Assembly (NCBI RefSeq): GCF_000266945.1
Contig: NC_018025.1
Span: forward strand, 434,001 to 498,000
Origin: Desulfomonile tiedjei DSM 6799
GTDB lineage: Bacteria > Desulfobacterota > Desulfomonilia > Desulfomonilales > Desulfomonilaceae
Direction: 5' to 3'
DNA: 64,000 nucleotides
Shown: in pieces, positions 1 through 64,000 of the stretch
How the letters are laid out: each line of letters begins with the position of its first letter
How positions within the stretch are numbered: the first letter of the stretch is position 1
Notes under the pieces: model-generated
What the model was told of the DNA's origin: nothing
What the model saw: only the letters and a program-made list of their open reading frames with translations
Database searches by the model: none
Made by a program: the position numbers and the translations under genes

Positions 1-671
1 TAATCGGCAACATCCAGGAAGAGGACGGAAACATCCACGTCTCTTTTTTCAAGCAGCGGAGCGTCAGGGTTTTTTTCCACAATTCTCTGCACGGTTTCCG
101 GGACAAAGGTTCTGATGTGCCCCAGGATGCGTTCGACTGTGAGCTTCTCTCTTGCTATTTTGGAGTATTTCTTTGCATTTACGAGAATGTTTCCTGCCAA
201 TTCTATCAGGTCGGAAAGAAGCAGTTTGTCCCGATCCGTGAGAAAGGCGCCGGGTCTGGTGACAATGGTCAGGACAGCCACCGGCTCCTGCTCGTCATAG
301 ATCGGTATTGCAGCTTCACAGCAGGCCGGCAAATCGCATGAAAATGCGAACTGTCCCGGAACCGGATTACGTGAACTGAGTGCTTTGCTCACCATTTCTT
401 TGCCGCGTTGGCATGGTTGGCAATTCACCTGTTCCTTCCTCATCGTGCAGTGGAGCGGTCTGGTGTAGTCGATGGCATCTGTGTCGATCAATATAAGGCA
501 GGCCTCCTGGGCATGTGGGATAGTAACTTTTACTTCATCCCGAATTATCTCCAGAATATCCGCGATATTCAGGCAGGAGGTAACCTTCTTTGCTACGCGG
601 AAAAGATTTTCAAAACGGGCTTGATAAAGATCTGAAGGAATTGGTTCTATCGTGAGGCTGTTCTCTCTCAT
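1..671 (-). CDS. GAF domain-adenylate/guanylate cyclase protein (3' end outside window)
   Basis: The reading frame starts at ATG 671 behind an AAAGGA ribosome site and runs off the left edge. About 223 residues are visible. Residues 20-165 look like a GAF sensor domain, with a cysteine-rich stretch (CTMRKEQVNCQPCQRGKE) that could bind a metal, cluster or redox ligand. After a helical linker the protein enters VDVSVLFLDVADY at the window edge, the opening of a class III nucleotide cyclase catalytic domain with its first metal-binding Asp. It is therefore probably a cytoplasmic sensor making cAMP or cGMP. The catalytic domain is cut off, so substrate specificity and activity cannot be judged. 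It lies 222 nt downstream of the phosphatase-like gene on the same strand. Confidence 0.75.
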   Translation of the reverse strand, partial: MRENSLTIEPIPSDLYQARFENLFRVAKKVTSCLNIADILEIIRDEVKVTIPHAQEACLILIDTDAIDYTRPLHCTMRKEQVNCQPCQRGKEMVSKALSSRNPVPGQFAFSCDLPACCEAAIPIYDEQEPVAVLTIVTRPGAFLTDRDKLLLSDLIELAGNILVNAKKYSKIAREKLTVERILGHIRTFVPETVQRIVEKNPDAPLLEKRDVDVSVLFLDVAD

Positions 672-842
672 GGAATATCCTTTAGATGGTGGCCATCTCA
701 TCATCAATTGTGGTCAATAAGGAGTTTATAATTATGCGCCGCTTTTTCCGCAAGACCAGAATAGAACGTCTGCGAACAAAGTCTTTGACGTAAGTCAAAA
801 TCGAGTTGATTTCGTGGCCGGCAAATCCGTGGGAATCTTGTA

Positions 843-877
843 GAGCGCTCGCCTTTACGAAAAGCAAACGAGCGCCC
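843..877 (-). terminator. Hairpin after the IMPase-like gene
   Basis: GAGCGCTCG (843-851) pairs with CGAGCGCC (869-876), and a short CTTT/AAAG stem extends into the loop. It lies just 3' of the stop at 894 on the minus strand. No clear U-tract follows, so it is either a weak terminator or a processing/stability hairpin. Confidence 0.4.
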
Positions 878-893
878 GATCAGGAGAAGAATA

Positions 894-1703
894 CTATAAT
901 CTCTTAAAATACTTGGTAATTGAAGCTGCGGAACGTTTTGGCGCCGCAATGAGAGGTTCATCGATTCTCTTGCCGTCGAGAAACTCGCCCACATGGAACG
1001 GACGGCCGTCAAAATAGGTTATTTCCCCACCGGCTGCTTCAAGGATGATACTGCCTGCGGCAAGATCTCGGACATTCACGTTTTTTAGCAGGCAGGCATC
1101 GGCAGCACCCCTGGCAACATAAGCGAGATGGCCGGCAGAGGACCCGAAATTGCGAATCTTCCCCGGAAACGTGCTGGAAAAATCATTGTGAAACCTGGAA
1201 TAGACGAGAACGAGACTTTCATTATCGATACTGTCATTTTCGCGCACTCTGATGGGGCGGTCGTTGAGCAATGCTTCTCGCGCTGCATACGCGGAATACA
1301 GCTCGCCAGTCACCGGCAAATAGAGAAATCCCAGTACAGGCCAGAATTTCTCGAATAATGCCGCACTAATCCCCCATACGGGCATGCCAGCCTGAAACGA
1401 TGCTGCTCCATCAAGGCAATCGGCAATCCAGATGAATCGCGGACATTCCGGTTCCGCGATCTCTTCCTGAGAAAGTTCTCTCAGAAAAGCGTGGTCTTCA
1501 AAGCTTCCTTTAATTTTTGTAGATATCAGGTCCCAAGCAGTGTTTTCAGCTTCTGTCACCAGATCGTCATCGAACTTGAGCTGGTTGTTGCCCTTGCCGT
1601 ACATTTCCATGAGGAGAGAGCCGCTTTTTCGCAAAGTATTTTCCACGAACTCCTTGAGAGTCCAGAGTTCCCGTTCTGATAAAGATCTGTCTTCTTTTTC
1701 CAT
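894..1703 (-). CDS. Inositol monophosphatase family protein with altered active-site motif
   Basis: A 269-aa cytoplasmic protein of the IMPase/SuhB/CysQ fold, the usual length for the family. The metal-binding motif A, normally D-P-L/I-D-G-T, appears as WIADCLDGAASF, keeping both Asp (D95, D98) but replacing the catalytic Thr by Ala. Motif B, normally WDxAAG, is present as RDLAAG with its Asp. A glutamate after HAFLRE could serve as the third metal ligand. Such enzymes dephosphorylate inositol phosphates, fructose-1,6-bisphosphate or PAP. Loss of the Thr makes activity uncertain and the substrate cannot be assigned. The gene is divergent from the rpsP operon and upstream of the cyclase gene. 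Confidence 0.8.
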   Translation of the reverse strand: MEKEDRSLSERELWTLKEFVENTLRKSGSLLMEMYGKGNNQLKFDDDLVTEAENTAWDLISTKIKGSFEDHAFLRELSQEEIAEPECPRFIWIADCLDGAASFQAGMPVWGISAALFEKFWPVLGFLYLPVTGELYSAYAAREALLNDRPIRVRENDSIDNESLVLVYSRFHNDFSSTFPGKIRNFGSSAGHLAYVARGAADACLLKNVNVRDLAAGSIILEAAGGEITYFDGRPFHVGEFLDGKRIDEPLIAAPKRSAASITKYFKRL

Positions 1704-2114
1704 GATGACTCCATTCCAGTTATACTTACCCTCCAGGCCATTGACAGGAACATGTTGCCGAGAGGGAGTGTGACCCCTGAATCAGTCACAAGAGGGCAGT
1801 CAGTTACGGCTGAATGCCGCTGTCGATCGGATTTCGCTGCGTATGGCGCAGCTCATATGCATGCTACCATGAATCTTGTTGATTGCAATGAAATACACCG
1901 GTCTCTGAGCAACACTTTGCCGCATATCTCGTGTCGTTCAAAATCAAAGGCAATATTACATTTTCGCGGACTTGTACAGACTCGAATCGTGTTTTCGCGG
2001 ATCGTTGAATGGTTATCCGGTGAGTTAAATCTTCCTTGACAGATCGATCCACCTTCATTAATATTGTTCGATTATGACTTGAGGGTGCAAGCCCGTCGGA
2101 GGTTAATCCTTAGA
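1704..2114. other. Divergent intergenic region, IMPase-like gene / rpsP
   Basis: No credible gene is seen in these 411 nt. The right end carries the rpsP promoter at 2036-2064. The short ORFs here lack ribosome sites and resemble no family I know. Confidence 0.5.
2036..2064 (+). promoter_or_regulatory. Sigma-70-type promoter of the rpsP operon
   Basis: TTGACA at 2036-2041 and TAATAT at 2059-2064 are separated by 17 nt. The predicted transcript starts near 2071, giving a 5' leader of about 45 nt before rpsP. Confidence 0.75.
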
Positions 2115-2372
2115 ATGGCAGTAAGAATACGCCTGGCACGGTTCGGTGCCAAGAAAAAACCGTTCTACAGAGTTGTGGTTGCTGAATCTTTCTTCCCGCG
2201 GGACGGAAGGTTTCTCGATGTCGTAGGAACGTACGATCCCAGAGATAAAGAGAAAGGTCTGAACCTCAATCTCGAGTCAATTCACCAGTGGGTCAACCGC
2301 GGGGCCGAACTAACCGATACGGTTCGCAGAATTGTCAAAAAGGCTGAGACTTCTGTTAGAGCGGAACAGTAA
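2115..2372 (+). CDS. rpsP: 30S ribosomal protein S16
   Basis: An 85-aa protein opening MAVRIRLARFGAKKKPFYRV, the typical S16 signature. It binds 16S rRNA and helps assemble the central and 5' domains of the 30S subunit. The frame extends upstream to 2064, but the ATG at 2115 gives the family start and follows a GGAGG at about the right distance. It is the first gene of the conserved operon rpsP-khpA-rimM-trmD-rplS and sits behind a good promoter. Confidence 0.97.
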   Translation: MAVRIRLARFGAKKKPFYRVVVAESFFPRDGRFLDVVGTYDPRDKEKGLNLNLESIHQWVNRGAELTDTVRRIVKKAETSVRAEQ

Positions 2373-2423
2373 GGGGAGTAAAGCTCCTGTCCTCGATAAA
2401 TCGCGTTGGATGGGAGAAAGCTT

Positions 2424-2654
2424 ATGAAGGATCTCATCGAATATATAGCCAAAGCGCTCGTGGACAGTCCGGAAGAAGTGGCCGTCTCGGAAGTTGAAGG
2501 CGAAATGACGTCTGTTATTGAGCTGAAAGTGGCTAAAGGCGATCTTGGGAAAGTAATAGGAAAACAGGGCCGAACCGCACGTGCAATGCGGACAATTTTA
2601 AGCGCAGCCTCCACTAAAGGGAAAAAGCGTGCGGTCCTGGAGATCCTTGAATAA
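2424..2654 (+). CDS. khpA: KH-domain RNA-binding protein KhpA
   Basis: A 76-aa single KH-domain protein. The RNA-binding GxxG loop is seen as [15 protein letters not shown]. KhpA (YlqC) proteins bind RNA, often with KhpB/Jag, and affect ribosome function and cell envelope growth. The start at 2424 ([12 protein letters not shown]) matches the family and follows GGGAGAAAG; an in-frame ATG at 2406 is less likely. Its position between rpsP and rimM is the standard one. Confidence 0.93.
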
Positions 2655-2679
2655 TAGCAGTTCCTGATTGTTACGCTCC

Positions 2680-3192
2680 ATGGCCCGAAGCAGACTCATT
2701 GTTATCGGCAAGGCTGTCAAAGTCTTTGGCATCAAAGGCGAAATCAAAGTCAGGCCGTATACGGAATCTTTGACATCTTTCGAGAATTCCGTTCGTCTCG
2801 TTTTCGACGAAACCGCGTATGAAGTGGCGGGCTTTCGCGTGCACAAAGGGGCAATACTGGTTCGCCTGCAAGGAATCGACACTCCTGAAAAAGCTCGGGA
2901 GCTTGTGGGGAAACTGGTTAAGACAAATGAGGAGAATCTGCCTGCAAAAGAAGAGGACGAGTATTACTGGTTCGAATTGCTCGGCATGCGGGTGGTGACC
3001 AAGGACGGACGGGAACTCGGAAAAATAAGCCAGATCACCCCGACCGGAGCAAACGACGTCCTCCATGTCGAAGGTGAATTCGGGGAAATCCTCCTGCCTA
3101 TGATAGACGATGTGGTGCTGGAGGTGGACACCGAAACCGAGACAATGACTGTGGACCCTCTGGAGGGGCTGATCCCAGATGTTGAACATTAA
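2680..3192 (+). CDS. rimM: 16S rRNA processing/maturation factor RimM
   Basis: A 170-aa protein that binds S19 and helps mature the 30S head. The N-terminal barrel begins [18 protein letters not shown]. The C-terminal PRC-barrel includes [17 protein letters not shown] and ends LEGLIPDV. The ATG at 2680 is preferred over an in-frame TTG at 2668. The 3' end overlaps the trmD start by 14 nt, which suggests translational coupling. Confidence 0.95.
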
Positions 3193-4009
3193 GATCCTGA
3201 CCATTTTTCCCGGGATCTTCGATTCGTTTTTGGCTTACGGCAATCCGGCTCGCGCTATCGAAGCAGAGCTGATGACGGTCGAAGCCGTCGATCTTAGAGA
3301 ATTCACCGAAGATCGCCACCGCAGTACGGATGATTATCCCTATGGTGGCGGCACCGGGATGGTAATGAAGCCTGAACCGGTTGTCCGTGCGATACAGAGC
3401 GTTCGGAACAGTGTACCCGGGTCAAAGGTCATTCTCATGACGCCCCAGGGGAGACTTTTCGATCAATCGATCGCAGAGGAACTCGCCACCGGGACGAACT
3501 TGATTTTCGTCTGCGGTCGGTACGAAGGAATAGACGAGCGGATCAGGCACTTTGTCGATGATGAGATTTCCGTCGGAGACTACATTCTTTCAGGCGGCGA
3601 AACGGCCGCGATGGTGGTCATCGACGCCGTCATCAGGCTGGTTCCGGGCGTATTGGGACGGGACAGTCACATAGCAGGAGAATCCTTTTACGAAGGACTC
3701 CTGGAATATCCCCAGTACACGCGGCCTCGGGAATTCGAAGGTTTGAGTGTTCCCGATATTTTACTTGAAGGACACCACGAAAAAATACGCCGGTGGAGAA
3801 AAAAACAAGCCCTGGCCCGAACGCTTTTCAGGCGCCCTGACCTTCTGGACAGAGCTATTCGAGGAGCTGAAGAGGAAAAACTCCTGGAGGAGATCCGATC
3901 TGAACTTTGCACGGGCTTAATGGAGAAGAAAAATGGATATGCTGGAACAGATTCAGAAGGAACAGATGAGGTTGGACCTCCCGGAATTTCGGGCGGGGGA
4001 CACAGTTAA
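3179..4009 (+). CDS. trmD: tRNA (guanine37-N1)-methyltransferase TrmD
   Basis: This SPOUT-class enzyme methylates G37 of tRNAs using S-adenosylmethionine and so prevents +1 frameshifting. The trefoil-knot cofactor site is visible as [10 protein letters not shown] and [11 protein letters not shown]. The C-terminal tRNA-binding part carries [12 protein letters not shown] and the helical [20 protein letters not shown]. The start ATG at 3179 follows GGAGGGG inside the end of rimM. At 276 aa it is about 30 residues longer than usual. The extra tail, rich in Gly, Glu and Asp, overlaps the first 77 nt of rplS in another frame. Confidence 0.95.
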
Positions 4010-4280
4010 GGTCCATGTTCGCATTGTCGAAGGAACTCGCGAGAGAATACAGATCTTCGAAGGCGTGGTAATCGGAACGAGCCACAAGGGAGCAGGCACG
4101 AGCTTTACCGTAAGAAAAGTCTCCTATGGGATCGGAGTGGAAAGAGTATTTCCCCTGCATTCCCCGATGTTGGACAAGATCGAAGTCGTGACGCGTGGGC
4201 GCGTGAGACGATCCAAGATCTATTACATCCGCAAACTCAGAGGCAAAGCCGCCCGTATCAAAGAACGCAGACTTTCTTAG
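3933..4280 (+). CDS. rplS: 50S ribosomal protein L19
   Basis: A 115-aa protein with the L19 hallmarks: [37 protein letters not shown] and a basic C-terminus ([13 protein letters not shown]). It sits at the 30S-50S interface. The ATG at 3933 follows GGAGAAGA; a second ATG at 3939 is also possible. It is the last gene of the operon, and its start lies inside the trmD reading frame. Confidence 0.96.
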
Positions 4281-4312
4281 CTCTTGTCAGAACTGCCAAT
4301 CCAAGTTTTCTT

Positions 4313-4348
4313 CGCGGAGGAAGATACCTAGAGCGCTATTCCTCCGCG
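4313..4348 (+). terminator. Hairpin after rplS
   Basis: CGCGGAGGA (4313-4321) pairs perfectly with TCCTCCGCG (4340-4348), 32 nt after the rplS stop. No strong U-tract follows. Likely terminates or protects the S16 operon mRNA. Confidence 0.55.
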
Positions 4349-4390
4349 TAGCCCAGCCTCTTGTTTTCAGCATGAATAGGGTTGATCGTA

Positions 4391-4577
4391 TATAGCGGTT
4401 ATCGAAAATCTTGACGGAATCCAATGCCTGCAATGAGAAGAATCAGTAGCGCCGGCGTCCCTGCCGGCGAGAACTTATTGATTTGTTTGGTGAATTGTTC
4501 GCCGGCACGGAGGCCGGCGCTACCAATTGCTGGGAACTGCTCTTCACAATCCGTGATTACTTTCGAGAATCGGTATA
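4391..4577. repeat. Element D, copy 1 (uninterrupted, 187 bp with TA ends)
   Basis: Terminal inverted repeats TATAGCGGTTATCGAAA and (reverse) TATACCGATTCTCGAAA bound a non-coding palindrome-rich core containing GCGCCGGCGTCCCTGCCGGC and GCCGGCACGGAGGCCGGCGC. The same 187-bp unit, inverted, lies at 40952-41138, and an intron-split copy at 33952-34889. It behaves like a MITE with a TA target. Confidence 0.85.
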
Positions 4578-4898
4578 ATAAGTCGTGGGGCTGCTTCAGG
4601 TCACCTCAGTCTTGTCCTTGTCACCCAATGAAGATTTTGCACCCGGTGGCTAGAGACAGTCTTTCTCCTCAGAAGGGTTGGATTCTTCATTCGGGGCATT
4701 GAATCCGACATCAGAGATGACTCACCACTGAATTGCAGTCAATTTGCTTGCCGCGGAGTAAGGTGGTCCCATCCTTATCGGCTAAAAGAAAGACCGCGAG
4801 CGATGCGGTTCCCGCTGGTCACCGCATCCTACGGGAACTTGCATGCAGCGGAACATTTGGCGAAGTCCTTACGTGGAGAATGGCTTCCCAAACAGTTT

Positions 4899-5585
4899 TC
4901 AATTCCTGCGTTCGTCTCCTACAATTCTGCCGTCTCGAATCATGATGCGTCGGTCGGTGACTGCTCCGACTTCCGGATCGTGTGTTACCAGAATAAAAGT
5001 AATCTGCTTCTGCTGATTGAGCCTGGAAAATACGGCCATGATTTCATTGCTGGTTCGAGTATCCAGATTTCCTGTCGGTTCGTCCGCGAGGATAATGTCA
5101 GGATTGTTCACGAGTGCCCGCGCAATGGCTACCCGTTGCTGCTGGCCTCCGGACAATTGCGATGGCAGATGGTTGGCTCTTTCCGTGAGTCCTACCAACT
5201 CGAGAGCCTGCATCGCAGAGTCTTTGCGTTCAGCCATCTTTACGCGGCCGTATATGAGCGGGAGCTCCACATTGTGCAGCGCGTCCATTCTCGGCAAGAG
5301 ATTGAACCCCTGAAAAACGAATCCGATCTTCCGATTTCGAAGATCGGCTCGTTCATCGAGGTTCAACGCGGATACATCGTCCCCGTCCAGGATGTATTGC
5401 CCGGACGTGGGAACATCGAGACATCCCAGAATATTCATGAGGGTGGACTTGCCCGATCCGGACGGCCCCATAATGGAAAGAAACTCGCCGGGTTCGATGG
5501 TCAGATCGATCTCAACGAGCGCAGGAACCTCCACAGTTCCGGCAACATAAATTTTCTCGAGATTTTCCATGCGAATCAGAGACAC
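4899..5585 (-). CDS. ABC transporter ATP-binding protein (MacB/LolD type)
   Basis: A 228-aa ATPase with Walker [11 protein letters not shown]-loop FQGFNLLP, signature LSGGQQQR, Walker [13 protein letters not shown] and the H-loop VTHDP. The sequence is of the MacB/LolD/FtsE type, which drives lipoprotein release, macrolide or peptide export through a separate FtsX-like permease. No permease is found nearby, so it is an orphan ATPase here. The start is GTG 5585 behind AGGA. It is the last gene of a minus-strand set with the response regulator and glycosyltransferase upstream. Confidence 0.9.
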
Positions 5586-5713
5586 AGTATATCCTGGCGA
5601 AGAAATGCAATGCTCCCCTGTAGCATACTCTGGCGAATTGGTAGAAAAGCACTGATGCGGCGGTCATTTGTACTTGTATGTATGTGTTCCGATCTATCGA
5701 AAGGTTCCGAATG

Positions 5714-6082
5714 TTACTCCGCAGGAATCCGCGTTTCGAGAGCGACTTTGAGTTTTTCTTTCAGTTCCCGCAAATCCGAGCTCTTGACTACGTAATAATC
5801 TGCGGCAACGGCTTTTAGATCCACTTTGAAACTGGAATACGCCGAATTAAGGATTACCGGAAGATCATAGTGCTTCTTCCGGATTTGCTGGAGAAGATCC
5901 AATCCGTTGAAATCCTTCATTTTTATGTCGAGAATGATGCAGTCGGGGTTTTCCCGGTCAACGACAGACAACAGTTCCCGACCGTCAGGCAAGGTGATCA
6001 CATCGTATCCCTCGTCCTGCAGCTCCATGGAATAGAGCATTCGAATTCCTTCTTCATCATCGACAATCAATATTTTCGCCAT
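5714..6082 (-). CDS. Single-domain response regulator (CheY-like receiver)
   Basis: A 122-aa receiver domain without an output domain. It shows the acidic pair in ILIVDDEEG, the phospho-acceptor Asp in CIILDIKMKDFNG, a Ser in LNSAYSSF and the conserved Lys in VVKSSDLREL. The ATG at 6082 follows AGGACC; the longer upstream frame is not needed. It probably relays a phosphoryl signal from an unlinked histidine kinase to another protein. It lies 29 nt after the glycosyltransferase and 128 nt before the ABC ATPase, probably in one transcript. Confidence 0.9.
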   Translation of the reverse strand: MAKILIVDDEEGIRMLYSMELQDEGYDVITLPDGRELLSVVDRENPDCIILDIKMKDFNGLDLLQQIRKKHYDLPVILNSAYSSFKVDLKAVAADYYVVKSSDLRELKEKLKVALETRIPAE

Positions 6083-6111
6083 GACCGGTCCTTTTGCTCT
6101 GGTCTTTCTGC

Positions 6112-7326
6112 TCACGCAAACCAGCGTTCCAGGAGATAGGGCTTCGCCTTCTCGAATTGAAGACATTGGTCTTCAATATACTCTTCCACCTGTTGCGTAT
6201 TCATCGCTTGCGATTCAAGAACGAACGATAAAATTCTTCCATGAAATAATGGCTTTAGCGTCGAAATGAGTTCTTCGGGACCAAGCACCCGGTTCTTGTA
6301 CGCGACAGCGAAATCGAAGAGAATCTTTGCCCATAACCCGGTTGGAAACTCGAATCCTTCCGGAGACAGTTCAGTTACTTCCTCGAGTTTATGGATGTTT
6401 TCCGGGCTCAGGAGAATCTTATATTTGTCCCACTGTTCAAGGGTGCCGCTCTGGAATTTTTGTGAAAGAAGTCTCACATCCACATTCACTGGCGGCGGCA
6501 CCTCCACATCACCCACGCCAAAGCCGAAAACAGCAGTAGGACGGCTCCATTTGACGTCACGCCAGAAGGTTTCATACTTGCACATGAGTTCGAAAATTGT
6601 CGAAATCACGTTGGAAAAAAGCGTGTCGGAATCCTCCAGGATATCCTTGATTTTGTGAACCTTGGGACGTCCCATGAATGCCTGAACCACTGCAACATGA
6701 TTCCGGACGGATGTTGTGGTCATCCAGATGTCGATCCCGAAGGAGGAAATGGAATCACTCCAGGCATCCGTTTCCAGGAATATTTTCGCGAGCTCTCCCG
6801 AAAAACCGTAATCCCCTCCGATGGGCTGGCGGACGCGACGCCCGTATAGAGCCCTCGTCAAAGGATATGCAATACTGTTTGTTATAGGGCCGTCATACTT
6901 GTGGCGAACGTATAGCGGTGCAACAAACTGATACTGTTCGAAAAGCGGTTCCCCGAGATTGCGTATCCACAAAGGAGTTATGCTCCGCAGGTCCGCATCG
7001 ATGAGGACAACCGCCTGCGCGGACAGTTCCACGGCTTTTGCCAGCAGATTCCGGACATTATTGCCTTTGCCGGTAACTCCCTCTTCCGTGGAAATGTAGA
7101 TCTTGGGAGCGGTCGTCTCCGTGGTCATGAACGCTTGTCGAGTGTTATCCGGAGAGTGGTTATCGCAGTTTATGATGACTGCGGACTTATCTGAATAGTA
7201 CTTTTTCAGTCCTTTGTCGGCCTGCTGTGTAGGGTAAGAGATGGAAGACGCTTCGTTGTAAGATGGTATTCCCACAACGATGTCTGCTCGAGTAATACCA
7301 TCGGGATTGTCTTCAATAAACTTCAT
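6112..7326 (-). CDS. GT-A glycosyltransferase, glucosylglycerate-synthase-like
   Basis: A 404-aa protein that opens its catalytic domain with VVGIPSYNEASSI and has an UDP/GDP-sugar metal site VLIDADLRS, as in family 2-like GT-A enzymes. A helical C-terminal half follows. From memory the layout resembles glucosylglycerate synthases, which make the compatible solute glucosylglycerate from NDP-glucose and glycerate, but this cannot be proved by eye. The ATG at 7326 gives the natural start; the frame extends a further 68 codons without family resemblance. It is first in a likely operon with a response regulator and an ABC ATPase. Confidence 0.7.
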   Translation of the reverse strand: MKFIEDNPDGITRADIVVGIPSYNEASSISYPTQQADKGLKKYYSDKSAVIINCDNHSPDNTRQAFMTTETTAPKIYISTEEGVTGKGNNVRNLLAKAVELSAQAVVLIDADLRSITPLWIRNLGEPLFEQYQFVAPLYVRHKYDGPITNSIAYPLTRALYGRRVRQPIGGDYGFSGELAKIFLETDAWSDSISSFGIDIWMTTTSVRNHVAVVQAFMGRPKVHKIKDILEDSDTLFSNVISTIFELMCKYETFWRDVKWSRPTAVFGFGVGDVEVPPPVNVDVRLLSQKFQSGTLEQWDKYKILLSPENIHKLEEVTELSPEGFEFPTGLWAKILFDFAVAYKNRVLGPEELISTLKPLFHGRILSFVLESQAMNTQQVEEYIEDQCLQFEKAKPYLLERWFA

Positions 7327-7647
7327 TGAGTTTTCTCTGAAACTGAAGATTGATTTGCCGCTAACCGAGAGCCCAACCTTAGCACAACCAATGGGAGTTT
7401 TCAATTCACACGCTAAGCGAGAAAACCTGAATCTAAAGGCTTTTGGGGAAGGATACTCTCCAGCAGTGTGAGTCTCGTGGACATGGCCGAAAACTTCCGG
7501 TAAATTGTGAGCAAGCCAGACTCGGCCCAAGCTTTGTTATATGTTTCTGCATTCTATCAAAGAAGAAGATCGGCCAGTCCCGCCAACGCGGGATTATCGG
7601 AAGGTCCCCAATCATTCTTCTGATTATAGAATATTAATCGGTGTGAC
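7327..7647. other. Divergent intergenic region, glycosyltransferase / scpB
   Basis: This 321-nt region separates two divergent genes and must hold their promoters. No clear -35/-10 pair, hairpin or repeat element was recognised. Confidence 0.4.
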
Positions 7648-8217
7648 GTGGACAAAGAACATCTGAAGTCCATAATAGAAGGATTGATTTTTGCCCATTC
7701 AGAGCCTCTTAATCCGGAGTCTCTGGTGCGCGTCCTCGGGAATGTATCCGCAGATGCGGTGCAGCAGGTTCTGGACGAATTAGAGGAATATTACCGGGAG
7801 CGAGCGAGGGGCTTCTTGCTTGTCCGAGTTGGAGGTGGATACCAGTTCCGTTCGTTGCCGACCGTTGCCCCGTGGATACTGGAAATGAAGCGCGTGAAAC
7901 CCGCGAGGCTCAGCAAAGCCGCCCTGGAGACACTGTCGATCATCGCGTACAACCAACCGGTAACCAGGAGTCACATAGAGCAGATACGAGGGGTGGAAAG
8001 CTCTGCCATGGTCAGGAATCTCATGGAGCGAGAACTGGTAACGGTGGTGGGAAAGAAAGACGTTCCCGGCCGGCCGCTTCTTTATGGGACTTCCAAGCGA
8101 TTTCTGGAGGTATTCGGGCTTCCGGACCTTGCTTCCCTACCTTCTTTGCCGCAACTGGAAGAGCTGACCCAGGAAGACCTCACCGAAGGGGACAGGAGCG
8201 AAGAACCAGCCCCTTAG
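7648..8217 (+). CDS. scpB: Segregation and condensation protein ScpB
   Basis: A 189-aa kleisin-partner protein with two winged-helix domains. Diagnostic stretches are IIEGLIFAHSEPL near the start and LSKAALETLSIIAYNQPVTR in the second domain. With ScpA and SMC it forms the condensin that compacts and segregates the chromosome. Translation starts at GTG 7648. No scpA lies next to it, which is unusual because the two are often paired. The acidic C-terminal tail is variable in the family. Its stop overlaps the convergent propeller gene's stop by 4 nt. Confidence 0.95.
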   Translation: MDKEHLKSIIEGLIFAHSEPLNPESLVRVLGNVSADAVQQVLDELEEYYRERARGFLLVRVGGGYQFRSLPTVAPWILEMKRVKPARLSKAALETLSIIAYNQPVTRSHIEQIRGVESSAMVRNLMERELVTVVGKKDVPGRPLLYGTSKRFLEVFGLPDLASLPSLPQLEELTQEDLTEGDRSEEPAP

Positions 8218-9581
8218 GCAATCATGTACAAGTATCCGTCGTCGCATCCAAACAAGACATAGTTGTCGAAGACCGTCGGAGAAGAATTTACCGGGCCTTC
8301 AGTCTTGAATTTCCATTTTTCCGCGCCGGTGTTCACATCCAGGCCGTAAAGAAATCTATCGGCACTCCCGCAGTACACGGTGAAGTAGGCCAAAGCAGGT
8401 GATGAAGCAATCGGGCCGCCGGTTTGCACTTTCCATTTTTCCTGGCCCGTTCTCTCGTCAACTGCCACTATTTCTCCATTTGAGTTGCCGACAAACACGC
8501 GGCCGTAACCGACACATGGAGAACATGATATCTTGGATTTGGACGCATATTTCCATTTCTCTCTGCCGGATTTCATATCCACGGCACAGAGAGTGCCGTC
8601 CCAACTCGCTATGTGGGCCATGCCTTCATTCAGAGCAGGCGATCCGGAGACCGGCCCGCCAGTCTTGAATTCCCACTTCTTCTCACCAGTGGAAGCGTCC
8701 AAACAATAGACCTTTGTGTCGTAGCTGCCGAAGCAAACTTTTCCGTCAAGAATTGCAGGGGAAGAAGAAACGATTCCTCCTGTCTTGAATTTCCAGAAAA
8801 TCTGCCCTGAAATGCGATCGACACAGTATAAATTTCCGTCCGAGCTTCCGAAATATGCTTTTCTCTCGATTATTGCCGGAGAGGATGTTACGGGTCCTTC
8901 GGCTCTTACTGTCCAGCTCGGCAGGCCGTTCACGGCATTCAGGCAGACTAGAGCGCCTTCGGACGTTCCGAAATAGAGTTTACCGCCTGCCACTGCTACC
9001 GATGCGGAAATGGGACCATTGGTGGAGAAACTCCAGTCTTTCTCGCCGGTATCTAAATGTACCGCGTACAGGGTCCCGTCCCAGCTTCCGAAAAATGCTA
9101 ATTTCGTAGTGCAGACTGCCGAAGAAGAAACCCAGCCGCCTGTCTTGAATTTCCATTTCAGCTCGGAAAGTTGCCGGACTCCCTGGGATTCATACATTCC
9201 AGTTCTCTGGAGATTGCCCCGGAACAAATGCACTTCATCATCAACAATTTCTTCAACACGCGGCGTTGGACATTTCCGAGTGTCCAATTCACAAATCTCG
9301 GCCTCGATTGTTGCCACAAAAGCACCGCACTGGGAACATTGGTCGAAGGCCTCATGATAGGTCGCTCCACATTCCGGACATTCAAAATCGGCGTGTGGAA
9401 GAACCGGAGCTATAAGGCGCCTGATTTCGGACTCCTGAACAGCTCCCACCTGTAACAGTCTTCTGAAAAGGAGTTGCAGTTCTTCAGATGAAATACTGTA
9501 CTTGGTCATGAGCCCTTGTCGGGACAAACCAGACCGAATTGCCTCGACGAGTTCTTTGGCATTAATGGTTCTCAGAGACAT
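8214..9581 (-). CDS. Zinc-ribbon protein with eight PQQ-type beta-propeller repeats
   Basis: A 455-aa protein without a signal peptide. Residues 1-50 (INAKELVEAIRSGLSRQGL) resemble a small helical domain seen in deltaproteobacterial proteins. Residues 68-85 form a zinc ribbon (CPEC and CSQC: C68, C71, C82, C85). From about residue 130 to the end there are eight repeats of roughly 40 residues, each with W-x-F-K-T-G-G-x-V-x-S-S followed by G-S-x-D-G-x-L-Y-x-V-D. Eight blades should close one propeller. Periplasmic PQQ dehydrogenases carry cofactor ligands and signal peptides, and neither is seen here. It is probably a cytoplasmic binding scaffold of unknown role. Confidence 0.85.
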   Translation of the reverse strand: MSLRTINAKELVEAIRSGLSRQGLMTKYSISSEELQLLFRRLLQVGAVQESEIRRLIAPVLPHADFECPECGATYHEAFDQCSQCGAFVATIEAEICELDTRKCPTPRVEEIVDDEVHLFRGNLQRTGMYESQGVRQLSELKWKFKTGGWVSSSAVCTTKLAFFGSWDGTLYAVHLDTGEKDWSFSTNGPISASVAVAGGKLYFGTSEGALVCLNAVNGLPSWTVRAEGPVTSSPAIIERKAYFGSSDGNLYCVDRISGQIFWKFKTGGIVSSSPAILDGKVCFGSYDTKVYCLDASTGEKKWEFKTGGPVSGSPALNEGMAHIASWDGTLCAVDMKSGREKWKYASKSKISCSPCVGYGRVFVGNSNGEIVAVDERTGQEKWKVQTGGPIASSPALAYFTVYCGSADRFLYGLDVNTGAEKWKFKTEGPVNSSPTVFDNYVLFGCDDGYLYMIA

Positions 9582-9602
9582 GTGAACACTCCAGCCGGAA
9601 CT

Positions 9603-9695
9603 TACATCAATTTGCTTTCAAAGTTTGACGAAAATCCCTCTAACCCCCCTTTATAAAGGGGGGAATGGGGGGATTTTGAATGCAAATTGGTATTA
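9603..9695. repeat. Element G (about 92 bp palindromic MITE-like repeat)
   Basis: Terminal inverted repeats ATCAATTTGCTTTCAAA and (reverse) ACCAATTTGCATTCAAA flank a near-perfect palindrome of C and G runs centred on TTTATAAA. It fills the gap between the propeller gene and ugd and may also act as a transcription terminator. Confidence 0.7.
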
Positions 9696-9707
9696 CTCCC
9701 AGCCTGA

Positions 9708-11009
9708 TCAGCGTCCGATACTGTAATAATAAAAACCTCTGTCTATCATTCGTTTCGGATTATAAATGTTGCGGCCGTCGAAGATTACCGGTTGCACAAG
9801 CAAGCTCTTGATCTTGTCGAAATCCGGATGCCGGAATTCATTCCATTCGGTGACAATGATCAACGCGTCTGCTCCCTCCAGGCACTCGTAGTTGCCAGGG
9901 GCAAATTCAACACCATGCCCCAGAATTTTCCCTGCATTCTCCATTGCCACAGGATCGAATGCCCTGATTCGCGCTCCCTGGTCCAAAAGGAAATTTATCA
10001 GTTCCAGAGAAGGAGCTTCACGCAGGTCATCAGTTCTGGGTTTGAAACTCAAGCCCCAGATGGCGAAGAGTTTCCCGGACAAAGAATCTCCGTCATAGTG
10101 AGCGAGGATCCTATCCATGAAATGCTTTCGCTGCATCTTGTTGGCTTCTTGTGCAGCTTCCAGAATCTTGAGCGACACACCGTATTGAGCACCGGTTTGA
10201 ACGAGCGCATCCACATCTTTGGGGAAACACGAGCCACCGTACCCGATACCTGCAAAAAGGAACTGGGGTCCTATTCTGGGGTCCGAACCAATGCCGATCC
10301 GTACCATTTCAATGTCCGCTCCGACCTTTTCGCACAATCTGGAGAGTTCGTTGACAAAGGATATCTTGGTTGCCAACAATCCGTTCGCGGCGTATTTGGT
10401 CATCTCCGAAGAAGCGACGTCCATGACGAGTATCGGTTTTCCTGTCCTTACAAAGGGACTGTACAGCTCTTTCAATATCTCCCCGACTCTCACGTCTTCC
10501 ACGCCAATGACCACTCGATCGGGTTTCATGCAGTCATCGATGGCATTTCCCTCTTTAAGGAATTCCGGATTGGAGGCAACATCAAAAGGATGCTGCGTTT
10601 GGGCTGCAATGATCTCCTTGACCTTTGCCGTGGTCCCCACCGGAACTGTGCTCTTGGTGACAATAATCTTGTACGTGTTGATTGCTCGGCCGATGTTGCC
10701 GGCAACCTCGAAAACCTGGCTGAGATCGGCATTTCCATTGCCGTCCGGTGGAGTACCTACTGCTATAAAGTTTATAAGAGAACGTTCGATGGTCAATTCC
10801 AGGCTCGTGGTAAAGGAGAGACGTCGCTCCGCCACGTTGCGGGCAATCATTTGCTCCAAGCCCGGTTCATAGATGGGCACTTTCCCATCGATAAGATCTT
10901 GGATCTTGCCTTCATCTATATCCATCAAGGTGACATTGTTACCCATTTCCGCAAAACACACGCCTGTCACTAATCCCACGTAACCGGTTCCTATAACGCC
11001 AACATGCAT
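9708..11009 (-). CDS. ugd: UDP-glucose 6-dehydrogenase
   Basis: A 433-aa enzyme oxidising UDP-glucose to UDP-glucuronate with two NAD+. It shows the N-terminal Rossmann motif VGVIGTGYVGLVTGVCFAE, the NAD-binding STVPVGTT segment and the catalytic Cys motif GIGYGGSCFPKD. The C-terminal UDP-binding domain includes WGLSFKPRTDDLREAPS. The ATG at 11009 follows AGAGGTG; the longer frame adds 14 codons without support. The product feeds surface polysaccharides, and several glycosyltransferases lie 10-17 kb away. Confidence 0.96.
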   Translation of the reverse strand: MHVGVIGTGYVGLVTGVCFAEMGNNVTLMDIDEGKIQDLIDGKVPIYEPGLEQMIARNVAERRLSFTTSLELTIERSLINFIAVGTPPDGNGNADLSQVFEVAGNIGRAINTYKIIVTKSTVPVGTTAKVKEIIAAQTQHPFDVASNPEFLKEGNAIDDCMKPDRVVIGVEDVRVGEILKELYSPFVRTGKPILVMDVASSEMTKYAANGLLATKISFVNELSRLCEKVGADIEMVRIGIGSDPRIGPQFLFAGIGYGGSCFPKDVDALVQTGAQYGVSLKILEAAQEANKMQRKHFMDRILAHYDGDSLSGKLFAIWGLSFKPRTDDLREAPSLELINFLLDQGARIRAFDPVAMENAGKILGHGVEFAPGNYECLEGADALIIVTEWNEFRHPDFDKIKSLLVQPVIFDGRNIYNPKRMIDRGFYYYSIGR

Positions 11010-11043
11010 ACCGAGCACCTCTTCAAAATTCAAACTACTGGAT

Positions 11044-11221
11044 AATACCAAAGTGCTTTCATAGAGGGAATATTGAGAGATCTGTTTTTGGCCGGTCCTG
11101 GCAAATCTCCTTCGCTACGAACGCCACGCCCTGGCGTGGCTGACTTCACTTCGGAGACATGCCGGGACCGGATTTACTCCCGCCGGTGGCGGGATTACTT
11201 CTTTGAACGCACATTGCTATA
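11044..11221. repeat. Element A, copy 1 (long form, about 178 bp)
   Basis: Ends ATACCAAAGTGCTTTCATAG and (reverse) TATAGCAATGTGCGTTCAAAG form imperfect terminal inverted repeats. Compared with the 107-bp short copies at 26685 and 63520, this copy holds about 71 extra internal nt that are nearly identical in the copy at 23678. Non-coding. Confidence 0.8.
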
Positions 11222-11635
11222 AGCGCTCTATTATTACATCAAACGGTGAAAGTCTCCAAGCATAATCTCAGCAATATCATGAAACAACATCGTAAGACCT
11301 TGGAATATCAAGCCGGAAGCCGGCACCCACAAGGTTCTTGATTTCAATCGGACATTAGTCTGTCAATTGCCATATTTCAAAGCCTTCACATGAAGGAAAA
11401 ACCCGCATAAAATACAAGGTGATTCCAGGTGACAAGCATTGATTTCAAACTCGTGTCGAAGCTTTTATTGATAACATTGGAAGTAACGATGTCTTGAACC
11501 TTTGTAGAGGCTTCCTGCACGGTCGGCGGGGTTTCCTATTGTATTTTTTGGCGTTTTACGGTATATAGGATGGATACTTGGATGAATCCCATAAGGGATT
11601 TTATTTAAAACTTTGTGTATTTGAGGGTGGGCACA
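11222..11635. other. Intergenic remainder with a decayed E-like repeat end
   Basis: A stretch around 11310-11372 reads GCCGGCACCCACAAGG then TTCAATCGGACATTAG and CAATTGCC, resembling the right end of element E with mutations. Nothing else was recognised apart from the expected upstream region of the next gene. Confidence 0.4.
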
Positions 11636-12784
11636 TTGCCTAGAGTACTATTTCATCGATTCGTTCCGGTTGTAGTCTTGGGATGTCTCCTCTGGGTTTT
11701 CATGATTCCTACCGCTTGCGCGGAATCTCCACTGCCGGATTTTTCTGGTATTCAGCTCGCACAGGCAGGATCGTTGCCGGAAACCAATGCAAAACCCGAA
11801 GGGACGCAAGTTTCGCGTGATTCGCTCTCGACGATCAAGCTTGACAACATAAAACCGCTTTACACTTCTCCTGCTCTTCCTGGTGAAGGGGTCTGGGATA
11901 CTTCGGGAGTTCCGAGGGATTCCAGTGGAAATCCGATTATCTACAAAACCTTTTACCGCCCGAGCGTGGATTTTCCGAATGCCGTCGTGTACATGATGGT
12001 CGTGGATATGAGTAAGACCTTCCTGCAGTACTACGTGGGATCTCAGGAACCCGGTGCTTCTGTAGCGTTGTCGGAAGTTGAAACCGAGCTTCGGCCCAGA
12101 ATTCTCGCTATTACGAATGCCATGTGGATGCAGAGACATTCGCGGGGTGCAGGAGCCATATTCAGAGGCAAAGTGGTCTATCCCATGGTAGACGGCATGG
12201 CCACCATGATCGTGTACAGGGACGGATCTGCGGATATCCGGGAATGGAACGCAGATATCCCCATCCATCTGGTGCGTGACGCGCGCCAATTGCGACATCT
12301 TATTGTGAAAAACGGGATGGTTGTGCAATCGGTAATGCGTAACGGCAAGCTTGAGGATTCAGAAATCGGGCTGGGCTTTTTACTCGGAGGAGGCGGCAAG
12401 AACCTTGACGGCAAGCATTTCTGGTACGTTGCCGATCGCAGTGCATTCGGTATCAGAAAAGATGGAAATCTGGTGTTTGCCATAGGACATCATATCGGGA
12501 CCAAGGATCTGGCCAAAGCGCTCGTGCTGGCAGGGTGCGAACGCGGTATGCACGCGGATGCAAATCCGCACAATATCGTAGGGAATCTTTACGTACGAGA
12601 CGCTCAGGGTAATCTCGTTACAAAGCAGAAACTCTCTCCCGAGCAGTCCAAATACACACTGAAGCGTTATGAGGATGGGTACACGAAAGACTTTTTCGCC
12701 ATGTTCGCGAGGGACAATGCCGGGCAATCATCCGGTCGTGCGGTCAGCCGGACTGAAAACCAGCCTAACTATAGAACCCGGTGA
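11636..12784 (+). CDS. Secreted protein resembling phosphodiester glycosidase (NAGPA/DUF2233)
   Basis: About 382 aa with a hydrophobic signal segment (VLFHRFVPVVVLGCLLWVF) ending near ACAES, so probably exported. The mature part includes NAVVYMMVVDMSKTFLQYYVG, GIRKDGNLVFAIGHH and KALVLAGCERGMHADANP, an arrangement reminiscent of NAGPA-type phosphodiester glycosidases, which act on sugar phosphodiesters. The usual L-N-L-D-G-G-G-S motif is replaced by MHADANP, so enzymatic function is doubtful. The start is uncertain: TTG 11636 follows GAGGGTGG, while GTG 11615 is also in frame. It stands alone on the plus strand. Confidence 0.6.
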   Translation: MPRVLFHRFVPVVVLGCLLWVFMIPTACAESPLPDFSGIQLAQAGSLPETNAKPEGTQVSRDSLSTIKLDNIKPLYTSPALPGEGVWDTSGVPRDSSGNPIIYKTFYRPSVDFPNAVVYMMVVDMSKTFLQYYVGSQEPGASVALSEVETELRPRILAITNAMWMQRHSRGAGAIFRGKVVYPMVDGMATMIVYRDGSADIREWNADIPIHLVRDARQLRHLIVKNGMVVQSVMRNGKLEDSEIGLGFLLGGGGKNLDGKHFWYVADRSAFGIRKDGNLVFAIGHHIGTKDLAKALVLAGCERGMHADANPHNIVGNLYVRDAQGNLVTKQKLSPEQSKYTLKRYEDGYTKDFFAMFARDNAGQSSGRAVSRTENQPNYRTR

Positions 12785-12835
12785 TTGCTTCTTGCATTGC
12801 AGATAATTCGTCTCACCGTATCCGACTGAAATAAC

Positions 12836-12865
12836 AGAAGGGGAGTCCAACAGGATTCCCCTTCT
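12836..12865. terminator. Bidirectional hairpin between convergent genes
   Basis: AGAAGGGGA (12836-12844) pairs with TCCCCTTCT (12857-12865), a perfect 9-bp stem. It lies between the stop of the secreted protein gene and the convergent rubrerythrin gene and could serve both. Confidence 0.6.
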
Positions 12866-12966
12866 ATACTCTCCCACGAGATTTACTTCATCGGTTTTCA
12901 AAGGATATTTACGAAATCGTACCAATCCATCGCTTCCATGAGTTTTCCGCAGCATGGCGGAAACTC

Positions 12967-13470
12967 TCAGGCAACCAGATGGAACTCGTCTTTCTTCGCA
13001 CCACATACGGGGCATTTATCGGGAGCCGCATCGCCGATGGTGTACCCGCATTTATCACAGACATAGTATGCCGAAACGGTGATGTCTTTGCCGCTTTCCA
13101 CTGCTTTTACGGCCTGGCTGTAAAGTTCGCCGTGAACCTTCTCCACTTCGTTGGCCCAGTGAAATGACTTCGTGGCTGCGCCTTGTTTCTCTTCTTTCGA
13201 TGTGGCAAGAAATTCGGGGTACATGCTGGAAAATTCGTAGTGTTCGCCCTGAAAAGCTGCTTTGAGGTTGTCCAGAGTAGAGTTGATGCCTCCGAGCACT
13301 TCAAAATGGTTGTGAGCATGGATTGTTTCAGCATCGGCCGCAGCTCTGAAGAGTTTGGCTACTCCGGGAAAACCGTCTTTGTCGGCCTTCTTTGCAAATG
13401 CGAGATACTTGCGGTTAGCCTGAGATTCTCCTGCAAATGCTGCTGCCAAGTTGTCGTTCGTCTTTGTCAT
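12967..13470 (-). CDS. rbr: Rubrerythrin
   Basis: A 167-aa non-haem diiron peroxidase. The ferritin-like domain (residues 1-130) carries the glutamate/histidine ligands in AFAGESQANRKYL, ADAETIHAHNH and the second half-site around ANEVEKVHGELY. The C-terminal rubredoxin-like domain binds one Fe through C138, C141, C153 and C156. It reduces hydrogen peroxide in the cytoplasm of anaerobes. The start ATG follows GGAGGAAAG. It lies downstream of a Fur/PerR-type regulator on the same strand, the classic peroxide-defence pairing. Confidence 0.96.
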   Translation of the reverse strand: MTKTNDNLAAAFAGESQANRKYLAFAKKADKDGFPGVAKLFRAAADAETIHAHNHFEVLGGINSTLDNLKAAFQGEHYEFSSMYPEFLATSKEEKQGAATKSFHWANEVEKVHGELYSQAVKAVESGKDITVSAYYVCDKCGYTIGDAAPDKCPVCGAKKDEFHLVA

Positions 13471-13560
13471 TCTTTCCTCCTCGGATTAAGTTTAGAGCCG
13501 CAAGGCTCCTGAAGATGAGCCAGCATAATGCTGGGCAGTTGTACACCGTGTGAACACGTA

Positions 13561-13968
13561 TCAAAAAGTAAGAGCATCTCGTTCGAGATGTTCGCAATCA
13601 GGACAGATTCCTACCACTTCCACTCGATGGGTAAGGACGCGATGTTTGCAGTTTTTCCGAGCTGTCTCTTCAATCTGAGGAAATGGGTCTATTGGCAGAT
13701 CCTCAACTCTTCCACAACGTGCACAACGCACATGGTAATGGGTGCTGGTGTCCCCGTCGAAACGCCTGCGTGTTCCTGCGACATCGATCTTCTGAGCGTT
13801 GCCTTCCTCGCACAGGATTTCGAGGTTTCGGTACACGGTGGCAATACTGATACCCGGCAGGCGATGCCGGACTATTTGATGCAGCTCTTCAGCCGTAGGG
13901 TGCGACGTGAGTTTTTTCAACTCTTCCAGCACAACCTGCCGCTGTTTGGTCATTCTGCGTGTGAACAC
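13561..13968 (-). CDS. Fur-family transcriptional regulator, PerR-like
   Basis: A 135-aa metalloregulator. The N-terminal winged helix includes HPTAEELHQIVRH and GISIATVYRNLEIL. The dimerisation half has the metal-ligand HYHVRCARCG and CPDCEH, giving two CxxC pairs for structural zinc. Start is GTG 13968 behind a distant GGGG, or ATG 13953. Adjacency to rubrerythrin 90 nt downstream supports a peroxide-sensing (PerR) role over iron uptake control. The two may be co-transcribed or autoregulated, but I saw no convincing Fur/PerR box by eye. Confidence 0.92.
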   Translation of the reverse strand: MFTRRMTKQRQVVLEELKKLTSHPTAEELHQIVRHRLPGISIATVYRNLEILCEEGNAQKIDVAGTRRRFDGDTSTHYHVRCARCGRVEDLPIDPFPQIEETARKNCKHRVLTHRVEVVGICPDCEHLERDALTF

Positions 13969-14252
13969 TTGAGTGATGCCCCTTATCGCTAACGCTTCTT
14001 AATTAAAATAAGTGCCAGATCGCAAAAACTTTGTCAAGAAAAAATTGCATACACCTAAGAAATTCCTTCTTGGATAATAGTTCCTCAAAATCGCTCAGAA
14101 ATCCGATAACCGGGTAAAAATAGCAGCTAACCTGATAAGAGTAGGGTGTTCAAGAGGTCAGAAATTGTGGCTGCCATAAAAGGTGGGTGACCCTGCTCGA
14201 CCATTCAGTCTGTTTATTGAAGCGAAACAATACGGGCAAATGTTCAGCCGTA

Positions 14253-16100
14253 TCAATTCGTCCCCTTGTAAACTTGTCCGGGATAGTAAATTTCGAATTT
14301 GAACCGGGGAAACTGTTTTGGAAGTCGCATGACGTTGAATACCATTACTCCGATGGATATGCGGTCCAACCAGGAGGACATGGGCCAACCGAAGTGCACC
14401 ACCACGCTTCGACCGGTCAGTTCGTATTCCACCACTTTGAGCAAGTCCACCATATGCTGGTACACGCTTCGTCGCTCGGCAACAAACCTGAAGTGATTTG
14501 ACGAAAGCCTATTCGGAGCGCCTCTTCGAGGATTAAAATAGGTCACATAGGCTTCATTTTGTCTTACCTGCTTGATAGCTTCCTCTCGGGGTCTTCGAAA
14601 ATAGATGTGCACTTCCGGATCGACGGATTCACTCAGATGCAGGATCATGTCCATCTGGGAATCGCTTTGTTCCGCTGCTTTTATCTCAGGGGCCCTTCTT
14701 TTCGCTATCATAAGCCCGGCCAAGAGGACTATGCCGGTGATGGTTGCCCACAATTCCGTACCGTGCGGCTTCATCCACGCAAGGAAGAAGAAGCAACTCA
14801 GGAAGACCACAAGAAATACGACTGTCACAAAACGGTTTGTGGAAAACGGCTTTATCTCCTTCGTGCCCATGAAATAGCGATAAATGATCAAAGATCCCAT
14901 GTTGATGCAGAAACTGGCGATCAAGCCCAAGGCATACATATCGGCCAGGATCATCTGACTGCCTCGGGTGATGAGGATGATGACGGAAAAAAAAGCGGCA
15001 TTTATGAGATGAATGCGATAGAGCGAGTCATTCCGATTCGGTGTAATGAGCCAGGAAAATCCGTATCGTTCGGCAACACGCTCCAACAATTCGCTGGAAG
15101 CGACAAAAGCCGTGTTAATAGCCATAATAAGAGTGAGGCTGGCCAATATGGCAACCGCGACGCCGAATGGAACGCCGTTTATCATGGTGGCATAATGAGT
15201 TATGAGGTCGCCTTCATGAGCGCGAAAATCAATGGGAGCAGATAAAGCCAAAGCGGCAACCACGGGGGTTACAACGCCGACAGTAACGGCGAGAAAGATG
15301 TATGCTCGTCCTATCTCCCGCCAGGTACGGACCAATCCTGCTGTCTGAAGAACGGATTCCACGCCAGAGTACGCCAAAACGCAGCTTGCCACTGAAGCGA
15401 TAAAGATGCCGTAGCCCGAAAAAATCGACCCGGTGTTCATTCTGTGACCGGCGTGCTCGACAGCTTGCTCCAGGCGGGTCAGAGATTCTCCGTCCATGGA
15501 CAGAAAACCCGACACAATGAGATTAAGGAAGATGATTGTAGCGAAAATGAAGACAGAGAACGTGAACCGCGCATTCTCCTTTATCCCGATAATATTGAGT
15601 CCAGCGATAGCCCACACGATGGTTATCGCTGTCATCATCTTGAAAGAGTGCGAAAATGCGAAAAATGAAGTCGCATTCTCCACAGCGCTGACCGCTGAAA
15701 TACACGCCGTCAAAATGTAATCGACCATAATGGAAGCAACGGCAACGAAAGAGACTACCGGTCCCAGGACCAGATAAGAAAACGAGTACACGCCCCCGCC
15801 GAATATCCCGTGAAATTCCAGTATTTCTGCTATTTCAACCAACCGTGTCGTCATGTAGTGAATAAACACGGCAGTAAACGCGATAAAGAAAATAGCACTG
15901 GGGCCGATGAAACGGTAGGCCTCGGCAGGAGCGTAGAACACCGAAGTCAGCTCGTCCATGAGGGTGATGACTGCCACAGCGAGCCACGTCAACCAGATAC
16001 GTCCGCCCTGGGAGTAGTAGAGAAGATTCGTCTTGCGTAACAGAATGAAAAACGCACCGATCAGCGATACATTGAGTAGCACCAGGACGATGGTTTTCAT
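14253..16100 (-). CDS. APC-superfamily amino-acid/organic cation permease with soluble C-terminal domain
   Basis: A 615-aa inner-membrane transporter. About 12-14 hydrophobic segments fill residues 1-475, with conserved glycine-rich elements such as FHGIFGGGVYSFSY and VLAYSGVESVLQTAG typical of the APC fold. From about residue 480 a soluble domain of around 135 residues follows, which is not part of the canonical transporter. Substrate unknown. The ATG at 16100 follows GAGGCG. It lies 33 nt after hisH, so it could be co-transcribed with it. Confidence 0.85.
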   Translation of the reverse strand: MKTIVLVLLNVSLIGAFFILLRKTNLLYYSQGGRIWLTWLAVAVITLMDELTSVFYAPAEAYRFIGPSAIFFIAFTAVFIHYMTTRLVEIAEILEFHGIFGGGVYSFSYLVLGPVVSFVAVASIMVDYILTACISAVSAVENATSFFAFSHSFKMMTAITIVWAIAGLNIIGIKENARFTFSVFIFATIIFLNLIVSGFLSMDGESLTRLEQAVEHAGHRMNTGSIFSGYGIFIASVASCVLAYSGVESVLQTAGLVRTWREIGRAYIFLAVTVGVVTPVVAALALSAPIDFRAHEGDLITHYATMINGVPFGVAVAILASLTLIMAINTAFVASSELLERVAERYGFSWLITPNRNDSLYRIHLINAAFFSVIILITRGSQMILADMYALGLIASFCINMGSLIIYRYFMGTKEIKPFSTNRFVTVVFLVVFLSCFFFLAWMKPHGTELWATITGIVLLAGLMIAKRRAPEIKAAEQSDSQMDMILHLSESVDPEVHIYFRRPREEAIKQVRQNEAYVTYFNPRRGAPNRLSSNHFRFVAERRSVYQHMVDLLKVVEYELTGRSVVVHFGWPMSSWLDRISIGVMVFNVMRLPKQFPRFKFEIYYPGQVYKGTN

Positions 16101-16133
16101 GCATCACGCCTCGAACAGTACCACTTTGCTAAA

Positions 16134-16739
16134 TCATAACCGAGCAAAATTGGTTAGAATTTTTAATCCTGTTTCCTGGCTTTTTTCAGGGTGAAATTGT
16201 ACTGCAAAAACATTATCAGCAGCCACGGCACAGGTGAATGTGATGCCATATTCGCTCTCAGCAACTATATGGGAATCATTCTGAGGCACCACATAATATG
16301 AATGGACGAAGTACAGATAGGACCCATCAGATATACCCTTGAAAATAGGTACCTCTTTACGGAAAAAAACCTGGTTCCAACCCATGTGAGGGATTTTAAG
16401 GCCCATATTCCTATCGAAGGCTTTTACTGTTCCAGGTACGACCTTGAAACCTTCATGAATGCCAAATTCTTCCGATTCATCAAAAAGCAATTGCAGTCCC
16501 AGGCAAATGCCCAGAAAAGGTTTTTCTGATTGGATAAACTCCTGAATCGGCTCGACAAGATCCAGGTTCGACAAATTCTTCATGCATTCGGGAAATGCGC
16601 CCACTCCCGGAAGGACGAGTCGATCGGCTTTTCTTATTTCATCCGCATCCCTGGATATCCGGGCGGAAACGCCGACCTTTTCAAAACCCTTTTGCACGCT
16701 TCTCAGATTGCCCATTCCGTAATCGACAACAATCAGCAT
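16134..16739 (-). CDS. hisH: Imidazole glycerol phosphate synthase glutaminase subunit HisH
   Basis: A 201-aa class I glutamine amidotransferase that supplies ammonia to HisF in histidine biosynthesis. The catalytic Cys is in PFLGICLGLQLL, and the His-Glu pair in AVQFHPEKSQ. The oxyanion region LVLPGVGAFPECM and the opening VVDYGMGNLRSV are standard. hisF is not adjacent. It is separated from hisB by 356 nt that include a B-family repeat, which may have split an older his gene order. Confidence 0.96.
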   Translation of the reverse strand: MLIVVDYGMGNLRSVQKGFEKVGVSARISRDADEIRKADRLVLPGVGAFPECMKNLSNLDLVEPIQEFIQSEKPFLGICLGLQLLFDESEEFGIHEGFKVVPGTVKAFDRNMGLKIPHMGWNQVFFRKEVPIFKGISDGSYLYFVHSYYVVPQNDSHIVAESEYGITFTCAVAADNVFAVQFHPEKSQETGLKILTNFARL

Positions 16740-16799
16740 TATGACCTCAGTTTGCTTGTTCTGGTAATGACTATATCAGAAATACAAAAAACTTCTCTC

Positions 16800-16934
16800 A
16801 TACCGATTCGCTTTTCTTTCGTATTCTGGAAGACTGGAGGCATCCTTCGCTCCGGACGACGCAAAGCCGTCTAATCACTCCGCTCAGGACACCCCGGCCT
16901 TCGCTACGTCATGTGCATAACAGCGAAATGGTAT
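16800..16934. repeat. Element B, copy 1 (135 bp)
   Basis: Ends ATACCGATTCGC and (reverse) ATACCATTTCGCT are terminal inverted repeats. The inside reads GGCATCCTTCGCTCCGGACG and AAGCCGTCTAATCACTCCGC. A second copy of exactly the same length is at 62233-62367. Non-coding, between hisB and hisH. Confidence 0.85.
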
Positions 16935-17095
16935 CAGCTCAATGTGGACAGTTCGTTTGCCCTGACGAACAAGTCTGTGCCGCGAGTTCCTCTTCATCTG
17001 TACACGACAAGCTTTGTATTCTGAATAGAAAGTGAACTGTGCTCCAACTTGCATGGGGAGTCAAGAGGAGTGTCGGCTTTGATGAAAACCAGCCG

Positions 17096-17692
17096 CTAGA
17101 GCACCCCTTTTGTCGAAGGGATTCCTTCCACTCTGGGATCGATTTCCACTGCAGCGCGAAGGGCTCTTCCCAATGCCTTGAAGATAGCTTCCGCAGCATG
17201 ATGAGGATTTTCAGCAGTGTGCACTGTTGCATGCAATGTCATGCCTGCCTGATCCGCTAATCCCTGGAGAAAAACCGGCACGAGGTCCAGCGAAAAATCT
17301 CCGGCGCTCCGATGGTCGAGCGGATTTGAAAAGACCAGCATAGGACGTCCGGAAAAGTCAAGTGTCACGGACGCGAGCGCTTCATCCATGGGAACCTGAG
17401 CGAATCCGTACCGGCGCAATCCTTGCTTGTTTCCCACTGACCGTTTGAATGCTTCGCCGAGAGTCAATCCGATGTCTTCAACGGTATGGTGAAAATCCAC
17501 ATGAAGGTCTCCCTGAGCTGTAATCTCAAGATCGAACAGACCATGCTTCGATACATGATCCAACATGTGATCGAAAAAACCGATTCCTGTGGAAATCGTT
17601 CCTTTACCGGTTCCATCAAGGTTCAACGTGACCTGCACGTCTGTTTCGGATGTCTTTCTGGAAACTGTAGCGGTTCGCTCGATGGTGCTCAA
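17096..17692 (-). CDS. hisB: Imidazoleglycerol-phosphate dehydratase HisB
   Basis: A 198-aa enzyme dehydrating imidazole glycerol phosphate in histidine biosynthesis. The repeated manganese-binding histidine motifs are seen as FFDHMLDHVSKHG, DLHVDFHHTVEDIG, MTLHATVHTAENPHHAAE. Length fits the monofunctional family. The start appears to be TTG 17692, overlapping the murA stop (TTGA) and preceded by AGGACG inside the end of murA. This is an unusual start that implies translational coupling to murA. Confidence 0.96.
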   Translation of the reverse strand: MSTIERTATVSRKTSETDVQVTLNLDGTGKGTISTGIGFFDHMLDHVSKHGLFDLEITAQGDLHVDFHHTVEDIGLTLGEAFKRSVGNKQGLRRYGFAQVPMDEALASVTLDFSGRPMLVFSNPLDHRSAGDFSLDLVPVFLQGLADQAGMTLHATVHTAENPHHAAEAIFKALGRALRAAVEIDPRVEGIPSTKGVL

Positions 17693-18954
17693 AGCATTTC
17701 GTCCTTTTCTCTGCGAATATTCGCACCCAAATCGTCCAGTTTTGTCACTATGCCTTCATATCCACGATCCAGATGATAGACCCGGTGAATCTCTGTGATT
17801 CCCTTTGCGGCAAGACCGGCCAAAATGAGGGAAGCACTGGCCCGAAGATCCGTCGCCTGCACGTGGGCTCCGGACAATTCCTTGACGCCCTGAACGCCGG
17901 CAATTTTGCCGGAAACCCGAATACGCGCTCCCATACGGACCAGTTCCTGAACATGCATGAACCGATTTTCAAATACATTTTCCGTGATCATGCAGTTATC
18001 ATCTCCGAGAGACATGAGAGCCATGTACTGGGCCTGAAAATCAGTTGCAAAACCGGGATACGGATCGGTCTGCACGTCTCGACTCTTTACACGACCATTG
18101 GATATGACTTTCACGGAGTCTTCCGAAATTTCGATACCCACGCCGGTGTCGACGAGCTTCTCCAACAATGAGGCCAAATGAGCCGGTTGGCAGCCGCTCA
18201 CCGTAATATTGCCGCGTGTAATAGCTCCAGCCATAACGTACGTACCGGCTTCGATGCGGTCCGCCATGACCTCGTGCACAATACCCTGGAGACGGTCTTT
18301 TCCCTCAATTTCGATAATATCGGTTCCTGCACCCGAAACGCTTCCACCCATACGGTTGATCACCTGTGCCAGTTCGCACACTTCCGGTTCCAAAGCGCAG
18401 TTTCTGAGGATTGTCGTCCCTTTCGCAAGTGCAGCGGCCATAATGAGGTTTTCGGTGCCGGTCACGGTCTTCAGATCGAAGGTGAAGTCCGTGCCGCGCA
18501 GACGTTTTGCTCGAGCCTTCACATACCCGCTTTCCAGCTCGATGGTTGCACCCATTGCCTCAAGGCCCTTTAAGTGTTGATCGATAGGCCGCGCACCGAT
18601 AGCGCATCCACCAGGCAGGCTCACGTCTGCCTGACCTTCGCGCGCCATAAGCGGCCCGAGCACCATGACGGATGCTCTCATGGTCTTCACCAGCTCGTAT
18701 GGAGCCCTTCGGTCGGTTATCATGCGAGCTTTTATGCGGAGCGTTCCGGGCTCGAAATCGTCCAGTTGGACACCGAGTTGGAGGAGCAACTGCTTTGTCG
18801 TACGGATATCCATGAGCGCAGGAATTCTATGGAATGTCATCTCATCGCTGGTAAGCAGTGAAGCGCACATCAGCGGCAAGGCGGCATTCTTGGAACCGCT
18901 TGCTCTGACAGTTCCCTGGAGGGGTGTTCCGCCGTGGATGACAATTTTTTCCAT
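17689..18954 (-). CDS. murA: UDP-N-acetylglucosamine 1-carboxyvinyltransferase
   Basis: A 421-aa enzyme of the EPSP-synthase fold that transfers enolpyruvate from PEP to UDP-GlcNAc, the first committed step of peptidoglycan synthesis. The substrate loop is RASGSKNAALPLM. The fosfomycin-target cysteine is C117 in LPGGCAIGARPID. Length is typical. It is the first gene of the minus-strand run murA-hisB, a pairing also known from other bacteria. Confidence 0.97.
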   Translation of the reverse strand: MEKIVIHGGTPLQGTVRASGSKNAALPLMCASLLTSDEMTFHRIPALMDIRTTKQLLLQLGVQLDDFEPGTLRIKARMITDRRAPYELVKTMRASVMVLGPLMAREGQADVSLPGGCAIGARPIDQHLKGLEAMGATIELESGYVKARAKRLRGTDFTFDLKTVTGTENLIMAAALAKGTTILRNCALEPEVCELAQVINRMGGSVSGAGTDIIEIEGKDRLQGIVHEVMADRIEAGTYVMAGAITRGNITVSGCQPAHLASLLEKLVDTGVGIEISEDSVKVISNGRVKSRDVQTDPYPGFATDFQAQYMALMSLGDDNCMITENVFENRFMHVQELVRMGARIRVSGKIAGVQGVKELSGAHVQATDLRASASLILAGLAAKGITEIHRVYHLDRGYEGIVTKLDDLGANIRREKDEML

Positions 18955-19497
18955 GATCCGTTCCTTTCGCAGCTAACATGGAATGAGCGTCCTTGTGAAA
19001 ACTCATTCCGCAGCGGATGGGGCTGTATATCATCTTTGGGCAATATGTGCAACAGATCCGGTTATATGGATGCGTGATATTAAGGTACATGAAAGAGCCG
19101 GTGTGTACATCATACTCTGGGGACCGAGGAATTAGCCGATTTCGAAAGAGAGTTAAATTACCGGCCCATAACCCATTTCACTATGGTGACCGTATCTCAC
19201 AAACGGACACAACTGAGGTGTCCACTATGTTGACATGTGTGTAAAAGTCATAGACGCAAGCATCGTTACGCAAGAGTCATGCCAAGATGCTATGAGCTTA
19301 TGGTATTGCCGCTATTCATACATTTTTTTGTCCCCTGAATGGTTCGGCTCTTGCATCCGAAAAAGTGAGCATAGCTGATTGGTGACGCGGCGTCAGGCAA
19401 TTGAATACCGGAAAGAAAGAGTGATACCGGACAAAATTGCTTCGTTGGGTCGCTTTGTAAGTTCTGCAATTTTTGGATTTATGCATCAGGAGGGCCT
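18955..19497. other. Divergent intergenic region, murA / HU gene
   Basis: This 543-nt stretch separates murA (minus) from the HU gene (plus). It must carry both promoters. No credible ORF, repeat element or stable hairpin was recognised. Confidence 0.4.
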
Positions 19498-19782
19498 ATG
19501 ACAAAGCCGGAGATAATAGCTCTTATTTCTGAAAGAGCTGAAATATCTAAGAAGACAGCAGGGGTAGTTCTTAGCACTCTCGTAAACGTCATTCATTCGT
19601 CACTCAAAGAGAATGGTGGAAAAATTCGGATTTCTTCTTTGGGCACGTTTAAAGTCCTTGAGCTGAACGCCCGACGCGGCGTAAATCCCCGGACAGGTAA
19701 GGAGATGACCATCCCTGCAATGCGTCTGCCACGGTTTTATCCTGCTAAAGCTCTGAAAGAAACTTTGCGCGGAAAAAAATAA
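19498..19782 (+). CDS. HU/IHF-family nucleoid protein
   Basis: A 94-aa DNA-bending protein. The dimerisation helices (KPEIIALISERAEISKKT) are followed by the beta-arm signature RISSLGTFKVLELNARRG and NPRTGKEMTIPAMRLPRF, ending in a basic KETLRGKK tail. The Pro at the arm tip fits DNA intercalation. ATG 19498 follows CAGGAGGGCC, a strong ribosome site. It is monocistronic as far as can be seen, and HU cannot be separated from IHF subunits without comparison. Confidence 0.93.
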   Translation: MTKPEIIALISERAEISKKTAGVVLSTLVNVIHSSLKENGGKIRISSLGTFKVLELNARRGVNPRTGKEMTIPAMRLPRFYPAKALKETLRGKK

Positions 19783-19972
19783 ATTATTTCCGTGACACGG
19801 CGCATGTGAGATAAATATCATTCGATCTTCCTGCGAGTTTCTTTCATCTTTTTTTACGAGAGGCGGGCTGGAGACAGGGTTCTCCGTCTATTTGAACTCA
19901 GGGTCGCGATTTAGGAAACGCTGAGGGGTGCGACGCGGCCCGAGTTATCTCTCGAGTTATGTGGAGGGAGGA

Positions 19973-20548
19973 ATGTCCTCGTCTACCAAGGCGGTAGGGG
20001 TTTTTGTCCTTGTATTTTTGGTGCTTGCATGTTTTCAGACAGCGTCGGCACTGGGGCCGCGGCACGATCTTTTCGGGTCCGGCCGTGTGGTCGGTGTAGA
20101 AGCTCCCAATTTGCTAAAAATAAAGCTGCAGGACAAAGACAAAATCATAACAGTTCGGCTCATAGGGGTGGGATCGCCAAAGAACAGGGAAAGGCTGAAA
20201 GGGCTGGGCCGGGATGTCCAGAATTTCATCTTCAAATTTGACGTATGGGAGCAATCGCGAGATTACGTTAAATCGCTTCTCCACAACAAAACCGTCCAGG
20301 TCTGGGCCAGGAAATGGGATTCTTACGACGAAAAACACAGACTCCTGGCGTACATTCGTATTCCCGCACAAGAAGGTGACCCTGTGGATCTCAATGGTGA
20401 AATTATCCGGAAAGGCATGGGATTTGTGACCCGCGATTACGTGCACGTGACGTTCGCAGATTATCGTTCCTTCGAGCAGGATGCTAAAAAGCATTCCCGC
20501 GGTATGTGGAGAGGCATATCGACAAGCAAGATTTCATCGAACAGATGA
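19973..20548 (+). CDS. Exported thermonuclease-fold (SNase) protein, probably inactive
   Basis: A 191-aa protein with a signal peptide (VFVLVFLVLACFQTASA). The SNase fold is recognisable in IITVRLIGVGSPK and in the C-terminal NGEIIRKGMGFVTRDY and DAKKHSRGMWRG. Staphylococcal nuclease uses Asp21, Arg35, Asp40, Glu43 and Arg87. Here the first Asp is Asn/Pro (APNLLKI), the V-D-T-P-E loop is VGSPK (G67, K70), and only the two arginines remain. Calcium binding and general-base catalysis are therefore probably lost. ATG 19973 follows GGAGGGAGGA; the upstream 15 codons are not needed. Confidence 0.75.
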   Translation: MSSSTKAVGVFVLVFLVLACFQTASALGPRHDLFGSGRVVGVEAPNLLKIKLQDKDKIITVRLIGVGSPKNRERLKGLGRDVQNFIFKFDVWEQSRDYVKSLLHNKTVQVWARKWDSYDEKHRLLAYIRIPAQEGDPVDLNGEIIRKGMGFVTRDYVHVTFADYRSFEQDAKKHSRGMWRGISTSKISSNR

Positions 20549-20574
20549 GCAACGGGAAGAAATTATTCTTTATG

Positions 20575-20745
20575 ATTACCAACAATTCGACGTTTTTCCC
20601 ACGCTCCAATTCAACATATCGGTGGGAGCCGGCGTCCCTGCCGGTCCATTCTATCGATATCATTGATCATGTTGAAGATGTGTCGGCACGGAGGCACGGC
20701 ACCCACCAATACTGCTATCTTTAACCGAACACTAATTTTGGCAAT
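20575..20745. repeat. Element E, copy 1 (uninterrupted, 171 bp)
   Basis: Ends ATTACCAACAATT and (reverse) ATTGCCAAAATT. The core holds GGAGCCGGCGTCCCTGCCGG, TTCTATCGATATCATTGAT and CGGCACGGAGGCACGGCACC. This intact copy shows what the interrupted copies at 27914 and 33919 looked like before insertion. It starts 26 nt after the nuclease-like gene. Confidence 0.85.
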
Positions 20746-20800
20746 TGCTAAAGTAATGGAAAATACGTGAGGTTGGCCCTATAAGCGAAATACGCGAATT

Positions 20801-21862
20801 CTAATTTACCAACATGTGCCTGTACCTCCGGACGTAGTCAGCCACCATGCGATTCGCTGAAAACTTTTTTTCTGCCAGATCTCTGCAACATTTGCGATTA
20901 ATCGTGTTCGTTCGCGCAATGGCCTGCGCCATTTCCGATACACTGTTTACAAGAAATCCGGTTTTCCCGTGTTCCACCAGGTCTGAAAGCGCACCGGAAG
21001 GAAACGCCACCACGGGAGTCCCACATGCGTACGCTTCCATTGTCACGAGAGAACTTGTCTCGGGAGCTAAACTCGGGGCAAGAAGACATTTCGCGGACCC
21101 GAGAAGAGCGTTTTTTTCTTCAAGACCGAGCGATCCCACATACTGATATCTATTTCCGTCCAAACGTGGAAGAACTTCCCGCAAATAGTACTCATGGTGA
21201 GTTTCGTAATCGAAAAGCTTTCCAGCGAGGATGAGAGAGGTTCCGGCCTGTCGCGCTGCATCCAAAGCCAGATGTATTCCTTTTTCAGGACATATCCTGC
21301 CGAGAACCACCACGTACTCTTCAGGTACCGGAAATGTGCAGTCTTGTATAGGGACGCCGTTTTCCACAAATGGCAAAAGATTCGGGATAAACTGTGCAGT
21401 TTCTTCCTGATGACGGGAGACACAGTTGAAGTACACTCGTTCCTGGATTTGCTTAAACGCATTCGCATCGTACCAGGACACCGGAAGATGCAGAGTGATT
21501 AATACGGGGATATCAGTGTCGGGCAGATACTCCATAAAATCTATTCCGTGCAGGTGAATCAGATCGAGGTTTCGTTCGCGGAGTACATCGCGTACCAGAT
21601 CGCGTACAAGACGATACGTTTTGTTTCGCGTATCACATTCGATCAGATCGTTTGTTCTCGGAAAGTCGATAAGATTGCCCACGATTCGAGAACCGCTGCA
21701 GGCAAGGACAGTGCTTTCATGTCCGAGGCGGACGAGTCCTTCATCCAGAAGTCGGAGAACTTGTTCGGCTCCTCCTGCGGTGTCCGATCTCACAGGTGCA
21801 AAGGGATAGGCAATGCTCAGGACAGAGAGCTTTTTGTTAATTTGTTCTGAATCCGAATGCAT
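20801..21862 (-). CDS. Glycosyltransferase family 4 (GT-B)
   Basis: About 353 aa. The N-terminal acceptor domain begins SVLSIAYPFAPVRSDTAGGA, with the glycine-rich loop for nucleotide-sugar diphosphate. The C-terminal donor domain has VVLGRICPEKGIHLALDA and the E-x7-E-type motif PETSSLVTMEAYACGTPVVAF. It transfers a sugar from an NDP-sugar, presumably to a surface glycan or glycolipid. The ATG at 21862 is taken as start; the frame is open a further 68 codons but overlaps the small secreted gene and has no family resemblance. Confidence 0.88.
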   Translation of the reverse strand: MHSDSEQINKKLSVLSIAYPFAPVRSDTAGGAEQVLRLLDEGLVRLGHESTVLACSGSRIVGNLIDFPRTNDLIECDTRNKTYRLVRDLVRDVLRERNLDLIHLHGIDFMEYLPDTDIPVLITLHLPVSWYDANAFKQIQERVYFNCVSRHQEETAQFIPNLLPFVENGVPIQDCTFPVPEEYVVVLGRICPEKGIHLALDAARQAGTSLILAGKLFDYETHHEYYLREVLPRLDGNRYQYVGSLGLEEKNALLGSAKCLLAPSLAPETSSLVTMEAYACGTPVVAFPSGALSDLVEHGKTGFLVNSVSEMAQAIARTNTINRKCCRDLAEKKFSANRMVADYVRRYRHMLVN

Positions 21863-22046
21863 AAACCCAATCGCAATACTCGCAGATTCTTCGATACGAA
21901 GACCAATTTCAGGATAACAACTTCTTTCTTGTGATGGACTACAAACGATGCGGCCCTCCGGAGAGTTCCGAGGGGCCGAATATAACCACGTTTCTATGCA
22001 ACGATTGTTTCTTATGCAATTCAAGACAAGGAAAGCTGTCACTCCG

Positions 22047-22310
22047 CTATCGCCGACACCAGCCACCCCTGTCTCTGCATTTCCAGTGACTCATCCATTT
22101 GCATCGCCATCCGTGCCGGTACGATTGCCAGCAACAGTAACAACGATGGCGGTGATATTGAGCTAACTGCGCAGGAAGTTCGAGAGCGGTCGGTCCGTCA
22201 ATTGACACAACGGTGTCCAAATGACTCGCTACGGCTAAGGGCCCGGCGTACGCGAGACCGGAAACGGCTACCCCCACCAGAATAACAGCAAGTAGCAAAA
22301 TCTTTTTCAT
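22047..22310 (-). CDS. Small exported protein with unusual Cys/Trp/Arg/His-rich tail
   Basis: An 87-aa reading frame behind a very strong ribosome site (CAGGAGG, 6 nt before ATG). Residues 1-22 are a clean signal peptide (KKILLLAVILVGVAVSGLAYA). The tail from about residue 50 is packed with Cys, Trp, Arg and His (YHRHRCYCCWQSY). That composition could be real or could mark a frameshift. A shift near 22165 would instead read SSISPPSLLLLL followed by MAMQMDESLEMQRQGW. Function unknown. It lies between the polysaccharide GT and nucleotidyltransferase genes. Confidence 0.55.
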   Translation of the reverse strand: MKKILLLAVILVGVAVSGLAYAGPLAVASHLDTVVSIDGPTALELPAQLAQYHRHRCYCCWQSYRHGWRCKWMSHWKCRDRGGWCRR

Positions 22311-22519
22311 GATGACCTCCTGAAACCCAAATCTTTTGAAAAGCTTTGGCGCACAGCCTCGATAGAATCGATAGATCCAGTATAACAGGACCTCCGATCG
22401 AAAGACATTTTTTTAACAACGCCCTGCAACTGCAACGACTTTAAATCGCACGATACAAGGCTTCCATGCCATCTTCTCTCTTATGAATATTGCATGGAGC
22501 GAAGCGAAGCAATATGCGT

Positions 22520-23269
22520 TTACGTTGCAATCTTTCGTTCATAAATCTGTTTGGAATGGAGAAGATTGATCGCCTTTCGGTATCCGTCGAACGTCCCAAC
22601 GTCAACGTAAGACTCTCCTGCACAAATACCCAGTGCCTGACCTCCGTCTCGAATGTAGCTGTTCACGAGTGTGCCGATATATTCGTCCTGTTGCGCTCTT
22701 TTGCACCAGAGATCGAACAGATCGTGGAAGATTCGGCCGGACATCTTGAATGCTCCCCAAATCCAATTTGTTCCGGGATTCGATTTTTTGACGAGAATTT
22801 TAACCACAGTTCCGTCCTGCTGTAGGAGAACTGCGTCGAAAAGATGGGGCCGATCCACTGGAAACAAGAGAAACGAGAGTATGTCATCAGGAAGAGTGCA
22901 GAGGCCGTTTTCCGGGAACCACACAGTATCCGGCAAACCTACTAGCACCTGTTCATCGGGATGAATCAACGGAAGCGAACAGAATATCGCATCGCATAAT
23001 CCTCGAGGCTCCTGTTGAATCATATAGCAAAAATGAACCCCATCTATGCCTTCGCCGTAATATTCCATGATGTCGGATTTACCTGATGAGATGACGATAC
23101 AAATCTTTGTAGCTCCGGCGCGTATCATGCGGTCGATGAGGTATTCGCTTACGGCACGAGGACGTTCGACAAATGAATCGCTTCTGCTTCCCACCGGAAG
23201 CAATTCTTTTGAAAAAGCCAACGGTTGCATTCTGCTCCCCGCTCCTGCAGCAGGAATTATTCCCCACAT
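22520..23269 (-). CDS. Sugar-phosphate nucleotidyltransferase (RmlA/GalU-like)
   Basis: A 249-aa NTP_transferase enzyme joining a sugar-1-phosphate to a nucleotide. The pyrophosphorylase signature appears as IIPAAGAGSRMQPLAFSKELL, with the Lys in FSKELLPVG. The metal-site Asp is in LVGLPDTVWFP, and the C-terminal YVDVGTFDGYRKA is typical of dTDP-glucose pyrophosphorylases. Which sugar and nucleotide are used cannot be decided. It probably makes the donor for the neighbouring glycosyltransferases. Confidence 0.88.
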   Translation of the reverse strand: MWGIIPAAGAGSRMQPLAFSKELLPVGSRSDSFVERPRAVSEYLIDRMIRAGATKICIVISSGKSDIMEYYGEGIDGVHFCYMIQQEPRGLCDAIFCSLPLIHPDEQVLVGLPDTVWFPENGLCTLPDDILSFLLFPVDRPHLFDAVLLQQDGTVVKILVKKSNPGTNWIWGAFKMSGRIFHDLFDLWCKRAQQDEYIGTLVNSYIRDGGQALGICAGESYVDVGTFDGYRKAINLLHSKQIYERKIAT

Positions 23270-24291
23270 AGATTCCCCCCGGCATTTTATCTGGATTTAC
23301 GTCCGCAGAAGATTCCCGAATATCCCTGCGGAAAACCTGAATATAATCGATGAACTGACGAGCCGGGTCGAAAAAGCTCCGGATGAAGACCGGTAAGGGT
23401 TTAAATTACTCCATGCACCACACATGCGGAATATCGTCTGTAGGTATAGTACAGTGAGACGAATGTGGCACCGGTGTCGCATGCGAACGATTGCTGTGAA
23501 AGAATTTGTATCGCCCCCTGAGATTTTGTCTTGTTTGAGAAAAGCGAGATGCTTCTCATCGAATTTCTCAGAAAATTCGTTCCCGGTAATCTCTTCCAGC
23601 CGCCTGTTCTTCATCATAATCCGGGAACGCAATTGTTAACAGACTCGGAGCTTTTTTCTTACCGATATCTTTTACCTTATACCAATGTGGAGGGAATACT
23701 GAGACACCTGTTACTTGCCGGTCCCGGCAAATCTCCTTCGCTACGAACGCCACCCCTTGGCGTGGCTGACTTCGCTTCGGAGGCATGCCGGGACCGGATT
23801 TGCTCCCGCCGGTGGCGGGATTGCTTCTTTGAACGCACATTGGTATCAGTAGGTCTTTCGTCGCGTTCTTCGGGCCATTTCCGGATTATTTCATGATCCG
23901 TAATTATGTCTGATTCTGCACGCATATCATTCATTCCAACAATTATTTGTGAGCTTTGTTTCTAACCAAGCGGACAACGATAGAGCCAAAAAAGTTTCGA
24001 TATTACAAACGAGAAAGAACCGCCATTATAAGAACCAGATTTTGTTACTAGTTTCTTGCATTCCTGGGCGTTTTGCACACATCGTCATTTAACGCAACAA
24101 TTTCGGCTGGTTTATTGCCGGAACGGGATGCAATCCAAACTGTCTATTATTACGCATAGATGAGACAACAACTTTTTTTGTGTGCAACATTGGCATTCGA
24201 GTTGCATAAATCGCAGTTTTGTATACATGTTCAGCGTTTTTTGCCTGGAAGTAGGGAAACAATTTCCTGTTAGCTTTCACTGGGAGCAAAC
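23270..24291. other. 1-kb intergenic region in the polysaccharide locus
   Basis: It contains element A copy 2 (23678-23846). The rest has open frames up to about 110 codons but none with a ribosome site, codon pattern or family resemblance that I would accept. The promoter for the plus-strand glycosyltransferase operon at 24292 must lie in its right part, which is AT-rich from 24000. Confidence 0.45.
23678..23846. repeat. Element A, copy 2 (long form, about 169 bp)
   Basis: Begins TATACCAATGTG and ends GCACATTGGTAT. Its left arm lacks about nine bases (GCTTTCATA) present in the other copies, so the inverted repeat is broken there. The internal 71-nt segment (CTACGAACGCCACCCCTTGG) matches copy 1. 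Confidence 0.8.
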
Positions 24292-25449
24292 ATGCCTGAC
24301 CTCGGACCGATTGTGCAACGAGTGCTGATGACCACAGACACTGCAGGCGGAGTATGGGATTATTCTTTAGAGCTTGCAGCAGGTCTTCGGAGGCGGGGGG
24401 TACGGACGATTCTGGCAATAATGGGCAATCCAATTCTTAAAGTGCGTTGTATTGAAGCCAAAGCCATACCCGACCTGCAACTGGAATTCGGTGAATTCAA
24501 GCTTGAATGGATGGCAAACCCTGAAGAAGATGTGGCGTGCGCTTCGGAATGGTTGTTGAAGTTGGCTCGTCAGTATGAACCGGATCTCGTGCACCTTAAT
24601 TCGTATGCGTTTGCCTCTCTGCCGTGGCATAAACCGTGCGTACTGGTTGCACATTCCTGCATACTGTCGTGGTGGAACGCAGTAAAGAAAACCGATATTC
24701 CGGACGATTTCGATTGGTACAGAGGCATTGTCGCCTCCGGCCTGCAATTGGCAGACGGAGTTGTCTTTCCAACAAATTCTCTTCGAAACCAGATGGAGCG
24801 CATTTACGGACCGATTCAAAATTCGGAAGTGATATTGAACGGCAAGGATCCTTTCCGATACAAACCGGGCAGGAAAAAGAGGTTCATATTCAGCGCGGGA
24901 AGGCTTTGGGATGAAGCCAAGAACGTGGCTGCCCTGGAGCATGTGTCCACTCATCTGCGATGGCCTACTTTAATCGCCGGAGACTGTAAGAAACCGGACG
25001 GATCGGGAAATGCTCCCCAGCGTATCACGTACCTGGGGTTCCTGGCTCCGTCCCGGATGGCCGAATTTTATGCCGAGGCTTCCATCTTCGTTTCGCCTGC
25101 CAGTTATGAACCATTCGGATTGGCCGTGCTTGAAGCAGCTCTGTCAGGATGCGCCCTGGTGCTGGGAAATATCCCGACATTTCATGAACTGTGGGAGGAC
25201 GCGGCTCTATTCGTCGATCCCGATGACCTGCAGGGTTTGAAGCATGCTCTCACCACACTTACCGAAGATCAGAGAAAACTGGAGTCCCTTGCTCGCAAAG
25301 CCCGGGAGCGGGCATTCAGGTATAGTGGTGAAGCCATGTCAGGGAAATATTACGATACATATTCCGAATTATGCATGGATTACACTCTTCTTTCGGAATC
25401 ACAGGATAGATCTCGGCATGTAGGACCGGAGTTGCAGGTGGAGTTCTAA
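24292..25449 (+). CDS. Glycosyltransferase family 4 (GT-B)
   Basis: A 385-aa enzyme. The opening RVLMTTDTAGGVWDYSLELA supplies the GT-B acceptor-domain glycine loop. The donor domain has FIFSAGRLWDEAKN, YLGFLAPSRMAEFYAEA and the E-x7-E motif SPASYEPFGLAVLEAALSG. ATG 24292 follows GGGAGCAAAC. It is followed with one nucleotide between by a second glycosyltransferase, forming an operon. The pairing suggests sequential sugar additions onto one glycan. Confidence 0.9.
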   Translation: MPDLGPIVQRVLMTTDTAGGVWDYSLELAAGLRRRGVRTILAIMGNPILKVRCIEAKAIPDLQLEFGEFKLEWMANPEEDVACASEWLLKLARQYEPDLVHLNSYAFASLPWHKPCVLVAHSCILSWWNAVKKTDIPDDFDWYRGIVASGLQLADGVVFPTNSLRNQMERIYGPIQNSEVILNGKDPFRYKPGRKKRFIFSAGRLWDEAKNVAALEHVSTHLRWPTLIAGDCKKPDGSGNAPQRITYLGFLAPSRMAEFYAEASIFVSPASYEPFGLAVLEAALSGCALVLGNIPTFHELWEDAALFVDPDDLQGLKHALTTLTEDQRKLESLARKARERAFRYSGEAMSGKYYDTYSELCMDYTLLSESQDRSRHVGPELQVEF

Positions 25450-25450
25450 G

Positions 25451-26578
25451 GTGAACTTCGTCCTGTTCTACCATTCAATCGTTTCTGACTGGAATCATGG
25501 CAACGCGCACTTTTTGCGCGGGATCGTCCGGGAATTAAAGAACAGCGGCCACCATGTCGACGTTTGGGAACCGGTAGACGGGTGGAGCCGGAAGAACCTG
25601 CTCGAGCAAAGTGGTCACAGTGCTTTGGAATGCTTTCAACAGCAGTTCCCGTTTATCACGCCCCGTCTATATCACCAGCTTGATCCGTCGTACTTGGACA
25701 GGGTCCTGGACCAAGCGGATGTTGTGCTGGTTCACGAATGGAACGATCCGGAAGTAATCGCCGCGATCGGCCGCCACAAGCAGAGATGTGGCCGATATTT
25801 GCTGTTTTTTCACGATACGCATCATCGTTCGGTTACTGCTCCTCAAGAAATTGCCCGGTTTGATCTAAGCTCGTACGATGGGGTGCTCGCGTTCGGGCAG
25901 ATCGTCAGCGAACTGTACTCTCAGAGGAACTGGGCATCACGAGTATGGACCTGGCATGAGGCAGCGGATACGGCTCTGTTCGTTCCGAGAAGAAAATCAC
26001 CATCCTCCGGGGACCTGGTATGGATCGGAAACTGGGGAGATGACGAGCGGTCTGCAGAATTGAGAGAATTCCTCTTTGAACCCGTTCGTAATCTCGGTCT
26101 GCGAACAAGCATCTATGGAGTTCGTTATCCTGAAAATGCCCTGGAAGAAGTCTCAGCCTCCGGGGCCGAATTCTGCGGATGGGTCCCCAATCATCTGGTT
26201 CCTCAAGTGTTTTCAGATTTTGCCTGCACTGTTCACGTTCCGAGAAGACCGTACGTGCAAACCTTATCGGGCATACCGACAATTCGGGTGTTCGAGGCAA
26301 TGGCTTGCGGCATTCCTCTCGTGTGCGCACCGTGGGATGACGCAGAAGGGTTATTCACTCCGGGCGAGGATTATCTTGTGGCGAAAAACGGAAAAGAAAT
26401 GGAGAAAGCTGTTCGAGATATTCTCAACGATCGGGATCTGGCAGAACACTTATCGGAGCGCAGCGTGAAAACCATTCTTGAACGTCACACATGCAAACAC
26501 CGGGTGAACGAATTACTGAGCATATGTAATGAACTCGGATTTCAAACAGACCGGGAAATTATACCGTTTCGCCAATAA
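25451..26578 (+). CDS. CgeB-like glycosyltransferase
   Basis: A 375-aa GT-B-type protein starting at GTG 25451 behind GGTGGAG in the end of the previous gene. FYHSIVSDWNHGNAHFLRGI opens the N-terminal domain. The C-terminal part carries IPTIRVFEAMACGIPLVCAP and LFTPGEDYLVAKN, as in Glyco_trans_1_2/CgeB proteins. CgeB relatives decorate spores or capsules. The acceptor here is unknown. It shares architecture with the gene at 26810, suggesting an old duplication. Confidence 0.85.
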   Translation: MNFVLFYHSIVSDWNHGNAHFLRGIVRELKNSGHHVDVWEPVDGWSRKNLLEQSGHSALECFQQQFPFITPRLYHQLDPSYLDRVLDQADVVLVHEWNDPEVIAAIGRHKQRCGRYLLFFHDTHHRSVTAPQEIARFDLSSYDGVLAFGQIVSELYSQRNWASRVWTWHEAADTALFVPRRKSPSSGDLVWIGNWGDDERSAELREFLFEPVRNLGLRTSIYGVRYPENALEEVSASGAEFCGWVPNHLVPQVFSDFACTVHVPRRPYVQTLSGIPTIRVFEAMACGIPLVCAPWDDAEGLFTPGEDYLVAKNGKEMEKAVRDILNDRDLAEHLSERSVKTILERHTCKHRVNELLSICNELGFQTDREIIPFRQ

Positions 26579-26579
26579 T

Positions 26580-26684
26580 TTGATAAAACCGAGAGGTCCG
26601 GCAGAGACGCCGGATCTCACCATCAGCCGGTAGTGGCCGGCCTCCGTGCCGGCCAAAATTGGGTTCATAGAAGCGAATTGGTGT
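26580..26684. repeat. GC-rich palindrome related to the repeat cores
   Basis: GGTCCGGCAGAGACGCCGGATC and GTGGCCGGCCTCCGTGCCGGCC resemble the palindromic cores of elements D and E, but clear terminal repeats were not resolved. It directly abuts element A copy 3. Confidence 0.45.
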
Positions 26685-26791
26685 TATACGAATGTGCGTT
26701 CAAAGAAGTAATCCCGCCACCGGCGGGAGCAAATCCGGTCCCGGCAAACAACAGATTTCTCAAAATTCTCTCTATGAAAGCACATTAGTAT
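26685..26791. repeat. Element A, copy 3 (short form, 107 bp, inverted)
   Basis: TATACGAATGTGCGTTCAAAG at the left pairs with CTATGAAAGCACATTAGTA at the right. The core CCCGCCACCGGCGGGAGCAA is shared with all A copies. It lies 18 nt before the next glycosyltransferase gene and may have separated it from the upstream operon. Confidence 0.85.
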
Positions 26792-26809
26792 TAGCTTGAG
26801 GACAAGCAT

Positions 26810-27871
26810 ATGCAGTTAGCTTTTTTCGGTTCCAGCCTGGTTTCTGCATACTGGAACGGGGCTGCGACTTATTATCGCGGTATTATACGTGCCCTTGGCA
26901 AGAAAGGGCACGAAACAACTTTCTTCGAGCCTGATGCGTACGATCGTCAGAAGCACCGGGACATGGACGATCCTGAGTGGGCACGTATAGTGGTTTATCC
27001 GGCTACAGAGGATGGGGTTTTCAAGGCACTGGAACAGGCCCGGAGCGCGGACTTCATCGTGAAGGCCAGTGGAGTGGGAGTGTTTGACGAGCTTCTTGAA
27101 TCGGAAGTGGTGAAACTGAAGAAACCCGGCGTTTCTGTCATCTACTGGGATGTGGATGCACCGGCGACTCTGGAGAGGTTAGAAAACAATCCCGCCGACC
27201 CACTCAAGTCTCTCGTTCCGCGGTTCGATCTCATACTCACGTACGGCGGAGGGTATTCCGTGGTCAGCGCATTTTGCGCACTCGGCGCCGCTGAATGCAT
27301 TCCCGTGTACAATGCATTGGATCCGAGCACCCATTTCCCGGAAAATCCTGACCCGCGTTTTGCCGCTGACCTCACGTTTATCGGGAACAGGCTGCCGGAC
27401 CGGGAAGCGCGTGTGGAAGAATTTTTCCTGGTTCCGGCATCGAAACTGCCCGAGCGAACCTTCAGCCTGGGTGGGAGTGGATGGGACGACAAATCCATGA
27501 CCCCAAATATTCGATATCTCGGCCACGTGTACACGAGAGATCACAACGTGCTGAACAGCTCATGCCTGGCAGTGCTTAATATCAACCGTGAAAGCATGGC
27601 AAAATTCGGATTCTCTCCTCCAACACGGGTATTTGAGGCTGCAGGCGCAGGTGCATGTATTATTACAGATACATGGCCGGGAATCGAGGATTTTCTGGAG
27701 CCCGGGACCGAAGTGCTGCTTGCAAACGGCTCAGAAGGAGTAATCGCTCATCTTGAGACTCTCGCACCTGATACGGCAAAAGAAATCGGTCGAGCAGCCC
27801 GGGAGAGAATACTTGCACATCACACCTATCACCATCGTGCTTTACAGGTGGAATCGATATTGGGTCTGTGA
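26810..27871 (+). CDS. CgeB-family glycosyltransferase
   Basis: A 353-aa protein starting MQLAFFGSSLVSAYWNGAAT and ending with a HTYHHRALQVESIL helix. The middle has DLTFIGNRLPDREARVEEF, and the donor domain SPPTRVFEAAGAGACIITD plus GIEDFLEPGTEVLLA, the CgeB/Glyco_trans_1_2 pattern. It probably adds a sugar to the same surface glycan as its neighbours. ATG 26810 follows GAGGACAAGC. The gene before it has the same fold, so this looks like a duplicated pair with an A-family repeat between. Confidence 0.88.
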   Translation: MQLAFFGSSLVSAYWNGAATYYRGIIRALGKKGHETTFFEPDAYDRQKHRDMDDPEWARIVVYPATEDGVFKALEQARSADFIVKASGVGVFDELLESEVVKLKKPGVSVIYWDVDAPATLERLENNPADPLKSLVPRFDLILTYGGGYSVVSAFCALGAAECIPVYNALDPSTHFPENPDPRFAADLTFIGNRLPDREARVEEFFLVPASKLPERTFSLGGSGWDDKSMTPNIRYLGHVYTRDHNVLNSSCLAVLNINRESMAKFGFSPPTRVFEAAGAGACIITDTWPGIEDFLEPGTEVLLANGSEGVIAHLETLAPDTAKEIGRAARERILAHHTYHHRALQVESILGL

Positions 27872-27913
27872 AAGATCGAAGCTTCTGTCGAATATTAGAA
27901 TGGTAATATATCG

Positions 27914-28276
27914 ATTGCCAAAAATTTCGACGTTTATCTCATGCTTCAACGCAAGATACTGGTGGGGACCGGCGTTCCGAAACTGTCGCAAAAGTCCAAA
28001 TTTATCTCAGGTCGTGGCACGAAATTCTCATGGTCCCTGCTGGCTTGATTGTAGGGGCGGGCCTCGTGTCCGCCCAAATTAAGGGTAGGCGCTAGGCCTA
28101 CCCCTATCGAAGATGGCGAATCGTGGCACGATTTCTTGTCAATTTGTAAATTTTGAGACAGTCTCTCCCTGTCGGCCCATTCTATCGATATCATTGATCA
28201 TATTGAAGATGTGCCGGCACGGAGGCACGGCACCCACCAATATTCTTATGTTCAATCGGTCACTAATTTTGGCAAC
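27914..28276. repeat. Element E, copy 2, interrupted by element F
   Basis: Starts ATTGCCAAAAATTTCGACG and ends AATTTTGGCAACT. The core breaks off after GACCGGCGTTCC at 27978 and resumes TCCCTGTCGGCCC at 28163-28166, with F between. Taking out F restores the intact E sequence seen at 20575, with a TCC-like duplication. Confidence 0.85.
27979..28165. repeat. Element F, copy 1 (187 bp, inside E)
   Basis: Terminal inverted repeats GAAACTGTCGCA and TGAGACAGTCTC. The interior has GTCGTGGCACGAAATTC and AATCGTGGCACGATTTC as subterminal repeats and a TAGGGGCGGGCCTCGTGTCC palindrome. A second copy is at 60645-60857. Confidence 0.85.
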
Positions 28277-28286
28277 TGCTATAATT

Positions 28287-30929
28287 TCAATTATTGCGCT
28301 GTTTGAGATCGGGAGAGAAATCTTCCTCTAAACTGTAGTTGCCTAGCAGGAAATTCTGAGCCAATTTCGTCACGCTTTCTTCATTCTGCATGAGCATGTC
28401 CATCTGTCGCGTGTACTGGAGCAATCTGCCTATACTGTCGAGTCTGTCGAGAATAATTTCCAACTCGTATTTGTAGAATCTCGCGTCCACCCGGTCTTCC
28501 CGCACTTCCACCATAAATCCGAGTTGATCGAAAATGGAAGCTATTGCTCGGACGCGTCGGTTTCTGCGCACGTCGTCCGCTGCCCCACCCTTGAAAGAAA
28601 AGGTGATGTAATTCTTGTTCACCGCATCGCACGCGTAAGCATCCAGAACACTATAGTGATAGCCGATACGGGAGCTAAAATTCAGGTAATTATCGGATAT
28701 GATCGCGTAACTCCGGTCACCAAAACGTTCCACAGGATTTGTCGTAAGCATTTGTTCCCGAACCACGGAAAAGAATCCACCGAGATCGATGGGCCGCGGC
28801 CCCTGGAATCTGAGGTCTTCATGCAACATGCCCTTTAAAAGAGCGTTGAACGGTACGGAAGTGATTTCATCCACATTGACCCAGAAGGCATATTCGGAAA
28901 TTTCGGCCAAACCCCCACCGAGATCTATCAAACGCAGATCGAGAGGAATCGGTGCCCTGAGTCTGAGAGCACCAGCGCCTTCCGTATCGGAAACAGCATC
29001 ACTGATCTTGAACATCTCCTGATAAGAAAGTTCATGGACGAATCGCATTACATCGTGCAGTGTTCGGCAATATTCGGGTCTGAAATTCAGAGCGCGTGGA
29101 TTGACCAGATCCAGGGGAACTATCCAATCGGCGACCCTTCGCAATGTCTCATATACCGGCGTTTCCTTCATTGCGGATTCTCTTGTGACACTCAGGTTTT
29201 TCAACTCTGACACTATTCCGGAATACACTCGTGCTGAATAAGCATCCACGGTCACTTCAGTTCCTATCTTCATGTTCTTGGTTGCATCCTTTGCGCCCAA
29301 AATGGTGGGAACGCCGAATTCTCGTGCGAGCGAGGCCATATGCCCCGTGATGCTCCCAGCATCGGTCACAATGGCGCGAGCTTTCCGCATGACAATAACG
29401 AACTGTGGCGATGAGTGCTTTGCAACGAGCACGCCGTCTTCAGGAAAGTGTATCAGATCGTCATCTGATTCCACCTGGAAAACCCGGCCGAATCCTATTC
29501 CCGGGAAAGCTGTTGCACCCCCTTCGATGATGATGGGATAGCCCTCGACAACAGGAATTCCGGTTGCCCCGTCACTTTGGACCGTTTCCAAATGTAGCGG
29601 ACGTGTCTGCAATACGAAGAGATTCCGCTGGGAATCCACTGCCCATTCCACGTCTTGAGGATACTTGTAATGCTTCTCCAGGCGCAGTCCGTATTGTGCT
29701 AGAGCCTTGATCTGCTCGGAACTCAGGCATGGTTCATTTTGTTTTCCGACTTCGACCGCTATTTCCTTCAGCCCGGTGCCCTCATCGGAGACGAGCTGAA
29801 CAGGTTTGTGAGAAATGTTCGATTCCTCGACAGAAAATCCGTTATTCTTTGCTACTCGGTAGGTATCAGGAGTTATGATCCCGTCTACTGCATACGGTCC
29901 GAGTCCCCACACCGCTTGAATGAGAATGTTGTCGTCAGTAGGGTTGCTCGGGTCCAACGTAAACATGACACCGCTGGCAACCGATTCCACCATTTCTATG
30001 CATGCTACACTCATAGCGATGTCTTCATCACGCATGCCTTTATTGAGACGGTAAGAGATGGCGCGAGGAGTGTACAGGCTTGCCAATATCAGCTTATAAG
30101 TGTCCAGAATTTTCTCCCGGGGAACGTTCAGGACCGAAAGATACTGGCCTGCATAGGATAGTTCGCTGTCTTCTCCGATGGCACTGCTTCTCAGAGCAAC
30201 TTTCGGTTCTACGGGATACCCCCGGGATTTCGAAATTTGTTGCGCCATGTCAGCATATGCTGAAAGGATTGCATCCTTCAACTCCTCGGGAATGCCGGCG
30301 GTGATGATAAGTCGCTGGATCTGTTCGCTTACGACATTCACTGCCGCAGGGTCCTGAGGATCCAGATCCATGCGCATTCTGTTAATTTCGTCTATGAGGT
30401 CGTTTTGTTCGAGGAAAAATTGGTAAGCTCTGGTGGTTATCGCAAATCCTTCTGGTACGGAAAGGCCGACTTTATTCCGCAATTCTCCAAGATTCGCGTT
30501 TTTCCCGCCAACCCAGTCGACCATTTCCTTGGAAATGTGTGAATAAGGCAGAATCCAGGTGGATACGGGCAATTCTTTTCTTTTACCCAATTCTTCTTTA
30601 ATCGCCACATTGATGCTTTCGACTCTGTCGAACAGCATCGGATAAATATGGCCCGAAAGGTCGTCAAGCGCCTTCACCATCTTCAATGTATGAAATACTG
30701 CCCGGCTTGCCTGAGAACGTATGTAGGACATGCCGAAGACTTCCTGCCCTCGGAGTTTCAGCTCGAAGTCGGTGATAATGGTCAGCATTTCAGTGTTTGA
30801 GGCCAGGAGATCCTTAAAGCAGGCATATCTGAACCGAAAGAGTCTGGCGACTTTTTCCCGAGAATCGGCCGAGTCTCCGAATCGCCACTCCTTCAGCTTT
30901 TTGAGAAAACTCTTGAGGATTCTGGTCAT
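28287..30929 (-). CDS. PEP-synthase/PPDK-like protein lacking the PEP-binding barrel
   Basis: An 880-aa protein. Residues 1-130 are a helical extension. Residues 135-445 form the ATP-grasp nucleotide-binding domain of PEP synthase/PPDK (GGKNANLGELRNKVGLSVPE, VALRSSAIGEDSELSYAGQY). Residues 460-570 are the swivelling phosphohistidine domain, with His530 in VTDAGSITGHMASLAREFGV. The C-terminal 300 residues do not show the TIM barrel that binds PEP/pyruvate in true PEP synthases. The protein may phosphorylate something other than pyruvate, as in rifampicin phosphotransferase-like relatives. ATG 30929 follows GGGGAG. Confidence 0.85.
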   Translation of the reverse strand: MTRILKSFLKKLKEWRFGDSADSREKVARLFRFRYACFKDLLASNTEMLTIITDFELKLRGQEVFGMSYIRSQASRAVFHTLKMVKALDDLSGHIYPMLFDRVESINVAIKEELGKRKELPVSTWILPYSHISKEMVDWVGGKNANLGELRNKVGLSVPEGFAITTRAYQFFLEQNDLIDEINRMRMDLDPQDPAAVNVVSEQIQRLIITAGIPEELKDAILSAYADMAQQISKSRGYPVEPKVALRSSAIGEDSELSYAGQYLSVLNVPREKILDTYKLILASLYTPRAISYRLNKGMRDEDIAMSVACIEMVESVASGVMFTLDPSNPTDDNILIQAVWGLGPYAVDGIITPDTYRVAKNNGFSVEESNISHKPVQLVSDEGTGLKEIAVEVGKQNEPCLSSEQIKALAQYGLRLEKHYKYPQDVEWAVDSQRNLFVLQTRPLHLETVQSDGATGIPVVEGYPIIIEGGATAFPGIGFGRVFQVESDDDLIHFPEDGVLVAKHSSPQFVIVMRKARAIVTDAGSITGHMASLAREFGVPTILGAKDATKNMKIGTEVTVDAYSARVYSGIVSELKNLSVTRESAMKETPVYETLRRVADWIVPLDLVNPRALNFRPEYCRTLHDVMRFVHELSYQEMFKISDAVSDTEGAGALRLRAPIPLDLRLIDLGGGLAEISEYAFWVNVDEITSVPFNALLKGMLHEDLRFQGPRPIDLGGFFSVVREQMLTTNPVERFGDRSYAIISDNYLNFSSRIGYHYSVLDAYACDAVNKNYITFSFKGGAADDVRRNRRVRAIASIFDQLGFMVEVREDRVDARFYKYELEIILDRLDSIGRLLQYTRQMDMLMQNEESVTKLAQNFLLGNYSLEEDFSPDLKQRNN

Positions 30930-31492
30930 GTCTCCCCATATTGAACCGGCGTTCTTCTGCAGGTCGAATGAGAAGCAATAATTGTACCTTAAATCAGTGG
31001 AGTAATTACCACAAGATTTCTCTTTGCGAATGCTTGTGCTTCTTTCAGACCCACCTCATAATCGTGTTTCTTACTGTGCGGCCTCCGTTCGTTTTTCCCA
31101 TCGATATTCTGCGCGTTTTTTACATCCTGTAAAGAAAATGGACACGAAGGAAGCCTGTTGATTCGGTCCAGAAATCCTCACTTTTTCAAAATGTAAATCG
31201 GCAAGACATCCTTCAGGCGCTTGCCAGGAGCGAGTTTTAGCCCCCATCATTCCGGCAAAGAGAGCGGATCAGTGTTACCGCCTCAATGAGAACTATCTTG
31301 ACTGCAAGTCCGTGTCAGTTGACAAATCCAAAATTTCGGTTCGAATATCCAGCAATTGCACAATCCACTAGCCAAAAAGGTTCACAAAGTCGTACTGCTA
31401 GGAAAACGGCTCCTGGAAGTAGTTCTGTCGCCTACCAACAATCCCGGAATGAAAGAAACACTATTTAAATCAGTCTTTTTCGAAAGCTTTCG
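30930..31492. other. Divergent intergenic region, PEP-synthase-like / sigma-54 activator
   Basis: No gene or known repeat element was recognised here. It separates two divergent genes and must hold the promoter of the minus-strand gene. The promoter of the plus-strand gene follows at 31493. Confidence 0.4.
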
Positions 31493-31522
31493 TTGACACG
31501 GTTCAGAGATCGAGACTATCAT
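31493..31522 (+). promoter_or_regulatory. Sigma-70-type promoter of the first sigma-54 activator
   Basis: TTGACA at 31493-31498 and TATCAT at 31517-31522 are 18 nt apart, placing a start near 31529, about 20 nt before the ATG at 31551. Confidence 0.55.
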
Positions 31523-31550
31523 TGTGCTAAGAGTTGTGTGAAGGTTGAAA

Positions 31551-33800
31551 ATGGACGAAGAGAGCGAACCTATATTCAGGACAGACGAAGAAGATACGCA
31601 TCGAACGGATACCTCCTCCGGCCTGACCAACCTGTTCACGAAGGAGGTGACCGCTTCGGGCAGCTTCCGTATCAGGGAAGTTCATCGGACTTCCTTTGGT
31701 AAATTGCTGCAGGCTCTGCCTCTTCCCGCCATTTTAATAGACAGCGCAACTCGGATACTGTTCGCCAATGAAGGGTGTGCCCGTTTTACTCCCAATTACC
31801 ACAGGATAATAGGACAATCCTATTCAGATCTGTTCCCTGATTCTCAAGAAGCCCAGCAGTGTTTTGAGAGGGTTTATCGTCACAGGAAAATGGAATCCTG
31901 GGTCGGCACTCTCCGTATAGCAAATGTCGACCGGTGGGTTCGTGCTCATCTTCGTTCGGTAAGACTGGGAGAAGGAAGGCTGCTTCTCCTGCTCGTGGAA
32001 GATTTGACCCTTGAACGGGAACGTCTCTTTCTCAATGAAAAATTCAGGAAACTCTTCAACATCTTCCCTGCCGGTATAGCCGAATTCGTGCTGAGCGAAC
32101 CGGTCCCCAGGAAACTGCCTGAAGCCGAACTCCTTGCGTCCATCATGAATGCTGAAGTTTCCGGAGGAAACGACCAGTTCGGCAGACTTCACGGATTCAG
32201 TGGCATTGAAGAATTGAGAGGCGTTCGGCTCCGGAGATTCGTACCAGTGGAAAGCGATTTTGAACGGCTTTTCATGAGATGGGTACGAAACCACTGTTCT
32301 TTCTTATCCTCTGAAACAAGTGAGTTTTCGAAAGATCAGGGACTCCGGCGTTTTGAAATCGATCTGATTGCAGGATTCAGAAATACTATGCTGGAGTCGT
32401 TCTGGCTGATAAAGCGTGATTTGACTGCTCGTATCAGCGCGGAACATGCTCTGCGTGAAACGGAAGAACGTTTTCGGGCTCTCTTCGAAAATACCCCCGA
32501 CATCATATTCATCAAAGACTCGGAGCTAAGATATACGCACGTGAATCCGGCCATGGAAAGAATTCTTGAATTGCCGGCTTCTCGCATCATAGGCCGAACC
32601 GCTACGGAACTTTTCGGCAGGGAAAATGATGACTTGATGAAGGACGTTGAGCTGCGGGTCTTGAACGGCGAGATTGTTGATGAAATCGTAACCTTTCCCA
32701 TGAAAGGTATGAAGACCACATTCCACATGATCGAAGCGCCGATGAGGGATAACTACGGCAATATCATCGGTCTCTGCGGGATAACACGAGACATAACGGA
32801 CCGCCAAATGGCGGAAGAAAAATTCCGAGGCGGTTCGGGGAGAAACAGGGTTGCAGCGCCGGATTATCCCTCCGCGAGCATGAGGTCGGCCTTGAGCTTG
32901 GCGCTTCAGGCGGCGGTAACGGACAGTACGGTCCTTCTCACAGGAGAAACGGGGACCGGCAAAGATTATATGGCCAAGTTCATCCATGATAATTCGCGGA
33001 GAGCCTTTGGTCCGTTTTTCTCCATTAACTGCGCTGCAGTCAGCTCTGAATTGGCAGAATCAGAGCTGTTCGGTCATGAAGCTGGAGCTTTTACCGGAGC
33101 TGTGCGAAAAAAGCGCGGCCTCCTGGAACTCGCGGACGGCGGAACACTGCTGCTGAACGAAATCGGAGAACTCTCGCTCCTGCTCCAGGCAAAACTCTTG
33201 ACCTTTCTTGACACTCGCTCTTTTACCCGAGTCGGCGGCGAAAAAAACATCAGTATCAATGCAAGACTTCTTGCCGCAACCAACAGAGATCTCCGTCAAG
33301 AGGTGCAGGCAGGACGCTTCAGAGGCGACCTGTTTTTTCGGCTGAACGTGCTCTCTATTTGCCTTCCTCCTTTGAGAAAACGTATGGAGGATCTTTCCAT
33401 CCTGGTGAAAGAAATCCTGGAAGACATAGCACGGGAGATCAGGCTACCGGAAATTCCCACTCTGGATGAACACACTATGGCCAGCCTGGCAAAGTACCAC
33501 TGGCCGGGTAACGTCCGAGAATTGAGAAACGTCCTGGAGCGAGCCGCCATATTGTCCAAACACGAAAAAATAAGTCTTTCCACTGTTGGACTGTATTCCC
33601 AGGAAGAAGACTGGACGTATGCGGTCAGCTTCCCCAAGAAAAGATCACTCCAGGATCTGACGAACGACTTCCGAAAAGCCATGGTCCTTGAGGCACTTCG
33701 CAGATCCAAGGGGAAAAGGCAAGAAGCCGCTCGTCTTCTGGGGATTACCAGGTATTCGCTGAAACATTATATGAAAGTCTACGGCCTCGGTGACGAATAG
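31551..33800 (+). CDS. PAS-domain sigma-54-dependent transcriptional activator
   Basis: A 749-aa regulator. PAS-type sensor domains lie at about 40-170 and 290-420 (ENTPDIIFIKDSELRYTHVN). The AAA+ domain (about 430-660) has Walker A GETGTGKD, the sigma-54 contact loop [15 protein letters not shown], Walker [13 protein letters not shown] and an arginine-finger region. A Fis-type HTH (KRQEAARLLGITRYSLKHYM) ends it. There is no receiver domain, so it probably senses a small molecule or redox state directly. ATG 31551 follows GAAGGTTG; TTG 31545 is in frame. Target genes are unknown. It is a clear relative of the activator at 41813. Confidence 0.93.
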   Translation: MDEESEPIFRTDEEDTHRTDTSSGLTNLFTKEVTASGSFRIREVHRTSFGKLLQALPLPAILIDSATRILFANEGCARFTPNYHRIIGQSYSDLFPDSQEAQQCFERVYRHRKMESWVGTLRIANVDRWVRAHLRSVRLGEGRLLLLLVEDLTLERERLFLNEKFRKLFNIFPAGIAEFVLSEPVPRKLPEAELLASIMNAEVSGGNDQFGRLHGFSGIEELRGVRLRRFVPVESDFERLFMRWVRNHCSFLSSETSEFSKDQGLRRFEIDLIAGFRNTMLESFWLIKRDLTARISAEHALRETEERFRALFENTPDIIFIKDSELRYTHVNPAMERILELPASRIIGRTATELFGRENDDLMKDVELRVLNGEIVDEIVTFPMKGMKTTFHMIEAPMRDNYGNIIGLCGITRDITDRQMAEEKFRGGSGRNRVAAPDYPSASMRSALSLALQAAVTDSTVLLTGETGTGKDYMAKFIHDNSRRAFGPFFSINCAAVSSELAESELFGHEAGAFTGAVRKKRGLLELADGGTLLLNEIGELSLLLQAKLLTFLDTRSFTRVGGEKNISINARLLAATNRDLRQEVQAGRFRGDLFFRLNVLSICLPPLRKRMEDLSILVKEILEDIAREIRLPEIPTLDEHTMASLAKYHWPGNVRELRNVLERAAILSKHEKISLSTVGLYSQEEDWTYAVSFPKKRSLQDLTNDFRKAMVLEALRRSKGKRQEAARLLGITRYSLKHYMKVYGLGDE

Positions 33801-33951
33801 TCCCAACCCCCGCCAAATCCTATACGCGTCACTTCGTGTTGCTCGCATGAAACCATCAATATCCATGAGCGATGTGGTTCGTTTCGTTCACCAGCACCTT
33901 ACGTTGTCTCTATTGGAGATTGTCAAGAACTCCGACATTTATCCCGTGCTC

Positions 33952-34889
33952 TATAGTGTTTCTCAAAAGTTTTGAAGCAATCCGATACCAGCACTGAAGA
34001 GTATCAGTAGCGCCCGGCGTCCCTGCCGGGCAAAACTAGTTGATTTGTTTGCATATTGTCCACCGGCACGGAGGCCGGTGGCTAGTGCGCCTGTGAGCGT
34101 ACTTGATCAGAGAGGTGCAAGTCCTCTCCAGGTATACCTTCTCCGGCCTGTAACCGACTGTAACTGCGTCGTCGTGAGGCGGGGTGGAGAGCAACAGGAG
34201 GTGAACGACCAGTCCGTAGGATAACGAACCTGTTTCGGCCGGGTGGTTTCGGCGAGCCTGCTAGCCTATGGCGAAGCCTAGACCCGTGGTTGGGAAGGCA
34301 TTGAGTTGCCGAAGTACCAGTGCGGGAGATCTGTCGAGCTGATGGGTAAGGTGTAAAAGCGATGACAGAGGGCCACCAGGTGGTTGGGGACGGAATGGTC
34401 TGGACGGTTGAGTACGTGAAGCAGGGAGATCTGTGTGCGGGAGAGACACACACAGAAGTCAGAGCCTCCATAGTAGCGTTGAGACGCCGTAATGGGCGAG
34501 GAGCAAAGGGAGGCAGGAAGGTGGGTGCGCAACAGTCAGAAACGCGGAATATACACCGGTATCGAGTGGCCGTTTGGCCTAGACCGCCGGAGACATCCGC
34601 TGCTATCAGATGGACTAACCGTGTATTACGCTGACACCGCACGCTGGCTACCTCTGTAATGGAGGAGAAGGCTTCGAGTCTTTCGCCACATCTGGATGTT
34701 CTCTCGTCTGCATCCTCTGCGTGGTTAGTCAGTCCCCTCGGGGGTGAACCACCGACTGGAGAGCCGTATGCGGGAGATCCGCACGTACGGTTCGGAGGGG
34801 GGAGCGCCGGGTAACCGGTCGTTCCTACCCCTATCCAAATTCGAGGAATCGCTCTTCGCAATTCGCGATTACTTTTGAGAATCAGTATA
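33952..34889. repeat. Element D, copy 2, split by a group II intron
   Basis: Outer TATAGTGTTTCTCAAAAG and (reverse) TATACTGATTCTCAAAAG are the D terminal repeats with TA duplication. D sequence runs to GGTGGCTA at 34084 and resumes CCAAATTCGAGG at 34835. Joined, it reads GGCTACCAAATT, as GCTACCAATT in the intact copy at 4391. Without the intron it is about 188 bp, against 187 for the others. Confidence 0.9.
34085..34834 (+). mobile_element. Group II intron without reverse transcriptase (750 nt)
   Basis: The 5' end reads GTGCGCCTGTGAGCG, matching the group II GUGYG boundary. Domain V is the 33-nt hairpin at 34761-34793, beginning GAGCCGTATGCGG and ending GCACGTACGGTTC, with the catalytic AGC. 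Domain VI follows, with a bulged A at 34827, seven nucleotides before the 3' end CTAT. Both ends are fixed by comparison with the uninterrupted host repeat D. No intron-encoded protein ORF of real length exists in domain IV, so splicing or mobility would need a maturase from elsewhere. It lies directly after the palindromic stem of D, as hairpin-associated (class C-like) introns do. Confidence 0.93.
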
Positions 34890-35040
34890 AAACAAGGTAC
34901 TAGTGGGGGCCGGCGTCCCTGCCGGCCCATTCTATCGATATCATTGATTATATTGAATGTGTGCCGGCACGGAGGCACGGCACCCACCAACAATCCCTAA
35001 TCTTCAATCGGACACTAATTTTGGCAATCAGGAGAAGAAC

Positions 35041-35817
35041 ATGCACGATATTTCCGATAAAAATCTGAAAAACGCCGCCCGAATGATGCGCGAAGCAGAA
35101 AAAATAGTCGTCTTTACGGGCGCAGGAATTTCCACTGAATCGGGGATCCCTGATTTCCGGTCCCCTGGAGGGATATGGTCCAGGTACAATCCAGATGACC
35201 TGACGTATCAACGCTTTCTTTCCCATGAAAAATATCGAAAGCTGTACTGGGAATACGACCGGTCCAGGTACCCTGCCATGAGGGATGCCGTTCCCAACCC
35301 GGCTCACAAGGCTATCGTGGACCTCGAGAAGAGCGGTAAGCTTCTCGCGCTGATAACGCAAAATATAGACGGGCTTCACCACAAGGCGGGGAGTTCACCC
35401 GAAAAAATTTACGAACTGCATGGAACCGTGTTGGAAGTCACGTGCCTGGATTGCCATCGCCGTTGGCCCAGAGAGCACATTACTGACGAGATGGACCGTG
35501 AAGGTGTGGAGGTGCCGTACTGCAAACATTGCGGAGGGCCTCTGAAATGCGCGACCATCGCGTTCGGTCAGGCTCTCCCTTCAGATGTCCTGGAAGCTTC
35601 TTTCGATCATTCCCGAAATTGCGATCTGTTTTTAACCGTGGGATCGTCACTCGTGGTACAGCCCGCTGCAATGCTTCCCCTGGAGGCAAAACGACGAGGG
35701 GCCAAACTGATCCTGGTGAATCTTTCCGCCACCCCCTTCGATGACTATATGGACGAAATTCTGCTTGGAAATGCGGGACCGATACTGCAGGCTTTGATGG
35801 AAGAGTACAATAAGTAG
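35041..35817 (+). CDS. NAD-dependent protein deacylase, sirtuin (Sir2/CobB family)
   Basis: A 258-aa enzyme removing acyl groups from lysines with NAD+. NAD site: FTGAGISTESGIPDFRSPGG; catalytic TQNIDGLHHKAG and His in YELHGTV; structural zinc from CLDC and CKHC; late NAD contacts VGSSLVVQPA and LVNLSATP. After the zinc module the usual P-x-V-V-x-F-G-E stretch reads CATIAFGQA, with Gln for Glu. The ATG at 35041 follows CAGGAGAAG. Element E ends 12 nt upstream, so the ribosome site straddles the insertion edge and the promoter may lie in the repeat. Confidence 0.94.
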   Translation: MHDISDKNLKNAARMMREAEKIVVFTGAGISTESGIPDFRSPGGIWSRYNPDDLTYQRFLSHEKYRKLYWEYDRSRYPAMRDAVPNPAHKAIVDLEKSGKLLALITQNIDGLHHKAGSSPEKIYELHGTVLEVTCLDCHRRWPREHITDEMDREGVEVPYCKHCGGPLKCATIAFGQALPSDVLEASFDHSRNCDLFLTVGSSLVVQPAAMLPLEAKRRGAKLILVNLSATPFDDYMDEILLGNAGPILQALMEEYNK

Positions 35818-35840
35818 AGTTTTTCGTACAGCAAGAAAGC

Positions 35841-35861
35841 CCGGAGACGAAACGTCTCCGG
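35841..35861. terminator. Bidirectional terminator-like hairpin, sirtuin/rpsI
   Basis: CCGGAGACG (35841-35849) pairs with CGTCTCCGG (35853-35861) around an AAA loop. It sits between the convergent sirtuin and rpsI stops. Confidence 0.7.
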
Positions 35862-35892
35862 GGACATATCCATGTTTCGAAGTGCTGTACGA

Positions 35893-36285
35893 TTAACGTT
35901 TGGAGAACTGGAAACTCGCTCTTGCAGCCCGTTTCCCGTATTTTTTGCGCTCTTTTACTCGTGAATCGCGGGTCAGAAATCCTGCGCTCTTGAGGATCGA
36001 TCTGAAAGACGGGTCGACGCTGAGTAATGCTTTGCTCAAACCATGTTTGATGGCTCCCGCCTGCCCTGAAAGTCCTCCGCCATGCACACTTGCCACTAGG
36101 TCGAAACGACCCACAGTCTGCGTGAGTTCAAATGGCTGCAGTATGACCATGCGGGAGGTTTGGCGGCCGAAGTACGTGTCCAGGGGACGCTCGTTTACAA
36201 CGATGCTTCCGTTACCCGGCTTGATCCATACTCTCGCTATGGCGTTTTTTCGTTTTCCTGTCGCGTAGAAGCGATCCTCACTCAT
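35893..36285 (-). CDS. rpsI: 30S ribosomal protein S9
   Basis: A 130-aa protein with family signature [19 protein letters not shown] and the C-terminal [14 protein letters not shown] tail, whose terminal basic residue contacts P-site tRNA. It follows rplM by 15 nt, the universal L13-S9 operon order. Confidence 0.97.
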
Positions 36286-36300
36286 GTTGATTCTCCAGGA

Positions 36301-36729
36301 TTAAATCTCGTATGTTTCCGGTTGCTGGGCAATGTGTGGATGAGTCCCTTCCGCGTAGATCTTGAGCTTCGTGAGCTGGGCGCGTCCGATGGTATTTTTC
36401 GGGAGCATGCCGCGCACTGCGTGCCTCAAGACACGGTCCGGTTTTTCCTTGAGCATTTTTTCGGCCTTGGTGGCCTTTATGCCTCCGGGATATCCACTAT
36501 GGGTATAATAGGTTTTCTGGCTCAGTTTTTTCCCGGTAAGGCGCACCTGTGCAGCATTCACGATGATGACGAAATCACCGGTATCCATATGAGGAGCAAA
36601 CGTAGGCTTATGCTTTCCCCTGAGGATTCTGGCGGTTTCCGCTGCGACTCTTCCGAGCACTTTGTCCTTGGCGTCTATAACGAACCACTTTTTTTCTACT
36701 TCCCCTTTTTTGGGGGTCCAGGTCTTCAT
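36301..36729 (-). CDS. rplM: 50S ribosomal protein L13
   Basis: A 142-aa protein, one of the first to assemble on 23S rRNA. Signature parts are [19 protein letters not shown] and [16 protein letters not shown] 36729 follows GAGAGGTG; nine more upstream codons are open but have no support. It is the first gene of the rplM-rpsI operon behind the promoter at 36760-36788. Confidence 0.97.
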
Positions 36730-36759
36730 GTAGCACCTCTCCACACGTGTAAACACTAA

Positions 36760-36788
36760 TTTTTAGCAGGCCCCTTGTCTTCTGTCAA
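36760..36788 (-). promoter_or_regulatory. Sigma-70-type promoter of rplM-rpsI
   Basis: Reading the minus strand, TTGACA (36788-36783) and TAAAAA (36765-36760) are 17 nt apart. The transcript would start near 36753, giving a leader of about 24 nt. Confidence 0.7.
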
Positions 36789-36960
36789 GGGAAAACGAGC
36801 ACATTTGGCAATCATTCAGAAACGAGCGGGAGCTAGGAATTTTGTTCCCTGGAAGGGCCTGAAGAAACCTTTTCCCCGCATACCTGAATGATTACCACGT
36901 TTGTGTAAGATTCAGCTATGCGGCTCCCGATACAAGATTCCACATTTTTGCGTATTTGGC

Positions 36961-36989
36961 TTGACAGGTTCGCAAAGCAATGGTTTAAT
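36961..36989 (+). promoter_or_regulatory. Sigma-70-type promoter of rplU-rpmA-obg-proB
   Basis: TTGACA (36961-36966) and TTTAAT (36984-36989) with a 17-nt spacer. Start near 36996, about 22 nt before the rplU ATG. Confidence 0.75.
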
Positions 36990-37017
36990 GGCTTGTTATT
37001 GTTCAGGAGGGCTTCAC

Positions 37018-37353
37018 ATGTACGCCATTGTGCAAACCGGCGGAAAACAATACAAGGTTCAGTCGGGAGATCATCTTAAAGTCGAAAAGATCGCAGGCGA
37101 TCCCGGGTCGGAAGTTACTCTGGATCAGGTGCTCGCAATCGGCAGCGCCGATACGATCAGTCTGGGAAAACCACTCGTGGCCGATGCCGCAGTCAAGGCT
37201 ACCATAATGAGAACTGCAAGAGACCGCAAGATTTTGGTCTTCAAGAAGAAGCGGCGACATGCCTTCAAGAAGAAACAAGGTCACAGACAGTGGTACACTC
37301 TGCTCAAAATCGAATCCATAATGACCGGTACCGCTATGGAAGCTACCAGCTAA
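37018..37353 (+). CDS. rplU: 50S ribosomal protein L21
   Basis: A 111-aa protein with YAIVQTGGKQYKVQSGD at the start and the basic RRHAFKKKQGHRQWYT near the end. The true start is ATG 37018 behind CAGGAGGG; the frame is open a further 39 codons but overlaps the promoter. It heads the L21-L27-Obg operon. Confidence 0.97.
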   Translation: MYAIVQTGGKQYKVQSGDHLKVEKIAGDPGSEVTLDQVLAIGSADTISLGKPLVADAAVKATIMRTARDRKILVFKKKRRHAFKKKQGHRQWYTLLKIESIMTGTAMEATS

Positions 37354-37431
37354 TATTTTACATATTTGCTACTTTCGAGAACTCCGGGATTTCGGAAAAC
37401 TCTCACTCATTAAGGACAGGAGGAATGTACT

Positions 37432-37710
37432 ATGGCCCACAAAAAGGCAGGAGGAAGCTCTAGGAACGGTCGGGACAGTCCCGGTCAGCGCCTTGGAGTG
37501 AAACGCTTCGCCGGGCAGCTCGTCAGGGCCGGCAATATCCTGGTCCGACAAAAAGGGACAAGCATACATCCCGGAGAGAACGTCGGAATGGGACGGGACT
37601 ATACTCTATTCGCCAAAATTGACGGGATCGTAAAATACGAACGAAAGGACCGCGACCGGAAACGAGTGACCATTTTACCGGTTTCCGTGGAAGCTTCAGC
37701 GGCAGAATAG
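37432..37710 (+). CDS. rpmA: 50S ribosomal protein L27
   Basis: A 92-aa protein starting [20 protein letters not shown], whose N-terminus reaches the peptidyl-transferase centre. The start already carries AHKKAG after Met, so no Firmicutes-type cleaved leader is present. ATG 37432 follows GGACAGGAGGAATG. It lies 78 nt after rplU. Confidence 0.97.
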
Positions 37711-37840
37711 CAATTGCTCGTGGTTCCGGATGTACTTGCTGCGCATGAACAGAAGTACTCCGGACGCGATATCAAGCCGAAATAGTCCGAAGCCTCACCT
37801 CTGAAATCACCACCGATTTTCCGCTCGCAGCAACTCCATT

Positions 37841-38854
37841 TTGAAATTTGTAGATCAAACGCGTATTACCGTCCTTGCGGGAACAGGCGGCCGGGGCTGT
37901 CTGAGTTTCCGAAGGGAGGCGTACGTTCCGAAGGGCGGTCCGGACGGCGGTGATGGAGGGAAGGGCGGGGACGTCCTGCTCGTGGCTGACGAGTCTCTCA
38001 ATACCCTTCTGGACTGTCAATATCAACAACTGTACAGAGCGCGGAACGGCACGCATGGAAAAGGAAAAGATCAACACGGCCGGGCTGCTCCGGATCTCGT
38101 GATTCGGGTGCCGGTGGGCACTCTTGTCAAAGATGATACTACCGGCGAGCTTCTCGCAGATTTGGATCGACCCGGGAGTACGCTCCTGGCAGTCCGGGGA
38201 GGCCGAGGCGGACGCGGCAATGCGCGGTTTGCAACATCACGAAACAGAGCTCCAAGACGTTTTGAAGAAGGGCAGCCCGGGGAAGAACGGTCACTCCTTC
38301 TGGAATTAAAGCTCATCGCGGATATTGGACTCGTAGGATTGCCGAACAGCGGAAAATCCACGCTTCTCTCGCGAGTGAGCAACGCCACACCGAAGATCGC
38401 GGATTACCCGTTTACCACGAAAGTCCCCGGTTTAGGAGTGGTGCGCGGCCCCGGTGGCCGCGATTTTGTCATGGCCGATATACCCGGGCTGATTGAAGAC
38501 GCGCACAAAGGCGCAGGAATGGGAGATCGGTTCCTCCGCCACATCGAGCGTACCCGGGTATTATTGCACCTGGTGGACCCTTCTCCGCTACTCACCCCCA
38601 CGCCGTTGGAACGCTTTCACATTGTCATGAATGAGCTTGCTTCTTACCGGAAGGATTTGGTAAAGCTGCCCATGATCGCGGTGGTGACCAAAATGGATCT
38701 CCCTGAGAACGCCGGTCCGGCCGAAGACCTTAAGAATGAACTGGAACATCTGGGACTCTCGGTTCATTTGATTTCGGCAGCCACCGGAACTGGAGTAAAG
38801 GATCTGCTGCGACATGCCGGAAAGCTGCTAAAGAAGACTCGTGAGCAGGAATGA
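37841..38854 (+). CDS. obg: GTPase Obg (CgtA)
   Basis: A 337-aa ribosome-associated GTPase involved in 50S assembly and stress control. The glycine-rich Obg fold (GTGGRGCLSFRREAYVPKGG) is followed by the G domain: G1 GLPNSGKST, G3 DIPGLIEDAHKGAG, G4 TKMD and G5 SAATG. The C-terminal extra domain of some homologues is missing, as in E. coli-type lengths. Translation appears to begin at TTG 37841 with no good ribosome site, which may hold its level low. Its stop overlaps the proB start (ATGA). Confidence 0.96.
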   Translation: MKFVDQTRITVLAGTGGRGCLSFRREAYVPKGGPDGGDGGKGGDVLLVADESLNTLLDCQYQQLYRARNGTHGKGKDQHGRAAPDLVIRVPVGTLVKDDTTGELLADLDRPGSTLLAVRGGRGGRGNARFATSRNRAPRRFEEGQPGEERSLLLELKLIADIGLVGLPNSGKSTLLSRVSNATPKIADYPFTTKVPGLGVVRGPGGRDFVMADIPGLIEDAHKGAGMGDRFLRHIERTRVLLHLVDPSPLLTPTPLERFHIVMNELASYRKDLVKLPMIAVVTKMDLPENAGPAEDLKNELEHLGLSVHLISAATGTGVKDLLRHAGKLLKKTREQE

Positions 38855-40038
38855 ACGCAACCGTACGAAAAGAAGTTCTTTCATGTGTCCGTCGAGTAGT
38901 CCTGAAGCTCGGATCGAGTGTCGTCACCTCCAAGAAGGGCCTGGATCGAGGAATCATCCAGAGCATAGTGGACGACATTTGTGAGTTCAAAGCTCAGGGC
39001 AAGGAATTCATCGTCGTTTCTTCCGGTGCAGTCGCAGCGGGAGTGAAGCGCCTGGGACTCAAGGGTGGAGCGCGAACAATCCCTCAAAAGCAGGCTGCAG
39101 CATCCGTCGGCCAGAGCCGGTTGATGGCTGCTTACGAAGAAGCCTTTGACCGGCATGGGGTGAAGGTCGGGCAAATGCTGCTTACAAAGGATGACCTGAC
39201 CCACAGACGGCGCTACTTGAATGCGAGAAATACGCTCACTACATTACTTTCGCTAGGGGTTGTCCCCATCGTGAACGAGAATGATACCGTGGTTGTGGAT
39301 GAAATCAAATTCGGAGACAACGACAATCTCTCTGCTCTGGTAGCCACACTGGCCGACACGAATCTTCTTCTGACACTCACCGATATAGAAGGCTTCATGG
39401 ATTGCGATCCACGGACCAATCCGGAAGCGTGCCTCATTTCTCTCGTAGAGGATCTCACCCCGGAGATCAAAAATCTGGCAGGAGACACTTCCTCGGGAGT
39501 AGGTCGAGGGGGAATGGCCTCAAAAATGGAGGCAGCCGCAAAGGTTCGTTTATCGGGTATTCCCATGATAATCGCATGCGGTAAGATCCCTCACATCGTG
39601 AAAAAAGCTATGGAAGCGGATCTGTGCGGGACGCTCATCATGCCCGCGAAGGAGACCATTTCCGCTCGCAAACACTGGATACGCTACAACCTGGAACCTG
39701 AAGGCGAATTGATCGTGGACCAGGGAGCTGCAGCGGCAATCACTCGGGCAGGCAAAAGTCTCCTTCCTATTGGAGTGATCGAAGTCCGCGGGGAATTCGA
39801 ACACGGTGCATCCGTCCATGTTGTCGATACTATTGGACAAAAACTTGCCGTGGGACTGGTGAACTATTCCTCCGATGAAATGCATAAAATATTGGGCCGA
39901 CAGACCGCCGAAATAGACTGGATCCTCGGATACCGGAGAAATGACGAGGCTATCCACGCAGACAATCTCGTCGTGCTGAATCAAAGCGAAGCCATTTCGG
40001 GGAAGCCCTTCTTGTCAAAGAAGATTCCAAATGGGTAA
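38851..40038 (+). CDS. proB: Glutamate 5-kinase with PUA domain
   Basis: A 395-aa enzyme making glutamyl-5-phosphate for proline synthesis. The amino-acid-kinase domain includes VVLKLGSSVVTSKKGLD, VSSGAVAAGVKRLG and EIKFGDNDNLSALVA. SGVGRGGMASKMEAA marks the regulatory/active region. Residues 295-375 form the C-terminal PUA domain (SLLPIGVIEVRGEFEHGA). ATG 38851 overlaps the obg stop, so translation is coupled. proA is not next to it. Confidence 0.96.
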   Translation: MNATVRKEVLSCVRRVVLKLGSSVVTSKKGLDRGIIQSIVDDICEFKAQGKEFIVVSSGAVAAGVKRLGLKGGARTIPQKQAAASVGQSRLMAAYEEAFDRHGVKVGQMLLTKDDLTHRRRYLNARNTLTTLLSLGVVPIVNENDTVVVDEIKFGDNDNLSALVATLADTNLLLTLTDIEGFMDCDPRTNPEACLISLVEDLTPEIKNLAGDTSSGVGRGGMASKMEAAAKVRLSGIPMIIACGKIPHIVKKAMEADLCGTLIMPAKETISARKHWIRYNLEPEGELIVDQGAAAAITRAGKSLLPIGVIEVRGEFEHGASVHVVDTIGQKLAVGLVNYSSDEMHKILGRQTAEIDWILGYRRNDEAIHADNLVVLNQSEAISGKPFLSKKIPNG

Positions 40039-40193
40039 CCTTCACTGAAGTACAGAATCCGATGAATGCCCCCTCCGGGGCTTGAGACCTTTTTCCCGGA
40101 TCACTGTTTGGATGTCCGAATGGATTGCGCGAGGTTGAGTTTCTTGTAAAATGGGGTTATAATCATTAATATTTCTTGTGAGGTAATGCAGAT

Positions 40194-40820
40194 ATGGTTG
40201 AGTTTTTGGCGGTATATTTCACGTACATAATTGAGAAGTTAGGGTATTGGGGTGCGGGCTTTCTCATGGCTCTAGAGAGCATGGTTGCTCCGGTTCCCAG
40301 TGAGCTGGTCATGCCGTTCGTGGGATTTCTCGCTGCCGAGGGCAAGTTCACGCTTGAGGCTTCGATTCTCGCCACATCCATAGGTTCCATTGTCGGGTCG
40401 TTGCTGTCGTATTATATGGGATATCTGGGGGGCAGGCCTCTCGTGCTCAGTGTCGGCAAGTATTTGCTTCTCAACCGGGAGCATCTGGAATGGACCGAGC
40501 GTTGGTTCGCGAAGCACGGCTCATGGACGATTCTGGCAAGCCGGTTCATACCTGTGGTGAGGCATCTGATATCCATCCCTGCAGGCCTTGGCAAAATGCG
40601 GCTGCTTCCTTTCTGCCTGTACACTCTGATCGGTGCAACTATCTGGAACACGTTCCTCCTCTTGTGCGGTTACAAACTCCGTCAAAATTGGACTCTTGTT
40701 CAGCAATACTCCCACGAAGTGGACATTATCGCTGTAATAGTATTGGCTATAGCGGGAGTGTGCTTCGTGATCATGCACGTAAAGCGCTCCAGAGTCCCCG
40801 CCATCGCTAATCCCGAATGA
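40194..40820 (+). CDS. DedA-family membrane protein
   Basis: A 208-aa inner-membrane protein with the DedA/SNARE-associated core: ESMVAPVPSELVMPFVGFLA, a re-entrant loop region, YYMGYLGGRPLVLSVGKY and the Arg-rich FAKHGSWTILASRFIPVVRH. DedA proteins are implicated in polyprenyl-phosphate or phospholipid recycling across the membrane. About four to five hydrophobic segments are seen. ATG 40194 follows GAGGTAATG. Element C begins 3 nt after its stop. Confidence 0.93.
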   Translation: MVEFLAVYFTYIIEKLGYWGAGFLMALESMVAPVPSELVMPFVGFLAAEGKFTLEASILATSIGSIVGSLLSYYMGYLGGRPLVLSVGKYLLLNREHLEWTERWFAKHGSWTILASRFIPVVRHLISIPAGLGKMRLLPFCLYTLIGATIWNTFLLLCGYKLRQNWTLVQQYSHEVDIIAVIVLAIAGVCFVIMHVKRSRVPAIANPE

Positions 40821-40823
40821 TTA

Positions 40824-41232
40824 ATACCTATTCGCTTTTAAAGAAGTAATATTTGAGGAACCTTTTTTGTAAGAAAAGGTTCCTCAAGCTCCTCCAAAAA
40901 ATTTTCAACACTTGCTTAAGTCATAGTTTTTCCTATGGAAAAACTATGACTTATACCGATTCTCGAAAGTAATCACGGATTGTGAAGAGCAGTTCCCAGC
41001 AATTGGTAGCGCCGGCCTCCGTGCCAGCGAACAATTCACCAAACAAATCAATAAGTTCTCACCGGCAGGGACGCCGGCGCTACTGATTCTTCTCATTGCA
41101 GGCATTGGATTCCGTCAAGACTTTCGATAACCGCTATAAGCCAAATGCTAAAAGTTCTTGGGAAGGGGTTTGGGGAAACACTTCTTACAAGAAGGGTTTC
41201 CCCAGATTTACTGCTTAAAAGCGAATAGGTAT
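40824..41232. repeat. Element C, copy 2, interrupted by element D
   Basis: Ends ATACCTATTCGCTTTTAAAG and (reverse) ATACCTATTCGCTTTTAAG are near-perfect terminal inverted repeats. Removing D plus one TA leaves about 224 bp (222 in copy 1) and restores a perfect palindrome from GCTTAAGTCATAG to CTATGACTTAAGC. Confidence 0.9.
40952..41138. repeat. Element D, copy 3 (187 bp, inside C)
   Basis: Inverted copy of 4391-4577, with TATACCGATTCTCGAAA at the left and CTTTCGATAACCGCTATA at the right. Flanking TA dinucleotides are the target duplication, since joining the flanks at one TA rebuilds the C palindrome. Confidence 0.92.
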
Positions 41233-41302
41233 CAACCAGAGGAAGCTTGGCTTCCACGGGCTAATTTGCCGGGAAACCAGGCTCAGGGGAGGGTTTGAGG
41301 TA

Positions 41303-41557
41303 TTATTCTGCTCTTCTGGGGATGAGCATGTTTTTCGGTCCCGAGCCGTAAACCGTTCCGATTCCACCTGCTCGCTTCGCAGCATCTGCGGTCCCGTACG
41401 GACCGTCAACTTTCACCCACTCGGGACCCGTGGTATAGTCGACCACTGCAACCTGGCCTGTAGCGTTCTTGACTACATAAAAGCTTCCAGCCATCGCTAT
41501 GCCAGTCATCAAAGCGGTAATCACTGCCAGCATTATTATGAGAAATGCTTTTTTCAT
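41303..41557 (-). CDS. Small exported protein of unknown function behind a sigma-54 promoter
   Basis: An 84-aa protein with a clear signal peptide (FLIIMLAVITALMTGIAMA, probably cut after AMAG). The mature part, about 60 residues, contains GSFYVVKNATGQVAVVDYTT and GPEWVKVDGPYGTADAAKR, a pattern of small periplasmic proteins without a known function. ATG 41557 follows CAAGGAGAAG. The sequence 37 nt upstream is an almost ideal -24/-12 promoter, and the next gene upstream encodes a sigma-54 activator, which is the likely regulator. Confidence 0.8.
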   Translation of the reverse strand: MKKAFLIIMLAVITALMTGIAMAGSFYVVKNATGQVAVVDYTTGPEWVKVDGPYGTADAAKRAGGIGTVYGSGPKNMLIPRRAE

Positions 41558-41593
41558 AACAGCTTCTCCTTGTTGGAATTTACCGCAGTAAAA

Positions 41594-41609
41594 GGCAAGC
41601 GCTGTGCCA
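41594..41609 (-). promoter_or_regulatory. Sigma-54 (-24/-12) promoter
   Basis: On the minus strand the sequence is TGGCACAGCGCTTGCC, matching the TGGCAC-N5-TTGC consensus with correct GG/GC spacing. It drives the small exported protein gene at 41557 with a leader of about 25 nt. Confidence 0.88.
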
Positions 41610-41812
41610 CAATTTCGTTTGAGATTGACAACTTTGTTAGCTATTGTTTTTATTGATTATTAAATCTACCAGGCGTGGAGTCGTAAGGAAGCGCTGCTGC
41701 AGAGGTGATGGCCGTATGTCAGCGTCTGCTGACACAGCCTCAAAAACAGCTATTTTGGCGTCAGAATCTCATGACACACGACCGCTCTGCGTCCGAGGAT
41801 GCCGACGCACCA

Positions 41813-43975
41813 TCATGAATTGATGTATCTGTAAATGGAATCTCTCGATATCCCCAGCGCGAGAGCCGCTTCTTTCTTGTTCCCCAGCCGCCTTATCATT
41901 TCGAGGCACAGCGATCTGCGGAAATCTTCGGTCAACTCGTGAAGAGTTTTTCCCGGGCAGGATTTCACGCAAAAAAACCAATCACCTGAGAGCGCTTCGC
42001 GTATAGGAACCGAGGGTTCCAGACCGCCGCTGTCCCAGAGCATCAAGGCACGTTCGAGCACGTTGCGCAGTTCTCTCACGTTTCCCGGCCAATCGTACCG
42101 ACTCAAGTCCCGGATCATGGCAGCGTCTATTACCGGCGTTTCGGTCATATGCATTTCAGACGTGATTTTGGACACAATCGCTTCCACCAGAACCGGAATG
42201 TCCTCCAATCTCTCTCGAAGAGGGGGAATGGTGATGGAGAACACATTTAACCTGTAATACAGTGGCTGAAGAAACCTTCCTTCCGAGACCTCCTTTTCCA
42301 GGTTCCTGTGAGTGGCTGCTATGATTCGTGCATCAACGCGCACACTCTTCTCTCCGCCAACTCTAAGGAAGGACCGCGTGTCCAGAAAGCTCAGGAGCTT
42401 TGCTTGAAGTACGGGGGAGAGTTCCCCAATCTCGTTCAGAAGGAGGGTCCCCCCTTCCGCCAATTCCAGGAGTCCTCTTTTACGGTTTTTCGCACCGGTG
42501 AATGCCCCGGATTCGTGTCCGAACAGCTCGGACTCGGCAAGATCCTGGGGTAATGCCGCACAGTTCACCGAAAAGAACGGGTTTCCTGAACGTCTCGAAC
42601 GATCGTGAATCCAACGGGCCAGGTGATCCTTGCCTGTTCCGCTCTCGCCTAAAAGGAGGATTATTCCTTCTCTTGCGGCAATGTGAGCCGCTTTCTCCAT
42701 GACCGACTCCATGGCGGCTGATAGATACTTCCACGATCCGTCGGACAACGAAGGCGAAATCCTTCTTCGCTCGGTTATGTCTCTGGATATTCCGCATATA
42801 CCGTAAAGTTCGCCTTTTGAATCCCGCAAAGGTACCAGAGTGTCCAGGAAAGTCATGGGTTCACCGTTGACGGGTCTCGTATGTTCTTCTTCGATTGATT
42901 CTCCGTTGAGGACTCTGGTCTCCACTGCGCGAATATGTCTCCCTGCGGATTGTCCGAAGATTTCTTCAGATCTGCGGCCGATGATGCTGGAAGCAGGAAG
43001 TCCCAAGAGACGAGCCATCGCAGGATTCACATGAAGGTACCGGAGATCCCGGTCCTTGATGAAAATGCAATCACGGGCGCTTTCGAAAATCGCCTGCAAT
43101 CTCTGCTCGTTATCACGTAACGCCTGCTCGGCGCGTTTTCTTTCCGTTATGTCCAGGATCGCGGAGACCCTGGCTGACGAGCCTTTATAAGGGATCGTTT
43201 TGCCCCGAACTTCTATAGGGACCATGACGCCATCTTTCTTTACTGCCGTCAATTCGTAGCTTTTGCTTTCATCTGCCAAGATATTGTTGAGCGTTTCACT
43301 TGAATGCTCCTTCGCAATGAGTTCAGTCACGCGCATCCCAGTCACTTCGGCCAGCTCATATCCTGACATTGCCGTTAGATTCTCGTTGGCATCGATAATG
43401 ATCCCGTCTCTCGTAATCACGATTCCCTCAAACGACGAATCGGACAGAGCGCGGTATCGTTCCTCACTCTCCTCCAACGCTTGCTGCGCAATTTTGAGTT
43501 CCGTTATATCCGCGTTTGCTATTGCGCATTCTTCCACTTTGTTGTCGGGCGAATAAATGGGGTACGCGCGGGACAAAGTGTGACGGATTTGGCCGTCCTT
43601 CCTTCGCACTTCAAGCTGAATCCTCGGGCACATTTCTCCTCTGAAAACTCTCGTCACCGCATCAGCCAGTCGTTTCGCCGAGTCGCCTTCCAGGAACCTC
43701 GAACCGAACCGTTTGCCCGACACTTCGCTCAGTTGATAGCCTATGAGATCTTCGCACGATTTGTTGCAGAACAAGATCCGACCATCTTTATCCAACGTAA
43801 AGAGAGGATTCGGTGAAAATACGACTGCCTGTCGATATCTTCCCTTTTCCATGAATTCACTCTTATCGAATTCGGGGTGAACTTCAGTTATTGTCTTCGC
43901 TTCCAGCAGCCGACGCATTTCCTCGATTTCTTTCGTCAGCTTCTCAATTTTTTTGTCCTTCTCTTCCAAGACCAC
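41813..43975 (-). CDS. Multi-PAS sigma-54-dependent transcriptional activator
   Basis: About 720 aa. A coiled N-terminus (residues 1-35) is followed by three PAS domains, at about 45-160, 165-280 and 290-400 (e.g. [40 protein letters not shown]). The AAA+ domain has [33 protein letters not shown] and [13 protein letters not shown] Fis-type HTH ([19 protein letters not shown]) ends it. No receiver domain. The start is uncertain: GTG 43975 or TTG 43969, both behind GGAG. The only sigma-54 promoter seen near it drives the small exported protein 250 nt downstream, so that is the most likely target. Confidence 0.93.
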
Positions 43976-44610
43976 TTCTCCACAAAGACGAATAGCGCGG
44001 TTGTCGTTGCCTGCTGCAGCACCGCTCTCTTCGTCGAATCAACAGGAATTGTTGCAGATACGTTGAAGTCGCAGATCTTAATCTTTGGAACGATCTCCTC
44101 GATCAATCGGCCGCATGGGAATCGATCCCTTTGAGGTCTTCTGAGACGTCCACATTACGGAGAATCAATTAAGAGTCATTGTGCCGCGACGGAACATGTG
44201 TTACCGACCATTCCGGCTTTTTCCGAGAACAGGAATTCTTCTCGAATTATCAACCGTCGATCTTTCAAAGCGCAGATTATCGGAACATCCGTTTCTTGCC
44301 TTCCGGCACTCTGCCGAGAAACGCGACGTCCTGGTTTTTGATCTTTACTCTACTTCTTGTACGCAAACAACCCCGTCTCGTCCCGACGTTCCTTTTCTGT
44401 CCGATGGCCGGGCTCCTGGCGCGGTGCAAAAAATCAAGGTGGGTCACATTTTTTCCGTTAAGAGAGGTCCAAGATCAGACTTCGCACCTGCAGGTAGCTC
44501 ATTCGATTTCAACTTATATGATGGAATTACGCGTTTTGCGGTGGGAACACCGACGGTGAAGTCCTGCTAACACTGCTTGAACACTACAAAAATGTACGAT
44601 CAAAAAACCC
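43976..44610. other. Intergenic region upstream of the catabolic island
   Basis: Open frames up to about 129 codons occur, but none has a ribosome site or recognisable protein. This region must hold the minus-strand promoter of the multi-PAS activator. No repeat element was identified. Confidence 0.4.
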
Positions 44611-44638
44611 TTGACTCGGATTTTGATTAGCATATACT
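44611..44638 (+). promoter_or_regulatory. Sigma-70-type promoter of the XRE-cupin regulator
   Basis: TTGACT (44611-44616) and TATACT (44633-44638) with a 16-nt spacer. An AT-rich stretch with TATTAATAAATAATTAA follows immediately and could be an autoregulatory site. Confidence 0.65.
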
Positions 44639-44679
44639 TTTTTTATTAATAAATAATTAACCCCTCTCATGAGTTTCGT

Positions 44680-45231
44680 ATGCCTCTTGAAGTAGAAATC
44701 GGGGTCAAGATAAAGGCCCGGCGTCAGAGTAACAAGCAAACGCTCAAGCAGCTAGCGGAAAAAGTTGGGTGCACCAGTGCATACCTGTCACAGATCGAAC
44801 ACGGGAAAGTGTCCCCTTCAATTGCGAGTCTGAAAAAGATCGCCGATGCCCTTCAAGCAAAGATAAGCGATTTTTTTCTCGATTCAATTACGGATGATGT
44901 GGTCCTTCGGCCTGACCAGCGCACCTTGATTTCATTGAACATGTGGAACGCAAAAATCTGGTCGCTCGTTACCGATCCCAAGGACAAACGCATGCATCCT
45001 TTTTACACGGTGATCCAGCCCGGTGGCGGTTCCCACGGTTCGTACGCTCACGTGGGGGAAGAATTCGGGATTGTGCTTAAAGGGCAACTGGAAATCGAAT
45101 TGGACGGCGCCATTCACCGGGTTAACGAAAACGAGAGTTTTTACCATACTTCGTCATTACCTCATAAATGGACAAATCCGGGAACGACAGAGACTGTTGT
45201 GGTCTGGGTAATAAGTCCGCCGACCTTTTAA
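44680..45231 (+). CDS. XRE-family regulator with cupin sensor domain
   Basis: A 183-aa regulator. Residues 8-62 are a Cro/CI HTH (TLKQLAEKVGCTSAYLSQIE). Residues 105-175 are a cupin barrel that could bind a small effector or metal (HVGEEFGIVLKGQLEIELDG, ESFYHTSSLPHKWTN). Such MerR-sized XRE-cupin proteins typically control catabolic or transport genes and respond to the pathway substrate. It lies at the head of the TRAP/nicotinate-type gene set on the same strand, 264 nt before dctP, so it is the likely local regulator. Confidence 0.92.
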   Translation: MPLEVEIGVKIKARRQSNKQTLKQLAEKVGCTSAYLSQIEHGKVSPSIASLKKIADALQAKISDFFLDSITDDVVLRPDQRTLISLNMWNAKIWSLVTDPKDKRMHPFYTVIQPGGGSHGSYAHVGEEFGIVLKGQLEIELDGAIHRVNENESFYHTSSLPHKWTNPGTTETVVVWVISPPTF

Positions 45232-45495
45232 CGAGGATCGGCTCTTCAGCTAGCCGATCGACAACATGGGATGTCACGCCATCCTTTTGCAGCTTGCAAC
45301 TACGTGACCGCGCTGGATTCAAGAAATTGGCTCCAGGCGGTAATGAAATTTTGTTTTGACGTTATGGAAGCGATCCGATATCGATCATAATCGACATGCA
45401 TCAAAACCGCGGTCTGCTTAAATGTGCAGCCCCTGAACACAGGTTCATCTCAAAATCCCGCAGATGGACCTATCCCCAATGGAGGAACGGACATC

Positions 45496-46560
45496 ATGAA
45501 GAGAACCATGTTGTTGGCGTGCGCTCTGGCAATTGCGAGCATATTGCTCATTGGAAGTGGTCCGGCCACAGCAGCGGAAGGTGGAACCATCCATCTCAAA
45601 TTTAGCACCTGGCATCCGCCTGCAAGCCGTGAAGTGACGACGGTCTGGACTCCAATGCTGGAAGAGCTTAAGAAGAGAAGCAACGGACGCATCACATACA
45701 CCCTATACGCAGGTGGAGCTCTGGGTAAGGGTCCCGAACATTTCGATATCGTGAAAAAAGGTCTTTCGGATATGGGCTACTTTACCGCGACATGGACGCC
45801 CGGCCGATTTCCAATGACCGACGTGCTCTCTTTGGCTGCATGGGTAGACGGCAAGGAGCTTGCCACAGATATCGGTAATGCTATGAATAAGGAAATCCTG
45901 AACAAAGAATTTCAGGATGTAAAAGTGCTCGAACTCAATGGGTGTATTCAAGCGTTCCTGTGGACAACCAAACCCGTGCGCAGCCTGGAAGATCTGAAGG
46001 GTATGAAAATCAGGTCCCCGGGTGGAATGCAGACTGCTTACATCAAAGCTCTTGGCGCTGAACCCGTATTCATGCCGTTGGGTGATGTTTATATGGCGAT
46101 GGATACCGGAACCATAGACGGTCTGGTCACCTGCCCGCCGCTTATTCTTGCATTCAAACTTCATGAAGTAGCCAAACATGCGGTGAAAGCCACCTTCGGT
46201 TGTGTTTCGGAAGGCGTCGTAATGAACCAGAAAACCTGGGACAAAACCCCTCCGGACCTCCAGAAGATAATCATGGAAGTGGTCGGCAATCCGTTCGCCA
46301 CTACCCATGGGTTGGGGAAGAAGACGTACGCCCAGATGATGGAAGAACTTAAGGCAAAAGGCGCAAACATTTACGATCTGCCGCCCGACCAGGAAGCGAA
46401 GTGGTTTAAGGAATTCCAGGAAGCTACGAAAAAATGGGCAGCCGATCTGGAAAAACAGGGGCACCCGGCAAAAGAAGCGGTAATCATGTACAACAAGATT
46501 GCAGAAGAACACGGTACCAAGTGCGTTGCCTTTCCCCCTGAATGGGCCCAGAAAAAGTAA
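45496..46560 (+). CDS. dctP: TRAP transporter substrate-binding protein (DctP family)
   Basis: A 354-aa periplasmic binding protein. The signal peptide is MLLACALAIASILLIGSG, cut near ATAAE. The mature protein begins HLKFSTWHPPASREV and has the conserved carboxylate-binding arginine region LKGMKIRSPGGMQTAY, as well as MPLGDVYMAMDTGTIDGLVT. DctP proteins bind carboxylates, so a nicotinate-like acid fits the context. ATG 45496 follows GGAGGAAC; the frame's first 24 codons are not part of the protein. Confidence 0.94.
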   Translation: MKRTMLLACALAIASILLIGSGPATAAEGGTIHLKFSTWHPPASREVTTVWTPMLEELKKRSNGRITYTLYAGGALGKGPEHFDIVKKGLSDMGYFTATWTPGRFPMTDVLSLAAWVDGKELATDIGNAMNKEILNKEFQDVKVLELNGCIQAFLWTTKPVRSLEDLKGMKIRSPGGMQTAYIKALGAEPVFMPLGDVYMAMDTGTIDGLVTCPPLILAFKLHEVAKHAVKATFGCVSEGVVMNQKTWDKTPPDLQKIIMEVVGNPFATTHGLGKKTYAQMMEELKAKGANIYDLPPDQEAKWFKEFQEATKKWAADLEKQGHPAKEAVIMYNKIAEEHGTKCVAFPPEWAQKK

Positions 46561-46594
46561 CTCTTACGTCAGAAAAGGTTTTACGTTTACCTGT

Positions 46595-46627
46595 CCGGTC
46601 ATTCGGTTCACAAGAAAGAATGACCGG
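46595..46627 (+). promoter_or_regulatory. Hairpin between dctP and dctQ
   Basis: CCGGTCATTC (46595-46604) pairs perfectly with GAATGACCGG (46618-46627). Lacking a U-tract, it probably protects the dctP message end or reduces read-through, so that more binding protein than permease is made. Confidence 0.6.
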
Positions 46628-46703
46628 GCATCCACTTCGCTGATGAGGTCGATAGTCGGTAAAGGCTGCGGGCAAGAAATTACGAAGAACAACCGAGGCA
46701 ACA

Positions 46704-47183
46704 ATGTATACCAGAATACGTGATGTCATCCAGACTGCCACGAGAGTGCTTGGTTATGTGGGCATGGTGTTTATCTTTCCTATGATGCTGCTGACTTCTG
46801 CAGACGCAACCTATCGGGATCTTTTTTCACGAACGATTCCGGGAGCATTTGAACTCTCCAGTTTGATGCTGTCGATCCTGGTCCTCCTCGGATTAGCCTA
46901 TGCTCAGCAAATGAGAGATCATGTGCGAGTTACGTTTCTTGTCGAACGTTTGCCGGAGAAACTGGGGACAATCGTTACTATCATCACGACGCTCATGAGC
47001 ATGTCCATTGTAGCAATATTGTGCTGGCAAGGAGTGGTTCTTTCTCTGGAGAATACACAAGTTTCCGACATGTTGCGCATTCCCCAGTGGCCGTTTCGCA
47101 TGTTGGTTGCTGTCGGAGCTTTTTTCTTGCTCCTTGAGTTCTTCTTCGATCTCGTAGATTCCGTGCGGAGGTTGGCTGAATGA
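46704..47183 (+). CDS. dctQ: TRAP transporter small permease subunit (DctQ family)
   Basis: A 159-aa membrane protein with four hydrophobic segments (VLGYVGMVFIFPMMLLTSAD, LSSLMLSILVLLGLAYAQQ, VTIITTLMSMSIVAILCW, RMLVAVGAFFLLLEFFF). The motif YAQQMRDHVRVTFLVERLP is characteristic of DctQ. It works with DctM as the sodium-coupled permease. ATG 46704 follows GAGGCAAC. Its stop overlaps the dctM start by 4 nt. Confidence 0.92.
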   Translation: MYTRIRDVIQTATRVLGYVGMVFIFPMMLLTSADATYRDLFSRTIPGAFELSSLMLSILVLLGLAYAQQMRDHVRVTFLVERLPEKLGTIVTIITTLMSMSIVAILCWQGVVLSLENTQVSDMLRIPQWPFRMLVAVGAFFLLLEFFFDLVDSVRRLAE

Positions 47184-48493
47184 TCGTAGATCCTGTAATG
47201 ATAGGCATATTGGGCTCTGTGAGTGTTTTCATACTCATATTCCTAGGCATGCACATAGCCTTCGCCATGATGTTTGTGGGATTCATAGGTCTTTACATCC
47301 TGTGCGCATTTGAACCCGCAGTTGCCGCCACCGCGAGTACCATGTGGGAAGTGGCCTCATTTTATCCTTATACCGTGATTCCGTTGTTTGTGATCATGGG
47401 ATCTCTCGCTGGCAGTTCGGGAATGACTCGGGATCTCTATACGTCGTTTGATAAATGGACCCGTAAAGTGCCGGGCGGATTGGCTGTTGCAACCATCGGC
47501 GCGTGCGGTGCTTTTGCTGCAGTGTCGGGCTCGTCCGTCGCAACTGCCGCGGCAATGGGAACAGTCGCACTTCCTGAAATGGAACGCTTCAAATACGATC
47601 CGAAGCTCTCAACCGGTAGTGTGGCGGCTGGAGGAACACTCGGTTTCCTCATACCGCCCGGTATCGGTTTTGTCGTGTACGGGATGCTCACGGAGCAATC
47701 AATAGGTAAGCTATTGATTTCCGGTGTTTTGCCCGGACTTCTCCTCGCTGGAGCATATGCGTCGATTTGTGTCTTGTGGGCCGTGCTTTATCCCCAAGCC
47801 GCTCCGAGAGATGTGGAACCCGTGACCTGGAAAGAGAAGCTCATTGCATTAAACGGAGTTAAAGAACCTCTTTTCATATTCCTGTTTGTTATCGGAGGCA
47901 TTTACACCGGCTTCTTCACTCCTGACGAAGCAGGAGCCATCGGTGCAACGATTTTGCTCATCGTAGCCGCAGTAAAAAGGAAGCTCACCTGGCCCGCCCT
48001 GTTCGGTTCCCTGACCGGCTCAATCCGCATTTCGGTGATGGTCTTGATGCTGGTCGCCGGCGCGAACGTGTTCAGCACCTTCATGGCACTCTCCACAATT
48101 CCCGTGCAAGCTGCCAACTGGGTCACGAGCTTTGATGTCTCACGTTATGTGATTCTTGCAATGATAATCCTCATATATGTAATACTTGGATGCTTTCTGG
48201 ACGCGATTTCCATGATGGTTCTCACTCTGCCGGTGGTGTTTCCAATAGTTTTGGCACTGCATTTCGATCCCATCTGGTTCGGTGTCGTCGCGGTCCTCAT
48301 GATGGAAGCAGGATTGATCACTCCTCCAATGGGACTCAATCTCTTCACGGTTGCAGGAGTTGCAAAAGGCGTGAGGTTGGAAACCATAATCAAAGGGACT
48401 GCGCCGTTCCTTGGTGCAATAATCGTTGTTGCCGTCATCTTGACCATATACCCCAACATTGCGCTGGTGCTACCGAAAATGATGGGAAAATAG
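47180..48493 (+). CDS. dctM: TRAP transporter large permease subunit (DctM family)
   Basis: A 437-aa membrane protein with about 12 hydrophobic helices and the DctM signatures GACGAFAAVSGSSVATAAAM, GGTLGFLIPPGIGFVVYG and GLITPPMGLNLFTVAGVAKG. It forms the ion-coupled transport channel that accepts substrate from DctP. ATG 47180 overlaps the dctQ stop. It ends 191 nt before the aldehyde dehydrogenase gene. Confidence 0.95.
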   Translation: MIVDPVMIGILGSVSVFILIFLGMHIAFAMMFVGFIGLYILCAFEPAVAATASTMWEVASFYPYTVIPLFVIMGSLAGSSGMTRDLYTSFDKWTRKVPGGLAVATIGACGAFAAVSGSSVATAAAMGTVALPEMERFKYDPKLSTGSVAAGGTLGFLIPPGIGFVVYGMLTEQSIGKLLISGVLPGLLLAGAYASICVLWAVLYPQAAPRDVEPVTWKEKLIALNGVKEPLFIFLFVIGGIYTGFFTPDEAGAIGATILLIVAAVKRKLTWPALFGSLTGSIRISVMVLMLVAGANVFSTFMALSTIPVQAANWVTSFDVSRYVILAMIILIYVILGCFLDAISMMVLTLPVVFPIVLALHFDPIWFGVVAVLMMEAGLITPPMGLNLFTVAGVAKGVRLETIIKGTAPFLGAIIVVAVILTIYPNIALVLPKMMGK

Positions 48494-48607
48494 GAGCATT
48501 GGAGCGTATCACTGCTAGAGATTCCCTGATAGGAACGGGAATCCATTCACTATAGAAGAGATGTGAAAAATTCCCTGAAATCGCTTGACAAGAAGAGACA
48601 TTAAGAG

Positions 48608-48636
48608 ATACTTAACAAATAAAAATATACTTAACA
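48608..48636 (+). promoter_or_regulatory. Direct repeat, candidate operator upstream of the ALDH gene
   Basis: ATACTTAACA occurs at 48608-48617 and again at 48627-48636, 19 nt apart, close to two helical turns. A TTGACA lies at 48585-48590. A plausible binding site for the XRE-cupin regulator, unproved. Confidence 0.4.
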
Positions 48637-48652
48637 TGGTCCTGAGGTTGCC
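48637..48652 (+). promoter_or_regulatory. Possible sigma-54 promoter upstream of the ALDH gene
   Basis: TGGTCCTGAGGTTGCC has GG and GC at the required 10-nt separation and TTGC at -12, though the -24 box is not ideal. The ALDH ATG lies 33 nt further on. Confidence 0.35.
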
Positions 48653-48684
48653 CTCTCAGGAATGAGAAAAGGAGAGAGAAGCTT

Positions 48685-50166
48685 ATGGCTCTATTACCTG
48701 AGGTGAAGAGGCATTACGGAAAGCTGAAATTGCTCATTGACGGGGAATGGGTGGAATCCAAATCGACCCTGGTTCATGAGACCGTCAATCCTGCCACTGG
48801 CGAAGTCATCGCTGAATTTCCCACTGCCACCACGGAAGAGGCCCGGGCGGCTGTCGAAGCAGCGCAACGCGGGTTCGAGGCCATGAAAAAAATCCCCTTG
48901 CGTGAACGGGCAAAGATGCTGTTCGACATGCGCCAGCGATTTGAAGAGCGATTTGATGAGTTGACACGCGTTCTCACTCAGGATCACGGCAGAACCATAA
49001 AGGAATCCATCGGGTCGGTGCGGAGAGTCATCGAGAACATCGAATCTGCCTGCTCCGCAGCGTACGGTCTTGCTTCACGCAATGAGCACATGGACGCTCT
49101 CGCGAACGGGATCGACATGTGGCTGACCTGGGAGCCTATGGGCGCGTTTCTCATCGTCACTCCGGGAAATATTCCCATGCACGCATGGTCTTCGTTTGTC
49201 CCGTATGCTCTCGCCGCAGGGTGTTCCGTCGTGGTTAGCCCCAGCAGGCAGGATCCCGTAGCAGCAGAATATGTTGCGAGAGCCGCATTGGAAGCAGGAT
49301 GGCCGAACGGGGCAATCAACCTGATCCACGGTGGCAGAGAGATCAACAAGTACATACTCCGACAGCCGGAAATCCAGGGTCTCGGGTTCATTGGCTCGAC
49401 ACACGCAGGCTGGGAGCTTTTCAAATTGTGCGGAGAGCTTGGCAAAAACTCATCCATTAACGGCAACGGCAAGAATACGGTTGTGATTATGCCGGACGCA
49501 AATGTCAATGCGATCGCTCCTTATCTGAGGCAGGGCTGTTTCGGGATGACCGGTCAGCGTTGTCTGGGATCGGACAACGTGGTTGTCGTCGGCGACATCT
49601 ATGATGAGTTAAAGAAGCAATTCACAGCAGAGGCAAGGGCCATGAAACTGGGATACGGCCTTGATGAATCAACGGCCATGGGACCTTACTGCACTGCCGG
49701 CGGAAGAGACAAAGTGGATGCATGGGTACAACGCGCTTTAGCCGAAGGAGCCACGATGGTTCAGGATGGCCGGATTCTTCCCGGTGAATTGAAAAAGGGT
49801 TTCTTCATGGCTCCGACCATTATCGAGAATGTGCACCCGGATATGGAAGTTGCCAAGGAAGAAGCATTCGGTGCCGTCGCAGCCCTTATCCGTGCAGAAA
49901 GCCTGGATCAGGTGATCGAATGGATAAACACCAAGACCGATCTGGGCCATTCCGCATGCATCATGACGGAGAGCGGTCGAAATGCCCGGAAATTCGCCAG
50001 AGAAGTGAATGTTGGAAACGTGGGGATCAATGTGGGAGTTCCCCAACCCTTTGCCTTTTTCCCTCTGGGATCCAAACGGAAATCCTTTTTCGGAGGCGCA
50101 AAGAGCAGAATGGCTTCCATGAGGCTTTTCCTGGACGAGAAAACCGTAACGGCACGGTGGGTGTAA
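48685..50166 (+). CDS. Aldehyde dehydrogenase of the methylmalonate-semialdehyde (CoA-acylating) type
   Basis: A 493-aa ALDH. The catalytic Cys is C293 in GMTGQRCLGSD. The loop that carries the general-base Glu in ordinary ALDHs reads INGNGKNTVVIMPDANVN, without that Glu, as in CoA-acylating MMSDH (MmsA/IolA). R113/R114 (GSVRRVIENIE) and R292 match the two arginines that hold the substrate carboxylate in MMSDH. The C-terminal GNVGINVGVPQPFAFFPLGS also follows MMSDH. The usual LKPSE stretch is changed to VSPSRQ. MMSDH oxidatively decarboxylates 2-formyl acids to acyl-CoA. Context suggests 2-formylglutarate as substrate, yielding glutaryl-CoA. ATG follows AAGGAGAG. Confidence 0.88.
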   Translation: MALLPEVKRHYGKLKLLIDGEWVESKSTLVHETVNPATGEVIAEFPTATTEEARAAVEAAQRGFEAMKKIPLRERAKMLFDMRQRFEERFDELTRVLTQDHGRTIKESIGSVRRVIENIESACSAAYGLASRNEHMDALANGIDMWLTWEPMGAFLIVTPGNIPMHAWSSFVPYALAAGCSVVVSPSRQDPVAAEYVARAALEAGWPNGAINLIHGGREINKYILRQPEIQGLGFIGSTHAGWELFKLCGELGKNSSINGNGKNTVVIMPDANVNAIAPYLRQGCFGMTGQRCLGSDNVVVVGDIYDELKKQFTAEARAMKLGYGLDESTAMGPYCTAGGRDKVDAWVQRALAEGATMVQDGRILPGELKKGFFMAPTIIENVHPDMEVAKEEAFGAVAALIRAESLDQVIEWINTKTDLGHSACIMTESGRNARKFAREVNVGNVGINVGVPQPFAFFPLGSKRKSFFGGAKSRMASMRLFLDEKTVTARWV

Positions 50167-50211
50167 GTCCTAGGCATTGACCTAAGCTTATTTGACCTTG
50201 TAGCCAGTGTA

Positions 50212-50250
50212 GGTGCGGTGAACCCGCGATCCGCGCGGGTGAACCGCACC
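50212..50250 (+). terminator. Long hairpin after the ALDH gene
   Basis: GGTGCGGT pairs with ACCGCACC, and ACCCGCG with CGCGGGT, separated by symmetric GA/GA internal bases. This very stable 39-nt hairpin lies 46 nt after the stop and probably ends or stabilises the transcript. Confidence 0.5.
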
Positions 50251-50562
50251 AATCGAGGTCTTTCGCGACCGATGCGATTCGATTCGCTCATCACATCCTA
50301 CGTGAGCTGTTCCCGCTCCGGCGGATCAGGTAGGGGCATCCCTTGTGGATGCCCGGTAGCGACCGGCCTCCGTGCCGGTCATCCGGGACGGGCAGGCATC
50401 CCGCAGACAGCGAGACGCGTGGCTACGAGAACGGTTTCTCCCAATTTTCGTTAACACCCCTTTTCTGAAGGGGCAAGGTTCAGCTTTTGACTATCACAAG
50501 CTACCTCAAGGTAGCAGCTTCGATATAACGCGCAAGACGGAATGTACAAAACGGACGGCAGT
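50251..50562. other. Intergenic stretch before the molybdenum hydroxylase genes
   Basis: Contains several short palindromes (GGCATCCCTTGTGGATGCCC, GACCGGCCTCCGTGCCGGTC, CCCCTTTTCTGAAGGGG) related in composition to the window's repeat cores. Terminal repeats were not resolved. A separate promoter for the hydroxylase operon may lie here. Confidence 0.4.
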
Positions 50563-51033
50563 ATGCTGAAGATTAGTTTTCAACTCAATGGAAAAGAAGT
50601 TTCAATCGAGGTTAATCCGGAGGATTCCGCGCTTATGGTGCTGCGGGACCGGTTCCATTTGAAAGGTGCCAAAGAAGGCTGCGGCATTGGTGAATGCGGT
50701 GCTTGCACGATCCTGGTGGATGGGCTTGCGGTCAACTCGTGCCTCATGTTGGCAGCACAGCTTGATGGTAGAAATGTTAAGACTGTCGAAGGTCTCATGC
50801 ACCAGGAAAAGATGGATATTCTCCAGAAAGAGTTCATAGAGCACGGTGCTATTCAGTGCGGATTTTGTACACCGGGGATGTTGCTGTCGGCACGAGCGCT
50901 CCTGGACGAGAATCCCAACCCGGATCGCGATAGTGTTGTCGAAGCGCTCTCAGGCAATCTGTGTCGTTGCACCGGGTACGTGCAAGTTGTTGAAGCAGTG
51001 GAAGCCGCCGCTGAAAAACGAGAATCCCGATGA
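50563..51033 (+). CDS. Molybdenum hydroxylase, 2Fe-2S small subunit
   Basis: A 156-aa protein of the xanthine dehydrogenase family with two 2Fe-2S clusters. The plant-type site is EGCGIGECGACTILVDG followed by NSCLMLA. The helical site has QCGFCTPGML and GNLCRCTGYVQVVEA. It passes electrons from the Mo centre to FAD. In E. barkeri the comparable nicotinate dehydrogenase subunit is NdhS. ATG 50563 is chosen as start because MLKISFQLNG begins the fold; ATG 50542 is an in-frame alternative. Its stop overlaps the next start (ATGA). Confidence 0.94.
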   Translation: MLKISFQLNGKEVSIEVNPEDSALMVLRDRFHLKGAKEGCGIGECGACTILVDGLAVNSCLMLAAQLDGRNVKTVEGLMHQEKMDILQKEFIEHGAIQCGFCTPGMLLSARALLDENPNPDRDSVVEALSGNLCRCTGYVQVVEAVEAAAEKRESR

Positions 51034-51896
51034 GATCGAGTTTCCGCTATATTCGGCCGAATTCTCTTAATGAGGCGCTTTCCTGTCTCGCGGAACAGGG
51101 CGAACGGGCTGCCGTAATTGCGGGTGGAACGGATTTGTCGATTACAATCCGTAAAGGAGAGTTGAACAAGGATTGTGTGGTGGATATCTCGCGGCTTCCT
51201 GAAGCCAAAGCTGTGGAATTGGCCGATGGTGCGCTCTTATTGGGAGCAGCGCTGACATTCACGGAACTGATCCGAAATCCACTTATAGCAAAACACGCTC
51301 CTGTTTTAGGAGCGGCATGTCGTTGTATAGGAAGCGTTCAAATTCGAAACGCGGGAACCCTTGGCGGTAATGTTGCGAACGCTTCACCGGCTGCGGACAG
51401 TGTTCCGGCACTCATGGTGCATAATGCCAGAGTCCTGGTACAAAGCCTTGCATCACAAAGAGTGCTCACACTGGCCCAAGTTGTAACCGGTCCGTATACG
51501 ACCACCCTGGAGCCTGGAGAAATCATTTTAGGATTTCTCGTCGACCTGATGCCTTCGACGTATCGTTTCAGTTTTCAGCGAATAGCGCGACGAAAAGCTC
51601 TATCCATAGCGCGGGCCAATGCAGCGGTGCTTTCATGTCAAAGCTCTGAAGGTAAAGTGATCGACTTCCGTTTGTCAGTGGGATCGATAACGCCACGCCC
51701 TTGTCGCTTGAGTGAAGCGGAGGCGCATCTCGTCGGGCAAATCCCTTCGATTCGGCTCATCAAGGAAGCCGCGGAACTAGTGACACGCGAGATGATTCGC
51801 AAGAGTGGTGTTCGATCGTCCACGGAATACAAGAAACCGGCCGTTGAGGGTCTGGTCCTGAAGACCATCACTGACGTTTTTCGGCCCTACCTGTAA
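51030..51896 (+). CDS. Molybdenum hydroxylase, FAD-binding medium subunit
   Basis: A 288-aa protein with the two FAD-contact motifs of the CoxM/NdhF family: VIAGGTDLSITIRKGE and IRNAGTLGGNVANASPAADS. It takes electrons from the 2Fe-2S subunit to FAD and on to an acceptor. Length is normal for stand-alone FAD subunits. ATG 51030 overlaps the stop of the preceding gene. Confidence 0.94.
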   Translation: MRSSFRYIRPNSLNEALSCLAEQGERAAVIAGGTDLSITIRKGELNKDCVVDISRLPEAKAVELADGALLLGAALTFTELIRNPLIAKHAPVLGAACRCIGSVQIRNAGTLGGNVANASPAADSVPALMVHNARVLVQSLASQRVLTLAQVVTGPYTTTLEPGEIILGFLVDLMPSTYRFSFQRIARRKALSIARANAAVLSCQSSEGKVIDFRLSVGSITPRPCRLSEAEAHLVGQIPSIRLIKEAAELVTREMIRKSGVRSSTEYKKPAVEGLVLKTITDVFRPYL

Positions 51897-51937
51897 TAAA
51901 GGGCTAGTACTTTTGACCGCCATACTGTAAACTCGGT

Positions 51938-54268
51938 ATGGACGTGACTGAAGCCCCTGCTCAGTCGCTGTCCGCAGTAATCTCGAGGTCTACAATAAGT
52001 ATCATGCTAGAACCTTCCTTCCGTCACATAGGAACAAACATTCCTCGGACCGGCTCTGCGGAGCGGGCATTAGGAACTGCCGCCTTTTCCGCGGATCTGG
52101 AAATGCCCTCGGCGCTGACACTCCTCGTGCTGAGGAGCAATCGACATCATGCTCAGATTCTCGAGATCGACACAAGTCGCGCAGAAAAGGTGCCCGGTTG
52201 CGTGCGAGTATTCACCGCTCGTGATATTCCGGGACGAAATCGTCTGGGAATAATTAACAAGGACCAGCGTCTGCTTGCCGACGATAAGGTGCGATGCGTA
52301 GGCGATCCTGTGGCTCTGATAGCAGCGGAGACGCCTGACGCTGCCGAACGGGCTTTGGCGGAGATCCGAGTGGAATATAAGGATCTCCCGTCCGTTTTCG
52401 ATCCTGAAGAAGCCCTGAGACCCGGGGCTCCGGAGATCCACGAAGACGGTAATCTGCTGGGATCGCGATTCGTGCTCCGTGGAAATCCCGACGAAGCATT
52501 CAAGCACTGCGAAGTAGTTGTGGAACAGGTCTATACCACCGGATTCGTAGAGCACACCTACCTGGAGCCGGATTCGGGAATCGCATACGTGGACGAAGAC
52601 GGCGTGCTGGTGATCCACGCTTCCACCCAGAATCCTCATTACGATCAGAAGGACGTTGCAGATCTTCTCGGGATAGAGGAGGACAAGGTTCGAATCATCC
52701 AGTCTGCCACGGGAGGGGGATTCGGTTCCAAGCTGGATATGAATGTCCAGGGATTTGTGGGGCTCGCGGCATTCCTCCTTCAACGACCCGCTCGCATGGT
52801 ATACACGCGGGAAGAAGCTTTTCTGGCAACTGCGAAACGCCATCCATTGAAGATCTGGTTTAAATCCGGAGCAACGCGGGACGGCAGACTGCTTGCAGTG
52901 GATGTGTCCATCATCGGAGACACCGGGGCATATGCTTCCTATGGACTGGCCGTTGTGAGCAGGGCCGCTGTGCACGCGACGGGACCGTACGAAGTGCCGA
53001 ATGTCCGAATTGAGTCTCGATTCTCGTACACCAACAATCCCATGGCTGGGGCGATGAGAGGATTCGGCGTACCCCAGGTAGCCCTGGCTCATGAATCCCA
53101 GATGGACATGTTGGCCGAGCGCTTGGGTCTGAGTCCCTTCGAGATCAGGCTCCGAAATTGTTATCGAATAGGATCCACGACAGCTACAGGTCAAGAATTG
53201 CAGGCCAGTGTGGGAATCGGCGCAGCCCTCGAGGCTATCGGTCCTCATTATCATGAAGCGATTGCTGCAAAGGAAGAAGTAAAGCATAAACCTTATGTAC
53301 GCCGGGGCGTAGGCATCGGCGCCATGATGTACGGAATCGGCAATACAGGAATGCGGAATCCCTCGAGCGCTCAGATGAAGCTCGATCTCAATGGAAATGT
53401 TTCATTGTTCACCGGTGCTGCCGATATAGGGCAAGGCTCTTCCACGGTCCTGCTGCAGATAGCCGCTGAGGAGCTGAACATCGATCCTGATGACATAAGC
53501 CTCATTGTGGCAGATACGATGCTTACCACGTCGGCAGGCGCAACCTCTGCGAGTCGCCAGACGTATATTTCGGGAAATGCGGTATTGGACGCAGCCAAGA
53601 AACTGAAAGATGTGATTCTGACCCAGGCTGCAACGATTCTGAAGACAGACAAGGCCCAACTGGTCCTGGAAAACGGGTGGGTTCATTCAAAGACCAACGT
53701 CGTTGACGGCGTTTCTTTCAAACGCATCGCCGAACGAGCTCACAAAGCGGGGTTGCCGCTCAATTGGCAGGGCTATTTCGATCCTGACACTACTCCCCTC
53801 GATCCGGAAACCGGTCATGGACGTCCGTACTCCACCTATGCGTTCGCCACTCACCTGGTTGAAGTCGAGGTAGATACGCTCACGGGGGAAGTGCGGGTGC
53901 TCAAGGTTGTTGCCGCGCACGATGTCGGAAAGGCAATCAACCCTCGGAATGTCCACGGTCAGATCTATAGCGGCGTGGTGATGGGCATCGGATTTGCTCT
54001 CATGGAGGAGTTCTTCCCGGGACGGACAGAGTCCATGAAAGATTACCACATTCCTTGTGCCGCAGACGTGCCGCAAATCATGTCGATAATCATCGAAGAT
54101 CCGGAACCCACAGGCCCGTTCGGGGCCAAAGGGGTCGGGGAACCCGCTCTTATTCCCACTGCACCCGCAATACTGAACGCCATCAAGGATGCGCTTGGGG
54201 TAAGAATCTACAGTCTGCCCGCGAACCTGGAACGAGTGATGAAAGCTTGCCTTGTGGCACAAACCTGA
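51938..54268 (+). CDS. Molybdenum hydroxylase, large Mo-cofactor subunit (nicotinate dehydrogenase-like)
   Basis: A 776-aa (or 754-aa) protein with xanthine-dehydrogenase family motifs: FVEHTYLEPDSG, ATGGGFGSKLD, GAMRGFGVPQVALAHESQ, GAADIGQGSSTVLLQIAAEE and the active-site Glu in FGAKGVGEPALIPTAPAIL. It should hydroxylate an N-heteroaromatic ring next to nitrogen with water as oxygen source, e.g. nicotinate to 6-hydroxynicotinate. E. barkeri splits this subunit into NdhL and NdhM; here it is one chain. The start is uncertain: ATG 51938 or ATG 52004 (MLEPSFRHIG), the latter fitting the family better. Exact substrate is inferred from neighbours. Confidence 0.9.
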   Translation: MDVTEAPAQSLSAVISRSTISIMLEPSFRHIGTNIPRTGSAERALGTAAFSADLEMPSALTLLVLRSNRHHAQILEIDTSRAEKVPGCVRVFTARDIPGRNRLGIINKDQRLLADDKVRCVGDPVALIAAETPDAAERALAEIRVEYKDLPSVFDPEEALRPGAPEIHEDGNLLGSRFVLRGNPDEAFKHCEVVVEQVYTTGFVEHTYLEPDSGIAYVDEDGVLVIHASTQNPHYDQKDVADLLGIEEDKVRIIQSATGGGFGSKLDMNVQGFVGLAAFLLQRPARMVYTREEAFLATAKRHPLKIWFKSGATRDGRLLAVDVSIIGDTGAYASYGLAVVSRAAVHATGPYEVPNVRIESRFSYTNNPMAGAMRGFGVPQVALAHESQMDMLAERLGLSPFEIRLRNCYRIGSTTATGQELQASVGIGAALEAIGPHYHEAIAAKEEVKHKPYVRRGVGIGAMMYGIGNTGMRNPSSAQMKLDLNGNVSLFTGAADIGQGSSTVLLQIAAEELNIDPDDISLIVADTMLTTSAGATSASRQTYISGNAVLDAAKKLKDVILTQAATILKTDKAQLVLENGWVHSKTNVVDGVSFKRIAERAHKAGLPLNWQGYFDPDTTPLDPETGHGRPYSTYAFATHLVEVEVDTLTGEVRVLKVVAAHDVGKAINPRNVHGQIYSGVVMGIGFALMEEFFPGRTESMKDYHIPCAADVPQIMSIIIEDPEPTGPFGAKGVGEPALIPTAPAILNAIKDALGVRIYSLPANLERVMKACLVAQT

Positions 54269-54394
54269 GATGAATCGTCCAATCCACGATGGGGAAATCC
54301 GGAGGCAGACGAGATTTCCCGTCGTGTCGATCCGAGAGCGGAATCTCCCCGTTCCCGGTTATATCACGATACAAGAAGACAGGGGGCGCTCGCA

Positions 54395-55555
54395 ATGTCC
54401 ACAACGTTGATTAAGAATATTGGAACACTGATTAGTGGCGACATACAGAATCCGATTCTCCAGGCTGATGCCATTCTTATCTCTGACGGTAAAATTCAGA
54501 AAATCGGGAACACCGCGGAACTTGAATCCTTCGGAGCAAATCAGGTGGTTGACGCTCTCGGCAGTACTATAATCCCAGGGCTTATCGACTCCCATTGCCA
54601 TGTAGTTTTGGGAGACTTTACTCCTCGTAAGAATCAAATTGGTTTCATAGATAGTGAAGTGCATGGAGGCGTAACGACCGTGATATCCGCCGGAGAAGTG
54701 CATCTTCCCGGAAGACCGAAAGATCCGGCCGGGACCAAAGCTCTTGCGATTCTTGCTGCCAAATCGTTTGCGTCGTTCAGGCCCGGCGGAGCAAAGGTAG
54801 TCGGCGGCGCAGTTATCCTGGAAAAAGGACTCACTGAGAAGGACTTCGAAGAAATGTCCAAAGAAGGCGTCAAGATTGTAGGGGAAATAGGACTGGGTTC
54901 AGTGAAGTCTCCGGAAGACGCAGCTCCCATGGTTCAGTGGGCTAAGAAATATGGAATGACTGTGCTCATGCACACAGGCGGGACGTCAATTCCGGGAAGC
55001 GACACAGTGACGGCCGACCAGGTCATAGCCGCAGATCCGCATGTCGCCTGCCATGTGAACGGCGGTCCCACATCGGTATCAGTAGCTGAAATTGAAAAGC
55101 TGGTAAAAAATACTGCGTATACTCTCGAAATCGTGCACTGCGGAAACCCAAAAGCCACAGTGGACGCGCTCAATCTGGGAATGCAGCAGGGATGCCTCGA
55201 TCGATTTATCATCGGCAACGATGCACCATCGGGTACCGGGGTCGTGCCTCTGGGCATACTGAGAGTGGTCTGCATGGCCGCATCTCTTACCGATGTGCAA
55301 CCCGAGCAGGCTCTGTGCATGGCAACCGGCAATACAGCCAAAGTCTTCAAACTGGATAGGGGCTTTGTCCGGGAAGGTCTGGCTGCAGATCTCGTGTCCA
55401 TTGACGCTCCCATGGGTTCAGTCGGAAAGAATGCTCTGGACGCGATTAGAGCCGGAGACGTTCCCGGCGTTTCCATGGTGATGATAGACGGTAAAATACA
55501 GGTCAGCGTGAGCAGGAATACTCCGCCTGCAGTACGCAAAGCAAAACTGCTGTAA
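54395..55555 (+). CDS. ena: Enamidase (6-oxo-1,4,5,6-tetrahydronicotinate amidohydrolase)
   Basis: A 386-aa amidohydrolase. I recognise the close pattern of Eubacterium barkeri enamidase: IKNIGTLISGDIQNPILQAD, GRPKDPAGTKALAI, GGAVILEKGLTEKDF, HTGGTSIPGSDTVTADQV, IGNDAPSGTGVVPLGILR and SRNTPPAVRKAKLL. The binuclear metal site begins with DSHCHV (H-x-H). It hydrolyses tetrahydro-6-oxonicotinate to 2-formylglutarate and ammonia. It follows the hydroxylase subunits and precedes the putative 6-hydroxynicotinate reductase, giving consecutive pathway steps in order. This is the strongest pathway marker in the island. Confidence 0.9.
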   Translation: MSTTLIKNIGTLISGDIQNPILQADAILISDGKIQKIGNTAELESFGANQVVDALGSTIIPGLIDSHCHVVLGDFTPRKNQIGFIDSEVHGGVTTVISAGEVHLPGRPKDPAGTKALAILAAKSFASFRPGGAKVVGGAVILEKGLTEKDFEEMSKEGVKIVGEIGLGSVKSPEDAAPMVQWAKKYGMTVLMHTGGTSIPGSDTVTADQVIAADPHVACHVNGGPTSVSVAEIEKLVKNTAYTLEIVHCGNPKATVDALNLGMQQGCLDRFIIGNDAPSGTGVVPLGILRVVCMAASLTDVQPEQALCMATGNTAKVFKLDRGFVREGLAADLVSIDAPMGSVGKNALDAIRAGDVPGVSMVMIDGKIQVSVSRNTPPAVRKAKLL

Positions 55556-55606
55556 TCTCGTTTCGGTATCGGCGTCTTAGCGAATCGAGAAGAATATACG
55601 GGTCAC

Positions 55607-57106
55607 ATGCGTGTAAATATCGAAAAATGCAAAGGATGCGGCGCATGCGTGGCAGATTGCCCGCAAAACGCCATTCGTCTGTCCAAGAAGAAAGCGGTAA
55701 TCGGCGATTCCTGCTCGGAATGCGGCGCATGCCTCAAGGTGTGCCCGGACGGTGCGCTTTTTCCTGAGGATGCTCCTGTAGCCGGTGCGGTTCGGTGTGA
55801 GTCCTGTCCTATCCGGTGTCAGGTCAAGGAAGGCTTTTACGGGGCATGCCAGCGATTCCTAAACCGCAATGGCACTCTGGAACGCACGATTTCGCTACAA
55901 ACCTATGAAGATGTCCGTCACCTTGTCGGCCCGGACTGGAATCCCGTTATTCGGACCCCTCTCATCACGGCAATCGGTGCCGGAACCACGTACCCGGACT
56001 GCAAGCCTGCGCCGCATATTGTTCAATCCAAGGTTGAAGGTGTGGACGTCGTAACGGTAGTAACTGAAGCGCCACTCAGCTATTCCGGGATAAAAGTCAA
56101 AATCGACACGGATACCACTATAGGCACGGAAGGTGCGCCGATAATCCACCGCAGGAAGAAGGTGGGGCATCTCACTACTGAAGAGTATGGTTCGAAAATT
56201 CTTTCTATAGGAGGAGTGAACCTTCTTACCGGACCGGATGGATTGACGGTCGCACGACTGGTGTCGGACATAGCGAATCGCAGGAAAGTAAAGCTCCGTA
56301 TCGAGGACGGCAGCAGCCTTGAACTGCAGGTAGGCAACCGTCCGCTCATTGACGGCAAGCAGGATGACTTCATGAGAGTCGGTTGCGGAAGCGCCACTCT
56401 GGGACTGTTCGCTAATATATTCAGAGAAGTGGCTGACGAAGTGATCGTACTGGATTCCCACCTTACGGGTCTCATGAGCGAACACGCTGCTGGAGTGTTC
56501 GTCGGGGCGAAGCCCAGCGGAGTTCGCCTACGGTTCAAACGCAGCACTCCAGGCAGATACTTCGGAGACCACGGTCCTGGATGGGGTGGCACGTCAATTA
56601 CCGATCCTGCTGCCATTGTGGAATCTATCGATATGAGCGTCGCCAAGCCGGGAATGAAGATTCTCATAACCGAGACAACCGGCCGGAATGCTGCGTATTT
56701 CGAAGTCAATTCCAATGGAAAATTGTCCGAGCTGTCCATGCCTCCGCAGGCTGCATCGGCTATTGCGGAACTCGCTGCGACATGCCAGGAATCCAGGGTG
56801 TCAGCAGTCTATTGCGGTGGTTCCGGCGGAAGTGCCCGTGCGGGAATCACTCGATATCCCATAAAACTGACTCAGGCGGTGCACGGAATGAAGGCGCGTC
56901 TTACAATCGGAGGCGCTCCCGCGTTCGTGCTTCCCGGAGGAGGAATAAACTTCATGGTGGATGTGGAAAAGGTCATGCCCGGAGCATTCACCTGGGTACC
57001 CACTCCCGCTACTGTCTGTCCGGTCGAATACACCATGACGCTGGACGATTTCCGTGACATGGGCGGTCATGTGGAAGCAATGAAGCCGTTTGCTGCAAAG
57101 GAGTAA
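55607..57106 (+). CDS. hnr: Probable 6-hydroxynicotinate reductase (2x[4Fe-4S] protein)
   Basis: A 499-aa protein. Two ferredoxin-type 4Fe-4S sites are at the start: C8, C11, C14, C18 and C36, C39, C42, C46. A further group C64, C67, C71 and C81 could hold another cluster. The rest is a large Gly-rich domain (ITETTGRNAAYFEVNSNGKL, YCGGSGGSARAGITRYPIKL). E. barkeri Hnr is an Fe-S/flavin enzyme that reduces 6-hydroxynicotinate with ferredoxin to tetrahydro-6-oxonicotinate, the enamidase substrate. Position right after ena, size and clusters fit this. The stop TAA (57104) is in frame with the next gene. Confidence 0.75.
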   Translation: MRVNIEKCKGCGACVADCPQNAIRLSKKKAVIGDSCSECGACLKVCPDGALFPEDAPVAGAVRCESCPIRCQVKEGFYGACQRFLNRNGTLERTISLQTYEDVRHLVGPDWNPVIRTPLITAIGAGTTYPDCKPAPHIVQSKVEGVDVVTVVTEAPLSYSGIKVKIDTDTTIGTEGAPIIHRRKKVGHLTTEEYGSKILSIGGVNLLTGPDGLTVARLVSDIANRRKVKLRIEDGSSLELQVGNRPLIDGKQDDFMRVGCGSATLGLFANIFREVADEVIVLDSHLTGLMSEHAAGVFVGAKPSGVRLRFKRSTPGRYFGDHGPGWGGTSITDPAAIVESIDMSVAKPGMKILITETTGRNAAYFEVNSNGKLSELSMPPQAASAIAELAATCQESRVSAVYCGGSGGSARAGITRYPIKLTQAVHGMKARLTIGGAPAFVLPGGGINFMVDVEKVMPGAFTWVPTPATVCPVEYTMTLDDFRDMGGHVEAMKPFAAKE

Positions 57107-57157
57107 AACGTAGCCTGGGAATGCACCATTGTTGCACTCGACGACGGCAAGGTCCTG

Positions 57158-57964
57158 GTGGAATGCGGCCCTCTGCGCATGTTCATCGAAGGACTGAAAT
57201 CCGGACTGCCGCAATCTGACATCTGCATGCAAGCCGCTGAATCCGCGGTCGGTTTTCTCGAAGAAATCGCCCGAGAGTGGGAGACTTTGAAAAAACCGTT
57301 TGGACAAATTCCGGAACCGTCCTCCGGAAGTCTGGCGCATGAAATGTGGCGGGCAGTATCCCTTGTGGGTCATGACGACCTTACCCCTATGGCTGCAGTG
57401 GCTGGGACTATAGCGGATGCCACCGCGGATGTTCTGGAAAAAAGAGGTCTGACCAGGGTTGTGGTGAACAACGGTGGAGATATTGCCGTGAGATTGAAAG
57501 ATCCCGAGTCGCTCCGAATAGGCATTCGACCGGATATTTCTTCTCATGAGATCAGTCATACGATCCGCGTTGATTCTTCTCTCCATGTCGGAGGAATCTG
57601 CACAAGCGGGCTCGGTGGGAGAAGCTTGAGCCGCGGGATTGCCTCTGCAGCAACCGTCTTCGCTGCCAGAGCGTCGGTAGCTGATGCGGCTGCTACCGCA
57701 GTAGCCAACGCGACCTATATTCCCCATCCTTCGGTGAAACGAGTCCTCGCTGAAAAGCTCGACCCGGATACAGACCTGAAAGGAATCGAAGTCACCGTCT
57801 CAGTCGGAACTTTATCTGCATCCGATATCGATCGAGCCCTCATCCAGGGTATCAACTGCGCCGAACAACTGGTGAAGAAACGAACTATTCATGGAGCATG
57901 CGTGGCCGTACAGGGTAAAATGGCTTGCACCACAACCTTTTCCCCACTGATTCACGTATTGTGA
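57158..57964 (+). CDS. UPF0280-family protein
   Basis: A 268-aa protein of the UPF0280/ApbE-like fold. Diagnostic parts are DLTPMAAVAGTIADATADVL, VVVNNGGDIAVRL and ARASVADAAATAVANATY. Related ApbE enzymes attach FMN to proteins, and the NGGD motif is shared, but UPF0280 has no assigned function. The annotated start is GTG 57158 behind AAGG. The 17 codons before it (NVAWECTIVALDDGKVL) are open and in the same frame as the upstream reductase, separated only by one TAA. A fused ancestor or unusual initiation is possible. The last codon touches element C. Confidence 0.82.
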   Translation: MECGPLRMFIEGLKSGLPQSDICMQAAESAVGFLEEIAREWETLKKPFGQIPEPSSGSLAHEMWRAVSLVGHDDLTPMAAVAGTIADATADVLEKRGLTRVVVNNGGDIAVRLKDPESLRIGIRPDISSHEISHTIRVDSSLHVGGICTSGLGGRSLSRGIASAATVFAARASVADAAATAVANATYIPHPSVKRVLAEKLDPDTDLKGIEVTVSVGTLSASDIDRALIQGINCAEQLVKKRTIHGACVAVQGKMACTTTFSPLIHVL

Positions 57965-58185
57965 TACCATTTCGCAGTTTAAGAAGTGAAATCGGGGAGG
58001 AACTTCTTGTAAGAAGTTCCTCCCCGAACCCCACCTCAAGAACTTTTTACACTCGCCGGAACCAAATTTCCTTACAGGAAATTGTGTTTCCGGCGGATGA
58101 TAAAAGTTTCTTGGAGGGGGTTTGGGGAGACATTCTTTACAAAGAAGGCCCCCGAATTTCACCTTCTTCAATGCGACATGGTTTA
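57964..58185. repeat. Element C, copy 1 (222 bp, uninterrupted)
   Basis: Ends ATACCATTTCGCAG and (reverse) AAACCATGTCGCAT. Inside are GAGGAACTTCTTGTAAGAAG and GGGTTTGGGGAGACATTC, shared with copy 2 at 40824. It separates the UPF0280 stop from the DUF1185 start, which follows 25 nt later. Confidence 0.85.
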
Positions 58186-58209
58186 GAAGACACTGAAAGG
58201 AGTTATGGA

Positions 58210-58788
58210 ATGGAGATACGGAAGATCGTCAAGATTGTAGAAGAGACCCGGATGGAAGCGGGCAAACCTGTCCAACCCGCTGCCAGGCGAGCCGCTGCTG
58301 TGGCCGTTATTAAGAATCCCTTTGCGGGCCGATATGAAGAAAATATTGATGAATTGATCGCTGTAGGTGAAGAGCTCGGGGGAATGTTGGCAAAGATGGC
58401 TGTGGAAGCGCTTGGGATAGCTCCCGATCAGGTCGAGAGCTATGGGAAGGCAGCCATTGTCGGGAACCGTGGCGAGCTCGAGCATGCAGCCGCAATTCTT
58501 CATCCTAAGCTTGGCGGACCTTTCCGCGATGCTGTGGGTGGAGGAAAGGCGCTGATTCCTTCATCCAAGAAAATGGGTTGTTCAGGGACGGAAATAGATG
58601 TGCCCTTGCATTATAAAGATGCAGCTTTTGTACGATCCCATTTCGACGCCATGGCCGTGAGAGTTCAGGATGCACCAAGGGGTGATGAAATCGTAGTAGC
58701 CATTGTGGTTACTGCATCGGGTCGTCCGCTGCCGAGAGTAGGTGGATTGAAGAAAGAGGATGCGAAGAAAGAAGACGGTTTGAGATAA
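58210..58788 (+). CDS. DUF1185 (amino acid synthesis family) protein
   Basis: A 192-aa protein resembling family PF06684. Visible parts are KIVKIVEETRMEAGKPVQP, AVIKNPFAGRYEENIDELIA and LIPSSKKMGCSGTEIDVPLH. The function is not established; structures suggest a tie to AtzD/TrzD ring-opening hydrolases. In this position it could act on a ring or lactam intermediate, or on a side product. ATG 58210 follows AAAGGAG; the frame extends back into element C but without support. It is the last gene of the island on this strand. Confidence 0.85.
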   Translation: MEIRKIVKIVEETRMEAGKPVQPAARRAAAVAVIKNPFAGRYEENIDELIAVGEELGGMLAKMAVEALGIAPDQVESYGKAAIVGNRGELEHAAAILHPKLGGPFRDAVGGGKALIPSSKKMGCSGTEIDVPLHYKDAAFVRSHFDAMAVRVQDAPRGDEIVVAIVVTASGRPLPRVGGLKKEDAKKEDGLR

Positions 58789-58820
58789 TCGAACGTTTTG
58801 TTTTGAACCCGCAATCACCT

Positions 58821-58850
58821 GTGAGCCTCGTACTTCGTACGCTGGCTCAC
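58821..58850. terminator. Bidirectional hairpin at the end of the island
   Basis: GTGAGCC and GGCTCAC pair at the base, and GTAC/GTAC extends the stem around a TTC loop. It lies between two convergent genes. Confidence 0.6.
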
Positions 58851-58876
58851 ACGTCTTTCGAACACGAAACTATGGT

Positions 58877-59665
58877 CTACTCGAACCGGGCATCCTTGAA
58901 TCCCCACTGCTGAACATCTATCCTATATTGCGATGGAGCCACAAGAGTTCCCCTGCATAAGCCGCTGTCATGGTTGAGAGCCGATTCGGATGCAAACCTG
59001 TCCATGAGTGTTCGAATTACCCGATCGGGGACAAGGCTGATTTTTGAAGGGTACACAAACCTGAAGAGAACCAGGTGCATAAGAAGCATCTGCCAGTTAG
59101 GTCCGAAACGTTCGATAAGATAATCCCAGTCGATCTCGTCCGAGCATTTCAGCAAGAGATGCGATATGTCGGCTCCGTCAAATCGATCTCTTTCCAGAAC
59201 AAATGCTTTGGACCATATCATTTCTTCTACAGGACATATATCTACCACGTGGCCGAGTATCGTGCGCCTGTTCGATCGCTCGAACCATCGGTCGTCCACC
59301 TTTGTAACCTCACTCATGGAACCGTATATGACATCGACGAAGAGATCGCCTTTTCTTGCTTTGGCCAGCCATTGGGGTTCCGCAATTTCTACCAAAAAGC
59401 CATTGGCAAGGAACTGCTGTAAAAAACGGTCCAAATCCGTGTTTCGAATGAAGAAATCCAGATCTTTCGTATTGCGGACTATACCGGTATAACATCTGAA
59501 AGCATAAGCTCCTCCTATCAGGAACTGGACCTCCGATTGTTTGGCAGTGTGAATTGCCTGCCGGTAAAACTCGATTGTTTCCGCGGCGACAGTGTCGTCA
59601 TCGGAAGCACAGATCTGGGGCATTGTTTCTTCAATGTGCATATAATCAGCACTTTCGTTATTCAT
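58877..59665 (-). CDS. Nucleotidyltransferase-fold protein
   Basis: A 262-aa protein. The nucleotidyltransferase core is VQFLIGGAYAFRCYTGIV followed by RNTKDLDFFI, in which G-G and D-x-D bind nucleotide and metal. DLFVDVIYG supplies a third Asp. This arrangement is found in AbiEii-like and related transferases. No antitoxin gene lies next to it, so a toxin role is not supported. It is separated by 13 nt from the metallophosphoesterase upstream, so they form one transcript. Confidence 0.78.
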   Translation of the reverse strand: MNNESADYMHIEETMPQICASDDDTVAAETIEFYRQAIHTAKQSEVQFLIGGAYAFRCYTGIVRNTKDLDFFIRNTDLDRFLQQFLANGFLVEIAEPQWLAKARKGDLFVDVIYGSMSEVTKVDDRWFERSNRRTILGHVVDICPVEEMIWSKAFVLERDRFDGADISHLLLKCSDEIDWDYLIERFGPNWQMLLMHLVLFRFVYPSKISLVPDRVIRTLMDRFASESALNHDSGLCRGTLVAPSQYRIDVQQWGFKDARFE

Positions 59666-59678
59666 CCTTTTTGCCCCT

Positions 59679-60422
59679 TTACTCCAAAGATATCCTTACA
59701 AGTCGATAGAACGGATTTTCCGGAAAATTTCGCGCGAGCACCCCTAACGCCACGTTGTATACCGGAGTGCCGTTCGCGGTTTTTCCTTCGTGAGTTCCGT
59801 GATGAGAATGACCGTGAAATACCGCAGTAATCGAATATCGATTCAGCGGATCTTCGAGCCTGCTGGAGCCCAGGTATGGGAAGATCTCCTGGTCCTCACC
59901 CCGCACTGTCTCCCGTATCGGCGAATAGTGCAGCAACACGATTTTCCTCTTGGTCCGCAATTTGGCGAGAGCCGATTCGAGCGATGTCGCTTCCTTTATC
60001 GCAGCGTTTACGAACTGCTTGATAATCTGTTCACCCCAGGGCTGCAAAGCACGGTTTCCGAATCCTCCGCCGAAACCTTTTACTCCAGCAAAACCCACCC
60101 CATAGAATTCGCAGGTTTCTCCATCCAGAACCATCATTCCCGACCTACGGAAAAGCTTACGAATTTCGGTTTCTTTACCCTGTTCAAAATCGTGATTTCC
60201 GAGAACGGCTATAACCGGAAAATTGCTCAGTGCTTTCAGCTCATCTACAAGAGCCCGAGCTTCCTCGATATATCCGGCCTCCGTGATATCTCCACAGAGC
60301 AACAGCACATCCGCTTCGCGGGAGATTTCCAGGAAGACCTGTTTTAACGATCCTTGGGAATTCCTTTTGAAATGCAAATCTGCCATTCCCGCCAAAACTA
60401 TTTCTCTTTTTAACTCGTTCAT
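59679..60422 (-). CDS. Calcineurin-type metallophosphoesterase
   Basis: A 247-aa cytoplasmic phosphoesterase with all metal motifs: GMADLHFKRN, LLLCGDITEAG, AVLGNHDFEQG, VLLHYSPI and VFHGHSHHGT. The ATG at 60422 matches the family start; the 62 upstream codons of open frame run into element F flanks and are spurious. The substrate is unknown. Co-transcription with the nucleotidyltransferase suggests that they make and remove the same modification or act on a common nucleotide or RNA. Confidence 0.9.
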   Translation of the reverse strand: MNELKREIVLAGMADLHFKRNSQGSLKQVFLEISREADVLLLCGDITEAGYIEEARALVDELKALSNFPVIAVLGNHDFEQGKETEIRKLFRRSGMMVLDGETCEFYGVGFAGVKGFGGGFGNRALQPWGEQIIKQFVNAAIKEATSLESALAKLRTKRKIVLLHYSPIRETVRGEDQEIFPYLGSSRLEDPLNRYSITAVFHGHSHHGTHEGKTANGTPVYNVALGVLARNFPENPFYRLVRISLE

Positions 60423-60644
60423 ATCAATGCACCAGAAAATCGCTATCCGTGTAAAAGTACCATTATTCTCATGACAACCGGGGGCGGGAAAAGTTGGGAG
60501 GACCCACACAGGAACGCCTGACGTACGAGAAATCGCGTTTGCGGTGGATTGGTTTTCAGGTGGCCAAATATCCGGATAAGGCAACCATTCAGTAAAGAGC
60601 AGGCACACTCTGGAAGGGCGGCCCGAGAGTAGCCACGGGTGTCA

Positions 60645-60857
60645 GAGACTGTCTCAGAAGTCTCGAATGCACAATAAGTCGTGCCACGATACCCCATCCT
60701 TGTAGGGGCAGGTCTCGTGCCTGCCCTCCTGCAATGACCGGCACGGAGGCCGGTCACTACCGGGCACCTACGAGGGGCGCCTCTACAATCAGGACGTGAA
60801 GATCATGAGAGATTCGTGCCACGATCTGGGGTAAATTTCGATTTCTGAGACAGTCTC
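60645..60857. repeat. Element F, copy 2 (213 bp) inside a longer palindrome
   Basis: Terminal repeats GAGACTGTCTCA and TGAGACAGTCTC. Inside are subterminal GTCGTGCCACGAT and TTCGTGCCACGAT, as in copy 1. The outside flanks AGTAGCCACGGGTG and CACCCACGGCTACT are also inverted repeats, so F seems to sit in the loop of another palindrome. Confidence 0.8.
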
Positions 60858-61122
60858 TTGCACCCACGGCTACTTTTGGGAAGATCGCTTCGGGGCTGAA
60901 GAAACTTCTCTCATGCGTAACTAAATGGTTACCCGCATAAGCCTATTTTTCATCGCCGCTACGGACAATTTCTGCTATAATTGAGCCGCTTGGAAAGCGA
61001 CTTAATTGCAGTTGTCGGATGTTTCCTTCAACCGGCAATCGCTGTAGAAAAATATTGGAAACTCAAAAGGATTTCCGATCCGTCCATGCATGACGGTATC
61101 TAAATCAAGGTAGATGTTTTCG
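60858..61122. other. Intergenic region before the ankyrin gene
   Basis: Beyond the outer palindrome arm ending near 60875, no gene, element or clear promoter was recognised. It must carry the ankyrin gene promoter. Confidence 0.35.
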
Positions 61123-61755
61123 ATGGCTATGAGCATACTTGACGAGAAATTCGCTGCCATCCTGGATTCCCCGGAGAGCATTCAGTGCTTTCGTTGCAAG
61201 CACCTTGTGAAATGGCCCTACTGCCTTGCTTTCCTCTCTGGCTCGGGAATTCCTGAAGAAATTCGGGAGAATACCTTTGATCATGTCCTGCCGTTTCCCG
61301 GTGATCATGGAATACGCTTCCTGGAGAAGGACTCTCCTTATGAGTTGTCGGAAAGCTCTCTGAGAGAAGTCATTGCCCAATATCAGGGTACTGTGATCAT
61401 GCCGGAATTGGGAAACCGGAAACTAGAGGTGGCAGAGAATAGGTACCAGACCGAATCACTCGCTCCGGATCTGATTCACGCATGCAAAATCGGTGATGTA
61501 GAAACAGTTAAGCAGCTTCTCGCCGAAAGAGTCAACGTCAATCAACGAGACGAGCAGGGTAACACTCCTCTCATGCACGCATGCAGGAACTGCCACCCGG
61601 AGATCGTGAAATTGCTCCTGAAAAGCGGCTGCGATGTGCACGTTACAGATAAATACTCAAAGAAAGCAATCCACATAGCCTTGGACTGGGGCTATCCTAC
61701 CATCGTGAAACTGCTGGAGGTTTACGAAGAACCGGGACATCTCGATTTCAGATAA
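61123..61755 (+). CDS. Ankyrin-repeat protein
   Basis: About 210 aa. Residues 1-110 form an unknown domain with a CFRCKHLVKWPYCL stretch (three Cys, possible metal site). The C-terminal 90 residues hold about three ankyrin repeats: LIHACKIGDVETVKQLLAER, GNTPLMHACRNCHPEIVKLL and KKAIHIALDWGYPTIVKLL. Ankyrin repeats mediate protein contacts. ATG 61123 is preferred on spacing to AAGG; ATG 61114 is in frame. Partner and role are unknown. It is convergent with the Rieske gene. Confidence 0.82.
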   Translation: MAMSILDEKFAAILDSPESIQCFRCKHLVKWPYCLAFLSGSGIPEEIRENTFDHVLPFPGDHGIRFLEKDSPYELSESSLREVIAQYQGTVIMPELGNRKLEVAENRYQTESLAPDLIHACKIGDVETVKQLLAERVNVNQRDEQGNTPLMHACRNCHPEIVKLLLKSGCDVHVTDKYSKKAIHIALDWGYPTIVKLLEVYEEPGHLDFR

Positions 61756-61793
61756 AATCCCCAACCATTCACCAGAATCTGCACGCGCAAGGT

Positions 61794-62201
61794 TCAGGTC
61801 AGATCGATCACAAGTTTCCCATCGATTTCCCGGGAAGGATAGACTTTCACCGGACCTTTTGCAGGTCCTGTAAGCTTATTTCCTCGATCGTCAAATATCG
61901 AGTGACTGACGCTGCAGCAGCGCAACGTTTTTCCGCCGGGCTCAGGGTCAAGTTTGCGGCCCATGTGCGTGCAACGGTTTTCAACGCACAAATAACTATT
62001 ATCCGGTCTTCTGACCACGAGAACAGGTACACTCAAGGTTTGGCCTTTCAGGTAGACCGCTCCATCTTTCTTCTGGAGCTCCGGAATGTCTTCCAGGTCA
62101 ATGGTGATCTCCGAACCTCGGACTTTCCAGAAACTTTGATCCAGAGGTTGAGTTTTACAAATACCTGCGAACGCCTTGAGAAGATCGAGAATCCTGGACA
62201 T
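61794..62201 (-). CDS. Rieske 2Fe-2S ferredoxin-type protein
   Basis: A 135-aa protein. The Rieske ligands are seen as NRCTHMGRKLD (C-x-H) and RCCSVSHSIFDDRG (C-x2-H). The segment PVKVYPSREIDGKLVIDL ends the fold. No transmembrane helix or Tat signal is seen, so it is probably a soluble electron carrier or a subunit of an oxygenase/reductase system. ATG 62201 follows AAGGAG. No partner gene is adjacent. Confidence 0.9.
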   Translation of the reverse strand: MSRILDLLKAFAGICKTQPLDQSFWKVRGSEITIDLEDIPELQKKDGAVYLKGQTLSVPVLVVRRPDNSYLCVENRCTHMGRKLDPEPGGKTLRCCSVSHSIFDDRGNKLTGPAKGPVKVYPSREIDGKLVIDLT

Positions 62202-62232
62202 AGCATCTCCTTACTCGTGAGAACAACGATTG

Positions 62233-62367
62233 ATACCGATTCGCTTCCCTTTTCATAATCTGGGAGGCTGGAGGTATCCTTCGCTCCGGACGACACAAAG
62301 CCGTCTAATCACTCCGCTCAGAATACCTCAACCTCACCATCTTATATGCATAGTTGCAAAATGGTAT
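62233..62367. repeat. Element B, copy 2 (135 bp)
   Basis: ATACCGATTCGC at the left and GCAAAATGGTAT at the right. It shares TCCTTCGCTCCGGACGAC and AAGCCGTCTAATCACTCCGC with copy 1 at 16800 and has the same length. Confidence 0.85.
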
Positions 62368-62495
62368 GAACACTTCTCCCCTCAGGTTACACGAGGCGGC
62401 TGGAGAAGTAAAACCGGTGCATGCCATCTGCTTCCAAAGCCCTGAAGTGGTTCTCTGTGGCAACCCCCATGAAGGAAGAGCTGCCTGGTGGAGGT

Positions 62496-63302
62496 TCAGA
62501 GTATCAGGAGCATCTTGATTCCCACGTAGAACATTACGAGAATCAGAAGAAATCGCAGCTTTCGGGCGGGAAGTGCATGCGCTACTCTGGCGCCGACCAC
62601 TGCCATAGGGACCCCGGAAGCCAGCAACAAGCACTGAAGCCAATTCAAGTACCCCGTGGAGTACGGAGGCAAGTCCACCACTCCGAGCCCGTTGATCAGG
62701 TATGATAATGCACCGCCGATAGCCGTGAATATCATCATTGCAGAGGAAGTACCCACCGCTTCATGTACGGTAAAGCCGAGGAACAGGACCATGACAACCG
62801 TCATGATTCCGCCTCCACCCACGCCGATCAATCCTGCCAGGAATCCGAACGGTAGTCCCCACAAGACGTAAAGCCCAACACTCTCGACCCGCTGCTTTCC
62901 GGTTTCCACGAGTTCAGCCGTGCTCATGCGGATTCCCAGCAGAATCACTACTATTCCGAAGCATACCGTCAAATGTTTTGCCGAAAGTTGTGACGCGGTA
63001 AATGCCCCGATGAATGCCCCGGCTCCTCCGATAATCCCGAGAATCACAGCAGCTTTCCAGACAACTTCTCCCAGGCGGTGATGAGCATATGCACCGGAAA
63101 GTGCCGTGGGAACGAGCACGAGAAGGCCCGTGCCGAAACTTGTCCTGATGGCGACTTCCGGTGCAAATCCCATCGAAGTCAAAACCCAGAATTGAACCGG
63201 TACCATGAGAAACGCACCGCCAACTCCGAGAAGTCCTGATAAAAAGCCAACTGTTACTCCAGTAACGCACAATATCGCGGAATAGAAACCAAATGAATCC
63301 AT
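62496..63302 (-). CDS. TauE/SafE-family sulfite/sulfonate exporter
   Basis: A 268-aa membrane protein with about eight hydrophobic segments. The duplicated family motif appears as GFLSGLLGVGGAFLMVPVQF near the start and GFLAGLIGVGGGGIMTVVMV in the second half. TauE/SafE proteins export small anions such as sulfite, sulfoacetate or thiosulfate-type compounds. The actual substrate is unknown. ATG 63302. No metabolic genes lie next to it. Confidence 0.93.
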   Translation of the reverse strand: MDSFGFYSAILCVTGVTVGFLSGLLGVGGAFLMVPVQFWVLTSMGFAPEVAIRTSFGTGLLVLVPTALSGAYAHHRLGEVVWKAAVILGIIGGAGAFIGAFTASQLSAKHLTVCFGIVVILLGIRMSTAELVETGKQRVESVGLYVLWGLPFGFLAGLIGVGGGGIMTVVMVLFLGFTVHEAVGTSSAMMIFTAIGGALSYLINGLGVVDLPPYSTGYLNWLQCLLLASGVPMAVVGARVAHALPARKLRFLLILVMFYVGIKMLLIL

Positions 63303-63519
63303 GAATGCCGATCACCAGTCTTGTATTTAACGATCGTACGCTTTCAGGTTCCTCACTTTCAAGAGACTTTAACACTCGTTCCATTCCGGGTTTTGTCGAA
63401 AAGACCGGTTAGACGAATACAAAAGTCCTCAGAAAGCTTTCGGGCGCAAAAACTCGGGAAAATATCTCCTACAGGAGAAGATTTTTCCGGTTTTGCTTCT
63501 CTAAGCGCGAATCGATCAT

Positions 63520-63627
63520 AGTACCAATGTGCGTTCAAATAAGTAATCCCGCCACCGGCGTGAGCAAATCCGGTCCCGGCAAATAACAGGTGCCGCGATA
63601 TTCCCTCTATGAAAGCACATTGATATA
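63520..63627. repeat. Element A, copy 4 (short form, 107 bp)
   Basis: Starts TACCAATGTGCGTTCAAAT and ends CTCTATGAAAGCACATTGATA, with CCCGCCACCGGCGTGAGCAA in the core. Nearly identical in length and content to copy 3 at 26685. Confidence 0.85.
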
Positions 63628-63851
63628 AATCTGCCACAAAGGGCAAGACTACACGATCAAGAATACAACGAATTCGGACGTGGAGCTAGCTCTGCGAGAA
63701 GAAGAATGCTGACCAAAAATCAATGAATCGAAATAAATGTCTCACTGTTCAAATGTACAGTGTCTTGAGAAATTAGCAGGGACGTTTCTCGACAAGCTGC
63801 AGGCAAGAAACTTGCGACATATGAATAATAAACCTTTTGAAAGGAACTAAT

Positions 63852-64000
63852 TATGGCACGCATCGCAATTAATGGAATGGGTAGAATAGGCCGGGCTTCA
63901 TTTAAAATTATCATGGATGAGCCACAACTGGAACTCGTGGCGGTGAACGACCTGATCCCCGCGGACGATCTCGCATATCTATTGGTTTATGATTCGGTGT
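63852..64000 (+). CDS. gap: Glyceraldehyde-3-phosphate dehydrogenase (5' part, continues beyond window)
   Basis: The first 49 codons of a type [25 protein letters not shown], then [18 protein letters not shown]. The NAD-binding NGxGRIGR motif and the adenine-ribose Asp in VNDL are in place. The ATG follows AAAGGAACTAATT. It oxidises glyceraldehyde-3-phosphate to 1,3-bisphosphoglycerate. The gene is cut by the window edge, so the catalytic Cys is not seen. Confidence 0.95.

Follow-up and report, generated by a model that had tools for sequence, protein, structure and literature searches.

What becomes of the aldehyde released when the nicotinate ring is opened is the question raised by this locus, in which genes for an upper nicotinate pathway stand beside a gene for an aldehyde dehydrogenase (ALDH) of the methylmalonate semialdehyde dehydrogenase (MMSDH) type. 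The locus lies in a 64,000-nucleotide stretch of the Desulfomonile tiedjei DSM 6799 genome, here called the window (Table 1). The ALDH gene is genuine, as its reading frame has an ATG start and a stop and encodes 493 amino acids. A preliminary description, made from sequence alone, had proposed that this enzyme turns 2-formylglutarate directly into glutaryl-CoA. Comparative genomics supports this proposal, with the activity itself still inferred, and we consider it likely that the enzyme is a CoA-acylating, decarboxylating 2-formylglutarate dehydrogenase that closes the upper pathway. Its substrate, the decarboxylation and the use of CoA and NAD+ are inferences without an assay. The basis that has been shown consists of gene content, family, active-site residues, co-occurrence with enamidase, the failure to find 2-methyleneglutarate mutase (Mgm) in the genomes searched, and the presence of glutaryl-CoA enzymes.

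Table 1. Features of the nicotinate gene cluster in the window.
Feature	Coordinates	Strand	Remarks
XRE-HTH + cupin regulator	44680..45231	+	recurs in related clusters
TRAP transporter substrate-binding protein DctP	45424..46560	+	probable importer, for nicotinate or a related compound
TRAP transporter small permease DctQ	46704..47183	+	family models
TRAP transporter large permease DctM	47180..48493	+	family models
MMSDH-type ALDH (clade A)	48685..50166	+	predicted CoA-acylating, decarboxylating 2-formylglutarate dehydrogenase
NdhS-like [2Fe-2S] subunit of Mo-hydroxylase (nicotinate dehydrogenase)	50542..51033	+	
NdhF-like FAD subunit	51030..51896	+	
Fused NdhL+NdhM-like molybdopterin subunit	51938..54268	+	two genes in E. 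barkeri
Enamidase	54395..55555	+	58% identity to E. barkeri 2VUN, full length, 386 aa, ungapped
6-hydroxynicotinate reductase-like Fe-S protein (Hnr)	55607..57106	+	Fer4 domains
ApbE/UPF0280-like protein	57158..57964	+	usually adjoins Hnr
PF06684 (AA_synth, DUF1185) protein	58210..58788	+	function unknown; near enamidase in both cluster kinds

The neighbours of the ALDH gene are those the preliminary description had assumed, namely nicotinate dehydrogenase (Ndh), Hnr and enamidase. The fused molybdopterin subunit finds its best PDB match in chain A of 3HRD, the E. barkeri nicotinate dehydrogenase (431 bits; chain B, 264 bits), and the Hnr-like protein is 49% identical to the product of the E. 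barkeri ORF L036:1833-3332, which we take to be 6-hydroxynicotinate reductase. In the enamidase, residues H67, H69, H193, H220 and D276, which we take to be metal ligands, are invariant. By homology, this enzyme is predicted to convert 1,4,5,6-tetrahydro-6-oxonicotinate to (S)-2-formylglutarate and NH3; the reaction of the E. barkeri enamidase to (S)-2-formylglutarate is stated in PMC7356986 and PMC9304392, the latter naming this product for both the Azorhizobium and E. barkeri pathways. Several related clusters carry a Liv-type ABC transporter in place of the DctP-type TRAP importer.

Our comparisons by sequence, tree and predicted fold show that the closest relatives of the window ALDH are CoA-acylating MMSDHs. 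The protein contains the ALDH domain PF00171 (383 bits), and TIGR01722 (CoA-acylating MMSDH) heads the 41 NCBIfam models at 339.5 bits, with 2,5-dioxovalerate dehydrogenase second and 73 bits behind (266.2 bits). The ten top PDB sequence matches are all MMSDHs, as are the five best fold matches of the predicted model, including 1T90 (Z 51.0, 1.6 A over 479 residues, 32% identity); confidence in the model is low at residues 455-460, within the pocket region. In the ALDH phylogeny that the preliminary description had suggested as a check, the window ALDH falls with the MMSDHs and not with the outgroup. It belongs to clade A (24 rows), which together with clade B (12 rows) joins the MMSDH references with support of 100/98 against five other ALDHs. 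This outgroup comprises only those five rows, some on long branches flagged by the program. Left out before tree building were copies of included rows (L156 and L163, L167 as a copy of L024, L166 as a copy of G128B) and the fragments L165 and L170. The best tree separates clades A and B, but a single A+B clade was not rejected (p-AU 0.273), and we therefore do not claim convergence.

The family assignment of the preliminary description was thus right, but the enzyme is more diverged from true MMSDH than implied there, with altered pocket residues (below) and a TIGR01722 score under the curated cut-off of 448.5 bits. Four other scanned clade A members (367-430 bits) and further ones from the genome sample scan also miss this cut-off. 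Clade B exceeds it in 3/3 members of one scan and in G048, G061, G085 and G133, and member G128 misses it (440.7 bits). The three scanned representatives of the 32-36% identical ALDHs beside enamidase in genera g4 and g6 exceed it, which rules out the idea that those ALDHs are unrelated.

The active-site features named in the preliminary description, C293, paired arginines and no general-base glutamate, all held. The catalytic cysteine C293 lies in the motif GMTGQRCLG, and R114 and R292 align with conserved arginines of 1T90, 5TJR, 4ZZ7, 9Q0D and human ALDH6A1, which we take to be the MMSDH pair R124/R301 in B. subtilis numbering. In MMSDH, this pair clamps the carboxylate that leaves as CO2; our literature search returned nothing useful on the role of these arginines. 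R114, R292 and C293 are conserved in the alignment in all 24 clade A and all 12 clade B rows. The position that we take to be the general-base E268 of ALDH2 is N259 in the window ALDH and Glu in 5/5 ordinary ALDHs of the same alignment. None of the 36 clade A and B rows has Glu there; N259 itself is atypical for the family, most other rows having L or Q.

These residues bear on a rival in which an ordinary ALDH releases glutarate or 2-carboxyglutarate as the free acid, for later activation by a CoA ligase or transferase. The sub-cut-off scores of clade A and the unusual N259 speak for it. Against it stand the missing general base in every clade A and B row and the recurrent unlabelled ORFs of 38 cluster stretches, among which no CoA ligase or transferase was recognised (eight proteins were checked by Pfam, the others, hence most, by eye). 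These ORFs encode GntR-type regulators, nicotinamidase-like proteins and an OYE-type flavoenzyme; the rest are antisense ORFs or flanking genes, RsmB and formyltransferase among them. We regard the free-acid route as very improbable.

The pocket of the window ALDH has I163, H166, S170, L461 and K464 where six MMSDH reference rows have F, M, W, F and W (S in human), and it also differs at these positions from 21 other MMSDH-like rows. Clades A and B have altered the same positions, from Phe to Leu or Val and from Trp to Ser or Tyr, with a new Lys or Arg, a pattern that would fit a larger substrate carrying one more carboxylate. We infer that the five residues are candidates for a clade-specific pocket. 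K464 and H166 are inferred to hold the distal carboxylate; the basic-residue signature could be lineage drift.

Across genomes, the clade A and B ALDHs accompany enamidase. In a phylum sample of 118 genomes, enamidase occurs in 23, and a clade A or B ALDH in 19, all enamidase-positive (18 full-length matches and one fragment); the remaining 95 genomes that lack enamidase have no full-length clade A or B match. The association is strong (Fisher p 2e-18), and in 17 of the 19 genomes both genes lie on one contig with a gap of at most 8288 bp; in one of them the ALDH is a fragment that lies at the end of its contig. Together, these figures rule out a chance neighbourhood. Among 42 genomes of the class, 13 have enamidase, and A or B is present in 12 of these. 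The four enamidase genomes of the phylum sample without either are G151, G152 and G153, which are 76-80% complete, and G075, which has a 50% identical enamidase with no adjoining Ndh or Hnr and only 30-31% identical ALDHs that are absent from the tree. The converse, A or B without an enamidase match, was seen in class-level searches in G006, G010 and G011 (82-86% complete). The locus scan found at least 58 loci; L049-L077, with partial or weak matches, were not counted as enamidases, the contigs of L021, L027, L030 and L031 are broken or short, and L020, L021, L022, L023 and L024 were equated with contigs of G007, G008, G003, G005 and G064, respectively, whose lengths they share.

The co-occurrence bears on two further rivals. 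In the first, the enzyme oxidises methylmalonate or malonate semialdehyde and sits beside nicotinate genes by chance. Family resemblance favours it, but it is hard to square with the tight link to enamidase, a pocket unlike that of the 21 other MMSDH-like rows and the presence in the window's genome of another ALDH, at C1:6170808, that does exceed the MMSDH cut-off, although its own substrate is uncertain; we give it very little weight. In the second, the cluster acts on another N-heterocycle, which would make the aldehyde some other 2-formyl acid, or a substituted one. In its favour, identity to the E. barkeri counterparts is 29-58% for Ndh, Hnr, ApbE-like protein and enamidase, and the substrate is inferred. 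In addition, a clade A copy 78% identical to the window ALDH (G087 C309) sits in a different, non-enamidase cluster, which rules out strict confinement of clade A to enamidase clusters and indicates that the clade may serve other aldehydes. Against this rival, the enamidase matches 2VUN closely and without gaps, and the upper-pathway genes shared with E. barkeri (Ndh, Hnr, enamidase, ApbE-like, PF06684) stay together. Nicotinamidase-like genes occur in four stretches with an A/B ALDH (L025, L211, L215, L216) and in one without (L223), the three scanned proteins scoring 152-167 bits, under the cut-off of 174, and L025 holds a nicotinate phosphoribosyltransferase gene over its cut-off. Such genes in related clusters make another heterocycle less probable still, and we consider it a remote possibility.

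The preliminary description had proposed that the window ALDH would replace the B12-dependent lower route of E. barkeri. No Hgd (in E. barkeri 3CKY, 2-hydroxymethylglutarate dehydrogenase), Hmd, Mgm, Mii or Dmd was found among the window ORFs from 30001 onward. At E<=1e-60, Mgm was not found in any of the 118 phylum genomes, in a search whose control recovered 4/4 genomes that hold it, one being the query's own; in the 42 class genomes, that of the window included, only B12-binding-domain matches appeared. An E. barkeri-type lower pathway elsewhere in the genome, which the preliminary description had named as a refutation, is therefore ruled out for Mgm only, as Hgd, Hmd, Mii and Dmd belong to generic families and were left outside the genome-wide search. 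At locus level, loci with an A/B ALDH show no match to any of the five. Twelve E. barkeri-like loci are without an A/B-type ALDH, with no ALDH match in the flanks examined at 8/8 loci with enamidase and Mgm or at 4/4 with enamidase, Hgd and Hmd only. The claim of replacement is thus supported by the Mgm searches of genome, class and phylum, and further by an A/B ALDH sitting where other bacteria have Hgd, Hmd and Mgm genes.

The search for glutaryl-CoA enzymes that the preliminary description had suggested was favourable, and genes for glutaryl-CoA degradation are present in the window's genome, the only one examined. Two proteins have NF045552 (Desulfococcus-type glutaryl-CoA dehydrogenase) as their best NCBIfam model, at 470.2 bits (cut-off 470) and, just under the cut-off, 461.1 bits; the top PDB match of the second is 3MPI. 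One dehydrogenase gene lies 850 bp upstream of that for the glutaconyl-CoA decarboxylase alpha subunit GcdA, which scores 772 bits to 3GF3 (best non-GcdA match, 148.5). The alpha subunit is the only part of the decarboxylase whose identification is secure; the sole Na+-pump beta subunit gene (TIGR01109) lies elsewhere in the genome, and the rest of the decarboxylase was not found around it. Such enzymes also serve other substrates.

Our observations lead us to favour the reaction 2-formylglutarate + NAD+ + CoA -> glutaryl-CoA + CO2 + NADH, which is likely and inferred, without an assay; by analogy with MMSDH, this chemistry is sound. In this view, nicotinate would be hydroxylated by Ndh, reduced by Hnr and opened by enamidase to (S)-2-formylglutarate. 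R114 and R292 would grip the C1 carboxylate while C293 attacks the aldehyde, and hydride transfer to NAD+ would leave a 2-carboxyglutaryl-enzyme thioester, of the malonyl type, that sheds its C1 carboxyl as CO2. CoA would accept the acyl group of the resulting glutaryl-enzyme because the general-base Glu for hydrolysis is missing, releasing glutaryl-CoA. Enzymes whose genes lie at other places in the genome, glutaryl-CoA dehydrogenase and glutaconyl-CoA decarboxylase, would carry this on to crotonyl-CoA and acetyl-CoA.

The main rival reaches the same end product with a CO2 loss that the ALDH does not catalyse. Here, 2-formylglutarate decarboxylates first, spontaneously or through an unseen enzyme, to glutarate semialdehyde (5-oxopentanoate), which the ALDH and CoA turn into glutaryl-CoA. 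As beta-oxo acids, 2-formyl acids readily shed CO2, and MMSDHs also take simple aldehydes. The Azorhizobium pathway, which matches that of E. barkeri up to (S)-2-formylglutarate (PMC9304392), reportedly ends in glutarate. Against prior decarboxylation, both arginines that in MMSDH clamp the departing carboxylate are kept in 36/36 A/B rows, while the first is Lys in 7/15 other MMSDH-like proteins, and the ALDH is closest to MMSDHs rather than to succinate-semialdehyde dehydrogenases. We therefore think this rival unlikely and retain decarboxylation by the ALDH itself.

A bolder reading, which we consider likely as a whole, is that a B12-independent anaerobic nicotinate pathway with this one-step conversion to glutaryl-CoA exists in about one in six sampled phylum genomes (19/118), and that two deep MMSDH-type clades fill the same role in it, through two recruitments or one ancient one. 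If so, nicotinate breakdown in many anaerobes skips rare E. barkeri steps, including a coenzyme-B12 carbon-skeleton mutase, and nicotinate carbon enters the glutaryl-CoA/crotonyl-CoA trunk directly. The ALDH6/MMSDH family would gain a new dicarboxylic substrate, annotators could use genome context to tell genes of this kind from those for true MMSDH, and a single purified enzyme would suffice to check what becomes of nicotinate in these organisms. The literature searched held no description of a one-step conversion of 2-formylglutarate to glutaryl-CoA and nothing useful on nicotinate use by sulfate reducers, and the name 2-formylglutarate dehydrogenase (CoA-acylating, decarboxylating) was found nowhere in our searches.

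Among known systems, MMSDH (IolA/MmsA/ALDH6A1; TIGR01722; 1T90, 5TJR, 4ZZ7) shares with the window ALDH its fold, catalytic Cys, Arg pair and about 32% identity, and the general-base Glu is missing in both. Unlike MMSDH, the window ALDH scores under the TIGR01722 cut-off and is placed in nicotinate clusters. The route of Azorhizobium caulinodans shares with the proposed pathway the hydrolytic opening of tetrahydro-oxonicotinate. The Azorhizobium pathway (Kitts 1992) is aerobic, and its carbon reportedly reaches glutarate or glutaryl-CoA; the steps there between ring opening and glutaryl-CoA are not known to involve the enzyme described here. The nicotinate fermentation of E. barkeri has its Ndh, Hnr, enamidase, ApbE-like and PF06684 genes in common with the window cluster; however, E. 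barkeri has Hgd, Hmd, Mgm, Mii and Dmd, whereas the window cluster has an MMSDH-type ALDH in their place.

The aldehyde dehydrogenase (ALDH) gene is intact, encodes 493 residues and sits within a run of genes all on one strand (see the table), in which the Mo subunit has the E. barkeri nicotinate dehydrogenase, 3HRD, as its best PDB match. The E. barkeri enamidase releases ammonia and (S)-2-formylglutarate by hydrolysing tetrahydro-6-oxonicotinate (PMC7356986, PMC9304392). We predict that the ALDH would convert 2-formylglutarate, NAD+ and CoA to glutaryl-CoA, CO2 and NADH, with the thioester formed from the aldehyde carbon and the CO2 released from the alpha-carboxyl.

Coordinates of the window gene run and of related features elsewhere
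Feature	Location	Strand	Remark
XRE-cupin regulator	window, from 44680	as ALDH	
TRAP transporter DctPQM	window 45424-48493	as ALDH	
ALDH	window 48685-50166	+	
Mo-hydroxylase NdhS-NdhF-NdhLM	window 50542-54268	as ALDH	three genes
Enamidase	window 54395-55555	as ALDH	58% identity to E. barkeri 2VUN, all 386 residues
Hnr-like Fe-S protein	window, from 55607	as ALDH	
ApbE-like protein	window, from 57158	as ALDH	
PF06684 protein	window 58210-58788	as ALDH	
PF06684 protein, E. barkeri locus	L036:11194-11775		
Glutaryl-CoA dehydrogenase-type	C1:5628717-5630078		470.2, cut-off 470
Glutaryl-CoA dehydrogenase-type	C1:2695681-2696853		461.1, just below cut-off; best PDB match Desulfococcus 3MPI
Nicotinamidase-like proteins and nicotinate phosphoribosyltransferase (latter in L025)	L025:6074-6796, L025:14956-16419, L215:6304-7167, L223:8743-9456, L211, L216		
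Further MMSDH-type ALDH, window's genome (L111)	G000:C1:6170808-6172250		
Second clade A ALDH cluster, G087 C309	L204:5570-12976		
OYE-family flavoenzyme, G053	L222:3537-5495		
Clade A ALDH, metagenome contig	L030:5389-6906		three pieces

The preliminary description had assigned the protein to the methylmalonate-semialdehyde dehydrogenase (MMSDH) type, and the resemblance held by family model, PDB match, fold and phylogeny, but the protein falls below the family cut-off: among NCBIfam models it matches TIGR01722 (MMSDH) best, at 339.5 bits against 448.5. Its ten best PDB sequence matches are MMSDHs. The structure predicted by AlphaFold2 (mean pLDDT 88, with low confidence at 455-460) aligned by VIA-align with 1T90 at Z 51.0 (rmsd 1.6 A, 479 residues); the five top entries were MMSDHs, the fifth (49.5) tied with a betaine aldehyde dehydrogenase (49.2), and the nearest structures by Foldseek were likewise MMSDHs (9Q0D, 1T90 and 4ZZ7). 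The claimed active site was also borne out by alignment, in which C293 falls on the catalytic Cys of the MMSDH references, R114 and R292 fall on their two Arg, and Asn replaces the general-base Glu; the two Arg are R124/R301 in B. subtilis numbering and the Glu is E268 in ALDH2 numbering, which also serves for the pocket. The strongest rival to our reading has decarboxylation precede the ALDH step, and the kept Arg pair speaks against it. Two other rivals, that the ALDH forms the free acid or acts as a methylmalonate enzyme, fit the data poorly.

The phylogeny that the same description had suggested was built with IQ-TREE from 62 proteins. Window-type ALDHs (clade A, 24 rows) and a second MMSDH-type group (clade B, 12 rows) each form one clade (100/100) within the group holding the MMSDH references (100/98). 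The AU test does not exclude a tree uniting A and B (p-AU 0.273), so the clades may share a single ancient origin or may have been recruited twice. Window position 464 is Lys (17) or Arg (7) in clade A and Arg in 12/12 clade B rows, while none of the 21 other MMSDH-like rows has either (His in six, Trp in five). At position 461 clade A has Leu or Met, clade B Val and the others Phe (21/21); at 170 the residues are Ser, Tyr and Trp (21/21), respectively. I163 and H166 are confined to clade A among MMSDH-like rows. Smaller side chains and a new basic residue might suit a carboxyethyl rather than a methyl substrate side chain, an inference made without a ligand structure and from a model that is weak at 455-460.

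Among 118 genomes drawn evenly from the phylum, 23 carry enamidase (E<=1e-60) and 19 of these carry clade A or B, 18 full-length or nearly so (E<=1e-100) and one a fragment (G053). No full-length or near-full-length A or B match at E<=1e-100 was seen in the 95 enamidase-negative genomes, fragments being outside this search (Fisher p 2e-18; 4e-17 without the fragment). ALDH and enamidase share a contig in 17 of the 19, with gaps of 659-8288 bp (in G133 the ALDH is a fragment at a contig end), and lie on separate contigs in G090 and G053. Four enamidase genomes lack both clades: G075, with a solitary enamidase of only 50% identity, and G151, G152 and G153, whose assemblies are 76-80% complete. 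Other TIGR01722-matching ALDHs occur in 18 genomes, nine without enamidase. The ALDH gene may precede NdhS, follow PF06684, or sit between NdhLM and either Hnr or enamidase, so its link to enamidase has outlasted rearrangement.

Within the class, 13 of 42 genomes have enamidase; A or B is present in 12 of these and missing only from G004, a draft 82% complete. Clade A occurs in eight genomes including the window's own (other copies 76-89% identical). Clade B (32-36% identical to the window ALDH) occurs in seven, inside or adjoining the nicotinate cluster in every one, and three scanned members score above the MMSDH cut-off, at 486-490 bits. G006, G010 and G011 have A or B but gave no enamidase match; ndh genes share the ALDH contig in G006 and G011, which points to incomplete assembly there.

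Searching 84,980 species genomes with the enamidase as query gave at least 58 loci, of which those numbered L020-L048 have full-length or nearly full-length enamidases. Around the E. barkeri enamidase (L036) lie Hgd (3CKY), a B12-binding mutase, a PrpF-type isomerase, and serine-dehydratase-like and aconitase-like genes. Enamidase, Hgd and 2-methyleneglutarate mutase (Mgm) co-occur in eight loci (L033, L034, L036-L039, L045, L048) from Firmicutes, Planctomycetaceae and Ca. Adiutrix, Mgm running past the end of the stretch in L033 and L039; in four clostridial loci (L040, L042, L043, L044) enamidase is joined only by Hgd and Hmd. None of these 12 has an ALDH match to the window protein in the examined flanks, and no match to Hgd, Hmd, Mgm, Mii or Dmd was found in loci bearing A or B. 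Mgm was found in 0/118 phylum genomes, by a search that recovered 4/4 known holders, E. barkeri included. Separately, the four clostridial loci show no Ndh or Hnr match within the examined flanks, and may reflect another ring substrate or split clusters. L045, L046 and L047 have tandem enamidase homologues, the second copy 31-37% identical to the window enamidase.

The suggested search for downstream enzymes in the window's genome found candidates for both. Two glutaryl-CoA dehydrogenase-type proteins stand among 20 acyl-CoA dehydrogenase matches, the lower-scoring one 850 bp upstream of a 622-residue protein resembling glutaconyl-CoA decarboxylase subunit A (772 bits to 3GF3; best non-GcdA match 148.5). 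One Na+-pump decarboxylase beta subunit is encoded elsewhere. Such enzymes act on other substrates as well, so finding them makes the pathway possible without proving it.

Additional genes were sought in 38 cluster stretches, most reading frames being assessed by eye. Nicotinamidase-like proteins occur in five, four with A or B (L025, L211, L215, L216) and one without (L223). The three that were scanned have nicotinamidase as best NCBIfam model (152-167 bits, just below the cut-off of 174), the L223 copy best matches solved nicotinamidases in the PDB, and the L025 nicotinate phosphoribosyltransferase scores 650 bits against a cut-off of 469. These genes support nicotinate as the substrate and hint that nicotinamide may also be fed in. 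We recognised no CoA ligase or transferase that recurs across these stretches, as expected if the thioester is made directly. Some nicotinamidase-like proteins have a hydrophobic N-terminus resembling, by eye, a signal peptide.

Several observations concern the clusters and their relatives. Clusters differ in their importer, which is a TRAP system in some and a Liv-type ABC transporter (called by eye from the gene set) in others, with the enzymes unchanged (window, L024, L025, L079, L089). The PF06684 (DUF1185) protein (window, L035, L036, L041) lies beside enamidase in both cluster kinds and in Hecatellales archaeal contigs, and some clostridia (L040, L042, L043) have two adjacent copies. It has no known function; a role in the upper nicotinate pathway is likely. 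In G053 an OYE-family flavoenzyme immediately precedes NdhS, a place taken in other clusters by the transporter or ALDH, and G153 (L224) has a partial homologue at the equivalent place. The second G087 clade A ALDH shares 78% identity with the window protein. It lies with an OYE-type flavoenzyme, a member of the N-acetylneuraminate lyase family, a homologue of beta-aspartyl-peptidase and a 502-residue protein without NCBIfam match, perhaps another route to a 2-formyl acid. The L111 ALDH exceeds the MMSDH cut-off, yet Lys takes the place of the first Arg and the loop reads LTEAKNH, features shared, with small loop variations, by six other rows; it may act on something other than methylmalonate semialdehyde. 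G064, which carries a clade A cluster, also encodes on contig C240 (L226) another enamidase homologue (41%), accompanied by Hnr-like and Mo-hydroxylase genes. The three-piece L030 ALDH probably reflects assembly frameshifts.

We found no paper describing the proposed step in the CC-licensed PMC literature, judged mostly from titles and abstract openings. The proposal applies known enzyme chemistry, by prediction, to a new substrate within a new pathway: by analogy, the reaction would be that of MMSDH on a longer homologue. Where the E. barkeri locus carries genes of the B12-dependent route (Hgd, mutase), which the preliminary description had proposed the ALDH replaces, the window cluster carries an MMSDH-type ALDH.
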